From the NCBI RefSeq assembly GCF_902626525.1, contig NZ_CACOFR010000001.1, forward strand, positions 62,001-126,000: DNA of 64,000 bases, written 5' to 3'. Origin of the DNA: an uncultured Prochlorococcus sp. Its GTDB lineage: Bacteria > Cyanobacteriota > Cyanobacteriia > PCC-6307 > Cyanobiaceae. Each line of letters opens with the position of its first letter. The first letter of the stretch is position 1. The notes beneath the pieces were generated by a model. That model did not search any database. It was given only the letters and a program-made list of their open reading frames with translations, and had not been told where the DNA came from. The position numbers and the translations under genes were made by a program. Of the stretch, positions 1 through 64,000 are shown piece after piece.

Positions 1-1
1 A

Positions 2-601
2 AAAAAACCTATAATTATTGGAAATGGTTTTAAATTAGATAATTATATTTTTCAAGATTCAATGGATGGGCCATTGGCTTGGGTTGGAAGAGTGGCGCCG
101 GAGAAAGGTTTAGAGGATGCAGTTTATGCAGCAAATGAACTGGGCGAAAAATTAAATGTTTGGGGATTGATAGAAGATGAAATCTATGCCTCTAAAATAG
201 AAAAATCATTTCCTGATGGAGTCATTAATTGGATGGGGTTTTTAGCAAACGATGATTTACAAAAAGAAATAGGTAAATGTAGGGCCCTAATCAATACTCC
301 GAAATGGAACGAGGCTTATGGGAATGTTATTGTTGAAGCCTTAGCCTGTGGGGTGCCAGTCATAGCCTATAGAAGGGGAGGACCAAGTGAAATTATTCAG
401 CATGGGGAAACTGGATATCTTGTTGATCCGGATCATAAAGAGTCCCTAGTTTCCTACGTAGAAATTATTGATAAAATAAAGCGGAAAAATTGTAGAGAAT
501 GGGTAGAAAAAAATGCTTCTACAGATATATTTGCTAACAAGGTTTTGGACTGGCTTAATGAGATAATTAATGAATATAAGAAAGATGAATATAATAAATG
601 A
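2..601 (+). CDS. GT4-family glycosyltransferase, C-terminal part (cut by window start)
   Basis: The frame is open from base 2, so the N-terminal acceptor-binding half lies outside the window. What remains is the C-terminal Rossmann half of a GT4 (glycogen-synthase-like) glycosyltransferase: the nucleotide-sugar-binding stretch begins at GPLAWVGRVAPEKG, and the E-x7-E type motif appears as EAYGNVIVEALACGVPVIA, followed by GG-SEII. GT4 enzymes move a sugar from a nucleotide donor to a glycan or lipid acceptor, usually on the cytoplasmic face. The stop overlaps the next gene start by 4 bases (ATGA), so the two are translationally coupled and probably act in the same cell-surface glycan pathway. 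The acceptor is unknown. Confidence 0.88.
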   Translation, partial: KKPIIIGNGFKLDNYIFQDSMDGPLAWVGRVAPEKGLEDAVYAANELGEKLNVWGLIEDEIYASKIEKSFPDGVINWMGFLANDDLQKEIGKCRALINTPKWNEAYGNVIVEALACGVPVIAYRRGGPSEIIQHGETGYLVDPDHKESLVSYVEIIDKIKRKNCREWVEKNASTDIFANKVLDWLNEIINEYKKDEYNK

Positions 602-2403
602 TTCTTTTTAACTCAAAAAAAAGGCTTATAACTTTATTAATAATTTTAGTTTCTGGGATCATTATTTTTATTCTTGATTTAGGAACAACAGGACTTATTG
701 ATGAGACTCCTCCACTATTTGCCTCCTCAGCACGTGCAATGAGTGAATCTGGTGATTGGTTAACTCCAAAAGTCAATGGAATATTCCGTTTTGATAAACC
801 TCCACTAATTTATTGGCTAATGGGTATTTTTTACTCATTACCGAAAAATGAGATTTGGGATAATTTAGGAACGTTATCAGCAAGATTACCTTCAGCTTTG
901 GGATCATTATTTTTAATGTTGATGATTGGAGATACATTATTTTGTTGGCCACAAAAAGGTGATAGACAATTTCTCACTCCAATAGTTGCATCATTAGGTT
1001 TCTCTCTTTCCCCACTAATAATTATCTGGAGTAGAACAGCTGTGAGCGATGCTCTGTTAACGGGAACTTTAGGGATCAGCCTGCTTTTGTTTTGGAGAAG
1101 TATGGTGTGTCAAAAAAATGAAAAATGCATTTCAGCATGGGTCTTTTTGGGGTTTGCAATTTTAACTAAAGGACCTGTCGCGCTTGTTTTAGCAACATTA
1201 ACTATTACATCTTTTTTATTTACTCAGAGTGATTGGAAAAGTTTACTATCTAAAATCAACCCTAAGAAAGGTTTTTTAATAACATTTTTAATAAGTATTC
1301 CATGGTACCTCTTAGAACTAATAAAAGAAGGCAAGCCTTTTTGGGATAACTTTTTTGGTTACCATAATTTCCAAAGATATACATCAGTTGTCAATAATCA
1401 CACAGAACCCTTTTGGTTTTTTCTCTACATAATGATATTGGCTTCATTACCTTTTACTCCTTTTTTATATCACGGTATTTTTAAAGCTTTTAAGGATTTC
1501 TTGAAAAGTTTAAAAGAAAAGTGCACTGTTTCTGAAACACTTTATACTTATTCTCTATGCTGGTTATTATCAGTTTTAATCTTCTTTAGTATTTCTGCGA
1601 CTAAACTACCAAGCTATTGGTTACCAGCAATTCCAGCAGCTGCAATTTTGATAAGTAATAGCTTTATAAGCTTAAAAAATCCAAATCAAACTTACAGATA
1701 TTTATGGATTTTTAATATTTTAATTTTGTTTGGATTCTCAACGGCATTCTTTTTCTCAAATATTTGGTTAAGTTCGATAAATGATCCTGAAATGCCTAAT
1801 CTTGTATCTAGACTATTGAGTGAAGGGATAATTTTCAAAGCCAGATTATATTTTTCCTTATTTACAATCATCGCAATAATTTTATTTTCCCTAAAATCCA
1901 AAAATATTATCCTTTATCTTCAAATTTTTCTTTTAGTTGGACAACCTTTTTTAATGACTCCAATTAGAAAATTAGCGGATAATTCAAGGCAATTACCTTT
2001 AAGGAATATCTCAAAATTAATCTTAACTATTCGTGAAGGTAAAGAAACTCTAGCAATGATTGGGATAAGAAAACCATCTTTGCATTTTTATTCGAGACAA
2101 ATAGTTTTTTATGAACCAAATACTGAACAGGGATTAATCAACCTTTCTGAAAGACTAAATAACGACAGAAGAAAAAATTATGAAGATCAACCTAATTATG
2201 AGAACAAATCTTTATTGGTTGTGATAGATGATTACTCTTCTCAGCTACTGCACTGGTCAAAAATTAATCATCAAAAATTGGGCGAATATGGGATATACAA
2301 TTTATGGCGCATTGAGAAAATTAATTTGGACAACTATTCAGATTATTTAATAAATAGTGGTTATAAATCTGACTGGAAAAATAGAAAATTTGAGAAGTTT
2401 TAA
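598..2403 (+). CDS. GT39/ArnT-like membrane glycosyltransferase
   Basis: This 601-residue polytopic membrane protein is of the dolichyl-phosphate-mannose / ArnT type (GT39-GT83). The N-terminal region has a first membrane helix, then an acidic ETPP loop motif (IDETPPLFASSARAM) and the family signature FDKPPLIYWL. About ten more hydrophobic segments and a soluble C-terminal domain follow. Such enzymes take a sugar from a polyprenyl-phosphate carrier and add it to lipid A, glycan or protein on the periplasmic side. It overlaps the upstream GT4 gene by 4 bases. The exact donor and acceptor cannot be told. Confidence 0.87.
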   Translation: MILFNSKKRLITLLIILVSGIIIFILDLGTTGLIDETPPLFASSARAMSESGDWLTPKVNGIFRFDKPPLIYWLMGIFYSLPKNEIWDNLGTLSARLPSALGSLFLMLMIGDTLFCWPQKGDRQFLTPIVASLGFSLSPLIIIWSRTAVSDALLTGTLGISLLLFWRSMVCQKNEKCISAWVFLGFAILTKGPVALVLATLTITSFLFTQSDWKSLLSKINPKKGFLITFLISIPWYLLELIKEGKPFWDNFFGYHNFQRYTSVVNNHTEPFWFFLYIMILASLPFTPFLYHGIFKAFKDFLKSLKEKCTVSETLYTYSLCWLLSVLIFFSISATKLPSYWLPAIPAAAILISNSFISLKNPNQTYRYLWIFNILILFGFSTAFFFSNIWLSSINDPEMPNLVSRLLSEGIIFKARLYFSLFTIIAIILFSLKSKNIILYLQIFLLVGQPFLMTPIRKLADNSRQLPLRNISKLILTIREGKETLAMIGIRKPSLHFYSRQIVFYEPNTEQGLINLSERLNNDRRKNYEDQPNYENKSLLVVIDDYSSQLLHWSKINHQKLGEYGIYNLWRIEKINLDNYSDYLINSGYKSDWKNRKFEKF

Positions 2404-2651
2404 GAAAGTCTTTTTTTACTAATAGCGTTTTTTAGATCATCAAGACTGCACTTATTAGGAATATTAACTTCATTCAAATCTTCAAGGATTTCTAGATCAA
2501 TAACAGAATCTTCAGCTAAAAAACTAAAAACTTCATTAATGCTTATTCCCATATCTTGAGCCATCTCTGAGATGAGCCTTAGTGTATCTCTCCTTACAGA
2601 AACCCTGAGATCCAAGGGAATATATTCATTTTCAGGATTTGCTGACTTCAT
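2400..2651 (-). CDS. small protein with a possible ribbon-helix-helix-like fold
   Basis: An 83-residue soluble protein, convergent with the glycosyltransferase operon and overlapping its stop by 4 bases. The segment PLDLRVSVRRDTLRLISEM followed by a short helix and GISINEVFSFLAED resembles a beta strand plus two helices, as in ribbon-helix-helix DNA-binding proteins or antitoxins. No partner toxin gene is adjacent, so an antitoxin role is not supported. The ATG start is the first available. The function is unknown; the fold suggestion is an inference from residue pattern only. Confidence 0.6.
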   Translation of the reverse strand: MKSANPENEYIPLDLRVSVRRDTLRLISEMAQDMGISINEVFSFLAEDSVIDLEILEDLNEVNIPNKCSLDDLKNAISKKRLS

Positions 2652-2737
2652 AACCTAAAGCTTAAGACATTATGTAGTTATCCGCATATTATCTTTACAA
2701 TATTCATTAATCATGCATATTTTTTTAGAAATATCTC

Positions 2738-3541
2738 CTAAGCCCTTTTATTTATTGTATGCATCAGGATGGTTAAGAGAGGAATCGAAAAAATTGAAAT
2801 TAAAGTTGTAGTGAACAGAATTTTTGAGGCAATTTTTTGCTTCACTCCATAAGCCTCTGCCATTAGTATTGTCGATATTGCTGTTGGAGTACCCGCTTGA
2901 AGAATCACTGCTGATGATTGATAAAAGTTAAAATTTAAAATTTTGCTTGCTAAAAAAATAATAAAAGGAAGAATAAATAGCTTTAATAAAATTGATAACC
3001 TAAATTCTTCATCAAGATCAAAAATTTTACCTTCTTGATTTGTTATTAATCCAAGTCTTATTCCAACAATTATTATTGCAAAAGCAATAACTACTTTTGC
3101 AGGAATCCAAAGGTAGCTGCCTAATATTTCATCAATTTTAAAAAGGTATGCCAAAAGTACACCAATTATTCCTCTTGATGCGGGACTGTTTATTAATGCA
3201 TTTAATAATCCTTTGATATTTGGGATATTCTTATTCTGAGATTTTTCTTGGAGAAAAAAAGGTCCAAAAATCCAAGCAAATAGTGTTGTTCCTAAATCAA
3301 ATCCTATAGTAAAGTTTATTGTTGTTGACGGGAGAAGAGCTATTGCAATAGGAATCCCAAGAAATGATGTATTACCTATCAGACCTGCAAGCTGCAAAGT
3401 ATAATTTGGAATTCTTTTTTTTATTATTGGGAATATATTTATTAAAATTATCAAAAACCCAATTAGGTTAAATGCCAAGACAGCACTTTTAATGAGGTTT
3501 ATATCTATACCTTCTTTCAATAAAAGACCCATTACACTCAA
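2738..3541 (-). CDS. AEC-family (auxin efflux carrier type) permease
   Basis: The predicted product is a highly hydrophobic permease of the AEC/malonate-efflux family. The second half carries the family hallmark, a broken helix in SAVILQAGTPTAISTILMAEAYGV, near the end of ten predicted helices. The first canonical start (TTG at 3541) leaves out a first membrane helix. The same frame stays open to 3673 and encodes a typical AEC N-terminus (hydrophobic helix, GFFLGKKNPKISEYIARPL), so the real protein is probably about 309 residues and begins at a non-canonical ATT or ATA. Substrates of this family are organic acids or amphipathic anions; the one here is unknown. Confidence 0.82.
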   Translation of the reverse strand: MSVMGLLLKEGIDINLIKSAVLAFNLIGFLIILINIFPIIKKRIPNYTLQLAGLIGNTSFLGIPIAIALLPSTTINFTIGFDLGTTLFAWIFGPFFLQEKSQNKNIPNIKGLLNALINSPASRGIIGVLLAYLFKIDEILGSYLWIPAKVVIAFAIIIVGIRLGLITNQEGKIFDLDEEFRLSILLKLFILPFIIFLASKILNFNFYQSSAVILQAGTPTAISTILMAEAYGVKQKIASKILFTTTLISIFSIPLLTILMHTINKRA

Positions 3542-3732
3542 AGGAATACCAAATCTTATAAGTGGTCTTGCGATATATTCGGATATCTTAGGGTTCTTTT
3601 TCCCAAGAAAAAAACCAAAAATTAAGAATGGAAGAATATTTATAAAAAGAGAGTAGATGGTATTAATTAGTATTTAATAAAGCAATATTAACTTGTCGGA
3701 GCGCAATCAAAATTTTATTACACATGAAAAAA

Positions 3733-3966
3733 TTAAATTATTTTCCATATTGCCTTATTAGGAATTGAGGGTGATTTATATAAGTCCTTTGGTTCTTGAG
3801 TCATAACTCTCCAATTTGGAACTCTACAAGTTACGTAAGCAGGACTTTCTATAAGTACCCCAGGCTTCTCATCAAACGTGCAATTAAATCCTTCTTTCCA
3901 ATAACCATTATCGTTAAGGCTTCCTTTGAACCAAACCCAGCATTTAGAAGTTTTCAAGATCATCAA
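3733..3966 (-). CDS. conserved picocyanobacterial small protein
   Basis: A 77-residue soluble protein with no membrane segment and three cysteines (CWVWF, NCTF, TCRV). It is rich in Trp and aromatic residues, and its central DEKPGVLIESP / PNWRVM stretch looks structured. I recognise no domain. It lies on the minus strand between the permease and a SemiSWEET-type gene, with intergenic gaps too large to prove an operon. The start is an ATG followed directly by a second ATG codon; either may be used. Judged real from its clean composition and ordinary length. Confidence 0.6.
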   Translation of the reverse strand: MMILKTSKCWVWFKGSLNDNGYWKEGFNCTFDEKPGVLIESPAYVTCRVPNWRVMTQEPKDLYKSPSIPNKAIWKII

Positions 3967-4042
3967 TAATTTAATCCCATAATAATTAAAATCGAAGTTT
4001 TTTATAGAAACTTTTTTATAGTTGAAAAAAAAATTCTTTACG

Positions 4043-4300
4043 TTAGGTTGTTTTAAAATATATTTTTGATATTAATATCAAGAGATTTAAAATTAAAGTA
4101 ATTAAATTTGCTGTTAATACTGGTGTAGATGAAATTTTATAACCATAAATAATCCATGACAGTACTCCAACTATAAACATTATTAATGTTGTCAAAGAAA
4201 CATCATCCGCTTTTTTTGTTTTTAAAATCTTTACTAATTGAGGTAGAAATGCAGCTGTGGTTAAAATTGCTGCAAAATATCCGAAAATGTCTATATTCAT
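4043..4300 (-). CDS. SemiSWEET/PQ-loop sugar transporter
   Basis: The 85-residue protein has three hydrophobic segments and the family signature: a PQ motif in the first helix (AFLPQLVKILKTKKADDVSL) followed by the basic loop and a second helix ending in SWIIYGY. This is the bacterial SemiSWEET (MtN3/saliva) fold, which dimerises in the inner membrane to make an alternating-access sugar pore. The gene sits 15 bases downstream of the peroxiredoxin-like gene on the same strand and may be co-transcribed with it. Substrate is not shown; characterised family members move sucrose or glucose. Confidence 0.85.
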   Translation of the reverse strand: MNIDIFGYFAAILTTAAFLPQLVKILKTKKADDVSLTTLIMFIVGVLSWIIYGYKISSTPVLTANLITLILNLLILISKIYFKTT

Positions 4301-4315
4301 ATAAATTTTTAAAAA

Positions 4316-5050
4316 CTATTCTTCAATCAAATCAGATAAAAATCCAAGAGGATCTCTCATGTTTGGTGAATATCCAAGTACTTCACTAGAAAAATATTTA
4401 TAAATAACTTGATTTTTATCATTTAATAAAAAAGAGGCCCCCCTTTGTGGAAGATATTCTTCATTAAGAATATAATCTTCCCAATTTTGTATTATTTCAT
4501 TCATATTATTTAATCTAAATGTTGCTAATTCAAATGGCCTTAAATAACCATCTCCGAAAACCTTACTAAAAGAATTACCTGAAAATTTTAGAAATTTTAA
4601 AACGTTGATCTTATCAAATTCAGAATAGATCTGTTTTGCTTTACTGTCTCCTGTATAACCTCTAATAACTTCTTTGACTGTTTTAAAAGAATTTATCCCA
4701 GATAACATCAAAAGCATATTTAACCAACCTCCTAAACCTATATCTAATCCACTGGACAAGTTGAAATTTTTATGAATTTGGTTATCAGGAACAGTAATTA
4801 AATTTTCTTTTGGAAAACCTGTAAATTTACAGAATTTTTCTTTCCCGCTTTTGTTCCCAATACCAATAGCAAAAATATCTAAATTGTAATTCCGATTATT
4901 TTCTATAAAATTTTTTAAATTTATTGCATATTCAAAGCTATCAAAATCTCCCAATAAACCAAACAAAACAATTAATTTAAAAAATTTTTCCCCTGTAAAG
5001 TTATAATCCTCAACGAGTTTAAAAATATCAATTTGTAATTTGTCAGCCAC
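4316..5050 (-). CDS. AhpC/TSA-like (peroxiredoxin-fold) protein
   Basis: A 244-residue soluble protein of thioredoxin-like fold. The N-terminal core KLIVLFGLLGDFDSFEYAINL and the later motif FAIGIGNKSGKEKFCKFTGFP, followed by FLLNDKNQVIYKYFS near the C-terminus, match the peroxiredoxin-like AhpC/TSA protein family found in cyanobacteria and plant plastids. The usual catalytic Cys at the end of the first strand is not evident (the sequence there reads GLLGDF), so peroxidase activity is doubtful; a Cys remains in the KFCKF helix. It lies just upstream of the SemiSWEET gene. Confidence 0.7.
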   Translation of the reverse strand: MADKLQIDIFKLVEDYNFTGEKFFKLIVLFGLLGDFDSFEYAINLKNFIENNRNYNLDIFAIGIGNKSGKEKFCKFTGFPKENLITVPDNQIHKNFNLSSGLDIGLGGWLNMLLMLSGINSFKTVKEVIRGYTGDSKAKQIYSEFDKINVLKFLKFSGNSFSKVFGDGYLRPFELATFRLNNMNEIIQNWEDYILNEEYLPQRGASFLLNDKNQVIYKYFSSEVLGYSPNMRDPLGFLSDLIEE

Positions 5051-5194
5051 GGTGATAATAAATGTTTCTATAAAAAATCCTAAAAATATTTTTTTTAACC
5101 TTAATATGTATAAATTTATACATGGAAAGGTTTTTAAATAAATTAATTTGACGTTTTTTTTATTTTATTATCTTAAGGTAAACATTTTGAAGTT

Positions 5195-5719
5195 ATGACT
5201 GTAGGAATTTATTACGCAACTACAACTGGAAAAACCGAAGACGTCGCTGATCGTCTTCACAACTTTATTTCTTCAGCAGAATCTCCTAAAGATGTATCTG
5301 ATGTAGATGATCTTTCAGAATTCGAAGGACTTGATGGAATTATCTGTGGGATTCCTACTTGGAACACTGGTGCAGATGAAGAAAGATCAGGAACTGCATG
5401 GGATTCAATCCTAGAAGACATTGGTGAGCTAAGCCTATCAGGCAAAAAAGTTGCAATTTTTGGTTTAGGAGATTCTTCTACTTATACAGAAAATTATTGT
5501 GATGCAATGGAAGAACTTCATAGCTATTTCACCAAGGCTGGCGCTGAAATGGTTGGTTATGTAGATAAATCTTCTTATACTTTTGATGAGTCTAAAAGTG
5601 TAATTGGAGAAAGCTTTTGCGGATTACCTCTAGATGAAGACAGTGAATCTGATTTGACTGATTCCCGTCTTGAAACTTGGGCTTCTCAACTTAAGGGCGA
5701 AATCCCCTCATTGGCGTAA
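5195..5719 (+). CDS. isiB: flavodoxin, long-chain
   Basis: A 174-residue long-chain flavodoxin. The N-terminal FMN phosphate loop reads GIYYATTTGKTEDVA, and the two flavin-flanking regions appear as GIPTWNTGADEERSG (aromatic Trp loop) and FGLGDSSTYTENYCDA. The protein is very acidic, as usual. Flavodoxin replaces ferredoxin as the soluble electron carrier after photosystem I when iron is scarce. The gene is directly upstream of an antenna gene of the IsiA/Pcb family, the same pairing as the isiAB iron-stress operon of other cyanobacteria but in reverse order. The intergenic space of about 140 bases leaves room for a separate promoter. Confidence 0.95.
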   Translation: MTVGIYYATTTGKTEDVADRLHNFISSAESPKDVSDVDDLSEFEGLDGIICGIPTWNTGADEERSGTAWDSILEDIGELSLSGKKVAIFGLGDSSTYTENYCDAMEELHSYFTKAGAEMVGYVDKSSYTFDESKSVIGESFCGLPLDEDSESDLTDSRLETWASQLKGEIPSLA

Positions 5720-5863
5720 GCTTTCAAAGATATTACTTCCCTAGTTTGTAACATTTGTTCTTTCTCAATATGTTTTTTTTACATAAATAATTAAATCTGT
5801 AAAGATCTTGTAAAAAATCATACTGTTTAGCAATATGCTCAACTTGCTGTTTATTTAAATCAA

Positions 5864-6922
5864 GTGTTACAAACTTACGGAAAATCTGATGTTACCTATG
5901 ACTGGTACGCAGGGAATTCTGGTGTTGTTGGCCGTTCAGGCAAATTCATAGCAGCTCATGCTGCCCATGCAGGATTAATGATGTTTTGGGCAGGAGCTTT
6001 TGGATTATTCGAATTGGCTCGTTATGACGCAAGTATTCCAATGGGCGCACAAAAAGCAATTGTATTGCCTCACCTTGCTGGTATTGGAATTGGTGGCGTT
6101 GAAAATGGTGTTATTACAGAACCATACGGAATTGTTGTAATTTGCACATTACATCTAATTTTTTCAGCGGTATTAGGTGCTGGAGGATTATTGCATTCCA
6201 ACAAATTTGCAGGTGATCTTGGAGACTATCCAGAGAATAGCAAGCCGCAAAAATTTGACTTTGAATGGGATGATCCTGATAAATTAACTTTTATTCTTGG
6301 CCATCATCTTATTTTTCTTGGTCTTGGAGCAATAATGTTTGTAGAATGGGCACGCATTCATGGAATCTACGACCCAGCTATTGGATCTACAAGACAAGTT
6401 GTTTACAATTTAGATATTGCTGCTATTTGGAATCATCAATTTGATTTTTTAAAAATAGATAGTCTAGAAGATGTTATGGGAGGACATGCCTTCTTAGCAT
6501 TCCTAGAAATAATAGGAGGAGTTTTCCATATTTGTACTAAGCAATTTGGAGAATATACAGAATTTAAAGGAAAAGGATTACTTGGTGCTGAGGCTATTTT
6601 GTCATACTCAGTAGTTGGCGTTTCTTATATGGCTTTTGTAGCTGCTTTTTGGTGTGCTTCTAATACAACGATATATCCTGTTGACCTTTACGGAGAACCA
6701 TTAAAGCTTCAATTTGAATTCGCGCCTTATTTTACTGATACTGTTGATTTAGGTTCAGGAGCATACAGCTCAAGAGCTTGGCTTGCAAATACTCATTTTT
6801 ACTTGGGTTTCTTTTTCTTACAAGGTCATCTTTGGCACGCACTAAGAGCCATGGGATTTGACTTTAAGAAAATTGGTCAAGCGTTTGACAATATAGAAAA
6901 TACAAAAATTACTCAAAACTAG
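5864..6922 (+). CDS. pcb: Pcb/IsiA-family chlorophyll a/b-binding antenna protein
   Basis: The 352-residue product is a six-helix chlorophyll-binding antenna of the CP43-like Pcb/IsiA family. It has YAGNSGVVGRSGKFIAAHAAHAGL near the N-terminus, FILGHHLIFLG, DVMGGHAFLAFLEIIGGVFHI and a C-terminal FFLQGHLWHALRAMGF, all with pigment-ligating His residues. Its start is a GTG; no ATG lies in a suitable place. It lacks the large lumenal loop of CP43. Location next to flavodoxin suggests the iron-stress-induced photosystem I antenna rather than the constitutive PcbA, but this is an inference from context. A strong hairpin terminator follows. Confidence 0.93.
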   Translation: MLQTYGKSDVTYDWYAGNSGVVGRSGKFIAAHAAHAGLMMFWAGAFGLFELARYDASIPMGAQKAIVLPHLAGIGIGGVENGVITEPYGIVVICTLHLIFSAVLGAGGLLHSNKFAGDLGDYPENSKPQKFDFEWDDPDKLTFILGHHLIFLGLGAIMFVEWARIHGIYDPAIGSTRQVVYNLDIAAIWNHQFDFLKIDSLEDVMGGHAFLAFLEIIGGVFHICTKQFGEYTEFKGKGLLGAEAILSYSVVGVSYMAFVAAFWCASNTTIYPVDLYGEPLKLQFEFAPYFTDTVDLGSGAYSSRAWLANTHFYLGFFFLQGHLWHALRAMGFDFKKIGQAFDNIENTKITQN

Positions 6923-6939
6923 TTTCATTTCTTTTAAAA

Positions 6940-6970
6940 AACCTCTCTTCTGACAGAGAGGTTTTTTTTT
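6940..6970 (+). terminator. Rho-independent terminator after pcb
   Basis: An 8-base perfect inverted repeat, AACCTCTC at 6940 and GAGAGGTT ending at 6963, with an 8-base loop, is followed by a run of T. It ends the pcb transcript. Confidence 0.85.
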
Positions 6971-6998
6971 GTAGAATTATCAGACATTAAAAAAAATA

Positions 6999-7649
6999 AT
7001 GGAAAATACAAAAGAAATAGATTGTAAAGAGATTTTTAGAAAGGCTTATGAAAATAGGTACACCTGGAATAAAGACTTTAATGGTTACAAAGGTAAATGT
7101 GGTTTATTGATCAATAATAATTTTCATGAGGGTAAATTCCAAATAAGCAAAGATTTTAAACCAAATATTAAGAATATAGATGAAGAGAAAATTGTCAAAA
7201 TTATTGCCTCTCAGTTATTTGAAGTATGTATACACAGGGTAAAAAGAGAATTCAAATCTGTACATTCAGAAAATTGCTTTAAGTTGCTAAAAAATTCAGA
7301 ATCTGGAATTGATATGATAGTTTCTGGAAAAAATGAGGGAGACAAATATAGGGTTAAAGATAATTGCATAGGTATGGTATTTAGGAAAATTCACGGGGTA
7401 ATTGTAGAAATATTTGTAAAAGAATTTTTTGATACAGGCGATGGTTACCTTAGTAAGAAATATAATAGCCAGCAATTAGATCCAATTTCTCTTTTACCTA
7501 AATCTCAAAAATTTGAATATGAAGATAATTTCAAGAAAATTAGTTCAAATGAAATTTGGGTTTTGGAATCGAGAACTATTAAATCTTTTAATAAAAAAAA
7601 TGAGGAAATAATAAACAAATTTATTTTTAGTGATTTAAGTGAGATTTAA
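6999..7649 (+). CDS. DUF3386-family protein
   Basis: A 216-residue soluble protein whose N-terminal motif IFRKAYENRYTWNKDFNGYKG is typical of the cyanobacterial DUF3386 family (FR-x-AYENRYTW-x-FxGY). No catalytic residues are known for the family. The gene stands alone between the pcb terminator and a minus-strand block. The ATG is 29 bases after the terminator T-run, so it must use its own promoter. Function unknown; conserved across cyanobacteria, which argues for a general role. Confidence 0.8.
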   Translation: MENTKEIDCKEIFRKAYENRYTWNKDFNGYKGKCGLLINNNFHEGKFQISKDFKPNIKNIDEEKIVKIIASQLFEVCIHRVKREFKSVHSENCFKLLKNSESGIDMIVSGKNEGDKYRVKDNCIGMVFRKIHGVIVEIFVKEFFDTGDGYLSKKYNSQQLDPISLLPKSQKFEYEDNFKKISSNEIWVLESRTIKSFNKKNEEIINKFIFSDLSEI

Positions 7650-7837
7650 ATATTTAAATTTTTTTCAGCTTCACATACAAGTTTTTCTTTTATTTTTAAG
7701 CCTTTAAAATTGTTTTTTAAATATTACCTCCAAATACTTTCATTTCTAACTACTACCTTTTTAAATAAAATATACAAAATATTTCAAAATATCTTTGATA
7801 TAAAACATTAGTTAGAACCAAAATATCTTGAAAATTA

Positions 7838-8083
7838 TTATTCTACTAATCTAAATCCTTTATCAAGAAGTTTTTGATACAAGAGTCTTGCTCTGAAGGC
7901 TAAAATTTGCTCTTCATTTTCATTACTAATTACATGAAAGTAATTACTATCCAATTTGTTTTTGCTAAAGCATACATTTGCTTCTCCTAACCTTAAAGTC
8001 CAATTTTCTTCTTTGGCTAAATGTTGATTAGGTCCAAGGTCCCAAGGACATTTCTCAGGATATTTTTCTCTTTTAGAACCCAT
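7838..8083 (-). CDS. conserved small hypothetical protein
   Basis: An 81-residue soluble protein with the start MGSKREKYPEKCPWDLGPNQ and a C-terminal helix ending in LLYQKLLDKGFRLVE. I recognise the style from picocyanobacteria but no named domain. It is followed, on the minus strand, by 188 bases holding nothing evident (7650-7837). The codon use and full-length ordered composition support a real gene. Confidence 0.65.
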   Translation of the reverse strand: MGSKREKYPEKCPWDLGPNQHLAKEENWTLRLGEANVCFSKNKLDSNYFHVISNENEEQILAFRARLLYQKLLDKGFRLVE

Positions 8084-8180
8084 ATGATTAACTTTAACTA
8101 TCCAATAGTAGTAAAAATTTAATAGTATGGCTATGTATTTTAATTTTTGGGTTTGTACGTGGATGACTTTATGGAATTAT

Positions 8181-8819
8181 TTACTCTTTAGTTGAAATTA
8201 AACAATAAAATGGATCTTTTTTTAAAAAATTAAAAATTTTGAGGACTGGTTCCTGAAACTTTTTAATAATTTTTGGTTCATTAAAGCCGTTCGTAATTAG
8301 TACTTTTCTTACGTATTTGACTCTCTCTTCTTCAGAAGAAGAAGTCCATATATTAGGAGCTTTATGCCAAAATGCTCTATTTGAAAAAGCTATAATAAAT
8401 TTACCCTTATTACATAAAATCCTTGAAATTTCATTGGTTAAATTTTCTGGATATTGCAAATATTGCCAAGCTGCTACCATTAAACAATAATCAACACTTC
8501 CGCTATCTAAAGGTATTTCTTGATTTAAATTGAAATTTTGTATCCAATAAGAATTTAAAATTTTGTTTTTTTCAAGTTCTTGTTTGTTTAATCCATGCCC
8601 TATGACTTTTTTATATTTTTTCCCTTTAGGTAAATAACTATCCCAACTTGACATTAAATCAAGGACGGTTGCGCAATCAGCTATTTCATTTTTATAAACT
8701 TCCGAAAGATTTTGTCGGAAATTAGCATCTAGATGATAAACAAATTTTGGATATGAATAAAATTCTTCATCATTACTCTCATCGAGTTTTTTTCTTTGAT
8801 AATTATTTAAAACTTCCAA
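8181..8819 (-). CDS. putative class I SAM-dependent methyltransferase-like protein
   Basis: A 212-residue soluble protein. ATVLDLMSSWDSYLPK is the first strand and loop of a Rossmann methyltransferase (motif I is degenerate: DLMSSWDS in place of E/DxGxGxG), and the DYCLMVAAWQYLQYPENLTNEISRIL stretch is the typical motif after strand 4 plus the following helix; GKFIIAFSNRAFW is strand 5. Similar proteins are widespread in cyanobacteria and plants, annotated as methyltransferase type 11. Loss of the glycine-rich motif makes methyltransferase activity uncertain. Confidence 0.7.
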   Translation of the reverse strand: MEVLNNYQRKKLDESNDEEFYSYPKFVYHLDANFRQNLSEVYKNEIADCATVLDLMSSWDSYLPKGKKYKKVIGHGLNKQELEKNKILNSYWIQNFNLNQEIPLDSGSVDYCLMVAAWQYLQYPENLTNEISRILCNKGKFIIAFSNRAFWHKAPNIWTSSSEEERVKYVRKVLITNGFNEPKIIKKFQEPVLKIFNFLKKDPFYCLISTKE

Positions 8820-8962
8820 AGTGAGTAATTAATTATGATGTATCAAATTTAGTAAATACAAATTCATATTGTGTTTTTATGGTTATTATTTAAGAAAATT
8901 TTAAAGAAAACTAGACATCTATTGAAAAAAAGTTAGATTAATAACTAATAATTTAATTATTA

Positions 8963-9133
8963 ATGATTGAGTTTAAAAGAAGCAAAAAAAGAAGGTCTAA
9001 AAATGCTCTTTTCAATCCATATAAAAATGGTATAAGTTCTTATGATTTGGCATATCTTTCATCAAAAAAAGTTTTGAAAAATAAAAGTGTTTCACAAAAT
9101 GGTGATTTGCAAAAAGATTATTTGACCGTGTAA
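8963..9133 (+). CDS. small basic protein upstream of the MIF tautomerase
   Basis: A 56-codon frame starts with ATG at 8963 and ends 2 bases before the tautomerase gene, so the two are probably one transcript. The N-terminus is strongly basic (KRSKKRRSKN) and then polar with LFNPYKNGISSYDLAYLSSKK. No domain recognised. The very tight spacing to the next gene and the lack of alternative use of the strand support it. Confidence 0.55.
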   Translation: MIEFKRSKKRRSKNALFNPYKNGISSYDLAYLSSKKVLKNKSVSQNGDLQKDYLTV

Positions 9134-9135
9134 AG

Positions 9136-9468
9136 ATGCCTTACATTAATGTTTCTACTTCAGTAGAAGTCGATGATAAGAATAAATTTCTTGAAGAGAT
9201 TTCAATTTTAATTTCTTCTTTGACAAATAAATCAGAAAGATTTGTTATGGCCAAATTAGATGATAATTGCGAAATTTATTTTGAGGATAATAGCCCTTCA
9301 TGCTTTCTGGAAATTAAGTCAATAGGCTCTTTAAATCCCTCAGAAATGGCAAAACCAATATCCAATTTTATATATGAGAAAATAGGAATTCCAATGGATA
9401 AGATTTATATTTCTTTTGAGGATGTTCCTGCTTCAAATTGGGCATGGAATGGTAAAACATTTGGTTAA
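9136..9468 (+). CDS. macrophage migration inhibitory factor (MIF)-like tautomerase
   Basis: The 110-residue protein is a member of the MIF/tautomerase superfamily. It begins MPYINVSTS, giving Pro1 after Met removal (the catalytic base), and carries IDxxxI-like KIYISFEDVPASNWAWNGKTFG at the C-terminus, the MIF signature. A MIF homologue with phenylpyruvate tautomerase activity has been characterised from Prochlorococcus. It acts as a homotrimer in the cytoplasm; the biological substrate is not known. It follows the small basic protein by 2 bases and precedes a DUF1824 gene. Confidence 0.9.
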   Translation: MPYINVSTSVEVDDKNKFLEEISILISSLTNKSERFVMAKLDDNCEIYFEDNSPSCFLEIKSIGSLNPSEMAKPISNFIYEKIGIPMDKIYISFEDVPASNWAWNGKTFG

Positions 9469-9491
9469 GGTTTATTTTTTGGAAATATCAA

Positions 9492-9878
9492 TTGGAAATA
9501 AATAATTTATTTGAGTTAAATAGCTTTAGATCAGCTCCTCGTTTAAATAAAAGACAATTGAAAAAATTATTTGAAGAGCTTGATTCAATTATCTTAAGTT
9601 CTGATTGGATAACAATAGGAATAATGGCACCTTCTGATTTTGATGCTATTGCGGCATTACAATCAATTTCTAAAAAATATTCCTCAATTAAATTTAAAGA
9701 TTTAGATTCCCTTCATGCTAATGGAAATGTTTTTTTAAAAGGTAATCAAAAAACAGGAAATGTTTATATTAGATCTGAAAATGATCTTGGCGAAGGCATC
9801 TTAATAACTTGTCAGTATGATGAAAATCCTAATAATTCTTCTACTTTTGGACCATTGCCGCTCGACTTTTTTACTTAA
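9492..9878 (+). CDS. DUF1824-family protein
   Basis: A 128-residue protein of the cyanobacterial DUF1824 family, recognisable by SDWITIGIMAPSDFDAIAALQSI, the VFLKGNQKTGNVYIRSENDLGEGILITCQ core, and the terminal STFGPLPLDFF. The start is TTG at 9492, as no ATG lies in this frame at the N-terminus. It lies 23 bases after the tautomerase gene on the same strand and may share its transcript. The function of the family is unknown. Confidence 0.8.
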   Translation: MEINNLFELNSFRSAPRLNKRQLKKLFEELDSIILSSDWITIGIMAPSDFDAIAALQSISKKYSSIKFKDLDSLHANGNVFLKGNQKTGNVYIRSENDLGEGILITCQYDENPNNSSTFGPLPLDFFT

Positions 9879-10134
9879 TTAATCCTTAATTTACTCTTAA
9901 TTAATATTTAATACTGAGAGTACATTAAATAATTACTTTTTAAAATCTTGGATATTATCAATTCTTTCGAAACTTTAAATGAGCTTATTTTTACTTAAGG
10001 TTTATTAGAGTTGAAAATTAAAAATTCTTTTATGAATAAAATTACATTTTTAAAAAATTATTTTTATGATTCTTTTAAAGAAGCTTTGTTATTATATTAT
10101 TTGGAATTACTCCGAATTTCTTATTTTGGTATAG

Positions 10135-11001
10135 ATGTTTTTTCAGGATATAATTCAAAACTTGAATAAATTTTGGTCTGAAGAAGGATGTTTAATAATG
10201 CAACCATATGATACTGAAAAGGGTGCTGGGACTATGAATCCACACACTTTTTTAAGGGCTATAGGACCAGAATCCTGGAGTGTGGCATATTCAGAGCCAT
10301 GTAGAAGACCCACAGATGGAAGATTTGGCGATAATCCAAATCGGGCCCAACATTACTTTCAATATCAAGTAATAATTAAGCCCTCACCAGATGGAATACA
10401 AGAAAAATATTTGACATCCCTAGAATCTCTTGGAATTAATCCCAAGAATCACGACATAAGATTCGTAGAAGACAATTGGGAGTCTCCAACACTTGGCGCT
10501 TGGGGAGTAGGTTGGGAAGTTTGGTTAGATGGTATGGAGGTTACTCAATTTACTTATTTCCAGCAATGCGGAGGATTGGATTGTAACCCAATACCTATTG
10601 AGATCACCTATGGATTAGAGCGTATTGCAATGTTCTTGCAGGATAAGGAGAGTATTTGGGACTTAAATTGGAACAAAAATTTGAAATATTCTGATATTTG
10701 GCTTCAATTTGAAAAAAGTCAATGTTCATATAATTTTAGCGAGTCTAATCCCGATAATCTCAGGAAATTATTTGAAATATATCAAGACGAAGCAAACAGT
10801 TTAGCTGAAAAGAAATTAACTTATCCTGCTCTTGATTTTGTTCTGAAATGTAGTCATACTTTTAACTTGCTTGATGCTAGGGGTGTGATTTCGGTTACTG
10901 ACCGTGCCCAATATATTGAAAAAATTCGAAAATTAGCAAGAGAAGTAGCATCATCTTGGATAGAGGAAAGAAAATCTTTAGGTTATCCATTATTGAAGTG
11001 A
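10135..11001 (+). CDS. glyQ: glycyl-tRNA synthetase, alpha subunit
   Basis: The 288-residue product is the catalytic alpha subunit of the heterotetrameric class II glycyl-tRNA synthetase. It shows [43 protein letters not shown], with the PxxGRxGxNPxR-type motif, and [23 protein letters not shown] plus [10 protein letters not shown], the motif 3 region. Length is as usual. The beta subunit gene glyS is not in the window. It charges tRNA-Gly in translation. A 256-base gap with no convincing gene lies upstream. Confidence 0.97.
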
Positions 11002-11130
11002 CGGGGAGCGCGTTTCAAAGGATTTTGTAACAAAAGATACAATAATCTGAAACTTATATTTCTTCCTTTTTTTGTTACACTCGATACATTATAGTTACCC
11101 AAATATTGGGTAATTACAGTGTGAGGTAAA

Positions 11131-12402
11131 ATGAAACTCTTCCAAAAATTGTTGGTTGCTAGCACTGCTATGAGTTTAATGACTCCTTTAGCAGCTCAAG
11201 CATCTGACACAGTGAATCTTGAAGAGATGAATGATTATTCAAAAATTCAAAGATTCGACAGCAAAACATTTGTTAACCAAGTTAGCGAAGACATCGCAAC
11301 CATTAAAGGTCGTCTTGATGGTCTAGAAACTCTCCAGAATGAACTAGAAGCTGGAGCTTTCTCATCCACTACAACAATGGATGGTAAAGCTGTCTTTGAC
11401 CTTGGTTTTATTGACTACAGTGAAACAGATTCTGCTACAGAAGATGTAAACTTCGCTTATTCTTATACTTTAAACCTTAATACTAATTTTACTGGAGATG
11501 ACAATCTCTACGTTCGTATTAAGACTGGTAACCATAAAGGTTGGATGGTAGACTCCAATGACGGTGGATACTTAAGTTCTGGAAAAGATAGTAGTGATGC
11601 ACTTAAGATCGATAAGATCTGGTATAAATTCCCTGTCGGCGAAAGAAATACTGTATGGGTAGGTCCTAAGATTGAGAACTACTACATGCATGCAACTGCA
11701 CCATCTATATACAAACCTATTACTAAGCAGTTTACTTTAGGTGGTAATGGTAACGCTTACGGTGCAAGTACAGATACTGGAGCTGGTTGGGCTTATAAAG
11801 CGGATAATGGATTCGCTATTAGTTCTAATGTAGGTTCTAAATCAAAAACAACTACAAGTGGTACTGATACAGGTATTTTAACTAACGAATCAAAGACTAG
11901 TTGGGCTACTCAAATTGGTATCACTAAGCCTCAGTATTCTGCTTCTGTGATTGTTAACCAGAAATACAATGGTTGGACTGATGGTTACTACCATACAGCA
12001 AGTGCAGATGATGCTCTAGTTACTGGTGGAAACCATACTGCTGTTGGTTTAAGAGGTTGGTGGAGACCAGAAGATTCTGGAACACCTACACCTTCTGTCT
12101 CACTTGGTTATGACACTACTTCTTATGATGGTGTTTCTTCAGGAACTGACAGTTCAGAGGCTTGGTTCGTAGGTTTAACATGGCAAGACATGTTCACTGC
12201 TGATGACAGAATTGGATTAGCTTTTGGTCAGCCTACTATGCATGATGACGAAACTAATGATCCATTTGCTTATGAACTTTATTATTCATATAAAGCAAAT
12301 GATTCTGTAACTATCACTCCTACCGTATTTGGTGGAAATGATAGAGATGGCGGTACTGAAGATGTCTTCGGTGCACTTCTACAGACTACCTTTAAATTCT
12401 AA
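11131..12402 (+). CDS. som: outer-membrane porin (SOM-type), copy 1
   Basis: A 423-residue secreted protein with a signal peptide (LLVASTAMSLMTPLAAQAS, cleaved after AQA), a short SLH-like start (EEMNDYSKIQ) and a coiled-coil linker (DIATIKGRLDGLETLQNELEA), as in cyanobacterial SOM porins. A long beta-barrel follows, with alternating polar and aromatic strands and a C-terminal Phe (TTFKF). Such porins let small solutes through the outer membrane. The start ATG is preceded by GTGTGAGG. From residue 77 on, the protein is identical to copy 2. Both copies end at the same terminator sequence. Confidence 0.93.
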   Translation: MKLFQKLLVASTAMSLMTPLAAQASDTVNLEEMNDYSKIQRFDSKTFVNQVSEDIATIKGRLDGLETLQNELEAGAFSSTTTMDGKAVFDLGFIDYSETDSATEDVNFAYSYTLNLNTNFTGDDNLYVRIKTGNHKGWMVDSNDGGYLSSGKDSSDALKIDKIWYKFPVGERNTVWVGPKIENYYMHATAPSIYKPITKQFTLGGNGNAYGASTDTGAGWAYKADNGFAISSNVGSKSKTTTSGTDTGILTNESKTSWATQIGITKPQYSASVIVNQKYNGWTDGYYHTASADDALVTGGNHTAVGLRGWWRPEDSGTPTPSVSLGYDTTSYDGVSSGTDSSEAWFVGLTWQDMFTADDRIGLAFGQPTMHDDETNDPFAYELYYSYKANDSVTITPTVFGGNDRDGGTEDVFGALLQTTFKF

Positions 12403-12420
12403 AATTTAGTCTGAATAATA

Positions 12421-12452
12421 AAAAACACCCGTAAGGGTGTTTTTTTTTGTTT
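12421..12452 (+). terminator. Rho-independent terminator after porin 1
   Basis: The inverted repeat AAAAACACCC / GGGTGTTTTT with a GTAA loop and a T-run follows the porin stop. The same sequence ends porin 2. Confidence 0.9.
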
Positions 12453-12476
12453 ACTTTTAAAAAAAATATTGCTGAT

Positions 12477-12571
12477 TTACCAGCAATTTTCTCCTTCTCC
12501 AATTGGAACGCATGTGCTGGATTTTGCATTTTCTTCAGCAATCTTTTGAGCATCCTTATCTAAAACAAAAT
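12477..12571 (-). pseudogene. 3' fragment of the small secreted-protein gene
   Basis: These 95 bases are identical to the last 30 codons plus stop of the 79-residue gene at 14038-14277. The coding part upstream is missing: an in-frame TGA occurs a few codons beyond the repeat junction and no start is available. It is a passenger of the duplicated porin segment. Confidence 0.85.
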
Positions 12572-12694
12572 TAGACAAATTTCAAGAAAAAGGATTTATT
12601 AAAATAATAAATATTTATACATAACGAAAAATAAAAACTTGAAAAGAGTTTTTTTATTACTATAATAAGTATTCAATTCCGTGTGAGGAAACTT

Positions 12695-13963
12695 ATGAAG
12701 CTTTTCAAAAGCTTACTCGTAGCTCCTGCAGCATTAGGACTCTTGGCTCCTATGGCTGCTACAGCAAACGAAGTAAATTTTAAAGCTATTTCAAATTATT
12801 CTACTGAAAATTCTGAAATAGACATTAACAATTTTAAAACTACACCTCAAAAAAACCTATTACTTTCCGGAGGGGAAGGTTTAGTTGATTCAGTTGATTC
12901 AGCTAGTTTCGATGGCGGGTTCTCATCCACTACAACAATGGATGGTAAAGCTGTCTTTGACCTTGGTTTTATTGACTACAGTGAAACAGATTCTGCTACA
13001 GAAGATGTAAACTTCGCTTATTCTTATACTTTAAACCTTAATACTAATTTTACTGGAGATGACAATCTCTACGTTCGTATTAAGACTGGTAACCATAAAG
13101 GTTGGATGGTAGACTCCAATGACGGTGGATACTTAAGTTCTGGAAAAGATAGTAGTGATGCACTTAAGATCGATAAGATCTGGTATAAATTCCCTGTCGG
13201 CGAAAGAAATACTGTATGGGTAGGTCCTAAGATTGAGAACTACTACATGCATGCAACTGCACCATCTATATACAAACCTATTACTAAGCAGTTTACTTTA
13301 GGTGGTAATGGTAACGCTTACGGTGCAAGTACAGATACTGGAGCTGGTTGGGCTTATAAAGCGGATAATGGATTCGCTATTAGTTCTAATGTAGGTTCTA
13401 AATCAAAAACAACTACAAGTGGTACTGATACAGGTATTTTAACTAACGAATCAAAGACTAGTTGGGCTACTCAAATTGGTATCACTAAGCCTCAGTATTC
13501 TGCTTCTGTGATTGTTAACCAGAAATACAATGGTTGGACTGATGGTTACTACCATACAGCAAGTGCAGATGATGCTCTAGTTACTGGTGGAAACCATACT
13601 GCTGTTGGTTTAAGAGGTTGGTGGAGACCAGAAGATTCTGGAACACCTACACCTTCTGTCTCACTTGGTTATGACACTACTTCTTATGATGGTGTTTCTT
13701 CAGGAACTGACAGTTCAGAGGCTTGGTTCGTAGGTTTAACATGGCAAGACATGTTCACTGCTGATGACAGAATTGGATTAGCTTTTGGTCAGCCTACTAT
13801 GCATGATGACGAAACTAATGATCCATTTGCTTATGAACTTTATTATTCATATAAAGCAAATGATTCTGTAACTATCACTCCTACCGTATTTGGTGGAAAT
13901 GATAGAGATGGCGGTACTGAAGATGTCTTCGGTGCACTTCTACAGACTACCTTTAAATTCTAA
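12695..13963 (+). CDS. som: outer-membrane porin (SOM-type), copy 2
   Basis: A 422-residue porin with its own signal peptide (LLVAPAALGLLAPMAATANE) and a different N-terminal region: about 50 residues of Asn/Ser-rich linker (NYSTENSEIDINNF) without the coiled coil seen in copy 1. From GFSSTTTMDGKA onward it is identical to copy 1. I take the ATG at 12695, preceded by GTGAGGA, rather than the GTG at 12683 that lies within this ribosome-binding region. The identical barrels should give the same pore; the differing N-terminal domains may affect peptidoglycan anchoring or regulation. Confidence 0.92.
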   Translation: MKLFKSLLVAPAALGLLAPMAATANEVNFKAISNYSTENSEIDINNFKTTPQKNLLLSGGEGLVDSVDSASFDGGFSSTTTMDGKAVFDLGFIDYSETDSATEDVNFAYSYTLNLNTNFTGDDNLYVRIKTGNHKGWMVDSNDGGYLSSGKDSSDALKIDKIWYKFPVGERNTVWVGPKIENYYMHATAPSIYKPITKQFTLGGNGNAYGASTDTGAGWAYKADNGFAISSNVGSKSKTTTSGTDTGILTNESKTSWATQIGITKPQYSASVIVNQKYNGWTDGYYHTASADDALVTGGNHTAVGLRGWWRPEDSGTPTPSVSLGYDTTSYDGVSSGTDSSEAWFVGLTWQDMFTADDRIGLAFGQPTMHDDETNDPFAYELYYSYKANDSVTITPTVFGGNDRDGGTEDVFGALLQTTFKF

Positions 13964-14132
13964 AATTTAGTCTGAATAATAAAAAACACCCGTAAGGGTG
14001 TTTTTTTTTGTTTACTTTTAAAAAAAATATTGCTGATTTACCAGCAATTTTCTCCTTCTCCAATTGGAACGCATGTGCTGGATTTTGCATTTTCTTCAGC
14101 AATCTTTTGAGCATCCTTATCTAAAACAAAAT
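12920..14132. repeat. 1.2 kb direct repeat, unit 2
   Basis: Second copy of the unit at 11359-12571. Here the downstream small gene on the minus strand is complete, so this is probably the donor of the conversion or duplication event. Confidence 0.93.
13982..14013 (+). terminator. Rho-independent terminator after porin 2
   Basis: Same hairpin as after porin 1 (AAAAACACCC, GTAA loop, GGGTGTTTTT, T-run). Confidence 0.9.
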
Positions 14133-14277
14133 CTGCATCTAAAGGCATATCAGTATTCCATTCCTTCAAGCCTCCTAAATCATTTTCTCCTGCTTTTATT
14201 GAAATATCTTCAGTTGCGGCAATAGAAAGAGCACTTGTAGCAGCTAAAAATAATGCTATTGAACTTCTTTTGGGCAT
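14038..14277 (-). CDS. small secreted or periplasmic protein
   Basis: A 79-residue protein with an N-terminal signal peptide (RSSIALFLAATSALSIAA) and a short acidic mature part ending STCVPIGEGENCW, with two Cys that could form a disulphide. I recognise no domain. It is convergent with porin 2. A truncated 3' copy sits after porin 1. Confidence 0.65.
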   Translation of the reverse strand: MPKRSSIALFLAATSALSIAATEDISIKAGENDLGGLKEWNTDMPLDADFVLDKDAQKIAEENAKSSTCVPIGEGENCW

Positions 14278-14351
14278 TTTAATTTTTAATTTAATATGTT
14301 AATCATAAATATTTTTAGAAATAATTTCTATTTAATGTATAAAATGTATCT

Positions 14352-15017
14352 TTAATTACCAAGCAATCTCAGCAAATTTGAATAAGATTTAAAAACTAGA
14401 TCAAGCTGGTCTGATCTTCCGTACTCAGCTAATAAACCTTTAGCCCCTGCATCTAGATCGAATAAATATTCTCTTTCTTCAATTGACTTTATGTAACTTT
14501 CTATCCAACCTACACATACTATTCTTTCTCCCTTTTTAACCTTTTTAACTGAATGTAAGTAAGTACTTGGATAAACAATAATTTCACCTGCATCTAGTTT
14601 AAATTCTTTTTCTGAATTAATTGTCTCAATTACTAATTCTCCGCCTTGGTAACTATCTCTATCGGTTAATGAAATAGTAAAAGATAAATCTGATCGTCCT
14701 GAGGGCATAAATGGATTATCGATATGCCTCCCATAACCCATATTTATAGACGATTTTGTGAACATCATCCCATGTATGATTTTTGGCAAAGCGAAGCTTT
14801 TAATTAATGGATTGGAAAGAATCTTTGTTTTTATTAATTGAGTATATTTTTTAGAAACCTCGCAATCTTTATTTAATTGTAAATTATGTTTAACTTTTGA
14901 AGCTATACTCCCAGCAGTTTTTTTCCCATCCTCCCAAAGATAATCTTGCTTATTGAGTATATTATTTAATATTTCTATTTCTTTTTGGATTAGTAATTGA
15001 TGGGTAAGAAAATTCAT
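14352..15017 (-). CDS. PKHD-type 2-oxoglutarate/Fe(II) dioxygenase (PiuC/YbiX-like)
   Basis: A 221-residue enzyme of the PKHD-hydroxylase family. The Fe(II) facial triad is seen as H-x-D in YGRHIDNPFM and the distal His in YPSTYLHSVKKV; the 2-oxoglutarate-binding Arg is in GERIVCVGW. SFTISLTDRDSYQGGELVIET is the family signature of the jelly-roll core. In other bacteria (PiuC, YbiX) the gene is tied to iron or siderophore uptake and Fur control. Its place between the porins and the ferric-iron binding protein agrees with this. The substrate is unknown. Confidence 0.88.
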   Translation of the reverse strand: MNFLTHQLLIQKEIEILNNILNKQDYLWEDGKKTAGSIASKVKHNLQLNKDCEVSKKYTQLIKTKILSNPLIKSFALPKIIHGMMFTKSSINMGYGRHIDNPFMPSGRSDLSFTISLTDRDSYQGGELVIETINSEKEFKLDAGEIIVYPSTYLHSVKKVKKGERIVCVGWIESYIKSIEEREYLFDLDAGAKGLLAEYGRSDQLDLVFKSYSNLLRLLGN

Positions 15018-15119
15018 CTTTTTTCATAAAAAATTATACAAGTTTATGTATAGAAATATCTTTAATGATTCTTCAGGTTTGTATATGTATAAAGTAACCA
15101 TAGATACTATTTTGAAAAA

Positions 15120-16142
15120 TTGCAAAATCTAAAAAAATTAATTTACACAGCGCTAACCTGTACATTTTTATTTAATACAAATTTACCAGCCAATTCAACA
15201 GGAAAAGAAGTCAGGGTCTATTCGGGTAGACATTACAATACTGATAGGAGTGTTTATAAAAAGTTTGCAGAACAAACAGGAATTAAAGTTAGACTAATTG
15301 AAGCGTCAGGAATATCTTTAATTGAAAGATTGAAGAGAGAGGGTAAGAATTCTCAAGCAGATTTAATATTGCTAGTAGATGCTGCAAGAATTACTAACGC
15401 TGCTAAAGCTGGATTGCTTCAAAGTGTAGAATCAAAATCTTTAGAAAATGATGTTCCAAAAGGGCTAAAGGACAAAAATAAAGAATGGTATGCATTAACC
15501 AGAAGAGTAAGAGTTATGGTGGCCAATCCAAAAGTTGTAGATGTCAATAAGATCAAGGACTATACAGATCTAGCTGATCCATCCTTAAAAGGTAAAGTAT
15601 GCTTAAGAAATAGAAAAAGTCCATATAATCAATCTTTAGTAGCTAACCAAATAGTTAATAAAGGTGAAGCAAAAACTCAAGCTTGGTTAAGTGGAATGAT
15701 TGCTAATGTTTCTCGGCCTTTTTTCCCTGGAGATATTTCAATAGTTAGAGCAGTTGCAAAGAAACAATGTGGAGTAGGAATTGTAAATCATTATTATGTT
15801 GCAAGGATGTTAGATGGAGTGAATGGTAGAAGAGATGCTCTCTATGCGAAAAAAACATCCGTTATTACACCTGATCCTGCACATGTAAATATAAGTGCTG
15901 GTGGAGTAGCAAAATATGCAACAAATAAAGCTGAAGCTATTAAACTCCTTGAATTCTTAGCATCTCCCAGTGGCAGTAAAGGATTAGCTGCTCCTACCTT
16001 TGAGCATCCATTAAAAGAGGTTAATCAAAATCCCATAGTTAAAAACTTTGGTGAATTTAATCCTGATAAGGTTACAGTTGATGATCTCGGGGTAAATAAT
16101 TCTCTTGCAATAAAATTAATGAAAAATGCAGGTTGGAATTAA
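15120..16142 (+). CDS. futA: ferric-iron ABC transporter substrate-binding protein (IdiA/FutA)
   Basis: A 340-residue periplasmic binding protein with a signal peptide (IYTALTCTFLFNTNLPANS) and the iron-binding fold of FbpA/IdiA. EVRVYSGRHYNTDRSVYKKF opens the mature protein, carrying the first Tyr/His ligands, and GVGIVNHYYVARML carries the paired Tyr ligands near the hinge. It delivers Fe(III) to the FutB/FutC inner-membrane transporter, whose genes are not adjacent. In Prochlorococcus this gene (afuA/idiA) rises under iron limitation. The start is TTG at 15120; no ATG is available. Confidence 0.93.
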   Translation: MQNLKKLIYTALTCTFLFNTNLPANSTGKEVRVYSGRHYNTDRSVYKKFAEQTGIKVRLIEASGISLIERLKREGKNSQADLILLVDAARITNAAKAGLLQSVESKSLENDVPKGLKDKNKEWYALTRRVRVMVANPKVVDVNKIKDYTDLADPSLKGKVCLRNRKSPYNQSLVANQIVNKGEAKTQAWLSGMIANVSRPFFPGDISIVRAVAKKQCGVGIVNHYYVARMLDGVNGRRDALYAKKTSVITPDPAHVNISAGGVAKYATNKAEAIKLLEFLASPSGSKGLAAPTFEHPLKEVNQNPIVKNFGEFNPDKVTVDDLGVNNSLAIKLMKNAGWN

Positions 16143-16202
16143 AACTTAAAATAATTAAACAGAATATAATTTATATAACTTTCTACACACTTATAAAAAA
16201 TG

Positions 16203-16287
16203 GGAGAGGTGGCTGAGTGGTCGAAAGCGAACGATTCGAAATCGTTTAATAGGTTACTATTCGTGGGTTCGAATCCCACCCTCTCCG
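16203..16287 (+). tRNA. tRNA-Ser (anticodon CGA)
   Basis: The acceptor arm GGAGAGG pairs with CCTCTCC at 16280-16286, followed by discriminator G. The anticodon stem AACGA/TCGTT holds the loop TTCGAAA, giving anticodon CGA. There is a long variable arm (class II tRNA) and a standard T arm GTGGG-TTCGAAT-CCCAC. CCA is not encoded. Its 3' end is repeated 227 bases downstream. Confidence 0.97.
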
Positions 16288-16514
16288 TATTTTCATATAG
16301 ACAGAACGTAGTCAGGGATAGTCAAATCGTCCAAGATGACTGTTATGACAGAGAAATTTAGTGAATAGTAATAGTCAAACACATCCAAACCATATCACAA
16401 ATAATCTGATGGTGTTGGGGTTGTGTTAGGATTTTTGAGATATTTTCTATATTTCTCTGGACATATATGGACACCACTGGACAAAATAGAAACATCCCAC
16501 TTCCACCCTCTCCG
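16288..16514. other. attachment-site-like segment (possible mobile-element scar) behind tRNA-Ser
   Basis: This non-coding segment ends in CCACCCTCTCCG (16503-16514), an exact copy of the last 12 bases of the tRNA at 16276-16287; in this second copy CCA follows directly. Near the start, TAGTCA occurs at 16309 and 16319 (10 bp apart) and again at 16372. Near the end, TGGACA occurs at 16458, 16468 and 16478, also exactly 10 bp apart. Such same-face repeats beside a duplicated tRNA end fit arm and core sites of a tyrosine recombinase. No integrase gene is present. Confidence 0.6.
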
Positions 16515-16536
16515 CCAAAATTTAATTTTCGAAAAA

Positions 16537-16857
16537 ATGACAACTAAATTAGAAGGATTTCAAAATAGGCAAAAAGATATTGGATGGGGTTATGCAATAG
16601 CTCATGTAATTCCTTTTGTAGGGCTATATTATGCCATTACCCGCAGAACTGTTACACCATTATTGTTCACTGTTTTGGGTAATTTTGTGATTGGATTTGC
16701 CTATGGATTTACTGTTGGAATAATAAATCCGAATTATGATGAGAAAAAGTTAGAAAACTCTGCAGCATTAATTGGATTAGTCACTGCGCCAATACTTGCA
16801 AAAAAAGGAATCGAAAAGGCTAGAAAATATGGAAAGGAAAAAATTGATTCGAACTAA
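16537..16857 (+). CDS. small membrane protein
   Basis: A 106-residue protein with two to three hydrophobic helices (IGWGYAIAHVIPFVGLYYAI, LLFTVLGNFVIGFAYGFTVG, ALIGLVTAPILA) and a basic C-terminal tail. The ATG at 16537 is chosen; the same frame is open further upstream, but that part runs through the duplicated tRNA end and is not credible. No domain recognised. It lies just beyond the attachment-like segment. Confidence 0.65.
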   Translation: MTTKLEGFQNRQKDIGWGYAIAHVIPFVGLYYAITRRTVTPLLFTVLGNFVIGFAYGFTVGIINPNYDEKKLENSAALIGLVTAPILAKKGIEKARKYGKEKIDSN

Positions 16858-17250
16858 TTAAAAATTTTTGTTGTGGGTTATCTTGTGGGATTTTCAACTA
16901 TTATTTGATAATCACTTCCTTATAGTTCCAATATAAACAAATATGGACTTAACTCAACTTCTGGACTCTTCGGTTTGATAGGTTAATTAGTATTCTTAAT
17001 TTTTTGAGTTCTAATTCCAATTGCAATGATATAGGAGAGTTATAAAAAATATCAATAGCAGCATAGTTGTTTTTTTTTTTAAGAAGTTTTGGTGGAATTT
17101 TACTGGTTTATGGTAACCTCAATCCCAACTCCAATCAGTTAGTTTTCCAGTGTCTCATGAATTCATCTCAAATAAAGATCTTCTCCGATTGATTTTTCTC
17201 TTTTGAAATCTAGCCTAGCCCTTAAAATCAGACTAAAAAATTACTTGGTT
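16858..17250. other. intergenic stretch without recognisable gene
   Basis: These 393 bases between two convergent genes contain no frame I would defend, no tRNA and no clear terminator. A homopolymer T-run occurs near 17070. It could be decayed sequence connected with the attachment-like segment upstream. Confidence 0.5.
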
Positions 17251-17496
17251 TCACCAAAATGGATCTGTAGTTAAAGAAACTTTTAAAAAACATTTTTTTC
17301 GACTTCTAATATCGCTTATACAAGCCCTTATTGTTTCTCCGTTAACATCTATTTCGCAGGCTCCGCAACTTCCTGTTAAGCAGCCAGTGGGAATTTCTAA
17401 ACCTGCTTTTTCTGCTGTAGAGAACCAATCATCACCCTCTGAAGCATATGTCTCGGTATTATTTGGCCATTTAATTTTAATTTTTGTTTCTTTCAA
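17251..17496 (-). CDS. [2Fe-2S] ferredoxin
   Basis: The 81-residue protein is a plant-type ferredoxin domain with the cluster ligands in CLTGSCGACEI (C-x4-C-x2-C) and a fourth Cys in IRACIS. The spacing is that of [2Fe-2S] ferredoxins, though the protein is shorter and less acidic than photosynthetic PetF, so it is probably a specialised ferredoxin. Its start overlaps the stop of cobQ by 4 bases on the same strand, so the two genes are coupled. A role in a redox step linked to cobalamin synthesis is possible but unproven. Confidence 0.9.
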   Translation of the reverse strand: MKETKIKIKWPNNTETYASEGDDWFSTAEKAGLEIPTGCLTGSCGACEIDVNGETIRACISDIRSRKKCFLKVSLTTDPFW

Positions 17497-19022
17497 GTTA
17501 ATAATGATTCGATATTTAAATGTTTATCAAACTCATTGGCAAGATTATCAAGCATTGATTCCCTTTTTATTTTATAAGATATTGATTTTTTATTTGAAAT
17601 TGGCAAATTTTTATTCTTTCTTATTAAATTTATGTATTCATCTCTCCAAATATCATTTTCAAATATTCCATGAATGTATGTACCTGCAATAGTTCCACCT
17701 TGATTATTTTCTTTATACCAACCTAGATTTAAGTTCTTGAAAATAGGACTAATCTGTAATGAGTTTTGCATATTATCCAATTCAGTTTTTCCGTTATGAA
17801 TCTCAAAACCATTGATTTTGGACTTGCATGGCCATAAAGATTCAGATCTTATTTGACGAGTTAATTTTTTCTCAAAGAAAGTTGTTTTAAGAGGAAGTAA
17901 TCCAATGCCCTTAATTTTATGTTCTGAATTAGTTTTAGAGCCCTCTTTCAAAAAAGGATCTTCTAGTGTTGTCCCTAACATTTGTAAACCTCCACAAATT
18001 CCAATGATATGTCCTTTGTAATTTGCATATTCTCTTATATCCTCAGATAAACCAGATTTTTTAAGAAATATTTGATCTTTAATTGTTTGTTTACTTCCTG
18101 GAATAATAATAAAATCGTATTTATCGAGGTTTTCAGATTTTACTATCCATTCAATCAGTATTGATTCTTCATTCTCCAATGGATCAAAATCTGAAAAGTT
18201 ACTTATAGATGGCAATTTTATAATTCCAGCTTTAATTTCTGGATATGAGAATTTCGATTTTTTTTCTAACAAATCTAAAGAGTCTTCGGGAGGAAATATA
18301 TCATTTAACCAAGGAATAATCCCAATAACAGGAATTTGAGTTTTACTCTCTATCCATTTTTTCCCTTCTTTAAATAATGAGAGGTCTCCTCTGAATCTAT
18401 TTATAATAATTCCTTTAATAAGTTTTTTTTCTTCTGGTTGCATTAGTTCAAGGGTCCCTATTATCTGAGCAAAAACGCCTCCCCTTTCAATATCAGTAAC
18501 CAAAATGCAATTTGCATTTAAATACTTCGCAACTCTTAAATTAGTCAGATCTCTTTGAATTAAATTCATTTCTACTGGACTACCAGCGCCTTCAAGAATT
18601 AAACGACAATTAGGACTTCTTTTATAAATAGAATCTAGACTTTTTTTTATTACTTCCCAGCCAGGCGAAAACCAATCTTTATAGTAATTTTCGGCAGTTG
18701 TTATTCCTATACTTTTGCCAAGGTGAACTACTTCACTTGTTGAATTACCCTGCGGTTTTAATAAAATAGGATTCATTTCTGAAGAAGGATTAATACCACA
18801 AGCGAAAGCTTGAAGTGCTTGTGAATAAGCCATCTCTCCACCTTCCAAATCAACCCAAGCATTGTTACTCATATTTTGTCCTTTAAATGGTACTGGTTCT
18901 TCTCCTAAATTTTTAAGAATCCTGCATATAGCTGTAACTGTTAGTGATTTACCCGCTCCACTAGATGTCCCTAAAACCATCAAGGGTTTTTTAATAGGAT
19001 TGATTTTCATTTCTGATTTCAT
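17493..19022 (-). CDS. cobQ: cobyric acid synthase
   Basis: The 509-residue enzyme has the N-terminal P-loop-like dethiobiotin-synthetase fold (MVLGTSSGAGKSLTVTAICRIL) and the C-terminal class I glutamine amidotransferase with nucleophile Cys in IIGICGGLQMLG and catalytic His in TYIHGIFEND. It amidates four carboxyl groups of adenosyl-cobyrinic a,c-diamide in the late cobalamin pathway, using glutamine and ATP. Marine picocyanobacteria make pseudocobalamin. The length matches the family. Confidence 0.96.
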   Translation of the reverse strand: MKSEMKINPIKKPLMVLGTSSGAGKSLTVTAICRILKNLGEEPVPFKGQNMSNNAWVDLEGGEMAYSQALQAFACGINPSSEMNPILLKPQGNSTSEVVHLGKSIGITTAENYYKDWFSPGWEVIKKSLDSIYKRSPNCRLILEGAGSPVEMNLIQRDLTNLRVAKYLNANCILVTDIERGGVFAQIIGTLELMQPEEKKLIKGIIINRFRGDLSLFKEGKKWIESKTQIPVIGIIPWLNDIFPPEDSLDLLEKKSKFSYPEIKAGIIKLPSISNFSDFDPLENEESILIEWIVKSENLDKYDFIIIPGSKQTIKDQIFLKKSGLSEDIREYANYKGHIIGICGGLQMLGTTLEDPFLKEGSKTNSEHKIKGIGLLPLKTTFFEKKLTRQIRSESLWPCKSKINGFEIHNGKTELDNMQNSLQISPIFKNLNLGWYKENNQGGTIAGTYIHGIFENDIWRDEYINLIRKNKNLPISNKKSISYKIKRESMLDNLANEFDKHLNIESLLT

Positions 19023-19087
19023 TCGTAATTTAATTAATTTTGAAAGTTATTAATTGGTAAATTGAATTATAATTTGATAAAAAATTT

Positions 19088-19699
19088 GTGTTAATTCTAG
19101 CCTCTGCTTCACAATCTCGAAAGAAATTACTTGAAAACTGTCAAATTGAATTTATTCAAATATCAAGTAACTTTGATGAAACTTCAATAAAAGAGAAGAA
19201 TTTATTTAAACTTGCTTTAGAGTTATCTTTTCAAAAGGCTAAAAGTTTATATAAAAATATTCATAAAACTTCATTGCCTGAAGAATTTAATTATGGCCCA
19301 TTGGAAATCCTTGGATGTGATTCAATTTTTGAATTTGAAGGAGAAGCTTATGGAAAACCATCTAATAAAGAAGAGGCATTTATTAGATGGAAAAAAATGT
19401 CAGGAGGATTTGGATTTCTACATACTGGTCATACTCTAATATTTGGAAATTTTGATTCAACTTCAAATAGTTTTAAAATCACTGAAATAATAAAAAAAAT
19501 AGTAAGCTCAAGAGTTTATTTTTCCCAGCTTGAAGATTGCGAAATCAAGAGTTATGTAGATACAAATGAACCGTTGTATTGCGCAGGAGGATTTGCTTTG
19601 GAAGGTATAGGTGGAAAATATATAGATAAAATAGAAGGATGTTTCAGTAATGTGATGGGGTTGAGTTTACCATGGCTCAGGAAAAATTTACCTAAATAA
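19088..19699 (+). CDS. maf: Maf-like nucleoside triphosphate pyrophosphatase
   Basis: A 203-residue Maf protein. It begins with the signature [14 protein letters not shown], and carries [24 protein letters not shown] and the [28 protein letters not shown] motif near the C-terminus. Maf proteins hydrolyse non-canonical or excess NTPs to NMPs (house-cleaning). The start is GTG at 19088, immediately before the conserved N-terminus. It is convergent with psbC. Confidence 0.94.
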
Positions 19700-19715
19700 A
19701 AAATTAAAAAAAAAA

Positions 19716-19743
19716 AAAAGCCCTATCTTTTGATAGAGCTTTC
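19716..19743. terminator. probable bidirectional terminator between maf and psbC
   Basis: AGCcCTATC at 19719 pairs with GATAGaGCT ending at 19740 (one mismatch, TTTT loop). A-run on the left and T-run on the right let it work for both convergent transcripts. Confidence 0.65.
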
Positions 19744-19759
19744 TTTATATGAATTAGAG

Positions 19760-21142
19760 TTAATCTAAATCAGGCATTTCTAGAGCAGGTTCACTCTTTC
19801 TGTCGATTCCTTTTTCGAAACCAGCAGCGGCTGCTCTAGCACGTCCAGCATGCCAAAGGTGACCTATGAATGTAAACCATCCTAAGAAGAACTGAGCTGC
19901 AGCTAACCATTGTCTTAAATTAACGAAGTTAACAGCATTAGGCTCTGTAATGATTCCACCAACTGAGTTGATAGAAGCGTTAGGAGCATGAGTCATATAC
20001 TCAGCAGCTCTTCTAACTTGCCAAGGTTGAATATCATTTTGGATTTTCTCAAGGCTCAAACCGTTAGGTCCTCTTAGAGGTTCTAACCATGGTCCTCTGA
20101 AATCCCAAAATCTCATTGTTTCACCACCAAATATAATTTCACCTGTAGGAGATCTCATGAGATACTTACCTAAACCTGTTGGTCCCATTGTTGAACCTAC
20201 GTTAGCTCCAATTCTTTGGTCTCTCACAAGGAAAGTAAAGCTTTGGGCCTGTGAAGCTTCAGCATTTGTTGGGCCATAGAATTCTGATGGGTAAGCTGTA
20301 TTATTAAACCAAATGAATGTTGATGCAATAAAACTAGCAACACAAATACCACCAAGTGCGTAACTTAATAGTCCCTCACCATTCCAAATAAATGCTCTTC
20401 TAGCCCATCCAAATGGTTTGGTAAAGATGTGGAATATTCCTCCAATAATTGCAGTTACACCCACATAAACGTGTCCACCAACAATATCTTCGATTGAGTT
20501 AACACCGATTATTGAACCAGCACCTCCCCAAGGAGATCTAAACAGATAACCAAGTATAACTCTTGGATCTAAAGTTGGATTGACAAGTCTGACTTCTCCA
20601 CCACCAGGTGCCCAAGTATCATATGCACCGCCAATAAAACACCAGTTAACTGACCATGCTAATGCACCTACACCTAGAACAATCAAATGATATCCAAGGA
20701 TATTTGTCATTTGATTTTTATCTCTCCAATCAGTAGAGAAAAATGGAAAATCTTCTTCAAGTTTTTCTGGTCCTGCTAATGAGTGATAAATACCACCAAA
20801 ACCAAGCACGGCAGAAGCTATTAAGTGAACCACACCTGCTTGAAAGAAAGGCATGATATCAGTAACTTCTCCGCCAGGACCTATTCCGTAACCAAACATT
20901 GCGACGTGTGGCATACAGATTAAACCTTGCTCCCACATTGGTTTATCAAAAGTAAAATGATTTACCTCAAAGAGCATCATTGCTCCGGCCCAAAAGACTA
21001 TAAGTCCAGAGTGAGCAATGTGAGCTCCTAATAAACGTCCAGATAAATTGATCAATCTAGCGTTACCTACGTACCAGGCATAGCCAGTTTCCTCAATACT
21101 TTGGTTTGGAGCTCTTAATAGATTATTAAAGGGCGTTTCCAC
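19760..21142 (-). CDS. psbC: photosystem II CP43 chlorophyll apoprotein
   Basis: CP43, the inner antenna of photosystem II, six membrane helices. Seen: [22 protein letters not shown], chlorophyll His residues such as [11 protein letters not shown], the large lumenal loop with the [14 protein letters not shown] segment (the Arg that approaches the manganese cluster), and [19 protein letters not shown]. The start is the GTG at 21142 giving METPFNNLL; a strong GAGGAGG at 21152-21158 on the minus strand sits 9 bases before it. The longer frame to 21169 is only psbD overlap. It overlaps psbD by 17 bases, the conserved arrangement. Confidence 0.98.
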
Positions 21143-22202
21143 GTGGAAGAACCTCCTCAGGGAATACAAAGTTTTCGTGTGGTTGATCCACAGAAGACAT
21201 CCATGCTCGCATACCTTCGTTCAAAAGTATATTTTTTGTATAGAAAGTTTCAAATTCAGGATCTTCTGCTGCACGTATTTCTTGGCTTACGAAGTCATAA
21301 GCTCTTAAGTTTAGTGCTAAGCCGACAATACCAATTGAAGATGTCCACATACCCATAACAGGTACAAAAAGCATCAAGAAGTGTAAGAAACGCTTGTTTG
21401 AGAAAGCAATACCGAAGATTTGACTCCAGAATCTGTTTGCTGTAATCATTGAATAAGTTTCTTCTTCTTGTGTAGGGTCAAAAGCTCTAAATGTTGAACT
21501 TTGAACCTTACCATCTGTATAGATACTTGTATCTTCATACAAGGTATTTTGTACTGTAGCTCCATGAATAGCGCAAAGAAGTGCACCACCAAGAATTCCA
21601 GCTACTCCCATCATATGAAAAGGGTTTAAAGTAATATTGTGGAAACCTTGAATAAACAAGATATAACGGAAAATTGCTGCGACACCGAATGAAGGTGCGA
21701 AGAACCAACTATGTTGTCCTAGTGGGTAAATAAGGAAAATACTTGTGAATACTGCAATTACAGCTGAGAAAGCTAATGCGTTGTATGGTCTAATTCCAAC
21801 AAGGCCAGCAATTTCAAACTGACGAAGCATAAAACCTATTAGGCCAAATACTCCATGTAATGCAACAAAGTTCCAAAGTCCTCCAAGTTGTAGCCATCTA
21901 ACGAAACTACCTTGGGCTTCAGGACCCCATAAGAATAAAAGGCTGTGTCCCATGGCATCTCCAGGGGTACTTACAGCTGCTGTTAAAAAGTTACAACCTT
22001 CAAGGTATGAGCTTGCAACTCCATGTGTGTACCAAGAGGTAACAAATGTTGTTCCGACAAACCATCCACCTATAGCAAGATATGCACAAGGTAGGAGAAG
22101 TAATCCGGACCAACCAATAAATACAAAGCGGTCGCGCTTTAACCAGTCATCGAGGACATCAAACCATCCTCTCTGTGGTGCGCTGCCAACTGCGATCGTC
22201 AT
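21126..22202 (-). CDS. psbD: photosystem II D2 reaction-centre protein
   Basis: A 358-residue D2 protein. The N-terminal [38 protein letters not shown], the pheophytin/chlorophyll-binding helices including the axial ligand region [36 protein letters not shown], the QA-site Trp/His region and the non-haem iron His residues are present. D2 pairs with D1 in the thylakoid to form the photochemical core. The gene is divergent from ycf4 across 181 bases that must hold both promoters. Confidence 0.99.
21152..21158 (-). promoter_or_regulatory. Shine-Dalgarno site deciding the psbC GTG start
   Basis: Minus-strand GAGGAGG lies inside the end of psbD, 9 bases before the GTG. It shows that CP43 is translated from GTG within the psbD 3' end. 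Confidence 0.85.
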
Positions 22203-22383
22203 GAGAAATCGTTTTTTAGCATCGGGATACGCAGTGACTGTAACAAAGATTGAGAGTAATGTGGGGAAATATTTGTATATCTGAAATGCCTTGTAAAGCT
22301 TTCCTGACTTTTTTATTAAAAATTAGGTAAGAATACTCCCTTAATTTGTTAAATTATTTGAATTAGGTTCATAAAATATAAAA

Positions 22384-22941
22384 ATGAATTCAGACCTCAC
22401 GTCTTTCGATAAAATCGAACAAAAAATTGACGGATCAAGAAAAATTTCTAACTATCTTATTGGTGGGATGTTAACTATTGGAGGTATAGGCTTCCTTTTG
22501 GCATCTATATCTAGTTATACGGGGAGGGATTTATTGCCTCTTGGAAACCCATCAACTTTATTGTTTATACCGCAAGGAATAATTATGGGAGCTTATGGTG
22601 TAATAGCTAATCTGTTAAATTTTTATCTATGGTATTTGGTTTATATCAACTTTGGTTCAGGAAGTAATTCTTTTGATAAATCATCAAAATCTGTAGAAAT
22701 AAAAAGGAAGGGGTTATTTAAAGATATCGATGTTAAATTGAATTTCGATGAAATTAAATCAGTTAAGTTGGATATAAACGAAGGATTTAATCCTAGAAGA
22801 AGAATTGCTTTAGTACTCAAAGGTAGAAAAAAACCTCTTCCTTTAAGTGGAGCAGGAGAACTTAAACCACTTCTTCAAGTTGAAGAAGAAGGTGCAAGGC
22901 TGGCTAAATTTTTGAATGTAAATTTGGAGGGTTTAAAATAA
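22384..22941 (+). CDS. ycf4: photosystem I assembly protein Ycf4
   Basis: A 185-residue thylakoid protein with two N-terminal helices (SNYLIGGMLTIGGIGFLLAS and PQGIIMGAYGVIANLLNFYLWYLV) and a soluble C-terminal domain (RIALVLKGRKKPLPLSGAGELKPL). This is the Ycf4 arrangement and length. Ycf4 assists assembly of photosystem I. Its stop codon overlaps the apparent start of the following cyclophilin gene, so the two are probably one operon. Confidence 0.95.
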   Translation: MNSDLTSFDKIEQKIDGSRKISNYLIGGMLTIGGIGFLLASISSYTGRDLLPLGNPSTLLFIPQGIIMGAYGVIANLLNFYLWYLVYINFGSGSNSFDKSSKSVEIKRKGLFKDIDVKLNFDEIKSVKLDINEGFNPRRRIALVLKGRKKPLPLSGAGELKPLLQVEEEGARLAKFLNVNLEGLK

Positions 22942-23591
22942 AAAAAATTTTTTTCAAAGCATTATCTTTTATTCCATTTTTGTTTTTGATCTCATCTTGT
23001 AGTTTTAAAAATGAGATTGATTCAAATCATTTTTGTCAAAAACTTAAATTAATTTGTACTCAAGAAAATAAAGTAGTTTATTTTAAAACTTCAAAAGGTG
23101 ATTTTGAGGTTGAATTATTTGGTAAAGATAACCCAGTTACAGTATCAAACTTCCTGGAAAATATAAATAATAATATTTATTCAAATCAAAAATTTTATAA
23201 AATAATAATCTATCCTCAAATAAGGTTTATACATGGTGGAGTTAATCCGGAAAATAAACTTTATGCTGTAAATAATAAAACTCTAAATAAGATAAGTCCT
23301 TCAATACCTTTAGAAATAAAATTCAAAGAAGAAACTAAGCCAAGATATAAATATCAAACGAAAGATCCTTATGAAACTGAAGATTTAATCCATACTTTTG
23401 AAACTGGTTCAATAGCTATGGTTAAGAGAGGAAAGAATAACTCTTCCTCTACTGAATTTTTTTTTGTAACTAATGAAATTCCAGAATTAGACGGCCGATA
23501 TTCAATTTTTGGAAGAATTGTAAAAGGATTTGATGTACTGGGAAATATTAATAAGGAAGACTATATTGTTGAAGTCCAGTTATTAAATTAA
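22938..23591 (+). CDS. cyclophilin-type peptidyl-prolyl isomerase, probable lipoprotein
   Basis: The core [31 protein letters not shown] ... [45 protein letters not shown] is a cyclophilin domain; it isomerises Xaa-Pro bonds. The first canonical start (TTG at 22980) would cut the signal peptide in half. The frame upstream reads [20 protein letters not shown], a full lipoprotein signal with lipobox ISSC. I therefore place the start at ATA (22938), 7 bases after GGAGG and overlapping the ycf4 stop in an ATAA arrangement; ATT at 22947 is the alternative. It would act in the thylakoid lumen or periplasm. The loop before GSIAM is longer than in small cyclophilins. Confidence 0.85.
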
Positions 23592-24112
23592 ATTTCCAGC
23601 GAATATTTATTAATTTTCAACATTTCTGTATTAACACCTGAAGAGCGTTTTAAAGCTACCTTTCCAGTTCTTGCTATTTCAAGAATGCCATAAGGTTCAA
23701 GTAATTTTTCTAAAGCAACTAACTTCCCAGGGTCTCCAACCACTTCAAGGGTTAAGGCTATATCAGAGACATCTACAACTTTTGCACGAAATATTTGAAC
23801 TATATCTAAGATATTACTTCTGGTATCTTCTTTCGATGAGACTTTTAATAACATCAATTCCCTCTCAACTGCTGCTAAATTTGTAAAATCTACGACTCCA
23901 AGTACATTAAATAACTTATTGAGTTGTTTGGTCATTTGCTGAAGAGTTTCATCGTCACCCTCGACAACCATTGTTAATCTTGAAATGCCTTTAGATTCTG
24001 CAGGCCCTACTGCAAGGCTATCTATGTTGAATCCCCTTCTAGCAAAAAGCCCAGAAATTCTACTTAAAGCCCCGGATTCATCTTCTACAAGAACTGATAA
24101 TGTATGTTTCAT
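23588..24112 (-). CDS. ilvH: acetolactate synthase, regulatory (small) subunit
   Basis: A 174-residue ALS regulatory subunit with the ACT domain at the N-terminus ([34 protein letters not shown]) and the second ACT-like half ([35 protein letters not shown]). It binds valine and feeds back on the catalytic IlvB subunit in branched-chain amino acid synthesis. It overlaps the end of the cyclophilin gene by 4 bases in convergent orientation. Length and sequence are standard. Confidence 0.97.
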
Positions 24113-24114
24113 AT

Positions 24115-25077
24115 TTAAAAAGTTTTTAAATCTCTAATCCATTTGTAAGAAATTCTGTTGAATATTGAAGGATCTTCATCATGTATACAATGACCTGAAT
24201 TGGATACTATTTTTAATTTTACCCATCTATGAAAATTTGCAATCTTTTTACCAAGAAATAAGGGTATGAAATTATCTTTATCTCCCCATACTAATAAAAA
24301 AGGAACTTTTTTTGACGCGCTAAGTTTTTTAAAAAGATAAGAGGCCTGTAATTTTTCACTTCTTGAAGACATTCCAATGCACATTGCTCTTAATGATCTG
24401 GCTGCAGTTTTCCTAAGAGCTGGTTTTGTTACTAAATCTATTAGTTCGCTATCAATATTATCTTTTTTGTAATAAGCAGCATTTAAACCAAGTCTTATAA
24501 CCCCTAATTTCGTTATTAAAAATAAAATGATCTCTAAAGGGAAGAAAATAAAAAATATATTTATAAACCTATCTTTAAAAATCTTTAATAATTGATTATT
24601 TGCTATTTTCTTTTTTTTTCCCTGAATCTGATCTGGGATCGGAGATGCAATAACTGTTGCAATTTGCTCCTCATAAGAAACTGCGCAAGTTAAAGCCACT
24701 AATGCTCCAAGGGAATTACCAATAAGAATGACTTTCCCAGATTTCTTTGGCCTTATGACTTGTGCAATAAAGTCTTTTACTTGGTTACACCAAATCTCAT
24801 TATCTAATCTTCCAATTTCTCTTATTCCAGGTTGATCTGAATCGCCAAATCCTATTAAATCCATGGAATAAGAAGCATAATTTCTTTTTGCAAAATAATC
24901 TAAATTGTTTCTCCAATGTTTTCGACTAGCACCAAATCCGTGGAGAAAGATAATTGGAATTTCATTATCTTCGCCTTTAACACTCCAACAAATTTTAAAA
25001 CCATTCCAATTCCAATATTTAGAGTTGTTAAAATTATTTTTTATGTGATTGGTGCTCATATATTCGAAAATTTTCAA
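24115..25077 (-). CDS. alpha/beta hydrolase
   Basis: A 320-residue alpha/beta hydrolase with oxyanion motif [13 protein letters not shown], nucleophile elbow [10 protein letters not shown] (Ser), acid in [10 protein letters not shown] (Asp) and His in [11 protein letters not shown]. It resembles the haloalkane-dehalogenase/epoxide-hydrolase-like group common in cyanobacteria and plastids. It sits 2 bases upstream of ilvH on the same strand, so co-transcription is likely. The substrate is unknown. Confidence 0.9.
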
Positions 25078-25152
25078 GTTATTTGCATTATCTACTTTTT
25101 TAACAAATAAATGTATATTGAATGTAAATTATAGTAATCATTAAATCTTACT

Positions 25153-25251
25153 ATGGCTAAAGAAATTTTTGGTATTGCAGCAGTTTTTTGGATACTTATA
25201 CCAATAGGATTGGTTGGTGGTGCCTTATTATTGAAATTTCAGGGAGATTGA
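25153..25251 (+). CDS. petM: cytochrome b6f complex subunit PetM
   Basis: The 32-residue peptide is a single-helix membrane protein starting [19 protein letters not shown] and ending LLLKFQGD, the PetM (subunit VII) pattern. It is one of the four small subunits around the cytochrome b6f dimer in the thylakoid. It precedes the Ycf39-like gene on the same strand. Confidence 0.93.
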
Positions 25252-25308
25252 TTCTCGCGAATACATAACAAAGTGAGTTATGGTCTAAAAGTTAAGCAAA
25301 TCTTAAAT

Positions 25309-26271
25309 ATGAAGATTCTTTTAGTAGGAGCAACAGGGACTCTTGGAAGACAAATAGCTAAGCAAGCTAGAGAAGATGAACATGAAGTTAGATGCTTTGT
25401 TAGAAATCCACGAAAAGCTTCTTTTCTCCAAGAGTGGGGTTGTGAATTAACTAAAGGAAATTTATTAAATTCTTCAGATATAGAGTATGCTTTGCAAGAT
25501 ATTGAAGTTGTTATTGATGCAGCAACTAGTAGACCTGATGATCCGAAAAGTATTTATGAAATAGATTGGGATGGAAAACTGAACTTATTTAATGCTTGTG
25601 AATCTTTAAATGTAAAAAAAGTAATATTCCTTTCAATACTTCTAACAGAGAAATTTAGAAATGTTCCATTAATGGATGTTAAATTTTGTACTGAAAAACT
25701 TCTTGAGAAATCAGATCTAAATTATACGATCTTTAAATGTGCCGCTTTTATGCAAGGAGTTATAGGTCAATTTGCTATACCAATTTTAGACAGTCAAGCA
25801 GTATGGATGAGTGGGAATCCAACTAAAATTGCATATATGAATACTCAAGATATGGCAAAAGTTATTGTCGCGGCAGTTAATAATCCAAAGACTAATAGAA
25901 TATCATTGCCTCTAGTTGGACCCAAAGCTTGGAATTCAAACGAAATCATCTCCCTCTGTGAAAAATTTAGCGAAAAAAAAGCAAAAGTTTTTAGAGTTTC
26001 CCCCTTCATCATCAGTCTCACTCAAAAGCTTGTATCTTTTTTCCAAGATTCTTTGAATGTGGCTGAAAGATTAGCCTTTGCCGAAGTAACAAGTAGTGGA
26101 GTATCTTTAGATGCTGATATGAGCAAAACCTACGAAATATTAAATCTTAAAAAAGAAGATATGACTTCACTTGAGAGTTATATCAAAGAGTACTATCAAC
26201 AAATACTTAAAAGATTAAGAGAAATGGAAGCAGACTTAAATGTAGAAGAAAAAAAGAGGTTGCCTTTTTAA
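25309..26271 (+). CDS. ycf39: Ycf39-like NmrA-family atypical SDR
   Basis: The 320-residue protein has the NAD(P)-binding loop VGATGTLGRQIAKQA at its start, then VRCFVRNPRKASFLQEWGCELTKGNLL, as in Ycf39. Ycf39 joins HliD and chlorophyll synthase during early photosystem II assembly, delivering chlorophyll to D1. I use the ATG at 25309 directly before the dinucleotide-binding strand; the longer frame from GTG at 25273 adds an unlikely prefix. The hli genes of this window lie elsewhere (43.8-44.4 kb). Confidence 0.93.
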   Translation: MKILLVGATGTLGRQIAKQAREDEHEVRCFVRNPRKASFLQEWGCELTKGNLLNSSDIEYALQDIEVVIDAATSRPDDPKSIYEIDWDGKLNLFNACESLNVKKVIFLSILLTEKFRNVPLMDVKFCTEKLLEKSDLNYTIFKCAAFMQGVIGQFAIPILDSQAVWMSGNPTKIAYMNTQDMAKVIVAAVNNPKTNRISLPLVGPKAWNSNEIISLCEKFSEKKAKVFRVSPFIISLTQKLVSFFQDSLNVAERLAFAEVTSSGVSLDADMSKTYEILNLKKEDMTSLESYIKEYYQQILKRLREMEADLNVEEKKRLPF

Positions 26272-26324
26272 TATTGCTTTTTAAAAACTATTTAGTATAT
26301 TTGTACTATGAGTTAAAAGTTATT

Positions 26325-26537
26325 ATGTCTGTTTCCAAGTCAAAAAATCTTGAGAGAAAACTAGATAATTTTGCAAAAGAAGCAAAAAATGAATTGAATA
26401 ACGTCTGTGGATCTTCATTATGGGAAAGCCTTGGCTTTGTTTTTTTTGATCAATTAGATGATTCTGAGAAAATTGCCAAAGCAAATTTTTACTACGGTCA
26501 ACTTCAAATAATTAATGAAATTAAATTTTCAATTTAA
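26325..26537 (+). CDS. conserved small hypothetical protein
   Basis: A 70-residue soluble protein starting at ATG 26325 (MSVSKSKNLERKLDNF), largely helical, with GSSLWESLGFVFFDQLDD in the middle. I recognise no domain. The frame is open 51 bases further upstream from a TTG, but the ATG gives a normal protein start. It lies between ycf39 and infA on the same strand. Confidence 0.6.
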   Translation: MSVSKSKNLERKLDNFAKEAKNELNNVCGSSLWESLGFVFFDQLDDSEKIAKANFYYGQLQIINEIKFSI

Positions 26538-26630
26538 ATTTAATTTATAGTTTTTAATTGGTAAATTTTCCTCAAAACAATCTTGGCCATTCTTTTTCTG
26601 ATAATATAAATTTAGAAAAAGAATTATTTA

Positions 26631-26897
26631 ATGATTGAAACTTCAGGTGTTATAGAAAAAGAGCAAGGTAATGGATTTTATCTGGTTACCTTAGAGCAAC
26701 CTGAAGGTCATCAATGTTTGTGCAGAGCTGCAGGGAAATTAACTAAATTTAGAATCAAATTATTAGCTGGAGATAAAGTTCTTGTTGAGATTAGTCCTTA
26801 CGATCTCTCTAGAGGAAGGATTACTTATCGAGAAAGAAATGCAGGAGGTGGTCCTAAAACTACAACAAATAAAAATAATCCAAAGAGGAATAAATAA
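26631..26897 (+). CDS. infA: translation initiation factor IF-1-like protein
   Basis: An 88-residue S1-type OB-fold protein: IEKEQGNGFYLVTLEQPEGHQCLCRAAGKLTKFRIKLLAGDKVLVEISPYDLSRGRITYR. The DKVxVEISPYDLxxGRIxYR signature is that of IF-1. It has a short basic tail, GGGPKTTTNKN, as in other cyanobacteria. It is divergent in some residues from plastid-type IF-1 (Cys-rich QCLCRAAGK), so a second, IF-1-like paralogue cannot be excluded. Confidence 0.88.
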   Translation: MIETSGVIEKEQGNGFYLVTLEQPEGHQCLCRAAGKLTKFRIKLLAGDKVLVEISPYDLSRGRITYRERNAGGGPKTTTNKNNPKRNK

Positions 26898-26910
26898 GCT
26901 GACAGGGAAT

Positions 26911-28287
26911 TTAGATTATTTTTTTAATTGCCTCTTTAAATTCACTTCTTTGTTTGACTCCCTGCCATTGTTTTTTTAGTAGTTTTTCTTTAAAAAGTTG
27001 AATTGTTGGGGTTCCTTTAATACCAGCTTGTTTAGCTATATCTTGGTCTTTATCAATATCTATTTCTACACCAAGCACAGCACCCTCTAGTTCTCTAATT
27101 ACTCTTTTTAACTGAGGCTTCAAAACATGGCATGGGCCGCAGCTTGGGGAACTAAAAATAACTAAGAGAGGTTTTTTACTCTCATGATAAAGTTTTCTTA
27201 ATGCATAACTTCCTTTTTGCCATTCAGAGTTTGAATCGAAAGTCTCTTCATTAACTTCTTCTTCATTAAAATTCGAAGAATTTTGTTTTTTTGCTGGCTC
27301 TGGTGTTTCTCTAATAATTGTCTTTGCTAAGTTTTTCTCAGCGAGCCACCTTTCAGTAGCTAATGCAGCCATGCAACCTGTTCCTGCAGCAGTAACTCCT
27401 TGCCTCCACTCTGAATCAACTACGTCACCTGCAGCGAAAATACCTTCAACGGATGTCTCTGGCCTTCCAGATTTGCAAGCAATATATCCCTTATTATCAA
27501 GATCGATTTTGTTTCCCAAGAACTTTGTATTTGGTGTGTGCCCTATGGCATAAAAAAGACCCTTTATATTAATTTCACCTTTACCTTCGTGCGAGTGAAT
27601 AGTTTCTACCTTCTCAAGCCATTCAGAACCATTAGCTTTTTCCACTTTTGTATTCCAATGGATTTCTATCTTTGGATTGGCTTTCACTCTGTCAACCATA
27701 GCTGCGCTAGCTCTTAATTTTTCTGATCTAACAACCAAATGCACTTTACTTCCATATTTTGTAAGATACGTTGCTTCCTCACAGGCAGAGTCTCCTCCTC
27801 CTATAACAGCTAATTCTTCATCTCTAAATTGTGGGGTTGCTCCATCACAAATTGCACAAGCACTAATTCCTTTACTCCAGAATTTATCTTCATTTATCAC
27901 GCCTAATCTATTAGCACTTGCTCCAGTTGCAATAATAATTGAGTTAGTTCTTATAATTCCCTCTAAAGTTTTTAATTCAAAGGGATGTAAATCAGTATCA
28001 ATTGAGATAACATCACTTTCGTATAAATTTGTACCCCATCTTTCTGCCTGTGCCTTCATTAGGTCCATCAACTCAGGACCTAGTACGCCATCGGGAAAAC
28101 CTGGATAATTTTCAACAAATGTTGTAGTCATTAATTGCCCACCAGGAATTCCTCCAGAATTAAATCCTGTTACAAGCAAAGGTTGAAGATTCGCTCTCGC
28201 TGCATAAATTGCAGCAGTATAACCTGCAGGGCCTGAGCCAATAATTACAACATTTTCTACATTTGAATTGTTCTCTTTATTTTTCAT
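26911..28287 (-). CDS. ntrC: NADPH thioredoxin reductase C (NTR-thioredoxin fusion)
   Basis: The 458-residue protein is a fusion of a thioredoxin reductase (residues 1-330: GSGPAGYTAAIYAARA FAD site, redox-active CAICDG, NADPH site GGGDSACEEATYL) and a C-terminal thioredoxin domain (SSPSCGPCHVLKPQL). This NTRC architecture is found in cyanobacteria and chloroplasts, where it reduces 2-Cys peroxiredoxins and other targets with NADPH. A polar linker of about 40 residues joins the two. It is convergent with infA. The symbol here means the redox enzyme, not the nitrogen regulator. Confidence 0.96.
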   Translation of the reverse strand: MKNKENNSNVENVVIIGSGPAGYTAAIYAARANLQPLLVTGFNSGGIPGGQLMTTTFVENYPGFPDGVLGPELMDLMKAQAERWGTNLYESDVISIDTDLHPFELKTLEGIIRTNSIIIATGASANRLGVINEDKFWSKGISACAICDGATPQFRDEELAVIGGGDSACEEATYLTKYGSKVHLVVRSEKLRASAAMVDRVKANPKIEIHWNTKVEKANGSEWLEKVETIHSHEGKGEINIKGLFYAIGHTPNTKFLGNKIDLDNKGYIACKSGRPETSVEGIFAAGDVVDSEWRQGVTAAGTGCMAALATERWLAEKNLAKTIIRETPEPAKKQNSSNFNEEEVNEETFDSNSEWQKGSYALRKLYHESKKPLLVIFSSPSCGPCHVLKPQLKRVIRELEGAVLGVEIDIDKDQDIAKQAGIKGTPTIQLFKEKLLKKQWQGVKQRSEFKEAIKKII

Positions 28288-28365
28288 TTATTTTCTTATT
28301 CCAGTTTAATAATAATAAATAAACTTAAATAATGAAGGTCGGGTTTCACTCGATCATTTTATTAT

Positions 28366-28590
28366 TTAATCGTTGACTTTTTGGTCTAATAAATCCTCTA
28401 ATCCCCGTGGGAAGTTTAAAACAGAAGCTCTTAAACTTTCGTTATTTTCTCCAATATGCAATATCCACTCCCTAAATTCTTCTGCTATTGCATAACTATC
28501 TTCATATCTTTCTAGAGTATCCATCGCAGAAATTCTGTTTGTAGCCCAACAGGTTGCAATATCAATTCTTTTTCTAATAAAATTTTCCAT
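28366..28590 (-). CDS. conserved small hypothetical protein
   Basis: A 74-residue soluble helical protein (ENFIRKRIDIATCWATNRISAMDTLERYEDSYAIAEEF) conserved in style with marine picocyanobacterial orphans. It is on the minus strand upstream of the NTRC gene, separated by 78 bases. No domain recognised. Confidence 0.6.
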   Translation of the reverse strand: MENFIRKRIDIATCWATNRISAMDTLERYEDSYAIAEEFREWILHIGENNESLRASVLNFPRGLEDLLDQKVND

Positions 28591-28744
28591 CGCAATTTAA
28601 AGGTTGTATATACATAAGCACAATAAACAATATATTTATGGTCTAATAAGTTACAACTTTGTACTTTCAAACAATAATTTAATTTTTAATTAATATTTGA
28701 ACCCCTTTTTGCGAGGAATATAAAGAAAATATAAAGAATTCGGG

Positions 28745-29323
28745 TTAAACTGCCTCACTATGATTTGCAAGTAGCCTTTCGACTTCCTCAAAGCCTTCTT
28801 TGGCTGAATTTATTGCAAGTTGTTCACTAACTTTTTCTTCTAGCACTAATTTTGCCGATATTTTCTTCAAAAGAGTTTCTTTCTTTTCTCTTAGAGAACT
28901 AACAATTTCCTCTTCAATGATAGATTTTATTGCTTTAGAAATTATTTTTTTGTCATTTGCTTCTTCAAATGTGCCCTGGACTAATTCTTGAATAAATAAT
29001 CGATGTACTTCACTACTCCTTAAAAAGCTTTCTGTGGCATTGATAATTCCTTCAACAAGTGCTTCATCAGGTTCGGAATCATTCTCTGCGAGTTTGAATT
29101 CCCAATCTAAATGCCTTCTCTGCCAACCAGCGGAGTGGAGACTGGGCATAACTGTCTGTGAATAAGTATCAACTGACATTTCATAAATTCTCTCTGCCAA
29201 TTTCTCGCACCAATCTCTACCATGCTTTTGTAGATTTTTTTGCATAGCTTGTCTAGGAACGGCATGACCACCATGGTGGCTGTGACATACTCCATCTGGG
29301 CATTCGATTGCTTTTATACTCAT
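28745..29323 (-). CDS. conserved hypothetical protein with His/Cys-rich N-terminus
   Basis: A 192-residue soluble protein. The N-terminus IECPDGVCHSHHGGHAVPR carries two Cys and four His within 15 residues and could bind a metal ion; the rest is helical and charged, with VSSLREKKETLLKKISAKLVLEEK likely coiled coil. I recognise no named domain. It is divergent from pntA across about 124 bases. Judged real from length and composition. Confidence 0.7.
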   Translation of the reverse strand: MSIKAIECPDGVCHSHHGGHAVPRQAMQKNLQKHGRDWCEKLAERIYEMSVDTYSQTVMPSLHSAGWQRRHLDWEFKLAENDSEPDEALVEGIINATESFLRSSEVHRLFIQELVQGTFEEANDKKIISKAIKSIIEEEIVSSLREKKETLLKKISAKLVLEEKVSEQLAINSAKEGFEEVERLLANHSEAV

Positions 29324-29447
29324 TAAATTTTTAAGACTTATATTCTACATAGCTATTTTTTCTTAAAAAGAAAATATATTTTTAACAAAAATCCAAGACT
29401 TTTGACTTTCTTCAATTTATATTTAGTATGTTAAAAAAATAAATAAA

Positions 29448-30578
29448 TTGACAAAGATACTTATCCCTACTGAAACAAACTCTGGTGAGAGAAGAGTTTC
29501 AGCTTCTCCAGAAGTGGTAAAGAAATTAAAAAGTCTTGGATGTGAAGTATATATTGAAAGTTCAGCAGGTAAATTATCAGGATTTAGTGACTTATCTTAT
29601 GAAGAGTCTGGAGGAAAAGTAATTAGTTCTTCGGAACAAAACATTTGGGGTGAAGCTGATATAGTTTTTTGTGTACAAACCCCATCTGAAGATAATTTAA
29701 ACAACTTAAAAAAAGGTGCTATTCTCCTTGGCCTTCTTAACCCTTATGGTAATAATAAACTTCTTAAGATAATAAATAATAATAAGATTTCAGCTTTATC
29801 ATTAGAGTTGCTTCCAAGAATCAGTAGAGCTCAATCTTCTGATGTTCTCTCTTCTCAGGCTAATATTGCTGGCTATAAAGCAGTTCTTTTAGCTGCAAGT
29901 GAGTTAGATAGATATTTTCCTATGCTTATGACTGCAGCAGGAACAGTTCAACCGGCCAAAGTAGTAGTTCTTGGTGGAGGGGTAGCAGGATTGCAGGCAG
30001 TTGCTACTGCTAAAAGGCTTGGTGCAATAGTTTTTGTATCTGATATTAGACCGGCAGTTAAAGAACAAGTAGAGTCACTTGGAGCAAGGTTTATAGATCT
30101 TCCCGAAGTGGACGAAAAACCAAGCGAGGCAGGAGGTTATGCAAAAGCTGTAACTCCTGAATTCCTCGCAAAACAGAAGGCTACTTTAACTAAATTTTTA
30201 TCTGAAGCTGATGTTGCTATATGTACTGCGCAAGTTTTGGGTAAAAAAGCACCTATTTTAATAGACTCTCCAATGCTTGAAAAAATGAGAGCTGGTGCGG
30301 TAGTAATTGATTTGGCAGTTTCGCAAGGAGGTAATTGTGAAGGAACAAAACCAAATGAAACTATTATCAAAGATGGTGTAAAGCTTATAGGAGCTGGTGA
30401 ATTACCCTCATCTGTTCCTTATGATGCCAGTTCACTTTATGCTAAGAACTTAACATCTTTAATTACACCATTTATAAAAGATGGTGTAATTAAATTAGAT
30501 AAAGAGGATGAACTCATTTCTGGATGTTTATTAAGCGACGAAGGAGTTATACTTCAAAAAAAAGTTTTTGAAAATTGA
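29448..30578 (+). CDS. pntA: NAD(P) transhydrogenase alpha subunit, soluble NAD(H)-binding domain
   Basis: The 376-residue protein is domain I of proton-translocating transhydrogenase. It begins ILIPTETNSGERRVSASPEVVKKL and contains the nucleotide fold VVLGGGVAGLQAVATAKRLGAIVFVSDIRPAVKEQVESLGARF. It carries NAD(H) and passes hydride to the NADP(H) domain of PntB. The start is TTG at 29448. It is first of three genes in a tight operon (gaps of 12 and 8 bases), the split alpha-1/alpha-2/beta organisation. Confidence 0.96.
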   Translation: MTKILIPTETNSGERRVSASPEVVKKLKSLGCEVYIESSAGKLSGFSDLSYEESGGKVISSSEQNIWGEADIVFCVQTPSEDNLNNLKKGAILLGLLNPYGNNKLLKIINNNKISALSLELLPRISRAQSSDVLSSQANIAGYKAVLLAASELDRYFPMLMTAAGTVQPAKVVVLGGGVAGLQAVATAKRLGAIVFVSDIRPAVKEQVESLGARFIDLPEVDEKPSEAGGYAKAVTPEFLAKQKATLTKFLSEADVAICTAQVLGKKAPILIDSPMLEKMRAGAVVIDLAVSQGGNCEGTKPNETIIKDGVKLIGAGELPSSVPYDASSLYAKNLTSLITPFIKDGVIKLDKEDELISGCLLSDEGVILQKKVFEN

Positions 30579-30590
30579 GGTTTTAAAATT

Positions 30591-30884
30591 ATGTCTTTTA
30601 TAAGTCTTCTTTGGGTCCTTTTACTTGGCAGTTTATTGGGCCTCGAGTTAATCGGAAAAGTTCCTCCTACGCTTCATACACCTTTAATGAGTGGAGCAAA
30701 TGCAATTTCAGGAATAACAATGCTGGCAGCATTGACTCTAATTGTGAAAGCAGAAGGTAATGTACCACTTTTAATTATTGGTTCAGTTTCTCTTGCATTC
30801 GCTCTTTTCAATGTTGTGGGTGGTTTTTTCGTTACTGATCGAATGCTCGCAATGTTTAGCCGTAAACCATCAAATAAAAAGTAA
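30591..30884 (+). CDS. pntAB: NAD(P) transhydrogenase alpha subunit part 2 (membrane)
   Basis: A 97-residue protein with three to four membrane helices. The segment LIGKVPPTLHTPLMSGANAISGITMLAAL is the conserved membrane domain II signature. It corresponds to the membrane tail of single-chain PntA, here a separate gene, and with the PntB helices forms the proton channel. Confidence 0.95.
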   Translation: MSFISLLWVLLLGSLLGLELIGKVPPTLHTPLMSGANAISGITMLAALTLIVKAEGNVPLLIIGSVSLAFALFNVVGGFFVTDRMLAMFSRKPSNKK

Positions 30885-30892
30885 TTTTTATT

Positions 30893-32332
30893 ATGAATCT
30901 ACCTGTAATCATTAAATTCATTATTGACCTAGTAGCGGTACTTTTACTAGCTTTGGGAATAAAAGGATTGTCAAAAGTAAAATCAGCAAGGGATGCCAAT
31001 AGATTAGCTGCATTTGCGATGTTGCTATCAGTGATAGGATTGCTATCCTACTATTTGGGTACATCTGGAATTGCTCTTCAGTCTTGGATTTGGATAATAA
31101 TTGGATCAATTATAGGTAGTTTGTTTGGTGCTGTAATTGCGAAAAAAGTGCCGATGACCTCAATGCCTGAAACAGTTGCATTGTTTAATGGTTGCGGTGG
31201 AATGTCATCACTTTTAGTTGCCTTGGGAGTAGCATTTTTCCCAATATCTAATAATCTAGATAATTTTGATTTTCTTAAGAAACTGATTAACGAATTTTCT
31301 ATATCTGTTTCAATATTTGTAGGTGCTATAACTTTCACTGGATCGATTGTAGCGATGTCAAAGTTACAGGGTTGGTTATCAACTCCAGGATGGACTCAGA
31401 GCAAAGTTAGACATTTTGTAAATATTGTTTTTGCAGTTACTTCATTGATAGCCTTTTTTTCCTTGATAAACGGAAATACAAGTTCTATTTGGCTTTTAGT
31501 TATATTTTCTTCTTTATTAGGAATTGGAGTTACCTTACCAATTGGTGGCGCAGATATGCCAGTTGTTATATCTTTATTAAATAGCTATTCAGGGATAGCA
31601 GCAGCAGCAGCGGGTTTCGTGGTTGATAGTCAGCTTTTAATTGTAGCAGGCGCAATGGTTGGAGCAGCAGGTTTAATACTTACTCAAGTAATGTGCAAGG
31701 GTATGAATAGATCATTGATCTCGGTCCTTTTTGGAGGATCATTATCTGCACAAAGTACAGCCTCTTCTGAGTCAGGAGAATACACAAATATAACTTCTTG
31801 TAGTGTTGAAGAATGTGCATTGACTTTAGAGGCAGCAAGTAAGGTAATAATTGTTCCTGGTTATGGTCTCGCAGTGGCTCAAGCTCAACATACTTTAAGG
31901 GAAGTGACAAAAAAACTTGAGCAAAATGGTATTGAAGTTGTCTATGCAATACATCCTGTAGCAGGGAGGATGCCTGGACATATGAATGTACTTTTAGCAG
32001 AAGCCGATGTTCCTTACGAACAACTTAAAGAGATGGATGTTGTGAATCCAGATTTTCCAGCAACGGATGTTGTTTTAGTTTTAGGAGCAAATGATGTAGT
32101 TAATCCTCAGGCTAAAAATGATAGTTCTTCTCCTCTATATGGCATGCCAGTTCTTGACGTACAGGATGCAAGAACGGTATTTGTAATTAAACGAGGTATG
32201 AGTGCAGGTTACTCTGGAATAAAAAATGATTTATTTGATTTGCCAAATACTTCTATGGTCTTTGGCGATGCAAAGAAGGTATTAAATGATCTAATTGGAG
32301 AATTAAAGGATCTTGGAGTTGGGGAGAAATAA
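30893..32332 (+). CDS. pntB: NAD(P) transhydrogenase beta subunit
   Basis: A 479-residue beta subunit with about nine helices (PETVALFNGCGGMSSLLVALG is a conserved membrane stretch) and the C-terminal NADP(H)-binding domain: VPGYGLAVAQAQHTLREV, AIHPVAGRMPGHMNVLLAEADVPY and VLGANDVVNPQAKND. It couples hydride transfer from NADH to NADP with proton re-entry, supplying NADPH. The stop overlaps the next gene by about 20 bases. Confidence 0.97.
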   Translation: MNLPVIIKFIIDLVAVLLLALGIKGLSKVKSARDANRLAAFAMLLSVIGLLSYYLGTSGIALQSWIWIIIGSIIGSLFGAVIAKKVPMTSMPETVALFNGCGGMSSLLVALGVAFFPISNNLDNFDFLKKLINEFSISVSIFVGAITFTGSIVAMSKLQGWLSTPGWTQSKVRHFVNIVFAVTSLIAFFSLINGNTSSIWLLVIFSSLLGIGVTLPIGGADMPVVISLLNSYSGIAAAAAGFVVDSQLLIVAGAMVGAAGLILTQVMCKGMNRSLISVLFGGSLSAQSTASSESGEYTNITSCSVEECALTLEAASKVIIVPGYGLAVAQAQHTLREVTKKLEQNGIEVVYAIHPVAGRMPGHMNVLLAEADVPYEQLKEMDVVNPDFPATDVVLVLGANDVVNPQAKNDSSSPLYGMPVLDVQDARTVFVIKRGMSAGYSGIKNDLFDLPNTSMVFGDAKKVLNDLIGELKDLGVGEK

Positions 32333-33398
32333 TAGTATATCTTCAAGTTTCTCAGAATACTTAAAAAATAAGCCATTTCGAGAAGTCTTTCCTTGGATAG
32401 GTGGCGACTTACAAACTTTAAGAGATACTTTTGTTATTGATTTTGGTAAATCCAAAAGAAATAAAAAAATATTATTTCCGATTAATAAAATTCTCTCTGA
32501 AAATTTTGAATGTGATTATCTTCTGGGACTTTTAGAATTACCTGAAAACTTAAGCTCTTTTAAAGGTTTTGTTATCGTAACACATGGGTTGGGGGGATCA
32601 ACCAAACGTTTTGGTTTAAGAAGAATCTCTAGGAAATTAACAAATAATGGTTTTGGAGTTCTTAAATTAAATCTTAGAGGATCTGGTTCTGCGAGATATT
32701 TAGCTAAAGGAAATTATTGTGCTAGATGTTCCAGTGATGTTATTTCAGCAATAAAATATTTTAAAAAATTAATTAATTTAGAGTTCAAAGATCTCAATAA
32801 AATGAATAATCTGCCAATCTACGGAGTTGGATTATCTTTAGGTGGAACAATTCTTTTAAATGCTTGCTTAGATTACGATGAAAACAATGGAGAAAAACTT
32901 TTAGACGGCCTAGCCTGCGTTAGTAGTCCTTTAGATTTATCCTCATGCAGTCTCTGTATTGAGAAACCTAGAAATTATGTCTACCAAAAATGGTTACTTC
33001 ACCGCTTAAAAAATCAGTTATGGGATGGATATAATGATGAAGGGAAAATTCTTAATAACGAGAAATTAAGAAAAAAAATTAGAAATTTAAAAAATATAAG
33101 GGAATTTGATCAAAAATTTACAGCTCCAAGTTGGGGATTTAATTCTTTAGAGGATTACTATGTTAAAGCTTCTCCAATATTTAGAATCCAAAAATCAATA
33201 AAAAAATTACCTCCAATGCTCTTTATTCATTCTAAGGATGATCCTTGGGTTCCATATAATGCTACTTTGAATTTAATAAAAGAATCTATCAATAACTTTA
33301 CTATTTTAATAACTAAAAAAGGTGGGCATAATGGTTTTCACTCAATTAATGGCTGCTGGTCAGACGATGTTGTGAAAAATTGGTTTATCAGTATCTAG
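32313..33398 (+). CDS. YheT-type alpha/beta hydrolase
   Basis: A 361-residue hydrolase of the YheT/UPF0017 (ABHD1/3-like) family. It shows THGLGGSTKRFGLRR (oxyanion), LNLRGSGSARYLAKGNY, nucleophile elbow GVGLSLGGTILLNA, acid in HSKDDPWVPYNAT and His in KKGGHNGFHS. Such enzymes act on lipids or esters; no substrate is known here. The start is uncertain: TTG at 32313 or 32319, both inside the end of pntB, so coupling to the pnt operon is likely. Confidence 0.88.
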   Translation: MELGRNNSISSSFSEYLKNKPFREVFPWIGGDLQTLRDTFVIDFGKSKRNKKILFPINKILSENFECDYLLGLLELPENLSSFKGFVIVTHGLGGSTKRFGLRRISRKLTNNGFGVLKLNLRGSGSARYLAKGNYCARCSSDVISAIKYFKKLINLEFKDLNKMNNLPIYGVGLSLGGTILLNACLDYDENNGEKLLDGLACVSSPLDLSSCSLCIEKPRNYVYQKWLLHRLKNQLWDGYNDEGKILNNEKLRKKIRNLKNIREFDQKFTAPSWGFNSLEDYYVKASPIFRIQKSIKKLPPMLFIHSKDDPWVPYNATLNLIKESINNFTILITKKGGHNGFHSINGCWSDDVVKNWFISI

Positions 33399-33716
33399 GA
33401 TTGTTTTAAATAGCGTTTTTTTTTTTTTAATTTATATATTGGCTTACCACTAATAGTATGTGAGGGAAAATTCCTGAAATTTTTTCATGAGAAACTTTCT
33501 CTTACCAAATACCAACAGGCCAAACAAAAAGAATTAGATCGTTCTTACATAAAACAATCAGCTCTTTATCTAAATATATAAACGTTTTTTGTAGAGGGAT
33601 CATTCTCAAATCTTTTTAAAGCCTTTCTATGACTTTCCATATATTTTGAACTTCATTGCCTTTAAAGCATTTCTGTTTTGTGGGCGTTGCACATAGTAGA
33701 AAGAGCTTTTAAATAT
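33399..33716. other. intergenic stretch with possible micro-genes
   Basis: Between convergent genes. Besides the plus-strand frame listed next, a minus-strand 24-codon frame lies at 33566-33640 (MESHRKALKRFENDPSTKN and so on), overlapping it antisense. Neither has strong support, and no terminator of good quality is seen. Confidence 0.3.
33474..33581 (+). CDS. possible 35-residue protein with CTG start
   Basis: A frame opening at CTG 33474, 7 bases after GAGGGA, codes for a polar helical peptide (KFFHEKLSLTKYQQAKQKEL, then DRSYIKQSALYLNI). The amino-acid pattern looks protein-like but the start is unusual. Weak call. Confidence 0.3.
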   Translation: MKFFHEKLSLTKYQQAKQKELDRSYIKQSALYLNI

Positions 33717-34952
33717 TCACTTTGATCCAATACTTAAGTATTTTTGCCCTTTTTTAATTTCTTGCTTAACAAAATGTCTGGCCCAATTATCCACTTCAAG
33801 AATATCCTCCAATGCAGGAATCAAATTCAAATTCTCCATATGTGATTCACAAGCTTTACTTATAAGTGTAGGTATTTCTTGAAAAGAAATTTTTTCTTTA
33901 AGGAATTGTTCAACAGCCATTTCATTGGCTGCGTTTAAGACTGCAGGCATAGTTCCAGAAGATTTTCCTGCAGCATAGGCTAATCCCATGCATGGATATT
34001 TAAACTCGTCTGGCTCTTTGAAGCTTAATTGCCCAATTTCACTTAGGTTTAATCTTTTCCAATTTGTTTTAAATCTTTCAGGCCAACTCATTGCATACAA
34101 AATAGGTAGTTTCATATCTGGCCAACCTAATTGAGCTAATACTGAAGAATCTTCCATCTCAATCATTGAATGAATAATACTTTGAGGATGGATAACTATT
34201 TCAATATTTTCGTAAGATGTCCCAAATAAATAATGAGCTTCTATAACTTCTAATCCTTTATTCATAAGAGTTGCAGAATCTACAGTTATTTTTTTTCCCA
34301 TATCCCAATTAGGATGTGAAGTAGCATCTTCTACTGTGACATGCTTTAAATCCTCAACCGCCCAATCTCTGAAAGCACCACCAGAAGCTGTTAAGTGTAT
34401 CGCTTTTAATCCCTTAGGCATCTCTCCTGTTGAAAAATCTGCATTTTCATAATTAGGTAATCCTTGTAAACATTGAAAGATTGCAGAGTGTTCTGAATCA
34501 GCAGGTAAAAGCCTACTATTATTTTTCTTTAATGCAGGAATAACAATTGGCCCTGCCGCAATTAAAGTTTCTTTGTTAGCAAGTGCAATATTTTTCCCCG
34601 CATTAATTGCTGACATTGTTGGAATTAAGCCTGCACAGCCTACAATCCCAGTTACCACAGTATCTGCCTTATCCCATGCGGCAACTGCGTTAATCCCCTC
34701 CTTTCCACACAAAACTAAGGGAGCATTATCCAAATCTAAGTTATTAATATTATCTTTTAAATCTTCTATAAGATTTTCATCCTCAATTGCAACTACCTCT
34801 GGTTTATGTGTTTTAACTTGTTCAGTTAATAAATTAATATTTCTTCCTGCGGAAAGAGCTATGGCTTTAAACTTATCAGGCTGCTCACAAGCTATTTCGA
34901 GAGTTTGAGTCCCTATTGAACCAGTAGAACCGAGCACAGTAATGTATTTCAA
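33717..34952 (-). CDS. dxr: 1-deoxy-D-xylulose 5-phosphate reductoisomerase
   Basis: The 411-residue enzyme starts with the NADPH fold [16 protein letters not shown] and contains the metal/substrate loop [17 protein letters not shown], the flexible loop [10 protein letters not shown], and [31 protein letters not shown]. It makes methylerythritol phosphate from DXP, the committed step of isoprenoid (carotenoid, phytol, quinone) synthesis. Length and motifs are complete. Confidence 0.98.
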
Positions 34953-35034
34953 TTTTCTCTGATATTTCTAATATCTTCCCATTTAAAGGTGTATTTAAAA
35001 AACAAAAATTTCAAATTGGTTTTTTTCTTAAAAT

Positions 35035-36504
35035 TTAGACCCTTATCCATGTTGTTATTTCCTTTGATTGATCAATAAGTTCAATACCTTTTTCTTTTAA
35101 CAAATTCCTAATTTCATCGGCCCTCACATAATTCTTTTCCTTTTTTGCTTCCAATCTTTTATTAATAAGCGATAATATTTCTTCTTCTTTTATTTTGCTT
35201 TCTTTTAATATATCCTCTTTTTTAAGACCAAGTACCTCAGTTAACTTTTCAAGAGTTTTAAAATTCTCAAGTAGAAAAAATTTTTCATTTAGGTCTATTT
35301 CAAAACCTTCAACTCGTTGAAATTGGTTTAAAAAATTTTTTAATGGTTTCGCTAAGTCATAAATAATTGCAATAGCACCTGCTGTATTGAGGTCATTACC
35401 CAAAGCGTCAGAAAATTTAAGCTTTTTTTTTGCTAATTCAAAACTTATTTTCTCTTTGTATTCTTCTTCGATAGATTCATTTTTATCAATAGATCTAAAA
35501 GCACCTTTTGTAAGATCCATAAAAGAAAGAGCATTATTAATGTTTTTCCAGGCTTCTGAAGCACTTATTAAAGCTTCTTCAGTAAAATCAAGTGGTTTTC
35601 TATAATTCACAGTCATAACAAAATATCGCAAAGTCATAGGGCTTATACCTGACTTTATTAGCTCTCTGATAGTTTTAAAATTTTTAAGGGATTTACTCAT
35701 CTTCTGTCCATTTACATTGACCATGCCATTGTGTAACCAATAATTCGCAAGCTTTTTGCCATTGGCTGCTTCTGATTGGGCGATTTCATTTTCATGATGT
35801 GGAAAAATCAAATCAGATCCACCTAAATGGATATCAATAGTATCTCCTAATTCATCTTTAACCATCGCCGAACATTCAATATGCCATCCTGGCCTACCTC
35901 TTCCCCATGGTGAATCAAAATATGGTTCATCATCTTTGGCTTTTTTCCATAGTGCAAAATCTTGCGGATTAAGTTTTTTACTATTTTCATCACTAGCCAT
36001 TCTTCCTTGCTGATTAATATTTTGTTCTTGTATATTTTGATTGCTTAGCTTTCCATAACTTTTATTTTTAAAAACAGAATAATAAACATCTCCATCCTTG
36101 GAGTATGCATAACCTTTGTCCTCAAGGATTGATATGAAAGAGCAGATATTGCATATATGGTTCGTTGCTCTTGGCATACTATCAGGACGCATTATCCCTA
36201 AAGAATCCATATCTTTATGAAATTCAATAATATTCTTTTCAGACACTTCCTTCATAGAACTGCTTTCTTCTTTCGCTCTTTTTAAAATCTTGTCATCAAT
36301 ATCTGTAAAATTCTGAACATACTTTACTTTGAAATCGCTGTAAATTAGAAATCTTCTCAATACATCCCAAGATATATAACTTCTAGCATGACCAAGATGA
36401 CATAAATCATAAACAGTTACTCCACAACAATAAATTTTTACTACATCATCAATAGGCTTAAAAACCTCAACTCTTTTGCTTAAAGTATTAAAAAGTTTGA
36501 TCAT
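35035..36504 (-). CDS. cysS: cysteinyl-tRNA synthetase
   Basis: A 489-residue class I synthetase. Zn-ligand Cys in VYCCGVTVYDLCHLGHARSYI also holds the HIGH-type motif (HLGH). GRPGWHIECSAMV is the Cys-discriminating zinc site, and KMSKSLKNF is the KMSKS loop. The C-terminal region is helical. It attaches Cys to its tRNA. Start at ATG 36504; 24 bases separate it from the polA stop on the same strand. Confidence 0.98.
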   Translation of the reverse strand: MIKLFNTLSKRVEVFKPIDDVVKIYCCGVTVYDLCHLGHARSYISWDVLRRFLIYSDFKVKYVQNFTDIDDKILKRAKEESSSMKEVSEKNIIEFHKDMDSLGIMRPDSMPRATNHICNICSFISILEDKGYAYSKDGDVYYSVFKNKSYGKLSNQNIQEQNINQQGRMASDENSKKLNPQDFALWKKAKDDEPYFDSPWGRGRPGWHIECSAMVKDELGDTIDIHLGGSDLIFPHHENEIAQSEAANGKKLANYWLHNGMVNVNGQKMSKSLKNFKTIRELIKSGISPMTLRYFVMTVNYRKPLDFTEEALISASEAWKNINNALSFMDLTKGAFRSIDKNESIEEEYKEKISFELAKKKLKFSDALGNDLNTAGAIAIIYDLAKPLKNFLNQFQRVEGFEIDLNEKFFLLENFKTLEKLTEVLGLKKEDILKESKIKEEEILSLINKRLEAKKEKNYVRADEIRNLLKEKGIELIDQSKEITTWIRV

Positions 36505-36528
36505 CTTAAAGAAAGCATTTTATAAGGT

Positions 36529-39500
36529 TTATTTTGTCTCCATCCAATTGTCTCCAATTCCAATATCAACTAAAAGGGGCACATTTAATTTTACACAATT
36601 TTCCATAGTCTTCTTCACTAATTTCGTCGTAATTTCCAAAGAATCTGTTTCGACTTCAAACAATAATTCATCATGAACTTGCAAAAGCATTTTTGCGGGA
36701 ACATTCATTTCTATGAATTTCTTATTTAGTTGAACCATTGCGATTTTAATAATATCTGCACTCGAGCCTTGAATTGGTGCATTAGCTGCGGCTCTTAATG
36801 ACTGTGCTTCCATGCCAGCCCTTCTCGCAGATTGCAAGTCAATTTCGTAAGGATCTTTCCCTATTAATCTTCCAAGTCCATTTTTATCAAACTTAAATTC
36901 CCTCTTTCGACCAAAAATTGTTTTTACATAACCTTTTGATAAGGCAAGTCTTTCTTGGAGTTCAAGAAATTTGAAAATTTTTGAATATCTTTCTTTGTAT
37001 TTTATTAGGAATTCTTTTGCCTCTAGAGTACTTACTCCTGTTGAACGTGCAAACTTTTTTATACCCATACCATAGATAACTCCAAAATTTATTGTTTTTC
37101 CAACTCTCCTCTCATCAGAAGATATTTCTTCTTTCTCAAAAATTAATCTTGCAGTTAAAGAATGAATGTCATCATTTTTATGAAACGCGTTTATTAGTAT
37201 TTCTTCATCCGCTAAGTGAGCAAGTATTCTTAATTCGATCTGAGAATAATCAGCTGATAAAAGTTTCCAATTTTTTTCAGGCAAGAATGCTTTTCTGATT
37301 CTCCTACTAAATTCAGTCCTAACCGGGATATTTTGAAGATTAGGATTGCTACTACTTAGTCTCCCAGTCGCTGTAGCAGCTTGATTAAAGTTTGTATGAA
37401 CTCTTCCTGTCTTTTCGTTAATAAGATTTGGAAGAGCGTCAATATAGGTGCTAAGTAATTTGCTAATAGTTCTGTGTTTTATTAAATATTGGATTATTTC
37501 ATGTTCGTCGACTAATCTTTCAAGAACTACTGCATCTGTACTCCATCCTGTTTTTGTTTTCCGCGATTTTTTCTTATCCAAATTTAATTTTTCAAACAAG
37601 ATCTCACCAAGTTGTTTTGGTGAAGATAGATTAAAAGTCTCCTCTGCTAATTCATAAACTTTACTTTCAATATCTTCTAAGGTATTTTTTAGTTCTTTTG
37701 AGAGTTTATCTAAATAAGGGATGTCGATGGTTATTCCATTTATTTCCATTTGAGACAAAACCGGCTCTAGAGGCAGCTCGATTTCTTTGAACAATTTGAT
37801 TAATTCATTTTTTTCTGTTGAAAATCTTTCTTTAAAAATTTTGACAATCTTAAAAGTTAGAAATACATCATAACCGCAGTAAATACTTGCTTCATCAATA
37901 TCAACAAATGAAAAGTCTTTATTTTTTCCAACTGTTTCCTTAAATGAAGGAGGCTTAAATCCAAATAATCTTAAACTAATTTCACTTAACCCATGCTTCT
38001 CCTGATTATTTAAAAGATAGTCTGCTAACAAGGTGTCAAAGGTTACGCCTTTAAGATCAAGACCATGATTAAAAAATATTTGTCTGTCAAATTTAGAATT
38101 TTGGAGTGCCTTTTCTTTTTTTGGATCTTCTATCCAAGTTCTTAGTTTTAAGAAAACATCTTCAATTGATAATTGATTGGGCGCCTCTTTTTTTGTTTGA
38201 TGACCAAGAGGTATATAAAATAAATCATCAGTTTCTTCTCCAAGACATAGTCCTATCCCAACAAGTTCCGCATCGATTGGATTTAAACTATTGGTCTCTG
38301 TATCTAAAGAAACTATCTCTTTGGTCTTTTCTAATCTTTGAATTAATTTATCAAGTAATTCGAAATCATTTACAACAGTTACTTTGATATTAGGGATTTT
38401 ATGTTCACTATTTTCTAATTCACTTTTACTAGAGACTTTTGGCTCTTTCTCCTCCTCTTTATTCACGTTATTTTTGTCAAAACCACCTTCACTAAAGGTT
38501 GAATTAAATATATCTATTTGTTTTACAAGAGAATTAAGTTCTAATTCCTTAAGTTTTGCTATTAAATTATCTGAATCTACTTCTGATAAAAAATAATTGT
38601 CATTTTCTAATTGTAGGTTAGTTTTGATAGTCGCTAGTAACTGAGATTTATAAGCAGAATCTCTACCATTCTCCAATTTCTTTAAGACTGAACCTTTTAT
38701 GAAACCACTATAATTAGCTACTTTACCTGAATTTATTTCATCCAGGGTTTCAAATATACACTCCAAATCATTATTTTCACTTAATAAATTAATGGCTGTT
38801 TTTGGACCAATTCCCTTAACTCCAGGAATATTATCTGAACTATCTCCCATTAATGCTTTTAGATCAACTACTTTCTCAGGTACAACTCCTAATTTATCTA
38901 AAACACCATCTTCATTCATAAGAATTGGCTCAGAACTTTTTGCAAATGGACCCCCACTTCCCATATATAAGACATAAATATCTTTTTTTGAATCAACCAA
39001 TTGAAATAGATCTTTATCTCCTGAAAGAATTTTGATGTACCAGTTATCTTTTGATGCTTTTTGAGATATTGTTCCAAGAATATCATCAGCTTCAAAACCA
39101 GGAAGTTTAAATATAGGCAGGTTTAATTGGCTTTTAAGAATATTTTCTAACCTCTTTAAATCCTCTAAAAAAATACTAGGAGGTGCTACCCTATTTGCTT
39201 TATATGACGGATCAAGCTCCTGCCTAAATGTAAGTTCTTTAGTATCAAATGCTATACAAACTCCTTGAGGAGAATGTTTTTTGCAATTCTCTAAAAGGCT
39301 TTTCAGGAATCCGTAGGTAATATTTGTAGGGATCCCAGAATCGGTGGTTAATCTATTGGCAGGCACAAGTTCAGCAAAAAATTCAAAATTATTATTTTGT
39401 AAATCTAAACTTATAGTTATTGCTTTTCTTAATTCCTTTTCATCATCTTTTGATAAAGAGGGTGAAAACTTAAGGGTAAATTGAAAGAATTTATCTTTCG

Positions 39501-39774
39501 CGCTTGAGTTTTCTGGATAAAAATAACTTATATCTTCATAGTTTAAAACTCTTGAGTATATTTTATTTATTTGAACATTAAATTTCTTTTCATCCGGATT
39601 CTCAATTATTAATTCACCGGAAAAATCTTGTTTGATCTCACTTTTTAATTTTAAATTCGCTGTTACAAGAATTTCAAAACTTCTACTATATGCGTAATAA
39701 CTTCTAAAAGCAAGTGAGTGGCCATCGACTAAAAGTAAAATTGGTTTTTTAGAGTTTTCAGATTTTAAACTCAT
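36529..39774 (-). CDS. polA: DNA polymerase I with an extra N-terminal insertion
   Basis: A 1081-residue Pol I. Order: 5'-nuclease domain (LLLVDGHSLAFRSYYAY at 13-29; FDTKELTFRQELDPSYKANR; GFEADDILGTI; LMGDSSDNIPGVKGIGPKTA), 3'-5' exonuclease with intact acidic motif SLDTETNSLNP, and polymerase domain (TATGRLSSSNPNLQNIPVR; SADYSQIELRILAHL; GKTINFGVIYGMG; LLQVHDELLFEV). All catalytic motifs look intact. Residues about 31-140 lie between the first Asp motif and RLTTDSGIPTNITYGFLKSLL, where the family has only about five residues. The extra block looks beta-rich, keeps the frame, and matches nothing I know. It overlaps the upstream gene by 4 bases. Confidence 0.96.
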   Translation of the reverse strand: MSLKSENSKKPILLLVDGHSLAFRSYYAYSRSFEILVTANLKLKSEIKQDFSGELIIENPDEKKFNVQINKIYSRVLNYEDISYFYPENSSAKDKFFQFTLKFSPSLSKDDEKELRKAITISLDLQNNNFEFFAELVPANRLTTDSGIPTNITYGFLKSLLENCKKHSPQGVCIAFDTKELTFRQELDPSYKANRVAPPSIFLEDLKRLENILKSQLNLPIFKLPGFEADDILGTISQKASKDNWYIKILSGDKDLFQLVDSKKDIYVLYMGSGGPFAKSSEPILMNEDGVLDKLGVVPEKVVDLKALMGDSSDNIPGVKGIGPKTAINLLSENNDLECIFETLDEINSGKVANYSGFIKGSVLKKLENGRDSAYKSQLLATIKTNLQLENDNYFLSEVDSDNLIAKLKELELNSLVKQIDIFNSTFSEGGFDKNNVNKEEEKEPKVSSKSELENSEHKIPNIKVTVVNDFELLDKLIQRLEKTKEIVSLDTETNSLNPIDAELVGIGLCLGEETDDLFYIPLGHQTKKEAPNQLSIEDVFLKLRTWIEDPKKEKALQNSKFDRQIFFNHGLDLKGVTFDTLLADYLLNNQEKHGLSEISLRLFGFKPPSFKETVGKNKDFSFVDIDEASIYCGYDVFLTFKIVKIFKERFSTEKNELIKLFKEIELPLEPVLSQMEINGITIDIPYLDKLSKELKNTLEDIESKVYELAEETFNLSSPKQLGEILFEKLNLDKKKSRKTKTGWSTDAVVLERLVDEHEIIQYLIKHRTISKLLSTYIDALPNLINEKTGRVHTNFNQAATATGRLSSSNPNLQNIPVRTEFSRRIRKAFLPEKNWKLLSADYSQIELRILAHLADEEILINAFHKNDDIHSLTARLIFEKEEISSDERRVGKTINFGVIYGMGIKKFARSTGVSTLEAKEFLIKYKERYSKIFKFLELQERLALSKGYVKTIFGRKREFKFDKNGLGRLIGKDPYEIDLQSARRAGMEAQSLRAAANAPIQGSSADIIKIAMVQLNKKFIEMNVPAKMLLQVHDELLFEVETDSLEITTKLVKKTMENCVKLNVPLLVDIGIGDNWMETK

Positions 39775-40832
39775 TTTCTCTTCTTAGCCCAAGGTGGAAT
39801 ATCAATAAAGATTTGCTCTCCAGGTTCTAATCCATCAATAACTGAAGTTTTATTTCCACTACTAATACCAATTTCAATTTTTTCAAATTTGGGAGAATTG
39901 TTTTTATCAACTTTCAAAATTCCTTTTTCACCTTTTTCTGTGACAATAGAAACTGTTGGCACTAGGATTTTTTCTTCATTACCTTTGACTCTAAATTCAA
40001 GATCTGCAGTCATTCCAATCTTAATTTCTTCAAAAATATCTTTAAAATTTAAAGTTACTTCGAATGAGGTTACATTATTATCTTTTACAGCTCTTGTAGC
40101 TATTTTTTTTACTATGGCACTATATTTTTTTGAGGGATAAGCCTCAATTCTTACTGAGGCTTCTTGACCTATTTGTATTCTGCCAATGTCACTCTCAGGA
40201 ACTTTGGCAACAATTTCAAGACCCTCTGATAGTTCAAAAATAAAGTTTTTGGTTTTAGGGTCTGAACTTAAGTTTGTACTTGGTGTGACATAAGATCCTA
40301 TCTCCGCATATTTTGCAGTTATCTTTCCTCCATATGGAGCTTTAATTAGATAGAAACTTTTTTCAGCTTTTGCATCATTAAGTTTGGCGCTACTAATGTT
40401 GTAGTTATTTTTATAACTTTCGTAATCTTCTTTGCTCACTGCACCTTCTTGATATAAATATTCTCTTCTTAAAAATTCAGATTTTTGTTTTTCGACATTT
40501 AATTCAAGTTCTTCAATTTTATAGATAAAGTCTTCATCATCAAGTGAAGCTAAAACCTGATCTTTTTTTACAAGATCGCCCTCATCTACTTTGATTTCTT
40601 TTATTACACCTTGCTTCCGAGGTCCAATATTGCTTGTCCTGATTGCTTTTACTTCACCACTTGTATTAATTGAATCTGAGAGGATTCCTTTTTCAACTTG
40701 AACTACAAAATCAGAAATGTCTTTTGATTTATTTTTCTTGAAGGAATTGGTTATGAAAACGAAAAACATAGTTAAAGAAAGTAATATAATTCCACTTCTT
40801 AGATTTATATTTTTTTTTATTAAATCAAGCAT
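39771..40832 (-). CDS. RND/ABC-type membrane fusion protein (HlyD/MacA family)
   Basis: A 353-residue periplasmic adaptor with one N-terminal membrane anchor (SGIILLSLTMFFVFIT), a biotinyl-lipoyl-like first half (IGPRKQGVIKEIKVDEGDLVKKDQVLASLDDED), a coiled coil (LELNVEKQKSEFLRREYL), the lipoyl second half (IKAPYGGKITAKYAEIGSYV) and the beta-barrel region. It links an inner-membrane transporter to an outer-membrane channel; neither is adjacent. Its stop overlaps the polA start in an ATGA, an odd coupling of an efflux adaptor to a DNA polymerase. Confidence 0.92.
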   Translation of the reverse strand: MLDLIKKNINLRSGIILLSLTMFFVFITNSFKKNKSKDISDFVVQVEKGILSDSINTSGEVKAIRTSNIGPRKQGVIKEIKVDEGDLVKKDQVLASLDDEDFIYKIEELELNVEKQKSEFLRREYLYQEGAVSKEDYESYKNNYNISSAKLNDAKAEKSFYLIKAPYGGKITAKYAEIGSYVTPSTNLSSDPKTKNFIFELSEGLEIVAKVPESDIGRIQIGQEASVRIEAYPSKKYSAIVKKIATRAVKDNNVTSFEVTLNFKDIFEEIKIGMTADLEFRVKGNEEKILVPTVSIVTEKGEKGILKVDKNNSPKFEKIEIGISSGNKTSVIDGLEPGEQIFIDIPPWAKKRK

Positions 40833-40964
40833 TTCTTTTGAAAAACAGTAATTGAGAATATTTGGGAACTAAATAGATAATCAAGTAGATTATAATTAAC
40901 TTATCCAAGATTGGTTAAGTAAATACTATATTACTAGAAGATGTTTTCTGAATAATTTTTCCAA

Positions 40965-42056
40965 ATGTTAAAAGCCGGTATTATTGGATTACCAAATGTT
41001 GGAAAATCAACTTTATTTAATGCACTTGTAGAAAATGCTAAAGCTCAAGCGGCTAATTTCCCCTTTTGTACTATAGAACCTAATAAAGGTATAGTTTCCG
41101 TCCCGGATCAAAGGTTACAAGAGTTAGGTGATTTAAGTTCTAGCCAAAATATTATCCCAACAAAAATTGAATTTGTAGATATCGCAGGACTAGTAAAAGG
41201 AGCCAGTAAAGGTGAGGGTTTGGGAAATAAATTTTTATCAAATATTAGGGAGGTTGATGCAATAGTTCATGTTGTGAGGTGCTTTGAAGATAGTGATGTA
41301 ATTCATGTTTCCGGTAAGGTAGATCCCTTGGATGACATTGAGATAATTAATCTGGAGTTGAATTTAGCTGATTTATCCCAACTCCAAAAAAGAAGAGAAA
41401 GAATTAAAAAACAGGTCAGGACTAGTAAAGAGGCAGCAAAAGAGGATAATTTACTAGAAAAAATTGAAGAAGAGCTACATAAAGGACTTTCAGTTAGATC
41501 AATATCTTTGAGTGAAGAAGAAAATTTAATAATTAAGCAACTAGGCTTCCTTACTGCTAAACCTATTATTTACGCAACAAATTTGAATGAAAATGATTTA
41601 GCTGAAGGTAATGATTTCTCATCAAAAGTTCAGAGTTTTGCAAGTAATGAAAATACAGAATGTATAAAAATATCAGCACAAGTCGAATCTGAATTAATAG
41701 AGTTAGAACCAGAAGATAAAAAAGACTACCTTATTGGTTTAGGAGTACAAGAAGGAGGATTAAGTTCTTTAATTAGATCAACATATAAATTATTGGGATT
41801 AAAGACTTATTTCACCACCGGAGAAAAGGAGACAAAAGCATGGACGATAAAAGATGGGATGACTGCGCCACAGGCAGCAGGAGTAATTCATACTGATTTT
41901 GAAAAAGGATTTATAAGAGCTCAGACTATTTCGTATCAAAATTTAATTGATTCAGGTTCAATTGCCAATGCAAAAACTAAAGGTCTTTTAAGAAGTGAAG
42001 GTAAGGAATATATTGTTAACGAAGGTGATGTAATGGAATTCTTATTTAATGTTTAG
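40965..42056 (+). CDS. ychF: redox-regulated/ribosome-binding GTPase YchF
   Basis: A 363-residue Obg-related GTPase (YchF/OLA1). G1 GLPNVGKSTLFNAL, G3 DIAGLVKGASKGEGLGNKFLSNIREVDAIVHVVRCF, an ATNLNEND region in place of NKxD (explaining ATP preference in the family), a coiled-coil hairpin, and a C-terminal TGS domain (GLKTYFTTGEKETKAWTIKDG). It binds ribosomes and affects translation and stress tolerance. Length is typical. Confidence 0.97.
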   Translation: MLKAGIIGLPNVGKSTLFNALVENAKAQAANFPFCTIEPNKGIVSVPDQRLQELGDLSSSQNIIPTKIEFVDIAGLVKGASKGEGLGNKFLSNIREVDAIVHVVRCFEDSDVIHVSGKVDPLDDIEIINLELNLADLSQLQKRRERIKKQVRTSKEAAKEDNLLEKIEEELHKGLSVRSISLSEEENLIIKQLGFLTAKPIIYATNLNENDLAEGNDFSSKVQSFASNENTECIKISAQVESELIELEPEDKKDYLIGLGVQEGGLSSLIRSTYKLLGLKTYFTTGEKETKAWTIKDGMTAPQAAGVIHTDFEKGFIRAQTISYQNLIDSGSIANAKTKGLLRSEGKEYIVNEGDVMEFLFNV

Positions 42057-42064
42057 TAAGTCTC

Positions 42065-42232
42065 TTAAGGCTTACTATTTTGCTTTTTGAATTTAAATTC
42101 AAATAATGAAATTAATAAAATTAAGATACATCCTAAGTAACTTCCTATTAACCCAAAAACAATGGTTTTCAAGCCATCATCGTAGCCATATTGTAGTTGT
42201 GTTAAGTGAGGGGTAGTTGCATTATTTTTCAA
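42065..42232 (-). CDS. small membrane protein, coupled to an upstream micro-gene
   Basis: A 55-residue frame with TTG start at 42232 (or TTG at 42244). It has a polar N-terminus (NNATTPHLTQLQYGYDDG), then one hydrophobic helix (TIVFGLIGSYLGCILILLIS) and a basic tail. Its start lies within the end of the next upstream gene, suggesting coupled translation. No domain recognised. Confidence 0.5.
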   Translation of the reverse strand: MKNNATTPHLTQLQYGYDDGLKTIVFGLIGSYLGCILILLISLFEFKFKKQNSKP

Positions 42233-42350
42233 CAGAATTTTCAATATCTTCCATTAAATGTTTAGTTGATTTCCTAAAACCATAAGTTTTTAAATAGTTT
42301 TGAGCCTCTCTAAATTTTTCAGTTACTCTTTTTGAATAAGGAGTATTCAT
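42222..42350 (-). CDS. small basic helical protein
   Basis: A 42-residue protein from ATG at 42350 (MNTPYSKRVTEKFREAQNYL, then KTYGFRKSTKHLMEDIENSV). Amphipathic and charged, no membrane helix. It overlaps the following small membrane protein gene by 11 bases. A further open frame upstream on the same strand (KGLPKSDHEMSRILNMIQKF) has no good start. No domain recognised. Confidence 0.5.
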   Translation of the reverse strand: MNTPYSKRVTEKFREAQNYLKTYGFRKSTKHLMEDIENSVEK

Positions 42351-42529
42351 GGAATTTTTGAATCATATTCAAAATTCGACTCATTTCATGATCTGATTTA
42401 GGTAAACCCTTGATAATTATTCAAAAATACAAGAATATAAAAATAGGATTTTTTACTTAATAAGAAATTTATTGTGAAAACTTTCTTGATTCTCCAAATT
42501 AAAGTTTTTTCAAATTAGAAAAATTGACA

Positions 42530-42814
42530 ATGAGAAATATATTATTAATTCTTTTTTTTGTAGTTTTTTTGTTATTATTTTTTTATTCAAAACGAAATAG
42601 AGGTTTATCCCAAAAAACAAAAATTTTTCCAACTTATGTACCTTTCTTAAAAAAACAAGAATTTAATCCTGACATAAGTACTGATAATTGGGATTTACAT
42701 AAACTTAGATTAGATAAATTTAAAAGATCACAATATAAGGGATTAACTTTCTTCGTTAGTTCAGAAAATAGAATTTACTATCTTTCTGAAGAAGGGGAAA
42801 AGGTTTATTGCTAA
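42530..42814 (+). CDS. small membrane-anchored hypothetical protein
   Basis: A 94-residue protein with one N-terminal hydrophobic anchor (ILLILFFVVFLLLFFYSK) and a soluble domain with FPTYVPFLKKQEFNPDIS and FFVSSENRIYYLSEEGEKVYC. The ATG at 42530 is preferred to the TTG two codons earlier. First of three plus-strand small membrane proteins. No domain recognised. Confidence 0.6.
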   Translation: MRNILLILFFVVFLLLFFYSKRNRGLSQKTKIFPTYVPFLKKQEFNPDISTDNWDLHKLRLDKFKRSQYKGLTFFVSSENRIYYLSEEGEKVYC

Positions 42815-42868
42815 CAAATGAAATTAATTTTATAAATAAGAAAAGCCGATAGAAATTAATAATATTTA

Positions 42869-43120
42869 ATGAAGTATTTTTTTTTATTATCAGAAAAGTT
42901 CTACAGGTTTATCGAATGGGAGTGGAATACTTTAAAAAATCTAAGAAGAACAAAAAGAAAGAATTTTTTTCGAAGAGGATCATTTGCTTTATTTAGTTTA
43001 TTCTCTATTCTTTTTTTAATATTTTCTCCTCCTATCGCTTTTGGATTATTATTTGGAGAGGGATTGAAATTTAGTACTTTTTTTATTTGGATATGGATTT
43101 TAAATTTGAAGTTTTTTTGA
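42869..43120 (+). CDS. small membrane protein
   Basis: An 83-residue protein with a basic amphipathic N-terminal half (LKNLRRTKRKNFFRRG) and two hydrophobic segments (FALFSLFSILFLIFSPPIAF, FFIWIWILNLKFF). The positive cluster before the helices predicts an inside N-terminus. No family recognised. Confidence 0.5.
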   Translation: MKYFFLLSEKFYRFIEWEWNTLKNLRRTKRKNFFRRGSFALFSLFSILFLIFSPPIAFGLLFGEGLKFSTFFIWIWILNLKFF

Positions 43121-43178
43121 AATTTTATAATTTATTTCTCTAAATTATTTAAAATTTAAGAATATAAAAATTTACCTT

Positions 43179-43394
43179 ATGCCAAAAATCTTCAAACAAA
43201 ATAAGTTCGCTTTGTTGGGAGCAAATATATTAATAATTTTACTTTGGGTAAATATATCCACCTTTTTGATGAATTTATTTCAAAGTGAAAATGCTCCATT
43301 TTATATATACAAAATTTCTTTTTTAATCAGATTCCTTCCTCCTATTTGGGTTACATGGTTCCTATGGATAAAAAGAGGTGGTTTAAAAAGATAA
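43179..43394 (+). CDS. small membrane protein
   Basis: A 71-residue protein with two predicted membrane helices (FALLGANILIILLWVNIST, FLIRFLPPIWVTWFLWI) and basic ends (MPKIFKQNK, KRGGLKR). Together with the two genes before it, it forms a run of unknown membrane proteins on one strand. No family recognised. Confidence 0.5.
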   Translation: MPKIFKQNKFALLGANILIILLWVNISTFLMNLFQSENAPFYIYKISFLIRFLPPIWVTWFLWIKRGGLKR

Positions 43395-43540
43395 ATTACA
43401 AAAGCATTTTTACGGATTTACTATAAAAAAATCAGTTAACATTTGAATGCTTGCCTGAAATTTTCATATAAGAATTAGGTGAATTAGAAATTGTTTTTAG
43501 CTAAGAAACAAACTCCTTTTTTTTTCAAATATTTTTTCTA

Positions 43541-43579
43541 ATAAAAAAGTGCTTGCCAGTATCCCTATTGACAAACACT
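43541..43579 (-). terminator. probable terminator of the hli operon
   Basis: On the minus strand AGTGTTTGTCA and TGGCAAGCACT form a hairpin (two mismatches, 9-base loop) followed by TTTTTT. It lies 25 bases past the last gene of the hli operon. Confidence 0.7.
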
Positions 43580-43603
43580 CATGACGATCAATTTTTTTAA
43601 AAA

Positions 43604-43783
43604 TTAAATAGGTAATCTATTATCAATTTCTACCACTCCAGAATCCATAAGACGGCCGATTTTAATAACTAAAGCCATATCTAGCCTTGAAAATTCAGAT
43701 TGATGGTTAGTTATCCAATCAAGTTCAGAAAGAGTTATTACTCCTAAAGTATTTACTTTAAGAAAAAGTAAACCTAAATTCAT
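43604..43783 (-). CDS. small protein at the end of the hli operon
   Basis: A 59-residue soluble protein (MNLGLLFLKVNTLGVITLSE ... DMALVIKIGRLMDSGVVEI). Start 1 base after the stop of the upstream hli gene, so it is the last gene of the operon. It has the look of a winged-helix end (ITLSELDWITNHQSEFS), but this is only a suggestion. Known as a companion of hli genes in high-light Prochlorococcus by position. Confidence 0.7.
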   Translation of the reverse strand: MNLGLLFLKVNTLGVITLSELDWITNHQSEFSRLDMALVIKIGRLMDSGVVEIDNRLPI

Positions 43784-43784
43784 T

Positions 43785-43913
43785 TTAAAAAATTCCTGGG
43801 ATTATCCAGCCGAATAAGCCATAATTTACAACTAATGCAAATAAGCCCATCATTGCCATTCTTCCATTAGTTCTCTCAGCGTTTTGCCAATAAGTTGGTT
43901 TTGAATTTTCCAT
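43785..43913 (-). CDS. hli: high-light-inducible protein (short form)
   Basis: A 42-residue single-helix LHC-like protein. The chlorophyll-binding motif E-x-x-N-G-R-x-A-M-x-G is complete (AERTNGRMAMMGLFALVVNY), and it ends WIIPGIF, as other Hli proteins do. Hli proteins bind chlorophyll and carotenoid and protect or assist photosystems under high light or stress. It is in an operon with two other hli genes (35 bases after the previous). Confidence 0.93.
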   Translation of the reverse strand: MENSKPTYWQNAERTNGRMAMMGLFALVVNYGLFGWIIPGIF

Positions 43914-43947
43914 TTTGTTAATTTAAAGATCGGTTAGTTAGTCTGTT

Positions 43948-44208
43948 TTAAACAAAACCAGGAATTATTTGACCTGTTGTTAAATATGCTCCAATAGCAG
44001 CAATTAATCCAATCATTGCAAATCTGCCGTTAAGAGTCTCAGCGACAACTTTTTCTTTTTCGATTGTTTTGACTTTTGTGTTTGTGTTTTTCATTTGATT
44101 AGAGGATGAATAGTTTAAATTTTCTTGTTGAAATTGCTTAGTTAGGTAAACAACGAGAATAGCTGTAAAGAATACAATTACTGCTAAAAAACCTGAAAGA
44201 GGACTCAT
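43948..44208 (-). CDS. hli: high-light-inducible protein with an extra N-terminal helix
   Basis: An 86-residue protein beginning at ATG 44208. An additional N-terminal membrane segment (FLAVIVFFTAILVVYLTK) and polar linker are followed by the Hli helix: AETLNGRFAMIGLIAAIGAYL, ending TTGQIIPGFV. The start ATG overlaps the stop of the upstream hli gene by one base. The longer frame (to 44283) only reads through the neighbour. A two-helix Hli of this type may be anchored differently in the thylakoid. Confidence 0.9.
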   Translation of the reverse strand: MSPLSGFLAVIVFFTAILVVYLTKQFQQENLNYSSSNQMKNTNTKVKTIEKEKVVAETLNGRFAMIGLIAAIGAYLTTGQIIPGFV

Positions 44209-44414
44209 TAAAAAATTCCAGGTATGATTTGTCCAGTTGAAATATAAGCACCAACTAATGCGATAAATCCTATCATTGCCCAACGACCATTAACTTTTTC
44301 TGCATTTTGGGGGTAGCTGTCATATGAGACGGATTCATCTATGTAAGGACGTGTCTCAGTTGGAAACATATTCTGTCTTCCACCTGATTCAGTAGTAACG
44401 CTTGAATTAGACAT
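44208..44414 (-). CDS. hli: high-light-inducible protein
   Basis: A 68-residue protein, first of the operon, with a polar N-terminal region (SGGRQNMFPTETRPYIDESV) and the Hli helix AEKVNGRWAMIGFIALVGAY ending ISTGQIIPGIF. This is the common longer Prochlorococcus Hli type. Its promoter must lie within the long non-coding region upstream. Confidence 0.95.
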   Translation of the reverse strand: MSNSSVTTESGGRQNMFPTETRPYIDESVSYDSYPQNAEKVNGRWAMIGFIALVGAYISTGQIIPGIF

Positions 44415-44990
44415 TTAAGTTATGTAATTGTTAACTAATGTAACACTACTATTAATAAATGTAAAGTAATAGGCCGAAATTAAGTTATTTTCAAGATATA
44501 TATTACAGTTATGTATCGGTTATGTTACATATCAGATGAAATATTTGCTTCTGTGCGTTTTATGTAGCAGAAGTCCTTATCCGTAATTATGAGAACCCTC
44601 TGTCCAGCCTTTTTGGAGAAGTAGGTACCACTTTCTCAGCGCTGCATAAATGTTTAATGTTTCGGATGATTAAACCCTAAGGCTTCCTGAGATGATTAGT
44701 ATAAAAGATATCAATATGAATTTTAAAATTATTTTTTTGAGAATTTTGTATTACTCGAAAAACAATCTGTTATTTTCAGTATTAAGAAGGTAACCATACG
44801 GCATGTTTGTACTATGTCCTTCAACCAAAAGAGTAGCTGGGTTTTATGTTGTGCCTTTCTAGGTATATGCAGTACGCTTGAACTATAAATTAAGTCCTCT
44901 TTCGTTTTGCTGCCAATCTTTTTAGGGTAATTTACTTATTTACTAATAATTATTTTGTTTTTTAATTAAAAAGATAATCTAGTTGAGCTT
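44415..44990. other. long non-coding region upstream of hli, possible small RNAs
   Basis: A 576-base gap less AT-rich than its surroundings in two blocks: about 44560-44700 (with GAGAACCCTCTGTCCAGCC) and about 44790-44885. Several frames of 16-25 codons exist (for example an ATG at 44534 and an ATG at 44815), but none is clearly a gene. The composition and the position beside hli genes suggest one or two regulatory RNAs or leader peptides. Confidence 0.4.
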
Positions 44991-45173
44991 ATGAATTACA
45001 GGGAAGATTTAGAAATTAAACTTCAAAAAGTAACACTTGCAATGCAGGAGGTTGTAGAGGATATCTATATAACCGATCAGGAAAAGCAAAGAATTATTGG
45101 CAAACTGATTGATTTTAAACAAGCAATAATATCAAAAGGTATTGAACTTAATATTGAATTAGAGGCAGCTTAG
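44991..45173 (+). CDS. small helical hypothetical protein
   Basis: A 60-residue charged protein (MNYREDLEIKLQKVTLAMQE ... KLIDFKQAIISKGIELNIEL) that is likely all-helical or coiled coil. No membrane helix. No domain recognised. It starts with a good ATG after the long non-coding region. Confidence 0.6.
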   Translation: MNYREDLEIKLQKVTLAMQEVVEDIYITDQEKQRIIGKLIDFKQAIISKGIELNIELEAA

Positions 45174-45245
45174 AAATATTGAAAAATCTCATGAATGTCT
45201 TATAACTTTTAGAATAATGCCATAACAAAAAACTTTATACATCAA

Positions 45246-45407
45246 ATGCGGCCTGGTACTTTTGATTTGTTAATTCTACTATTTATCTTTTTAGGTCTTC
45301 AAGCTTGGTGGATTATCCCTATAATCATAAAGAATTATAAATTAAATAAGAAAGGTAATAATTTTAGAGAGGAAATTAAACAATTAGAAAAGTTATATAA
45401 AAAATAA
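45246..45407 (+). CDS. small membrane protein
   Basis: A 53-residue protein with one hydrophobic helix (FDLLILLFIFLGLQAWWIIP) and a charged C-terminal helix (NFREEIKQLEKLYKK). The pattern resembles other picocyanobacterial single-helix orphans. No function known. Confidence 0.6.
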   Translation: MRPGTFDLLILLFIFLGLQAWWIIPIIIKNYKLNKKGNNFREEIKQLEKLYKK

Positions 45408-45443
45408 TTTAGTTAATTATTTTTTGCAAACGAACTATTATTA

Positions 45444-45906
45444 GTGCAACACAAATATCCAATAAAATTCAAAAATATTTCATTTTATTTCCTTTTTCTT
45501 TGGACTTTGTTTCTGCCAAAATTTTCTCTCTCAGAAGCAAAGATTTAGGTTATTTCTTTTATTCAAACTTCAAAAGGATTGAGTAGCAAATACTTTAATT
45601 ATCAAGGAGGGTAAGCCTGAATTAAGACTTTTAAAAGTGAAGATTCCAACAGGGATGAAAAATCTAGTTCATACGTATCCTTCTCCAATTTTGATTCATG
45701 TCACTGGAGTAAGATTAAAGCAAGTTAGGGGTGGAGAAATTAATTTCTTTAATGCAGGTGATGAATTCGTGAAGCGTAATAATGGGGGTTCCCACTATGT
45801 GAAAAACATTGGTAAGAAACCAGTTATTCTTCATGCAGATGTTTTGTCTATATTTGAAATGCCAACAGCCAAAAATATTGTTTTAGAAGTTATTCAATTT
45901 TTATGA
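45444..45906 (+). pseudogene. decayed secreted cupin-domain protein
   Basis: From GTG 45444 the frame gives a signal peptide (KNISFYFLFLWTLFLPKFSLSEA), then TAG at 45546. Past it the same frame runs to TAA at 45612, where the coding sense continues in the +1 frame as GKPELRLLKVKIPTGMKNLVHTYPSP ... GGEINFFNAGDEFVKRNNGG, a cupin barrel (positions 45610-45906). Thus one nonsense codon and one frameshift separate a leader from its domain. The 89-codon frame from ATG 45637 is the surviving part and might still be translated. In related cupins the metal motif is HTHP-like; here HTYPSP has lost one His. Confidence 0.7.
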
Positions 45907-47619
45907 AGAACAGCTGTAATGAGATACTCCTCCACAGTTAAAATACTCGCTTGGCTTGAGTCGATTATATGTTTGATCTATATCTGAGAGTTGTTCTTTG
46001 TATGGATTGCTAAAAATAACTTGCAACTCCTTAATCTTTTCATAATTACCTTTTCCAGCCTCTTCATATGCAGGTACGACCATCCATTCGCGCCATGTAT
46101 AGACAGGATTAAGCGATTTCATTGATGCCGATTTTGCTTTAATATTTGCCTCTTTCTTCAATATTGATTTCCAGTTTTTAAACCAGGCTTCCCACCTATT
46201 ACTTAGCTCATCATCAATTGGTAAATAGAAACTGTCCTTTAATGAAGATATGTTATCAGGAATATTTGAGAGTTTACGGAACAAAATTGTAAAGTCTGCT
46301 TTTGAAATGACCATAAGATTAAAAAATTCATTTATTAAACTTTTATTTATGCGTTCTAAACCCAGTTTGTTTGTCCACATCTTCATCAACTCATTATCCA
46401 TTAATTCTGCAAAATCATTTTTGATTTCTTCAAGCTTTTCAAGATCTTGTTTCCTTTCTGAAAGTAACGGACTAAGAGAAGAACAGAATGTTTTAAAGTT
46501 GACTTCCGCAGCAGAAGGTTGGTTGAAAAATGAAAAATGCTCACCTCCACCTGTCCATGGTTGAAATCTTGGATCAAATAATTCACAGAATCCAAAGGGT
46601 CCATAGTCTAAGGTGTAGCCTCCAGCCGCACAATTATCACTATTGAAATTTCCTTGGCAATAACCAACACGCATCCAGTTGGCTATAAGAGATATAAGTC
46701 TCGATCTATATAAAGAAGCTAGTTTTATTATCTTACTTTCAAATGAAATCTCATGTTCAATTTCATCTTTATAGTTTCTATCTATAAGGTGTTGAACTAT
46801 CATCTTTAATTCATTAAGGGCCTCATTATGAGAATTATTGCGAACTCGTCTTGCAAAAAGTTCAATCTGGCCAACACGTAAAAAAGATGGAGCCACCCTA
46901 GTAGTAATTGCCGCTTGATTATTAATCATGATGTCAGGTTCGAAATATTTGGAGCCTTTGGAATACCATGGCCTACTTACTATTTCTGATCGTGATACAT
47001 AAAGTGTTAAAGATCTTGTTGTAGGGATTCCCAAGGCATCCATAAATTCCTGTGCAAGAAATTCCCTAACACTAGAACGTAAGACAGCTCTACCATCAGC
47101 GCCACGACAGTAAGGAGTTGGGCCTCCTCCTTTTAGTTGCATTTCCACTCTTTTCCCATTAAATAAACCTTCAAATACAGAAATTGCTCTGCCATCGCCA
47201 TAACCATTGCCAGTACCAAAGGGACATTGTTGGGTATATTCAGTGCCATAAATTGATAATGCATAACCTGTTGCCCAACCAATAGGACTCATTGGATATT
47301 CAGCAACTGAAATGTCACCTGAGAAAAAACGAGAAAAATTTTGATCTTTTGTAAGATCTGAGCTTAGTCCAAGTTCTTTAAAAAGTTTTTTGCTGTGGGA
47401 AATATATTCTGGATTTGTTATCGCTTTTGGGGCAACTGGTACGTAATGGCCAGAGTATACAGAACGTGGCTTATGATCATTTCCATCTTTTGTTGATTGA
47501 GGATCTGCTTTAAGCGAATTCATAAAAGAATAGTCAGATAGTTTTGAAAATTCTGAAAAATTTTCCGTAAGCTTTCCCTTTAATAATTCAGATTTGGTTG
47601 ACATCAAATTTTTTCCCAT
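45901..47619 (-). CDS. selO: protein adenylyltransferase SelO (UPF0061/YdiU)
   Basis: The 572-residue pseudokinase-fold enzyme carries QLKGGGPTPYCRGADGRAVLRSSVREFLAQEFMDALGIPTTRSL, GQIELFARR and the NFNSDNCAAGGYTLDYGPFGFCE metal-binding segment of SelO. SelO transfers AMP to hydroxyl side chains and is linked to redox stress. The C-terminus ends SHYSCSS, where the animal protein has selenocysteine, so the conserved Cys is present. It overlaps the cupin remnant by 6 bases in convergent orientation. Confidence 0.95.
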   Translation of the reverse strand: MGKNLMSTKSELLKGKLTENFSEFSKLSDYSFMNSLKADPQSTKDGNDHKPRSVYSGHYVPVAPKAITNPEYISHSKKLFKELGLSSDLTKDQNFSRFFSGDISVAEYPMSPIGWATGYALSIYGTEYTQQCPFGTGNGYGDGRAISVFEGLFNGKRVEMQLKGGGPTPYCRGADGRAVLRSSVREFLAQEFMDALGIPTTRSLTLYVSRSEIVSRPWYSKGSKYFEPDIMINNQAAITTRVAPSFLRVGQIELFARRVRNNSHNEALNELKMIVQHLIDRNYKDEIEHEISFESKIIKLASLYRSRLISLIANWMRVGYCQGNFNSDNCAAGGYTLDYGPFGFCELFDPRFQPWTGGGEHFSFFNQPSAAEVNFKTFCSSLSPLLSERKQDLEKLEEIKNDFAELMDNELMKMWTNKLGLERINKSLINEFFNLMVISKADFTILFRKLSNIPDNISSLKDSFYLPIDDELSNRWEAWFKNWKSILKKEANIKAKSASMKSLNPVYTWREWMVVPAYEEAGKGNYEKIKELQVIFSNPYKEQLSDIDQTYNRLKPSEYFNCGGVSHYSCSS

Positions 47620-47897
47620 TATTGATTGAGTTTTAATTTCTTTAGTTTAAATATCTAAATTTACTTTATATAGATTCTATTAGTGTTGGTTTTAACAAAA
47701 CTTTTGAGATTAAATGGAAGTTAAAACTTAATATTTACTTAAAAAAAATTCCACAGTAAAAAAATTGCAAGTATAAATTATTTGATTAAACTTTTTTTAG
47801 TTTGCTTAAAAATAATGTGAAATAATTCAACAATTTAATTTTTTGATCAACTCATACGACTCCTCCTTATCCCAGGACTATATTCACTTAAAATTTT

Positions 47898-49241
47898 CTA
47901 ACTTACCCAAACTTTCAGTAAGTCAAAAACACTTATAAATAGTCCAAAACCGATAATTGGAGGTGCAACCCATCTTGTCATGAATTTTAAATAACGTGTC
48001 GTTTTTATTCCGACTTTTGAATCGCTAAGCTCTTCATCTAACTTTCCTGGGACTACCCATCCCATAAAGAAAGTCACCAAAAATCCACCAAAGATAAGTA
48101 ATACGCCTCCAAAAATTGAATCAACTGTTCCAAGTATGTTTAAGTTTAATGCAGAAGGAATTCCTGCTAAGAATAGAAATAGAGTTATCAACCAAACCGA
48201 TTTTTCTCTTTTAAAACCAAATTTATCCATTAAAGAAGAAACCGGAACTTCCAATAATGAAACAGAAGAAGTTATTGCTGCAATATAAGCTAGTGCAAAA
48301 AATGCAACAGCTACAATTCTTCCTGCTGCACCATATGAACCTAGACCTGTTGGAATTGATATGAACAAAGCACCTACAGTGGATTCAGAAATGGCATCAC
48401 TTAAACCGAATGTAAAAACTATTGGGAAAGTAATTAATCCAGCCATTAGTCCAACTAAAGTATCTAAAGATGCAACACCAATACTTAGTTTTGGTAGATT
48501 ACTTTTTTTATTTAGATATGAGGCATAAGTAACCATAATTCCAATGCCTAAACTTAATGAAAAGAATGCTTGTGTAAAAGCGTTTCTTATTGTTTGAGGA
48601 TTTCTTAATTCATTAAAATCAAACTTAAGTAAAAATGTTTTATATCCTTCCCATGCGCCTGATAGCGAAGTGGCCCAAATAGCAAGAATTACAATGATTA
48701 TGAAAAGGATTGGCATGAAATATTTAGTAACCTTTTCTATCCCTTTTTTTATACCTGATGAAACTATTACGGCTGTAAGTACAAGACTTAATAGATGTCC
48801 CAACAAAACGCTGCTTCCACTACTAATTGAACCAAAGAAGTTTTCTGCCTCAGTTAAATTCTTTGGTAATCCAAAAAATATTGAATGGAACAAAGTATCA
48901 GCTGTCCAGCCCATTATCACTGAATAATATGAGGCTATACCCAAAGGAGCTATAAAGAATAGAATTCCCAATGGATACCAACTTTTCCCAGCAAGCTTTA
49001 CTGGTGCAAGCAATGTACTTGCTTTGGCATTTCTCCCTAAAGCCATTTCAGCAACAAATACTGGCAGGCACACAATTAAAACAATCAATATATATAAAAG
49101 TAAAAAAGCAGCCCCTCCACCTTGAGAGGATCTATAGGCGAAACCCCAAAGGTTGCCGAGCCCAACTGCGCTCCCAGCAGCTGCAAGAATGAATCCTAGC
49201 TTACTAGTCCATTGTTCTCTTTGAGAAATTTTTGAGTCCAA
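47898..49241 (-). CDS. sodium-dependent transporter, NSS (SLC6/LeuT-like) family
   Basis: A 447-residue transporter with about eleven to twelve helices. The TM1 signature is LAAAGSAVGLGNLWGFAYRSSQGGGAAFLLLY, close to the LeuT sodium/amino-acid site, and FFSLSLGIGIMVTYASYL matches TM6. It imports an amino acid or related solute with sodium, which is plentiful in seawater. The substrate cannot be read. A TA-rich 278-base gap lies downstream. Confidence 0.94.
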   Translation of the reverse strand: MDSKISQREQWTSKLGFILAAAGSAVGLGNLWGFAYRSSQGGGAAFLLLYILIVLIVCLPVFVAEMALGRNAKASTLLAPVKLAGKSWYPLGILFFIAPLGIASYYSVIMGWTADTLFHSIFFGLPKNLTEAENFFGSISSGSSVLLGHLLSLVLTAVIVSSGIKKGIEKVTKYFMPILFIIIVILAIWATSLSGAWEGYKTFLLKFDFNELRNPQTIRNAFTQAFFSLSLGIGIMVTYASYLNKKSNLPKLSIGVASLDTLVGLMAGLITFPIVFTFGLSDAISESTVGALFISIPTGLGSYGAAGRIVAVAFFALAYIAAITSSVSLLEVPVSSLMDKFGFKREKSVWLITLFLFLAGIPSALNLNILGTVDSIFGGVLLIFGGFLVTFFMGWVVPGKLDEELSDSKVGIKTTRYLKFMTRWVAPPIIGFGLFISVFDLLKVWVS

Positions 49242-49711
49242 AATTAAAATCGATTTTTATAGTTGCTTTATAACTCATAAATGTAAAATAGTTAATAATT
49301 GCTTAATAAAACTCATTTTTTTTATTTTTTTATTTTTATTTTTTTATTTTTATTAATTTTTTTGATAAAGAATAGAATTTAATAATATTTTTATTATGAC
49401 TATTTGAACGACAATTCTAAATTTATAACTAAGTAATAATTTTGAAGAGTATTTAAAAGATATTGATGCAAAATAATCGCAAGCGATGTTTAAAGTTATT
49501 AAGAGTTCAAACCTTTTTTATTGGTTCATCATTAGATGATACTGCCTAAGCAACTGAAATTTCTAAAGGTCAAGAAAAATTTTTGTATGATTTTTTAGTG
49601 AATTTTGAGAAAAAAACTTTTATTAAGGCATCAGGGTAAAATTACTGAGGTCAAAAATAATATCGTGCTTTATTTCCTGAAGAATTAAATTTTTAATTAT
49701 TTATATTTTTA
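49242..49711. other. AT-rich gap with low-complexity tract and possible gene remnant
   Basis: At 49311-49363 there is a T-rich tract of repeated ATTTTT units. At 49466-49549 a 27-codon frame (MQNNRKRCLKLLRVQTFFIG) ends in TAA; the same frame continues as ATEISKGQEKFLYDFLVNFE and so on with further stops to 49699, which may be a degraded gene. No intact gene is seen. Confidence 0.35.
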
Positions 49712-50011
49712 ATGAATTATCAACTTTTAATTGAATCTTATTCTTTTGGTACAGCTCTTTCTGAGCAAGAAATAGAACTCTTAAGCCTTGAACTTGAAAC
49801 TCAAATCATGAATATCAATATATCCACAGAATTTAGTTGCTTTAAATCAGCTCCAAAACATATTTGTGAAGTGCTTAATTTAAAAAAAGATACTTATTGG
49901 ATAATGTGTCTTGCTGAAATTATAGATTTATATGAGCCGCCTAAATTAGGGAAAACAAAAAGCGTGCAGGTTTTTGAATTGCTTCTTAAAAAAGGACTTG
50001 TTATTGGTTAA
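49712..50011 (+). CDS. conserved hypothetical protein
   Basis: A 99-residue soluble protein, helical N-terminal part (SEQEIELLSLELETQI) and FKSAPKHICEVLNLKKDTYWIMCLAEIIDLYEPP. No domain recognised. Good composition and ordinary length for a picocyanobacterial orphan. Confidence 0.6.
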   Translation: MNYQLLIESYSFGTALSEQEIELLSLELETQIMNINISTEFSCFKSAPKHICEVLNLKKDTYWIMCLAEIIDLYEPPKLGKTKSVQVFELLLKKGLVIG

Positions 50012-50230
50012 TTAATAATTCACTTATTTGGATATTGAAATTAGTTGATTTTAAAAATTTTTTAAAAATAAATTTTTTATTTTTGATGAAATTAAAAGTT
50101 TATACTGTGAATTTAAATTAAAATAAATTAATTATTAATAAATTAAGTATTTCTAAATTAAATCCTTTATAAAATATTTCTTATCTCTTCGTACTGATAG
50201 AATTAAGTCAAGATCAGAAAAATTATAAAA

Positions 50231-50587
50231 ATGGAAGATTCTAATGAATTATTATTGGAAACTGTTATTAGGCTTGCTAGATCAAGTGAGAACAAGTTTA
50301 AGAAGGGAAATTTCAAAGAAGCTATAGATGACAAAATCAAGGCTAATGCAATATTAAAATCTAAATCTTGTGATAAAAACCTTATCGAGAAATTTAGAGA
50401 AGAATTATCAAGTTTATATTCTTCAAAATTTGATCTTATATTCGATCATAAACTTAGAATTGATGAAATAAAGAGAAATAAGATCATAAAAATGTTGAAA
50501 AAAAAAAGTGATGAAAAATTAAAAAATCTTGATTATAAAGGAGCAATAAAAGCTTTGAGGAGGGCAGAAAAATATTGGTCAAATTAA
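50231..50587 (+). CDS. helical repeat-like hypothetical protein
   Basis: A 118-residue basic, all-helical protein. Two similar stretches, KFKKGNFKEAIDDKIKANAI and KLKNLDYKGAIKALRRAEKY, resemble TPR helices (small-G-x-Y/F-x-x-A), so it may be a two-repeat TPR-like protein. No partner is indicated by the context. Confidence 0.6.
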   Translation: MEDSNELLLETVIRLARSSENKFKKGNFKEAIDDKIKANAILKSKSCDKNLIEKFREELSSLYSSKFDLIFDHKLRIDEIKRNKIIKMLKKKSDEKLKNLDYKGAIKALRRAEKYWSN

Positions 50588-50687
50588 TAACATATTAAAT
50601 TTTGATAAATTTGAAGATTTTAAGAAGTTTTGCTTATTGTTTGTTTTTTTTAATCAGTTTAAATTAAAGATATTTAGGTAACAACTT

Positions 50688-50804
50688 ATGCGAAAACAAA
50701 TAAACCAAAAAGTTAAGAAGGTTGATATTAGAAAATTAGATATAATTGATAGATTTTTAATGATCTTATGGAGAAAAGAAGTTGAATATAAAATAAATAT
50801 TTGA
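50688..50804 (+). CDS. small basic protein
   Basis: A 38-residue frame from ATG 50688: very basic N-terminus (RKQINQKVKKVDIRKL) then IIDRFLMILWRKEVEYK. No domain. Short, so moderate confidence. Confidence 0.4.
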   Translation: MRKQINQKVKKVDIRKLDIIDRFLMILWRKEVEYKINI

Positions 50805-50837
50805 TAATGACATATTTGTTGGAGATATCTTGCGAAA

Positions 50838-50909
50838 GTGCAAATTGCACTCCTAATTATACTTTTTGTTTTTCACTCATTATCTGATGTAGCAGTAGAA
50901 AAGTATTAA
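50838..50909 (+). CDS. possible 23-residue membrane peptide
   Basis: A GTG-started frame coding one hydrophobic helix (QIALLIILFVFHSLSDVA). The same frame is open further upstream without a better start. Weak call. Confidence 0.25.
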   Translation: MQIALLIILFVFHSLSDVAVEKY

Positions 50910-50961
50910 AGAATAAATTTATTAGGGCTAAAAAAGTAAATTAAAGCATTTAATTAAAAAC

Positions 50962-52266
50962 ATGAATTTTACAAAAAGAATCCAAAAAAGTTCAGGTCCA
51001 GGTATTTTGCTGGCTGGAGCGGCTATTGGCGGCTCCCATTTGTTCTCATCTACTACGGCTGGGGCGCGGTTTGGATTTTCATTATTAGGCCTAATCCTAC
51101 TTACTAATCTTTTAAAATATCCATTCTTATTAGTTGGGACAAGATTTACCGCATCTACTGGTAAATCATTATTAGAAGGTTTTAAAGAAAGGAATTCTTA
51201 TTATCTTCCTTTATTTCTAATAGTCAGTTTAATTACAGGTACTTTCACAATTGCGGCTGTAAGTATTCTTTCTGGTGCTCTTTTAACTAATATTCCCTTT
51301 TTCTCTTTTTTCCCTGAGATAAATTTATCTATATTAGTTCTAGGAATCTCTGGAATGATATTAATTCTTGGTAAATATAAAGCTCTTGATAGAATTTCAA
51401 AATTTTTAGTGGCTCTACTTACTTTCCTAACATTATTTGCGGTTTTATCACTTTTATTTAAAGGTTCAATGAATGATTCTTTAAAGTTGAGTTTCTTTGA
51501 ACCAGAGGTCAGCCCATGGAAGTTAACTAATTTAGCTTTCTTGATACCTCTAATGGGATGGATGCCTTGCCCAGTTGAATTATGTGTTTGGCCCTCTTTG
51601 TGGATGTTTTCTCGAGCTAAAGATGCAAACTATAAACCAAATGTTAGAGAGGCAGAATTTGACTTTAATTTAGGTTATGTAATAACAGTGGTTACAGCTA
51701 TTTTCTTCCTTACTCTTGGGGCAATAACTATGTATGGCACTGGAGATGGAATGCTTTCTAGTGGAGGAGGCTCTTTTGCTCAGAAGTTAATATACCTTTA
51801 TACTGAATCGATTGGTGATTGGTCCAAATGGATCATTGTACCTGCAGCATTTGCAGCTATGTTCAGTACCACAATTACTTGTCTAGATGCATATCCAAGA
51901 AGTATTTCTGCTATTCAAGGTTTATTAATAGGCACTGATCTTGGACGTATGGATTCTAAGGCCGAGCGAAATAGATTTCAGTGGTGGATGATTGTTCATA
52001 TTTTTGCTTCCTTTATTGCTTTGCTAATTGCAAAGTCTCAAGGTTTAGGAGTAAAAGAATTTGTTTTTCCTGCTATGACTGGAAGTTTCCTTACTGCACC
52101 TTTATTTGCATGGATGGCAATGGATACTATAAATAGTAAGCTTGTCCCAAGTAAAAATAGATATGGATTGTTTCTTAAAACATTTTGTTGGATAGGTTTG
52201 ATTTTCTTAACTTTATTTAGTTTATTATTTATTGCGAATTCATTCTTTGGGATTGGAGTTGGTTGA
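50962..52266 (+). CDS. NRAMP-like metal ion transporter (atypical)
   Basis: A 434-residue protein with eleven hydrophobic helices, of the NRAMP-related group. In TM1 the expected DPGN metal motif is replaced by GGSH (LAGAAIGGSHLFSSTTAGARFG), and in TM6 the MPxD-like region reads MGWMPCPVELCVWPSLWM. These changes show it is a divergent branch whose substrate may differ from Mn or Fe; related proteins transport other divalent cations or organic substrates. It stands alone. Confidence 0.85.
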   Translation: MNFTKRIQKSSGPGILLAGAAIGGSHLFSSTTAGARFGFSLLGLILLTNLLKYPFLLVGTRFTASTGKSLLEGFKERNSYYLPLFLIVSLITGTFTIAAVSILSGALLTNIPFFSFFPEINLSILVLGISGMILILGKYKALDRISKFLVALLTFLTLFAVLSLLFKGSMNDSLKLSFFEPEVSPWKLTNLAFLIPLMGWMPCPVELCVWPSLWMFSRAKDANYKPNVREAEFDFNLGYVITVVTAIFFLTLGAITMYGTGDGMLSSGGGSFAQKLIYLYTESIGDWSKWIIVPAAFAAMFSTTITCLDAYPRSISAIQGLLIGTDLGRMDSKAERNRFQWWMIVHIFASFIALLIAKSQGLGVKEFVFPAMTGSFLTAPLFAWMAMDTINSKLVPSKNRYGLFLKTFCWIGLIFLTLFSLLFIANSFFGIGVG

Positions 52267-52406
52267 TTTTCACTAATTAAAAAACTTTTTTCTAAGGGGC
52301 CTCTTTAAGACTGATCAAATTTATTAATTTGAAAACAAAAATATTAAAGGGGTTGATTTTTCTTCAAGATTCGTTTCTTTAGAGATATAAATTTTTGATA
52401 TTAATT

Positions 52407-52520
52407 ATGATTATGCCTCAATCAACTTTGGAAAGCTTGTTGTTTTTTATGATACTTTCGCTTGTCGCAACTTACGTCGTAAAATTAAAGTATTCCTCAA
52501 AATTAAAACCACAAAAGTAG
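52407..52520 (+). CDS. single-helix membrane peptide
   Basis: A 37-residue frame (ATG at 52407, second ATG at 52413) with one helix LLFFMILSLVATYVVKL and a basic tail KYSSKLKPQK. Such short membrane peptides are common in Prochlorococcus. No function known. Confidence 0.5.
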   Translation: MIMPQSTLESLLFFMILSLVATYVVKLKYSSKLKPQK

Positions 52521-52540
52521 TTTTTATTTTTTAGCCATAT

Positions 52541-52738
52541 TTATTTACTTGGATCACTCCAAGTTTCTTGATATAACCAACTCAAAAAAGTAAGAGTTAG
52601 TATATTTCCAAATCCGTAAGTAATTCCCAATAATGGATTATATATATTGGCAATAATAGTAGACATAATAAAGATTATTAGTCCTGAAATAATTAAATCC
52701 TGTATAGGTAGGTGGCTTAAATTAATTGAATTAATCAT
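52541..52738 (-). CDS. small membrane protein
   Basis: A 65-residue protein with two hydrophobic segments (LIISGLIIFIMSTIIANIY, ILTLTFLSWLY). Convergent with the preceding peptide gene. No family recognised. Confidence 0.55.
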   Translation of the reverse strand: MINSINLSHLPIQDLIISGLIIFIMSTIIANIYNPLLGITYGFGNILTLTFLSWLYQETWSDPSK

Positions 52739-52985
52739 TCGATAATGATTGAGAATTTAGTAATAAATTATAAAGCAACATAAAGGCCATTTATTCATTA
52801 TTTTTAGTACTTAATCATAAACTCAAGAATAATTATGTATTAGAAAAATATTGATTAATCTTGAATATCAAAGAATTTCAATTAGATATTTAAATTTAAT
52901 TACAAATTATACATGAAGTTGATTAATTTTTTTCAGTGTGAGATATAAAAATAGTATATAGTTTTAAAAATTTGGTTTTAAGGAA

Positions 52986-53111
52986 TTGGAAAACTTTAGT
53001 TATTATGAATACTTGAATTCTATTTCATTTCATCCACCTGTGATGATAATAACTACCCTTGTTTTCTTTTACATAAGAAGAAAAATATTATTAAAGGGTA
53101 AAAAGCATTAA
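52986..53111 (+). CDS. small membrane peptide with TTG start
   Basis: A 41-residue frame from TTG 52986, preceded at once by AAGGA. One helix (PPVMIITTLVFFYI) and a strongly basic end (RRKILLKGKKH). No family recognised. Confidence 0.45.
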   Translation: MENFSYYEYLNSISFHPPVMIITTLVFFYIRRKILLKGKKH

Positions 53112-53198
53112 AATTTATTTTAAATTCATATTATTTAACGAGTCAAAAATAATATAGATAAAACAAGTTATGAAAACAATTACGTAAATAGATTCCAT

Positions 53199-53567
53199 TT
53201 AACCGATGGTTGTTATTGAACTACTTAAACCATAAGTTAAATAAATAAAACTGGCAAAAGTTACTCCAATCATTACGGTTGTGTAGAGTTTATTTAGTTT
53301 AAAATTATTATTTGAAGTTGAAAAATCTGCTACTACTAAATTTTTCATTGAATATTTATCCCTACTTTTGAAATCGCTGCTGTTAACTAAACTACCTAAA
53401 ATCGGTTCTGTTGAATTATTTATTTCTTCTTTGATAATAGAATTTAAACCTTTATCTTCACTAAAGAATTTTGGAAACATATAAGTATGCCAAAGAGCTA
53501 TTACCGCTGCCCAAAAAACAACGCTTACTCCGGCTATTCCAAATAGTAAGAACTTAAAAGTATCCAT
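53199..53567 (-). CDS. two-helix membrane hypothetical protein
   Basis: A 122-residue protein with an N-terminal helix (FLLFGIAGVSVVFWAAVIALW), a polar loop of about 60 residues, and a C-terminal helix (YTTVMIGVTFASFIYLTYGL). No domain recognised. Its position beside PsbY-like genes might mean a photosynthetic membrane role, but nothing in the sequence proves this. Confidence 0.65.
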   Translation of the reverse strand: MDTFKFLLFGIAGVSVVFWAAVIALWHTYMFPKFFSEDKGLNSIIKEEINNSTEPILGSLVNSSDFKSRDKYSMKNLVVADFSTSNNNFKLNKLYTTVMIGVTFASFIYLTYGLSSSITTIG

Positions 53568-53789
53568 ATTTCAATTTATTTAATAAAAATCTACCTCAAT
53601 ATTAAATAAACAAATATATTCATTTAAAAAATATACTTTAACTAAATCAATTTATCATGACTAATTGTGATTAATGATCAAAAATAATGTTATTTAGTGT
53701 TTTTATTTAAATATAAGTTAATGAATTAATAAATTTTTAATGCTAAAGAGTCAAAATATCTAAAAAATTAACATTTTATTTTAATAGAA

Positions 53790-54086
53790 ATGGACTTCAG
53801 AGTTGTACTTGTAATTACACCAATTATTTTTTCGTGGATATTTACAGTATTTTGGTTAGGTAGATGGGATGTATTTAGATTAACACCACTAGGATTACCT
53901 AAAAAGGGAGTGGCTCCTTTCAAAAACTATCAAGTATGGGAAGACTCTGCACTAGTTCCTGATACTGGTAGACCAGCAGAAGGTTATCCTGTTTTTACTG
54001 TAAGAACTGCAGCTGTAAACGCTTTGGGAATTCCTACTGTTTTCTTCTTAGGAGCTATTTTGGCAATGCAGTTTAAATCTTATTGA
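53790..54086 (+). CDS. PsbY-like photosystem II peptide with C-terminal extension
   Basis: A 98-residue protein whose N-terminus [20 protein letters not shown] matches the PsbY signature (MD-x-R-x-x-x-V-x-x-P plus one helix). Normal cyanobacterial PsbY is about 40 residues; here a loop ([20 protein letters not shown]) and a second helix ([20 protein letters not shown]) are added. It is followed 12 bases later by a second protein with the same N-terminal signature. PsbY sits at the edge of photosystem II near cytochrome b559. The assignment rests on the N-terminal pattern only. Confidence 0.6.
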
Positions 54087-54098
54087 TAAGGTACTTTA

Positions 54099-54284
54099 AT
54101 GGATATAAGATTTTTAATTGTTGGAGCTCCCTTCATAGTTGCCTTTTTCTACACCTTATTTTGGCTGAGAAAATGGGGTGCTTTTGATTCCCCTAATGAC
54201 AACTTTCCCAAAAAAATGACTCTTCAAAATAAATCAATAGAACAAAAATATATTCTAGAAAATATATTTTTAACAAAAAATTGA
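54099..54284 (+). CDS. PsbY-like small membrane protein
   Basis: A 61-residue protein beginning MDIRFLIVGAPFIVAFFYTL, the same pattern as the preceding gene and PsbY, with one helix, then FWLRKWGAFDSP and a polar tail. The two tandem genes seem to be an old duplication; identity outside the N-terminal helix is low. Function uncertain. Confidence 0.6.
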   Translation: MDIRFLIVGAPFIVAFFYTLFWLRKWGAFDSPNDNFPKKMTLQNKSIEQKYILENIFLTKN

Positions 54285-54318
54285 ATTCCTATTTATCTAT
54301 TTTAATAAATTAATTGCC

Positions 54319-54417
54319 ATGATCCCATTAGAACAGTATCTATTTTTTGCAGTTTCTCTTTATGCTTTTTTTTATCTTTCAATGAGTGTAGTAGGTGCAT
54401 TAATAAACTTTTCCTAA
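54319..54417 (+). CDS. single-helix membrane peptide
   Basis: A 32-residue peptide (ATG at 54319) with one helix, LFFAVSLYAFFYLSMSVVGA. Third membrane peptide in line with the PsbY-like genes, so it could be a small thylakoid subunit. No family recognised. Confidence 0.5.
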   Translation: MIPLEQYLFFAVSLYAFFYLSMSVVGALINFS

Positions 54418-54512
54418 AATTAAGTAGATAAAATATTAAACACTTTTTTGTATAAATTAAATCTTTCTAAATTAATAAATTCATTATATAAATATAAAAG
54501 TAGATATTAGGG

Positions 54513-54615
54513 CAATCTACTAGCCGCTAGCTTTGATAAGTACGGTTTGTAATGAGAACCTCCCTTTAACCTCATTTTCTTTTTCGCAATCTTAGAAAAT
54601 GAGGTTTTAATATTT
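54513..54615 (+). ncRNA. candidate small RNA with strong terminator hairpin
   Basis: After a non-coding stretch less AT-rich than its flanks (with CTAGCCGCTAG and AATGAGAACCTCCC), a perfect 13-bp inverted repeat appears: AACCTCATTTTCT at 54568 and AGAAAATGAGGTT ending at 54606, loop 13 bases. It ends with TTTTAAT. No frame of note lies inside. The strand is assumed; the weak T-run follows on plus. Confidence 0.45.
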
Positions 54616-54734
54616 TGATTAAAGTTCAAAGATTAAATTAAAAATAGGTAATAAAAAAAACTCCTCCAATTAAAAATTATTCATGAATATGTATATTATT
54701 TACTTTTAAAAAAATAGTTTTTTATTTATAAAGA

Positions 54735-54850
54735 ATATGTAGATGTTTGGCGAATCTGCAACGGTTTACAATCCGTCTTTATGAACCTAGCCAAAGAAAA
54801 TATTCTTAACTACGTTTTAGTTATTTTAGTAGTTAAGAATATTTTTATTA
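54735..54850 (+). ncRNA. candidate small RNA with tRNA-like arm and 16-bp terminator stem
   Basis: The region begins with an ATGTTTGGCGAATCTGC block and an anticodon-arm-like hairpin ACGG-TTTACAAT-CCGT, then ends in a perfect 16-bp stem (AAATATTCTTAACTAC at 54798, complement ending 54844, 15-base loop) followed by T residues. No full tRNA cloverleaf can be made. Confidence 0.45.
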
Positions 54851-54912
54851 AATATTTTACTTATAGCGAAAATATTATATTAGAATTTATTTAATTTTAT
54901 AGGTCAACTTTA

Positions 54913-55326
54913 ATGATTAATAAATTAAATAAAAATGATACCTTAGAAGATATTTATAAAGATTTAGAGTCTGGAATCCCAGAAAACAAATCTATAAAAG
55001 AGTATGCCCTTCCTAATGCAAGGCAATGGTTAGGGGGAAGATTCGTGGCTATATGGGTTTTACCAATTTATTTCATTAGAAAAATCGCAAAGTTTTCTGC
55101 TGCATCTTCTTTCGTTAAACCATATTCTCCTTCTCAAAGTGGTCCTTCTTATAAACAACCAGAAACCCTATTTACTGCTTTACAAAGTGTTTTCAAGGGT
55201 AAAGATCACTTAAGATTCTTTGATCATAGATTTATTGGTATTTGGGTTTTACCAATTGCCTTAACTGGTATAGTTTTTGAAATCTTATTGATAGCTCCTA
55301 CTAATAATACTTCACCTTTTAGTTAA
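54913..55326 (+). CDS. hypothetical protein with an internal repeat
   Basis: A 137-residue protein. The decapeptide pattern RF[VI][AG]IWVLPI occurs twice (residues 43-52 and 106-115), each time leading a hydrophobic segment, so the protein seems to be built from two related halves joined by a Ser/Pro-rich linker (SSFVKPYSPSQSGPSYKQP). One or two membrane helices are likely. I recognise no family. Confidence 0.65.
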   Translation: MINKLNKNDTLEDIYKDLESGIPENKSIKEYALPNARQWLGGRFVAIWVLPIYFIRKIAKFSAASSFVKPYSPSQSGPSYKQPETLFTALQSVFKGKDHLRFFDHRFIGIWVLPIALTGIVFEILLIAPTNNTSPFS

Positions 55327-55576
55327 CAAGTATTTATTGATATCTTATTTTCTTTCACAAAAAGGATTTAAAAGGAAAATATAATTTGTAAAAAATTCTG
55401 GAAGGTTATTTATTAATTATTTAAGTTATATTTTCTAGCTCAAAGTTTTTAATTTGGTTTGTTCTATTAATTGACTATTTTTAATTCCTTTATAGTTAAG
55501 AATAATTTATTTAAAATTAACTTGAATAACTACAAAATTTATAATTTCTTTTGAAATTTAAAATATATTTGAGGAA

Positions 55577-55738
55577 ATGTTGAAGATATTTAAAAATCAA
55601 AAAGCAGAAAGGAGGCACTTAAATATTAACCCATTTTCTAGAAGTCTCAGTAATAATAATCCCCAAAAGTTATCTCTTTTCATAAGAGATATGTATCAAA
55701 TATTCAAAAGTTTCTTCTATCAAATAGTTCATGATTAA
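55577..55738 (+). CDS. small basic protein
   Basis: A 53-residue frame from ATG 55577 with GAGGAA upstream. It is basic (KNQKAERRHLNINPFSRSL) with an aromatic C-terminal helix (MYQIFKSFFYQIV). No domain recognised. The 250-base gap before it (55327-55576) and the 277-base gap after (55739-56015) show no convincing gene. Confidence 0.45.
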   Translation: MLKIFKNQKAERRHLNINPFSRSLSNNNPQKLSLFIRDMYQIFKSFFYQIVHD

Positions 55739-56015
55739 AAGTTACAAATTTAATTTCTCAACAATAGAGGAAGCATCTTGGATATGAATATTTTTAGGAT
55801 TCTACGGATCATTATATTTTTTTCTTTATTCTCTTATTTGAATGCCACTTTGTTAGAAATTATAATTCCCTAGAAAATATAGAAAATAAGATTTATACGC
55901 AAATTTGAAAAAGATTTAAAAAATCATTTAGGAATATTTCTAAAGAATGGAATCTAATTTAAGAGTTAGCTGATAATAATTATTTAAAATATATAGGTAT
56001 ACCTTAGGATTAATT

Positions 56016-56231
56016 ATGGGAGAAGCAAAGAGAAGAAAAAAATTAGGAATTCCCCCAAGAGAAAAAACTGAAGATATAAATTTACCTCAACTCGATAAAA
56101 AAGCTATACAACAAAAAGTAAGGTCTATATTATTTAAATATCCGATTATTCCTTTTCTTTTTTATGGAGCTGCAATAGTAATTCTAATCGCAAGCTTATT
56201 TTATATTTTTAAATCCTTTAATATTGTTTAA
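56016..56231 (+). CDS. DUF2839-family small membrane protein, copy A
   Basis: A 71-residue protein starting MGEAKRRKKLGIPPREK, the hallmark of cyanobacterial DUF2839 proteins, with one C-terminal helix (IPFLFYGAAIVILIASLFYI). The N-terminal basic stretch is cytoplasmic or stromal. A paralogue is at 58657-58857. Function of the family is unknown. Confidence 0.8.
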   Translation: MGEAKRRKKLGIPPREKTEDINLPQLDKKAIQQKVRSILFKYPIIPFLFYGAAIVILIASLFYIFKSFNIV

Positions 56232-56436
56232 CTATAGATTACTTTTTTGCATATTACTTTGAATGTGCAGTTGGATTATTTACTCTACCTTGAAGTCGAA
56301 AATTAAAAAAACTTAATAGGGTAATTAAATTAAGAAAACTAATATTTTTTAAATGATCAATAAAAAATATATGAAACTTGTTTAGGATTGACACCTTTCG
56401 ATGTTGTTGTAATTTTGGGATAAGTTAAAACTTTTT

Positions 56437-56571
56437 ATGAAAAAAATTAATAAAAAATATGCTGAGATAATGCTTCAAGTAGATCATGCAATTGGAAGAA
56501 AAGAAGTAGTTGGGTTATTAAAAAAAGCTGCAATGATTAAATCAAAATCAGAGGAAAACTTAGCTGCATAA
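56437..56571 (+). CDS. small helical protein
   Basis: A 44-residue charged peptide (MKKINKKYAEIMLQVDHAIG, then RKEVVGLLKKAAMIKSKSEE). All-helical, no membrane segment. Convergent with the next gene at a spacing of 9 bases. Confidence 0.5.
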   Translation: MKKINKKYAEIMLQVDHAIGRKEVVGLLKKAAMIKSKSEENLAA

Positions 56572-56580
56572 ATTAAAAAA

Positions 56581-56712
56581 CTACTTTATTAGAATTAATA
56601 AAATCCCATAAAGAATAATTGAGGAAGTGACAGCCATAATAAAAAATGGCAATATCACTCCAGAGTTTAACCATCTTAAAAATCTGATTTTGTTGTTAAT
56701 TACTCTTTGCAT
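56581..56712 (-). CDS. small membrane peptide
   Basis: A 43-residue peptide with a basic N-terminus (MQRVINNKIRFLRW) and one long helix (VILPFFIMAVTSSIILYGIL). No family recognised. Upstream, 56713-56998 contains T-rich low-complexity sequence (repeats of ATTTTT near 56850) and no gene. Confidence 0.5.
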   Translation of the reverse strand: MQRVINNKIRFLRWLNSGVILPFFIMAVTSSIILYGILLILIK

Positions 56713-56998
56713 TTTTTTACTTATTGCTTATTTGAAACTTAACAAGTTAATCAAAAGTGTAAATGATTTATTCATATTTATTTGATAACGGCAATCTAGC
56801 AATTTTAAATATTAAATTTTGGCAGATAAAGATTTCAAATTTAAACTAATTTATTTTTATTTTTATTTTTATTTTTTTTTATTTAATTCATATCATATAT
56901 ATTTTTGCTTTTGTTTTTTTGAAAACTTTTTAAGTAGTTTTTACATTGTATTCACCCAATTTTTTAAGCAAGATTAAGAAATATAAGATTTTCATGTA

Positions 56999-57268
56999 AT
57001 GATTAAAATTTTTCAAGCAAACTCAGAAAATGTAAAAGATTATAATTCTGAATTTTTGCTTAAGATTCTAAATAACTCCTCAATAAAAAATAGTAACGAA
57101 AAACAACTATTCGTAGATGAAAATTGGAAAATCAATTCAAAAAATATGAATAATATCATTCCCTATGAAAATGCTAGTTTGAAGAAAATATTATTAGAAA
57201 TTTTTCCCGACAAAAAAATATTGATTAAGGATAACAAAGACGGTTCTCAAACAATTTTCTTATCGTAA
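56999..57268 (+). CDS. hypothetical protein
   Basis: An 89-residue polar protein rich in Asn, Lys and Ile (NSSIKNSNEKQLFVDENWKI; C-terminal KILIKDNKDGSQTIFLS). No domain recognised; composition follows the AT-richness of the region. Start at ATG 56999. Confidence 0.5.
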   Translation: MIKIFQANSENVKDYNSEFLLKILNNSSIKNSNEKQLFVDENWKINSKNMNNIIPYENASLKKILLEIFPDKKILIKDNKDGSQTIFLS

Positions 57269-57543
57269 TTTACTAAATATTTAAAGCATTTTTATTGAAT
57301 AACATCTTAAAATTCTTCTATAAACTAAATTTTTTAACTATTTAATTTGGGATTTATTTAAATTAACTCTTTAATTAAAGAGATTATTTTTTTAACTTTT
57401 AATCTTAAGAAAGAAATTAGGAAAAATTACTCTCGCATAAATTTTTTGGAGGTGTTATTCTTCAGAAACGTTCATCCAAGTTTATATCTCTGGACGCATG
57501 ACATGGGAATAGGGAACGGGATTCTCATTAACTGCACAATACC
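57269..57543. other. leader-like region upstream of a small protein gene
   Basis: The last 100 bases (about 57446-57543) are far less AT-rich than the rest and follow a GGAGGTG at 57450. Short frames exist in all three phases (the one from TTG 57446 runs 34 codons and stops at 57550), none convincing. It could be a structured 5' leader or a decayed gene. Confidence 0.35.
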
Positions 57544-57699
57544 ATGAATAACCTCTTACAAATAAGAGAAAAAATAAACAGAGCAAGAAGGCTCAAACAA
57601 GCTCAAATATTGGCAACAAAAAATGGAGAAGTCATTCCCTACAGGAAAACCGTATTTGAGAAGAGAGTACGAAAAGCTCAAAAAGATTTGGCAAATTAA
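57544..57699 (+). CDS. small very basic protein
   Basis: A 51-residue, strongly basic, helical protein (REKINRARRLKQAQILATKN, VFEKRVRKAQKDLAN). The composition suggests nucleic acid or ribosome binding, but I recognise no family. A good terminator follows it, which supports an expressed gene. Confidence 0.6.
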   Translation: MNNLLQIREKINRARRLKQAQILATKNGEVIPYRKTVFEKRVRKAQKDLAN

Positions 57700-57740
57700 G
57701 ATTCTTTATAACGATTATTAGCCAAAATCATCAAAATTAG

Positions 57741-57766
57741 AGAGGGATAAAACCCTCTTTTTTTTC
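57741..57766 (+). terminator. Rho-independent terminator
   Basis: AGAGGG at 57741 pairs with CCCTCT at 57753-57758, loop ATAAAA, then eight T. Confidence 0.85.
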
Positions 57767-57869
57767 TCTAAATTTTTACAATAATGGTTTTTTAAAAATT
57801 AAAATAACTATAGAAAGCAAAATATGGAAAATACCTTAATTTTCAAATGATTTCATATCTTATTCTCAA

Positions 57870-58247
57870 TTGTTAAAAGAATCTAAGAATAATTTCTTAC
57901 TATTGCTATCAAATATAAAAGTGGCAAATTTAGTAAAGAATTCAAATGGGAATAAAATGTTTCAAGTGAAATCTAGAAAATTTAAGGATTCAACCAATAA
58001 ATCAAAGTTAGATCAAGTCTTATGGTTTATAGAAAATTATCTACCCCAGAAGAAATACCGAGGTTCAAAAAAAAAATCGAATATGGATAATTTAGAAGCA
58101 GAAACTATCAAACAATTCTCAAAATTAGTTTCTATTCGCTCCAAAACATTATTTCCAGCTAAAAAACTTACTACAATCACTTTTACCTTTGGTAATTGGG
58201 CTTTGCCTTACCTGAAGTTTCTCAAGAAAATTGGAATAGCTAAGTAA
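57870..58247 (+). CDS. hypothetical protein
   Basis: A 125-residue basic protein from a TTG start. WFIENYLPQKKYRGSKKKSN and the C-terminal TITFTFGNWALPYLKFLKKI look ordered. No domain recognised. The TTG start is the first in frame, and the N-terminus is therefore uncertain. Confidence 0.5.
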   Translation: MLKESKNNFLLLLSNIKVANLVKNSNGNKMFQVKSRKFKDSTNKSKLDQVLWFIENYLPQKKYRGSKKKSNMDNLEAETIKQFSKLVSIRSKTLFPAKKLTTITFTFGNWALPYLKFLKKIGIAK

Positions 58248-58405
58248 GAAAATCATCCCAGAATAATACAAGACTTATTCTCGCCGAATTAAGAATTTGA
58301 TAAAGATTAGAAATTATTACTAGTTTCTTTTCGTCGTTTAATGAAAAAAGCTTACTTTACATAATAAATACACTTGCTACGTTTTAAATAAGAGATCTAT
58401 TTATT

Positions 58406-58552
58406 ATGTTTCTAAATTATCTACCGAGTGAGATAGTCGAAGTTGTTGGTTTAACAATGATTTTTTCATTTTTAGTAGGAACTATATTAATGTTATTGTT
58501 TACATCTGATCAGGCAAATACAAAGAATCTATATTTGAAGAAGGCTAAATAA
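58406..58552 (+). CDS. small membrane protein
   Basis: A 48-residue protein with one long helix (VVGLTMIFSFLVGTILMLLF) between a polar start and the tail SDQANTKNLYLKKAK. ATG at 58406. No family recognised. Confidence 0.55.
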   Translation: MFLNYLPSEIVEVVGLTMIFSFLVGTILMLLFTSDQANTKNLYLKKAK

Positions 58553-58656
58553 ATTGTATAAAGTTACTCTTTGTATTAGCGTTAATTTTCCTTTGCATAT
58601 ATTCGCAGGTTCATCACTTGATTTCTAGTATTAATATGTGAATTCTTTTAAAAATT

Positions 58657-58857
58657 ATGGGAGAAGCTAAAAGAAGGAAAGAGTTATGCTTGCCACCTAG
58701 AAAAAAAGAAGTTATAAAAAAAAATTCTGATAAATACTTTTCATGGCTTCCAATTACTAGATCAAGAATAAAAAAATATCCCTACATGGGAGTAGCTACT
58801 ATGGCAATAGGAGCAATTATTTTCTTAGTGAGCGGGGGAGCAAATACTATTAATTAA
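58657..58857 (+). CDS. DUF2839-family small membrane protein, copy B
   Basis: A 66-residue protein beginning MGEAKRRKELCLPPRKKE, like copy A at 56016, with one C-terminal helix (MGVATMAIGAIIFLVSGGA). The two copies share the N-terminal hallmark but differ in the rest, so the duplication is old. Function unknown. Confidence 0.8.
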   Translation: MGEAKRRKELCLPPRKKEVIKKNSDKYFSWLPITRSRIKKYPYMGVATMAIGAIIFLVSGGANTIN

Positions 58858-59152
58858 TTAATTAGATTTTTAAATTAACTTATTCTTAATCTAAGAATTT
58901 TCTAATAATTTAATGCCAGATATTAAAAAAATTATATTTGTTATGCCGAGAAATATCGAATAAAGGGTTAGAAATTAATGATACCAAAATTCTTGTATGC
59001 AATTTGATCAATAAAAAACATTTAATCCTAAAGGAGGGAGAAACTATATTTACTTCTAGATAAAGTAGTAATTAGAAGAGGTATTACAGAGTTTGCTGCT
59101 ACCTTTCTTTGTATTTTCCTCTTATTGAGCTTTAAATTTTTCATTTATTTCC

Positions 59153-59308
59153 TTAAGTATATTTATGTAAGTTGTTTTCGTTTTTATATGGAAGCCATCT
59201 TTCTTTGTTCTTATGTATTCTTTCGCAACCAATGTCTAAAGATATATTTAAAGCGTCTTTTTCAGAAGAAAATGTACCTCTAATATGAGTATTTGATAAT
59301 GACTTAAA
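59153..59308 (-). pseudogene. possible DUF3721-like small protein, start missing
   Basis: An open minus-strand frame reads SEKDALNISLDIGCERIHKN then KERWLPYKNENNLHKYT. The helix-LGC-x-G/R-x-H-x(n)-W-x-P layout resembles DUF3721 proteins of picocyanobacteria (the last Cys is replaced by Tyr). No ATG, GTG or TTG lies at the N-terminus, so it is a fragment or uses a rare start. Part of the region is also open in another frame (KEYIRTKKDGFHIKTKTTYI). The remaining 58858-59456 sequence shows nothing else. Confidence 0.3.
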
Positions 59309-59456
59309 TTAAGAGTTAAGAAAGAGAAAATAAGAAATTTTAACTTTCTAAGAATAATAAGCATTACTTAAATTTTGAATATATAAAATTTTTCTTGATA
59401 CGAATGTTTTATTGGCGAGATCTTTAAAGCAATAAAAAAGGGCTAATAAAATATAT

Positions 59457-59681
59457 TTGAATCTAGTCGAATTTTTGTATGGAAATTTGATCTCATTATT
59501 ATTGTTTATTTTGATCTATAATTTCTCTATAAAAATATTTAAAGCTCATCATTGTAGCCATTATCTTTTTCAAATTTCTCTAATTCCTTTAGTATTTTTC
59601 TGTCATGAAGCAGCCTTAGATATGTTATTCATTTCTTCAATTTTGTTTATTAGTTCATCTAACCATTCTGTATTATTTTGA
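59457..59681 (+). CDS. possible small membrane protein
   Basis: A 74-residue frame from TTG with two to three hydrophobic segments (LYGNLISLLLFILIYNFS; LFQISLIPLVFFCHEAALDM). The start is weak and AT-rich DNA makes such hydrophobic frames by chance, so the call is tentative. Confidence 0.35.
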   Translation: MNLVEFLYGNLISLLLFILIYNFSIKIFKAHHCSHYLFQISLIPLVFFCHEAALDMLFISSILFISSSNHSVLF

Positions 59682-59901
59682 GATCTTTTCTGAAAATATG
59701 ATATTTTTGGTTGATTTCTTTCTAGCGTTTCATAATCTCCACTCATAAATTCCCTTAAAATTCATATTCGGCCTAATTTATCTAAATAAATTTTCCTCAT
59801 CAATAAGTGCTTATACTTATATTTCGGAATATCAAAAATTAAGCAAGTTACGCTGGTCGAATTCATTAAACGCTAAGATTTTCATAAAGGTGATAAAAAA
59901 T

Positions 59902-60006
59902 ATGGCTACTAACGAAGAATTGGAAAAAAGGATTGAGACTTTAGAAAAAGAAGTCCAACATCTAAAAGCTATCCTGCAGTATCAAATGAGGAATAAGAAA
60001 AAGTAA
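59902..60006 (+). CDS. small coiled-coil protein
   Basis: A 34-residue charged peptide with a clear heptad pattern (ELEKRIETLEKEVQHLKAIL) and a basic tail, preceded by AAGGTGAT. It most likely forms a short coiled-coil homo-oligomer or joins a partner. No function known. Confidence 0.6.
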   Translation: MATNEELEKRIETLEKEVQHLKAILQYQMRNKKK

Positions 60007-60427
60007 ATAATACATATTGAGTGATGAGCAATTTATCTCTTTATGGGTTTGGATACTTGATATCCAATCTCAATATTAAGAACTTTGGTAGATATATCTT
60101 TTAGAAAAAAACTTATCATTGATATTTAGATCAAATTTGTTTCTCTATAAATATGTCTCTAAAATTATTAATTCTATAGCTATTCCATTATTGGCAGTAT
60201 GTTTTTTATCGCTTACAAAAAACTCAAAAGAAGGAAAATAACATTTCATATACTACCTACAATCAGCTACCTAGTTAAAGATTAAATACTGTATTAGTCG
60301 TCTCCAAAGTATTTTACCTAATACCCCAAATAAGGACTACTGATATAGATAAAGAGCAATAAACCAAAAACAATTTGAGAAGGTGGAAATATAATTAGTT
60401 CAACCTTAAATTATTGCTCAGCTTTTC
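60007..60427. other. gap without supported gene
   Basis: In these 421 bases only frames below 30 codons are present (for example ATG 60023, MSNLSLYGFGYLISNLNIKN). No RNA gene or terminator found. Confidence 0.4.
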
Positions 60428-60595
60428 TTATGAAAATTTTAAAAGGTGTGCAATATTATTTGATTCAAGGTGTTTTGCATAACAAGCTGTTGAGCAATAA
60501 ACTTTTTCATTATTGATACTGCATGAACTTATTCATGCAAGAAAACCCTTTAAAGCATCTGAATCTTTAAAGTTTGAATAAATATCTTTTTTCAT
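60428..60595 (-). pseudogene. small cysteine-rich protein gene interrupted by TGA
   Basis: From ATG 60595, with GGAGG on the minus strand at a proper distance upstream, the frame reads MKKDIYSNFKDSDALKGFLA, then TGA at 60533-60535, then ISSCSINNEKVYCSTACYAK and HLESNNIAHLLKFS to TAA at 60428. Three Cys and one His in the second half (C-x10-C-x3-C) look like a metal or disulphide motif. One substitution (TGG to TGA) would explain the interruption. An intact ribosome-binding site suggests a recent event or recoding. Confidence 0.55.
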
Positions 60596-60818
60596 AATGA
60601 AACCTCCAATTTAAATTATTTCTAATATAGGAAGGCTTTTAGGTAAAGAACCTATAAATTAAATTTAAGAAAACTATTTAATCTATAAGTTTTTTCATAA
60701 AAAAAATCCTAATTTAACTAAAAATTTGACAGAAGCTTTAACTATTATCCATAAGAGTTTTTAATGATTTTTATTATTGATCTTTCTTTTTTATTAAAAT
60801 ATATTTTTTCATTAAAAA

Positions 60819-61005
60819 GGGGCTTTGGCTTCGCCCCAAGCAAAAAGCGGAATAATCCCCATCACCCAGCCTTTTTTACAATACTAGCACTACATATGGT
60901 GTTTGTAAGTAATAAAAATTACCTATTTATGGGGTTGTTAGTTTTTGTTTAATTTGTCATTATAGGGTTCCCCATCACCTAGGCTCGCAAGAGTCTTTTT
61001 TTTTG
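60819..61005 (+). ncRNA. candidate small RNA region with repeated CCCCATCACC motif
   Basis: It starts with a GC-rich hairpin (GGGGC at 60819, GCCCC at 60833). CCCCATCACCCAGC at 60857 and CCCCATCACCTAGGC at 60970 are related 14-15-base motifs about 113 bases apart, each followed by a T-run. The second is followed by hairpin GGCTC-GCAA-GAGTC and nine T, a Rho-independent terminator. The frame of 62 codons at 60764-60952 is probably chance. Confidence 0.45.
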
Positions 61006-61166
61006 TCTATTTCTGGTCAAATATCTGCTCTACTAATTCTCCCGCAAAATTAAAATTTTAGAAATAGAAATTTGCCTTGCATTTAGAAATTTAAAAATGA
61101 TAAATTTTTCTCTTCAAGCTTACTATTCTCGAGAAGTTAAGTTTTATTCAATATTCCTTAGATTTA

Positions 61167-61280
61167 ATGCTTATAACTATCATGGTGATACGTTTAGAAA
61201 CTGGTTACATGCGCTCAAGAAAACAGCAGATGGATGAAATGATATTTTTTATTAACAGAATCACTCTTATTCCTTTTTAA
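61167..61280 (+). CDS. small hypothetical protein
   Basis: A 37-residue frame from ATG 61167: MLITIMVIRLETGYMRSRKQ, then QMDEMIFFINRITLIPF. A different overlapping frame (from 61097, 46 codons) is less protein-like. No domain recognised. Confidence 0.4.
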   Translation: MLITIMVIRLETGYMRSRKQQMDEMIFFINRITLIPF

Positions 61281-61351
61281 AATTGGTATTTAAAGATTTT
61301 TTATTTAATTTTTAGATTCGACAATTAATAATAATAAAAATTACTTTACTT

Positions 61352-61663
61352 ATGCAAACATACATTGTTTATTGGCAATTCCCAGATCAAGAAAGTCATA
61401 TGCAAGGTTCAGAAGCTTTTGCTGGTTTTATTGAAGGAGGGTGTAAAGGTGATGAATTTGATGGGTTTAAAGTTGTTAATCGAGTCGTAAATCCTGAGGG
61501 AGCTAATGGCTGGGCTATAGTTGAATCTTCAAACCACCAGAATATTTGGAAATGGAGTAGTATCTGGGTCGATAATTTTGGAGTAGAAATTGAAGTTACA
61601 CCAGTTTTAACTGACCAAGAATTTCTCTCCGTCCATAAAGAAATAGAAACAAATATGAATTAG
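61352..61663 (+). CDS. DUF3303-family protein
   Basis: A 103-residue soluble protein of the DUF3303 family: MQTYIVYWQFPDQESHMQGS then AFAGFIEGGCKGDEFDGFKV and a WAIVESSNHQNIWKWSSIW core. The fold is a ferredoxin-like alpha/beta dimer (ABM-like) in related proteins. Widespread in marine bacteria and cyanobacteria; no function known. Confidence 0.8.
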   Translation: MQTYIVYWQFPDQESHMQGSEAFAGFIEGGCKGDEFDGFKVVNRVVNPEGANGWAIVESSNHQNIWKWSSIWVDNFGVEIEVTPVLTDQEFLSVHKEIETNMN

Positions 61664-61819
61664 AAGTTAATCTTCACGAAGATTGATAAACAATCTATCA
61701 TATGGTTTTAATTCATTTTCTTTTTTTTTTTTTAATTTTCTTCTCAAGAAATTTAAGGTAAAAAAATCCGATAAAATTTAATCTGAAATTTTAAATTCTA
61801 ATTATTTGTTTTTTATAAT

Positions 61820-61984
61820 TTAACCAAGAGAATCTAAATCTCTTCTATGGTGGACTGTATTTGCGTCATTATTTGAGTTTTTTTGTTCTCTCATTAAATC
61901 TGCAATAGTTGGGTAATCTTTTGCATTATCAAGATCTCTTGCATTTTTATCTTGAATAGCGAAAGGTGATTTTTTAAAATTCAT
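61820..61984 (-). CDS. small hydrophilic protein
   Basis: A 54-residue charged protein (FKKSPFAIQDKNARDLDNAK, DLMREQKNSNNDANTVHHRR). No hydrophobic core, possibly disordered. The clean ATG frame supports it. No family recognised. Confidence 0.55.
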   Translation of the reverse strand: MNFKKSPFAIQDKNARDLDNAKDYPTIADLMREQKNSNNDANTVHHRRDLDSLG

Positions 61985-61994
61985 GATAAATTAC

Positions 61995-62180
61995 CTAAAA
62001 TTTTTGTTGAATTCTGACTACAGAACGAGGATGGTAATGTAAGTAAGAGTTAAATTCTCTAGCAAGCATTAAGCAATCATATGCATCGCGAGCATAGAAG
62101 CCAACTTGATGAATATTGTTAGATGAATCTTTGTAACTCAACACATATTTATTACAAGATTTAATCGCTACTGAAGACAT
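61995..62180 (-). CDS. conserved small hypothetical protein
   Basis: A 61-residue protein (KYVLSYKDSSNNIHQVGFYA, RDAYDCLMLAREFNSYLHYH) of mixed strand-helix pattern. It lies 10 bases upstream of the hydrophilic protein gene on the minus strand, so the two form a small operon. No domain recognised. Confidence 0.6.
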   Translation of the reverse strand: MSSVAIKSCNKYVLSYKDSSNNIHQVGFYARDAYDCLMLAREFNSYLHYHPRSVVRIQQKF

Positions 62181-62544
62181 CTGAAATCGTTAATTATACC
62201 CTCTAGTTCTAACTAGATATCAAATGTAACCGATTGAAAAAGATGTTCGGTTTGAGGTACAAACATATACGGATAGAGGACCAACAATTAAAAATTAAAA
62301 CAGATAAAATGCAAATGATAAAAAAAGTTATCAGTTATTACTCTACTTGTATGATTACTATTCAATAAATTGACTCTTTATTCAACGCAACTTTTATATT
62401 AGTAACTTTTATTTTGATATTTAAATTTAAAACATGGTTCGCAGTTAAATCTAATTTCTTTAAAACTATTAAATAACACCTTAGGTTAGATTAAATCTAT
62501 TTTCGTCAAAATTTGAAAAGTGCTATGCGAAACTTTATATCCCG
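62181..62544. other. gap without supported gene
   Basis: A 364-base AT-rich stretch with no frame of convincing coding quality and no RNA feature. It probably holds the promoter of the minus-strand pair upstream of 62180. Confidence 0.4.
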
Positions 62545-62694
62545 CTATTTAGCTAAATTAATGTAGTTGTAATTATAAATATACCTTTCTCCATCATTAC
62601 TATCATCATCATCATCATCTTGGAAAGAAGATATTAATACATAAATACCTCCAAAACCTAAAAACATTGACAAGTAAAGGATTGGATCATTCAT
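62545..62694 (-). CDS. small membrane protein with an Asp run
   Basis: A 49-residue protein: one helix (ILYLSMFLGFGGIYVLISSF) followed by six Asp residues and SNDGERYIYNYNY. The six GAT codons are an ATC/GAT trinucleotide repeat on the DNA. ATG at 62694. The acidic tract could bind cations or be unstable in length. No family recognised. Confidence 0.55.
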   Translation of the reverse strand: MNDPILYLSMFLGFGGIYVLISSFQDDDDDDSNDGERYIYNYNYINLAK

Positions 62695-62878
62695 AATTAA
62701 ATTTTGAAACATTCAAATTAAATTTGAGGATGATTTTATTTATCTATATGATCTCTTAATAATTAAAAAAACATTTCTATTATAAAAAAAAATATTAATT
62801 ATTTTTTTCATTTGTTACTATATATTCCTAATTTAAAGTTAGTTGTTTTTTTGATCATCCCTTAGAATTATTTTAAGT

Positions 62879-63517
62879 ATGTGCGGAAGATTTGAACTTA
62901 ATACTAAATTTGATAACTTACCTAAAGTTTTGAAACGAGACTATCCAAGTGGACTTGATTCTAAATACGAGACTCAAAATTTAATAAGACCTAATGATCC
63001 TGTTCTAGTAATAAAAAACGAAGGCAGAATTAAAACTACATTTATGTCATGGGGACTAATTTCACCTTGGGCTAAAGACCCATTTGATAAAGAAAGACCA
63101 AGACCATTTAATGCAAGATTAGAATCCTTAGAAGAAAAAAAATTATTTAGTGGAAGTTGGAAACACAAAAGATGCTTAGTACCGGCGAGTGGCTTTTTTG
63201 AAAAAAAATATCGTATTCGAAAGAAGAATTATGAGACTTTTTGGTTAGGAGGAATATGGAGCAAGTGGATCTCACTTGATGGGGGTGAAATAGAGAGTTT
63301 TTGTATTCTAACGACTGAACCAAATGAATTAATTAAACCTTTTCATCACCGCATGCCTGTAGTTATCCCTAATGGATATGAAGAAAAATGGATAGAGCAA
63401 TTTAAAGATGCAAATCAATTGAAAAATTTACTTCCAATTATATTAGGTTGGTCGACTGATGGATGGCTAATAGAAGATGCAAAGAAAAAAGAAACTGATC
63501 AAATGAGTTTGTTTTAA
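62879..63517 (+). CDS. SRAP/HMCES-type peptidase (abasic-site shield, YedK)
   Basis: A 212-residue SRAP domain protein. The catalytic Cys2 follows Met in MCGRFELN; PRPFNARLESLEEKKLFS, KRCLVPASGFFEK and TTEPNELIKPFHHRMPVVIP carry the conserved Asn, Glu and His. Such proteins crosslink covalently to abasic sites in single-stranded DNA and protect them. Function is DNA repair, cytoplasmic. It is followed without a gap by a 27-codon membrane peptide. Confidence 0.95.
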   Translation: MCGRFELNTKFDNLPKVLKRDYPSGLDSKYETQNLIRPNDPVLVIKNEGRIKTTFMSWGLISPWAKDPFDKERPRPFNARLESLEEKKLFSGSWKHKRCLVPASGFFEKKYRIRKKNYETFWLGGIWSKWISLDGGEIESFCILTTEPNELIKPFHHRMPVVIPNGYEEKWIEQFKDANQLKNLLPIILGWSTDGWLIEDAKKKETDQMSLF

Positions 63518-63601
63518 ATGAAACGATTACTAATGCTAGCAATAGTATCTTTAGGGATTATTTATGGATTAGGATTATTTTGGCTACTCTGGCATTACTA
63601 A
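63518..63601 (+). CDS. single-helix membrane peptide
   Basis: A 27-residue peptide starting directly after the stop of the SRAP gene (ATG at 63518). It is almost only one hydrophobic helix (LLMLAIVSLGIIYGLGLFWL). The zero gap suggests coupled translation. Unknown role. Confidence 0.5.
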   Translation: MKRLLMLAIVSLGIIYGLGLFWLLWHY

Positions 63602-63686
63602 AGTAAGTATATTTGTGAACTAGTAACTCGCAGAGTAGGAGCTTTATTTATAAAATTTTAAGGTATAAACTTATTTATTTTTTGAT

Positions 63687-63926
63687 TTGACTAATGAATT
63701 AAGAAATGAAATATTTAATGAACTGACTGATTGGATTATTGATAAAGAGCCAAATTATCCCTCATTTGCTGAGTGTAAATTATGGATAAAGAAAAAAAAT
63801 TTTCAATACTTGATTACTAAAAATGATGAGAAAGAAATTTTAATGTTATTAACCTATCTTCCTATGAGCCAACAAATGAATAATATTTTATATGCTAAAT
63901 ACCTTGAGCAAATATTTAATAATTGA
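63687..63926 (+). CDS. hypothetical helical protein
   Basis: A 79-residue soluble helical protein from TTG 63687 (MTNELRNEIFNELTDWIIDK, CKLWIKKKNFQYLITKNDEK). No domain recognised. Its stop is immediately followed by the next start. Confidence 0.55.
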   Translation: MTNELRNEIFNELTDWIIDKEPNYPSFAECKLWIKKKNFQYLITKNDEKEILMLLTYLPMSQQMNNILYAKYLEQIFNN

Positions 63927-64000
63927 ATGAAAAATTGCGATTTATGTAATAGAGTAGATACAATCCACTACAGGGTAAAATCTATAAATTACAAGAGCTG
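63927..64000 (+). CDS. small CxxC protein, cut by window end
   Basis: The frame from ATG 63927 (MKNCDLCNRVDTIHYRVKSI) stays open to the window edge. The C-x2-C motif suggests half of a zinc-ribbon whose second pair lies outside. It starts right after the stop of the previous gene, so they are coupled. Confidence 0.6.
   Translation, partial: MKNCDLCNRVDTIHYRVKSINYKS

Follow-up and report, generated by a model that had tools for sequence, protein, structure and literature searches.

A gene-free 227-bp insert at a Prochlorococcus tRNA-Ser(CGA) gene, probably a minimal tyrosine-recombinase element

The 227 bp that follow the tRNA-Ser(CGA) gene in the window, that is, the whole 64-kb stretch of DNA analysed here (contig C1 of genome G000; 1.53 Mb, 44 contigs, 96.8% complete), are very probably a tyrosine-recombinase element at the 3′ end of the tRNA gene that has neither cargo nor integrase, is predicted to be mobilisable in trans and belongs to a kind that has formed recurrently. 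Judged by homology, the 215 bases between its core repeats are the left end (LE) and right end (RE) of the G082 element family, joined across an inner repeat and free of cargo. Such elements suggest that mobile DNA can be reduced until hardly anything beyond its attachment site is left.

A precise insertion at the tRNA gene end

The original prediction, made from the window sequence, had described a second copy of the last 12 bases of the tRNA gene, followed by CCA, together with three TAGTCA and three TGGACA hexamers between the two copies. All of these were recovered (Table 1). The window has exactly two copies of the 12-mer CCACCCTCTCCG (0 in 100 shuffles), one at the tRNA end and one at 16503-16514, and the CCA that follows the second copy is part of the old junction. 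Nowhere else in the window does TGGACA recur three times at 10-bp steps, and the TAGTCA pair 10 bp apart is likewise unique (0 in 100 shuffles for each); three identical 6-mers at a step of 10 did not arise in any of 20,000 mononucleotide shuffles of the insert. A motif scan of the insert returned seven direct TRGWCA sites and none reversed, indicating that TAGTCA and TGGACA are variants of one motif. No ORF longer than 45 aa lies wholly inside the insert; two ORFs of 61 and 144 aa overlap it only partly, and the longer of them extends the flanking gene upstream.

Table 1. Features of the tRNA-Ser(CGA) locus in the window
Feature	Position	Strand	Description	Basis
tRNA-Ser(CGA)	16203..16287	+	Integration target, 3′ end regenerated by the element	tRNA call; Rfam tRNA, 62.5 bits
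Core repeat, left copy (attL)	16276..16287	+	tRNA 3′ end CCACCCTCTCCG	Exact repeat search
Core repeat, right copy (attR)	16503..16514	+		Exact repeat search
Insert, 227 bp	16288-16514		Precise insertion at the tRNA-Ser(CGA) 3′ end; 215 bases between cores plus second core	
Left end (LE)	16288..16430	+	Homologous to LE of cargo-bearing elements	Strong matches, 79-93% identity
Right end (RE)	16410..16502	+		97% to RE in G252; 74-88% to cargo-bearing elements
Putative left-arm direct sites	16298..16324	+	TAGACA 16298, TAGTCA 16309, TAGTCA 16319	Steps of 11 and 10 bp
Further putative left-arm site	16372..16377	+	TAGTCA	Motif scan
Putative right-arm triple	16458..16483	+	TGGACA, starts 16458, 16468, 16478	Exact 10-bp steps
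Inner repeat pair	16412..16430	+	GTGTTGGG / GTGTTAGG	LE and RE homologies overlap here
CCAA	16515..16518	+	Next to the core in the empty G002 allele, now after attR	
106-aa gene	16537..16857	+	Small-membrane-protein look; flank, outside the insert	

Elsewhere in the window, two adjoining porin-like genes (11131-12402 and 12683-13963) have different N-termini and a long C-terminal part that is identical by eye, which suggests a recent duplication or gene conversion.

The junction occurs empty, with the insert and with a full element

Three alleles show one junction empty, with the 227 bp and with a full element. In G002, CCAA and the downstream gene, with 91% protein identity to that of the window, directly follow the tRNA gene without any insert. 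In G000 the order is tRNA, 227 bp, CCAA and gene; in G082 it is tRNA, a 9331-bp element, core, a second module, a decayed core, CCAA and a gene 90% identical to the window's. A 55% relative of the downstream gene directly follows the tRNA gene in G005, there without CCAA.

The 215 bases were matched at E 1.6e-17 or better in 12 of 266 genus genomes, G000 included, and eleven further genus genomes matched only at E 0.001 to 0.01, probably by chance. A near-full-length match in one place was found among the 266 only in G000 and in G019 (69%, decayed). The possibility that the 227 bases are conserved in every strain as a vertical feature, on which the original prediction would have failed, is ruled out by the empty G002 allele, the G005 junction and the restriction of near-full-length matches to two genomes. 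Phage records gave 29 matches to the query, and the 20 listed all overlapped its tRNA part.

Cargo-bearing relatives and their integrase

Larger modules share their left ends with bases 1-143 or so of the insert and their right ends with bases 112/123-215. Relative to the window, LE and RE identities were 84% and 88% for a 5032-bp module in G125, 83% and 76% for the 9331-bp G082 module, 79% and 79% for a 1272-bp module in G222, and 88% and 78% for a 2010-bp module in G149; partial or single end matches were found, among others, in G086, G061, G050, G240, G252 and G021. The comparison of strains proposed with the original prediction thus found, in these four genomes, cargo between cores in modules that share the ends and repeats of the insert. 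Cargo varied within one end family: by reading, G061 carries a TPR-like protein and G125 several unrelated small proteins.

In the full elements examined, the inner repeat GTGTTAGGG or GTGTCAGGG lies on both inner sides of the cargo; the window retains one set, and the LE and RE matches overlap at it. The inner repeat pair of the window would mark the junction at which cargo was lost. More generally, the inner parts of both ends had a 9-mer in common in 37 of 44 cargo modules of at least 900 bp, against 8.8 expected from internal windows, a sharing that is due in part to A/T-rich words and is missing from seven of the 44.

Among the products of the G082 element are a 444-aa tyrosine recombinase (PF00589, 34.9 bits; cut-off 27.1) with a PHROG integrase match, a serine resolvase and a small, 74-aa HTH-like protein. 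Among Pfam models, the integrase of G105 matched Arm-DNA-bind_3, and that of G082 matched no arm-domain model at E 0.01. Two integrase-bearing elements at the tRNA-Ser site (L033 and L127) carry, besides the integrase, a serine resolvase and either an HTH-like or an AlpA protein of small size. A Pfam scan of ten proteins, nine encoded by the G082 and G105 elements, recognised no conjugation family. In viral contigs, a search for the 444-aa integrase gave 18 pattern stretches, none confirmed as a relative, and exact scans for the LE motifs of families B and A (see below) gave 0 and 0.

As for the absence of an integrase, noted in the original prediction, the G082 integrase used as a query had no match in G000, and a PF00589 search of its 44 contigs returned a single tyrosine recombinase, which is a frame of 389 aa beside a cobO-like gene on another contig. 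Tyrosine recombinase frames of 386-395 aa (239 in one cut contig) were observed in 26 of 30 genomes (L140, at G000:C4:44061-47516, and others), with a cobO-like neighbour in both genomes read. Possibly this is a housekeeping recombinase that might act on modules without an integrase.

Repeats at 10-bp steps recur in right ends with different letters

The phasing of right ends was examined with identical 5-mers in the last 70 bases of 13 representatives, one per right-end cluster, using shuffles that preserve single-base composition only. Lag 10 occurred 17 times against 1.37 expected and lag 20 occurred 13 times against 1.16 expected, both at the floor of the test (p 0.0005); no other lag within 6-25 fell below p 0.1. 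The excess was weaker in 17 left ends, where lag 10 was seen 8 times (2.56 expected, p 0.03) and lags 15 and 16 were seen 8 times each (p 0.02).

The best triple begins 45-47 bases ahead of the core in five of 11 representatives, which belong to four right-end clusters, and its letters are TGGACA, AGTGTC, TGTTCT, TGTTCA or TCCTAT; in two representatives of another cluster the triple lies at 36-38 (GTGCCA, TAGTGC). Taken singly against shuffles of the same kind, five of the 11 reached the floor of p 0.002, one gave 0.044 and five were not significant (TCCTAT, 0.078, included); the 11 are not fully independent, as L065/L056 and L041/L192 each share a right-end cluster. A right-end motif occurred in the left end of its own family more than in those of others, a modest effect (p 0.024 and 0.025 for two counts).

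Arm-type sites for integrases with differing specificities would be expected to look like this, with one geometry and different letters. The 10-bp steps had been likened in the original prediction to those of arm-type sites, and the joint phasing of the right ends and the position of the repeats support this putative assignment. The spacing of the right-arm triple resembles that of the lambda P′1-P′3 arm-type triple.

Modules without a recognisable integrase are the rule at this site

We read 139 tRNA-Ser(CGA) loci among the 266 genus genomes, drawn from the best tRNA matches and from stretches chosen from insert matches; ten of twenty chosen stretches were picked for matching the insert (some of their genomes also being in the tRNA-match list), so that family B is over-represented. 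Two loci were left out, L104 on a contig without the tRNA and L107 with the tRNA outside the stretch, and G021 (L107 with L251) was examined apart. The futA gene lies upstream in 41 of 42 rows compared, two of which are the window's own place. A ferredoxin-like gene lies downstream on the same stretch in 119 of the 139 loci, at 39 bp to 14,057 bp from the tRNA gene (median 2884).

The tRNA-Ser(CGA) end is a hotspot: forward core copies beyond the tRNA gene were found in 55 of the 139 loci, bounding 73 modules of 203-9331 bp, the window itself being counted. The 73 forward copies compare with 0.04 expected from base composition, and one copy lies on the reverse strand. These counts use an exact 10-mer and miss modules with degenerate cores; with up to two mismatches in 11 bases there were 116 forward and 26 reverse copies. 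Cores missed in this way make a few modules composite, with left and right ends from different families (e.g. L100_0, L100_1 and L130_1); these were kept in the counts. Two or more modules are present in 14 of the 55 loci, with a maximum of six.

Modules shorter than 4 kb make up 62 of the 73, and an HMM of 20 integrases recognised an integrase in only three (loci G082, G105 and G203), the G203 match having stops inside it in one search and lying in an open frame of 423 codons in another, so that its state is unsure. Modules without a recognisable integrase are therefore the rule at the tRNA-Ser(CGA) site. In one locus (L197, G108:C31 203-287 and 3001-3085) two full tRNA-Ser(CGA) copies lie 2.8 kb apart on one contig, which suggests a duplication or an assembly artefact.

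A tight class of gene-less mini-elements

The fourteen shortest modules measure 203, 213, 215, 227 (the window), 228, 237, 247, 257, 257, 260, 261, 261, 263 and 281 bp, and those above them run from 339 to 9331 bp. These minis lie in 13 loci, and ten of the 14 adjoin the tRNA gene. The longest ORF wholly inside a mini is 66 aa in one and at most 45 aa in the others. The 203-281 bp minis are thus a tight class without plausible genes, and they fall into five left-end families: A, with GTGTC arms (5 minis among 17 members), B, that of the window (1 among 13, plus the decayed one in G019), C (3 among 11), D (4 among 7) and E (1 among 3).

For ten of the 14 minis we found a cargo-bearing relative that matches both ends, the two matches overlapping inside the mini; the best case is L037_0 against L202_1, at 98% and 99%. 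None of the four family D minis had a cargo relative matching both ends. On trees, the fewest changes between mini and cargo states were four for the left ends of family A, five for the right ends of family A and three for the left ends of family C, of which well-supported branches force three, three and two, respectively; the mini labels are as scattered as shuffled labels. The trees of these two families favour several origins of minis at the tRNA-Ser site, and loss and gain of cargo are not told apart by them. The related mini in G019 has decayed cores, indicating that some minis are dead.

Below the size of the mini class, G021 (L107 with L251; contig C2 near 51,600-51,700) carries a 97-bp module between two cores that consists mostly of TTCATACCT repeated five times at exact 10-bp steps.

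Origin and mobility of the mini-elements

We propose that a full element is ordered as core, LE with direct arm-type sites, inner tandem repeat, cargo, inner repeat, RE with three arm-type sites at 10-bp steps, and core. The family B integrase would bind the direct sites in both arms and cut the core inside the 3′ end of the tRNA gene, and integration would restore the tRNA end on the left and duplicate it on the right. Recombination between the two inner repeats could then remove the cargo, leaving LE and RE joined across one repeat set. The mini class is about the size of the lambda att site, and a circularised mini would accordingly be an attP and nothing else. Since both cores and both arms of the window mini are intact, it is conceivable that a family integrase arriving on a full element, as in G082, moves it in trans or as a tandem with itself. 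In its widest form, in which attachment-site-only elements of 203-281 bp are born repeatedly by collapse between inner repeats in several of the five families, are mobilised by the integrases of their full relatives and act as fresh landing sites within growing tRNA islands, the proposal is tentative, and we regard it as somewhat less probable than its negation.

This origin is shared with a more passive reading that differs on mobility and to which we give an even chance, namely that cargo was lost by slippage between the inner repeats and that the remnant has since been inherited without further movement. The family integrase has no match in G000, the G019 mini is decayed and repeated origins are what repeated loss predicts, all of which agree with a dead scar; yet the cores of the window are perfect and its arms intact, minis retain both ends in five end families, and minis of family C, which differ in their right parts, occupy different array positions in G251 and G149. 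The original prediction had suggested an attachment site or scar of an integrative element, either an excised, minimised element or a docking site left behind. The minimised element stands, in that both ends are fused without cargo, and the scar of a clean excision falls, since such an event would not have left the arms and two core copies in place. The reverse order of events, in which the mini arrives first as an empty platform and cargo is loaded later between the inner repeats, would fit the words shared around cargo by the inner end parts (37 of 44 modules), the diversity of cargo within one end family (G061, G125) and trees that do not separate gain from loss; we consider it unlikely, as we found no loading mechanism and loss by repeat recombination is simpler.

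Readings that involve no mobile element fare far worse. Its position between a tRNA and a gene could make the insert a regulatory RNA, or a UTR of the tRNA or the downstream gene, with a fortuitous repeat of the tRNA end. However, only the tRNA reaches the Rfam gathering score in 15900-17400, the folding z-score is -1.46 with 21 of 200 shuffles folding as well, and the sequence is absent from the G002 junction and near full length in 2 of 266 genomes; the empty allele and the larger elements with the same ends refute this very improbable reading. A chance 12-base repeat accompanied by chance hexamers has a negligible probability, being refuted by the shuffles, in which the 12-mer repeat, the TGGACA triple, the TAGTCA pair and the step-10 6-mers never appeared, and by the strand bias of the core copies (73 forward versus 1 reverse in 139 loci). 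The cargo-less element at the tRNA end is thus the reading that we retain.

Relation to known systems

The tycheposons of Prochlorococcus were reportedly described by Hackl et al. in 2023, and they have their own deep-branching tyrosine recombinase. The host, the tRNA gene target, the tyrosine recombinase in full relatives and the diversity of cargo are alike here, and the insert lies at a tRNA 3′ end with that end duplicated. It differs in that it has no recombinase of its own, although its same-ended relative in G082 has one, and in being 227 bp long and gene-free, whereas the cited passages give tycheposons 4-200 kbp with cargo (PMC10872708). Cis-mobilizable elements (CIMEs), as outlined in the source, have lost integration and transfer genes and kept attL and attR (PMC5704250). 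The window element likewise has attL and attR without such genes, and tandem accretion of CIMEs at one site has its parallel in the 14 of 55 loci with at least two modules. Unlike CIMEs, which in that outline are decayed ICEs or IMEs, the elements here gave no recognised conjugation gene in the ten scanned proteins, and that of the window is devoid of cargo. It is the zero-cargo extreme of tycheposons and CIMEs, the closest known systems.

Modules in tandem, flanked by direct copies of the end of a single RNA gene, also occur, according to the passages cited, in the ssrA islands of Dehalococcoides, where some modules have no integration genes (PMC3146451), and in an additive island of Methylophilaceae with tRNA-Lys repeats, of 330 bp-42 kb (PMC10872708). 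The ssrA islands differ in using a serine recombinase (PMC3146451), and for neither island do those passages describe phased arms or an attachment-site-sized class (PMC3146451, PMC10872708). The attP of lambda is outlined as a 240-bp att site whose core is flanked by arms with several arm-type sites (PMC4880445). Whereas that site is one part of a complete phage, the mini is almost entirely such a site. MITEs, too, are short, lack genes, derive from larger elements and retain the ends by which they can be moved in trans. They go with DDE transposases and terminal inverted repeats, whereas the minis go with a tyrosine recombinase and a single tRNA site. In open-access texts we found no description of a gene-less tRNA-integrating class.

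The attachment-site anatomy given here for a Prochlorococcus integrative element family, with its arms, phasing and inner repeats, allows predictions of which integrase serves which gene-less or cargo-only module. It also brings out a size class that is invisible to gene-based searches. If the minis move, they would be to tyrosine recombinases what MITEs are to DDE transposases, and they would directly test how small such an element can be.

Exchange between lineages

Several ends are more alike between genomes than is the cobQ gene. The window RE is 97% identical to that of G252 over 93 bases (cobQ 84%), and its LE is 93% identical to that of G086 over 143 bases (cobQ 81%) and 88% to those of G061 and G149 (cobQ 79%), indicating that at least some ends have travelled. 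The LEs of G125 (84%, cobQ 84%) and G082 (83%, cobQ 83%) are no more alike than cobQ.

The minis of L111 and L226, in G247 and G123, are 96.7% alike, and their futA genes are 99.9% alike at a cobQ identity of 85%. This argues that the left flank was exchanged as a whole, so that the mini may have come with it by homologous exchange. The futA genes themselves are of two kinds, with about 62-64% and 82-90% protein identity to that of the window. Between genomes with cobQ at 82-85%, futA can be 98-99.9% identical (e.g. L111/L226 and L037/L109), so that the left flank of the hotspot, too, undergoes exchange.
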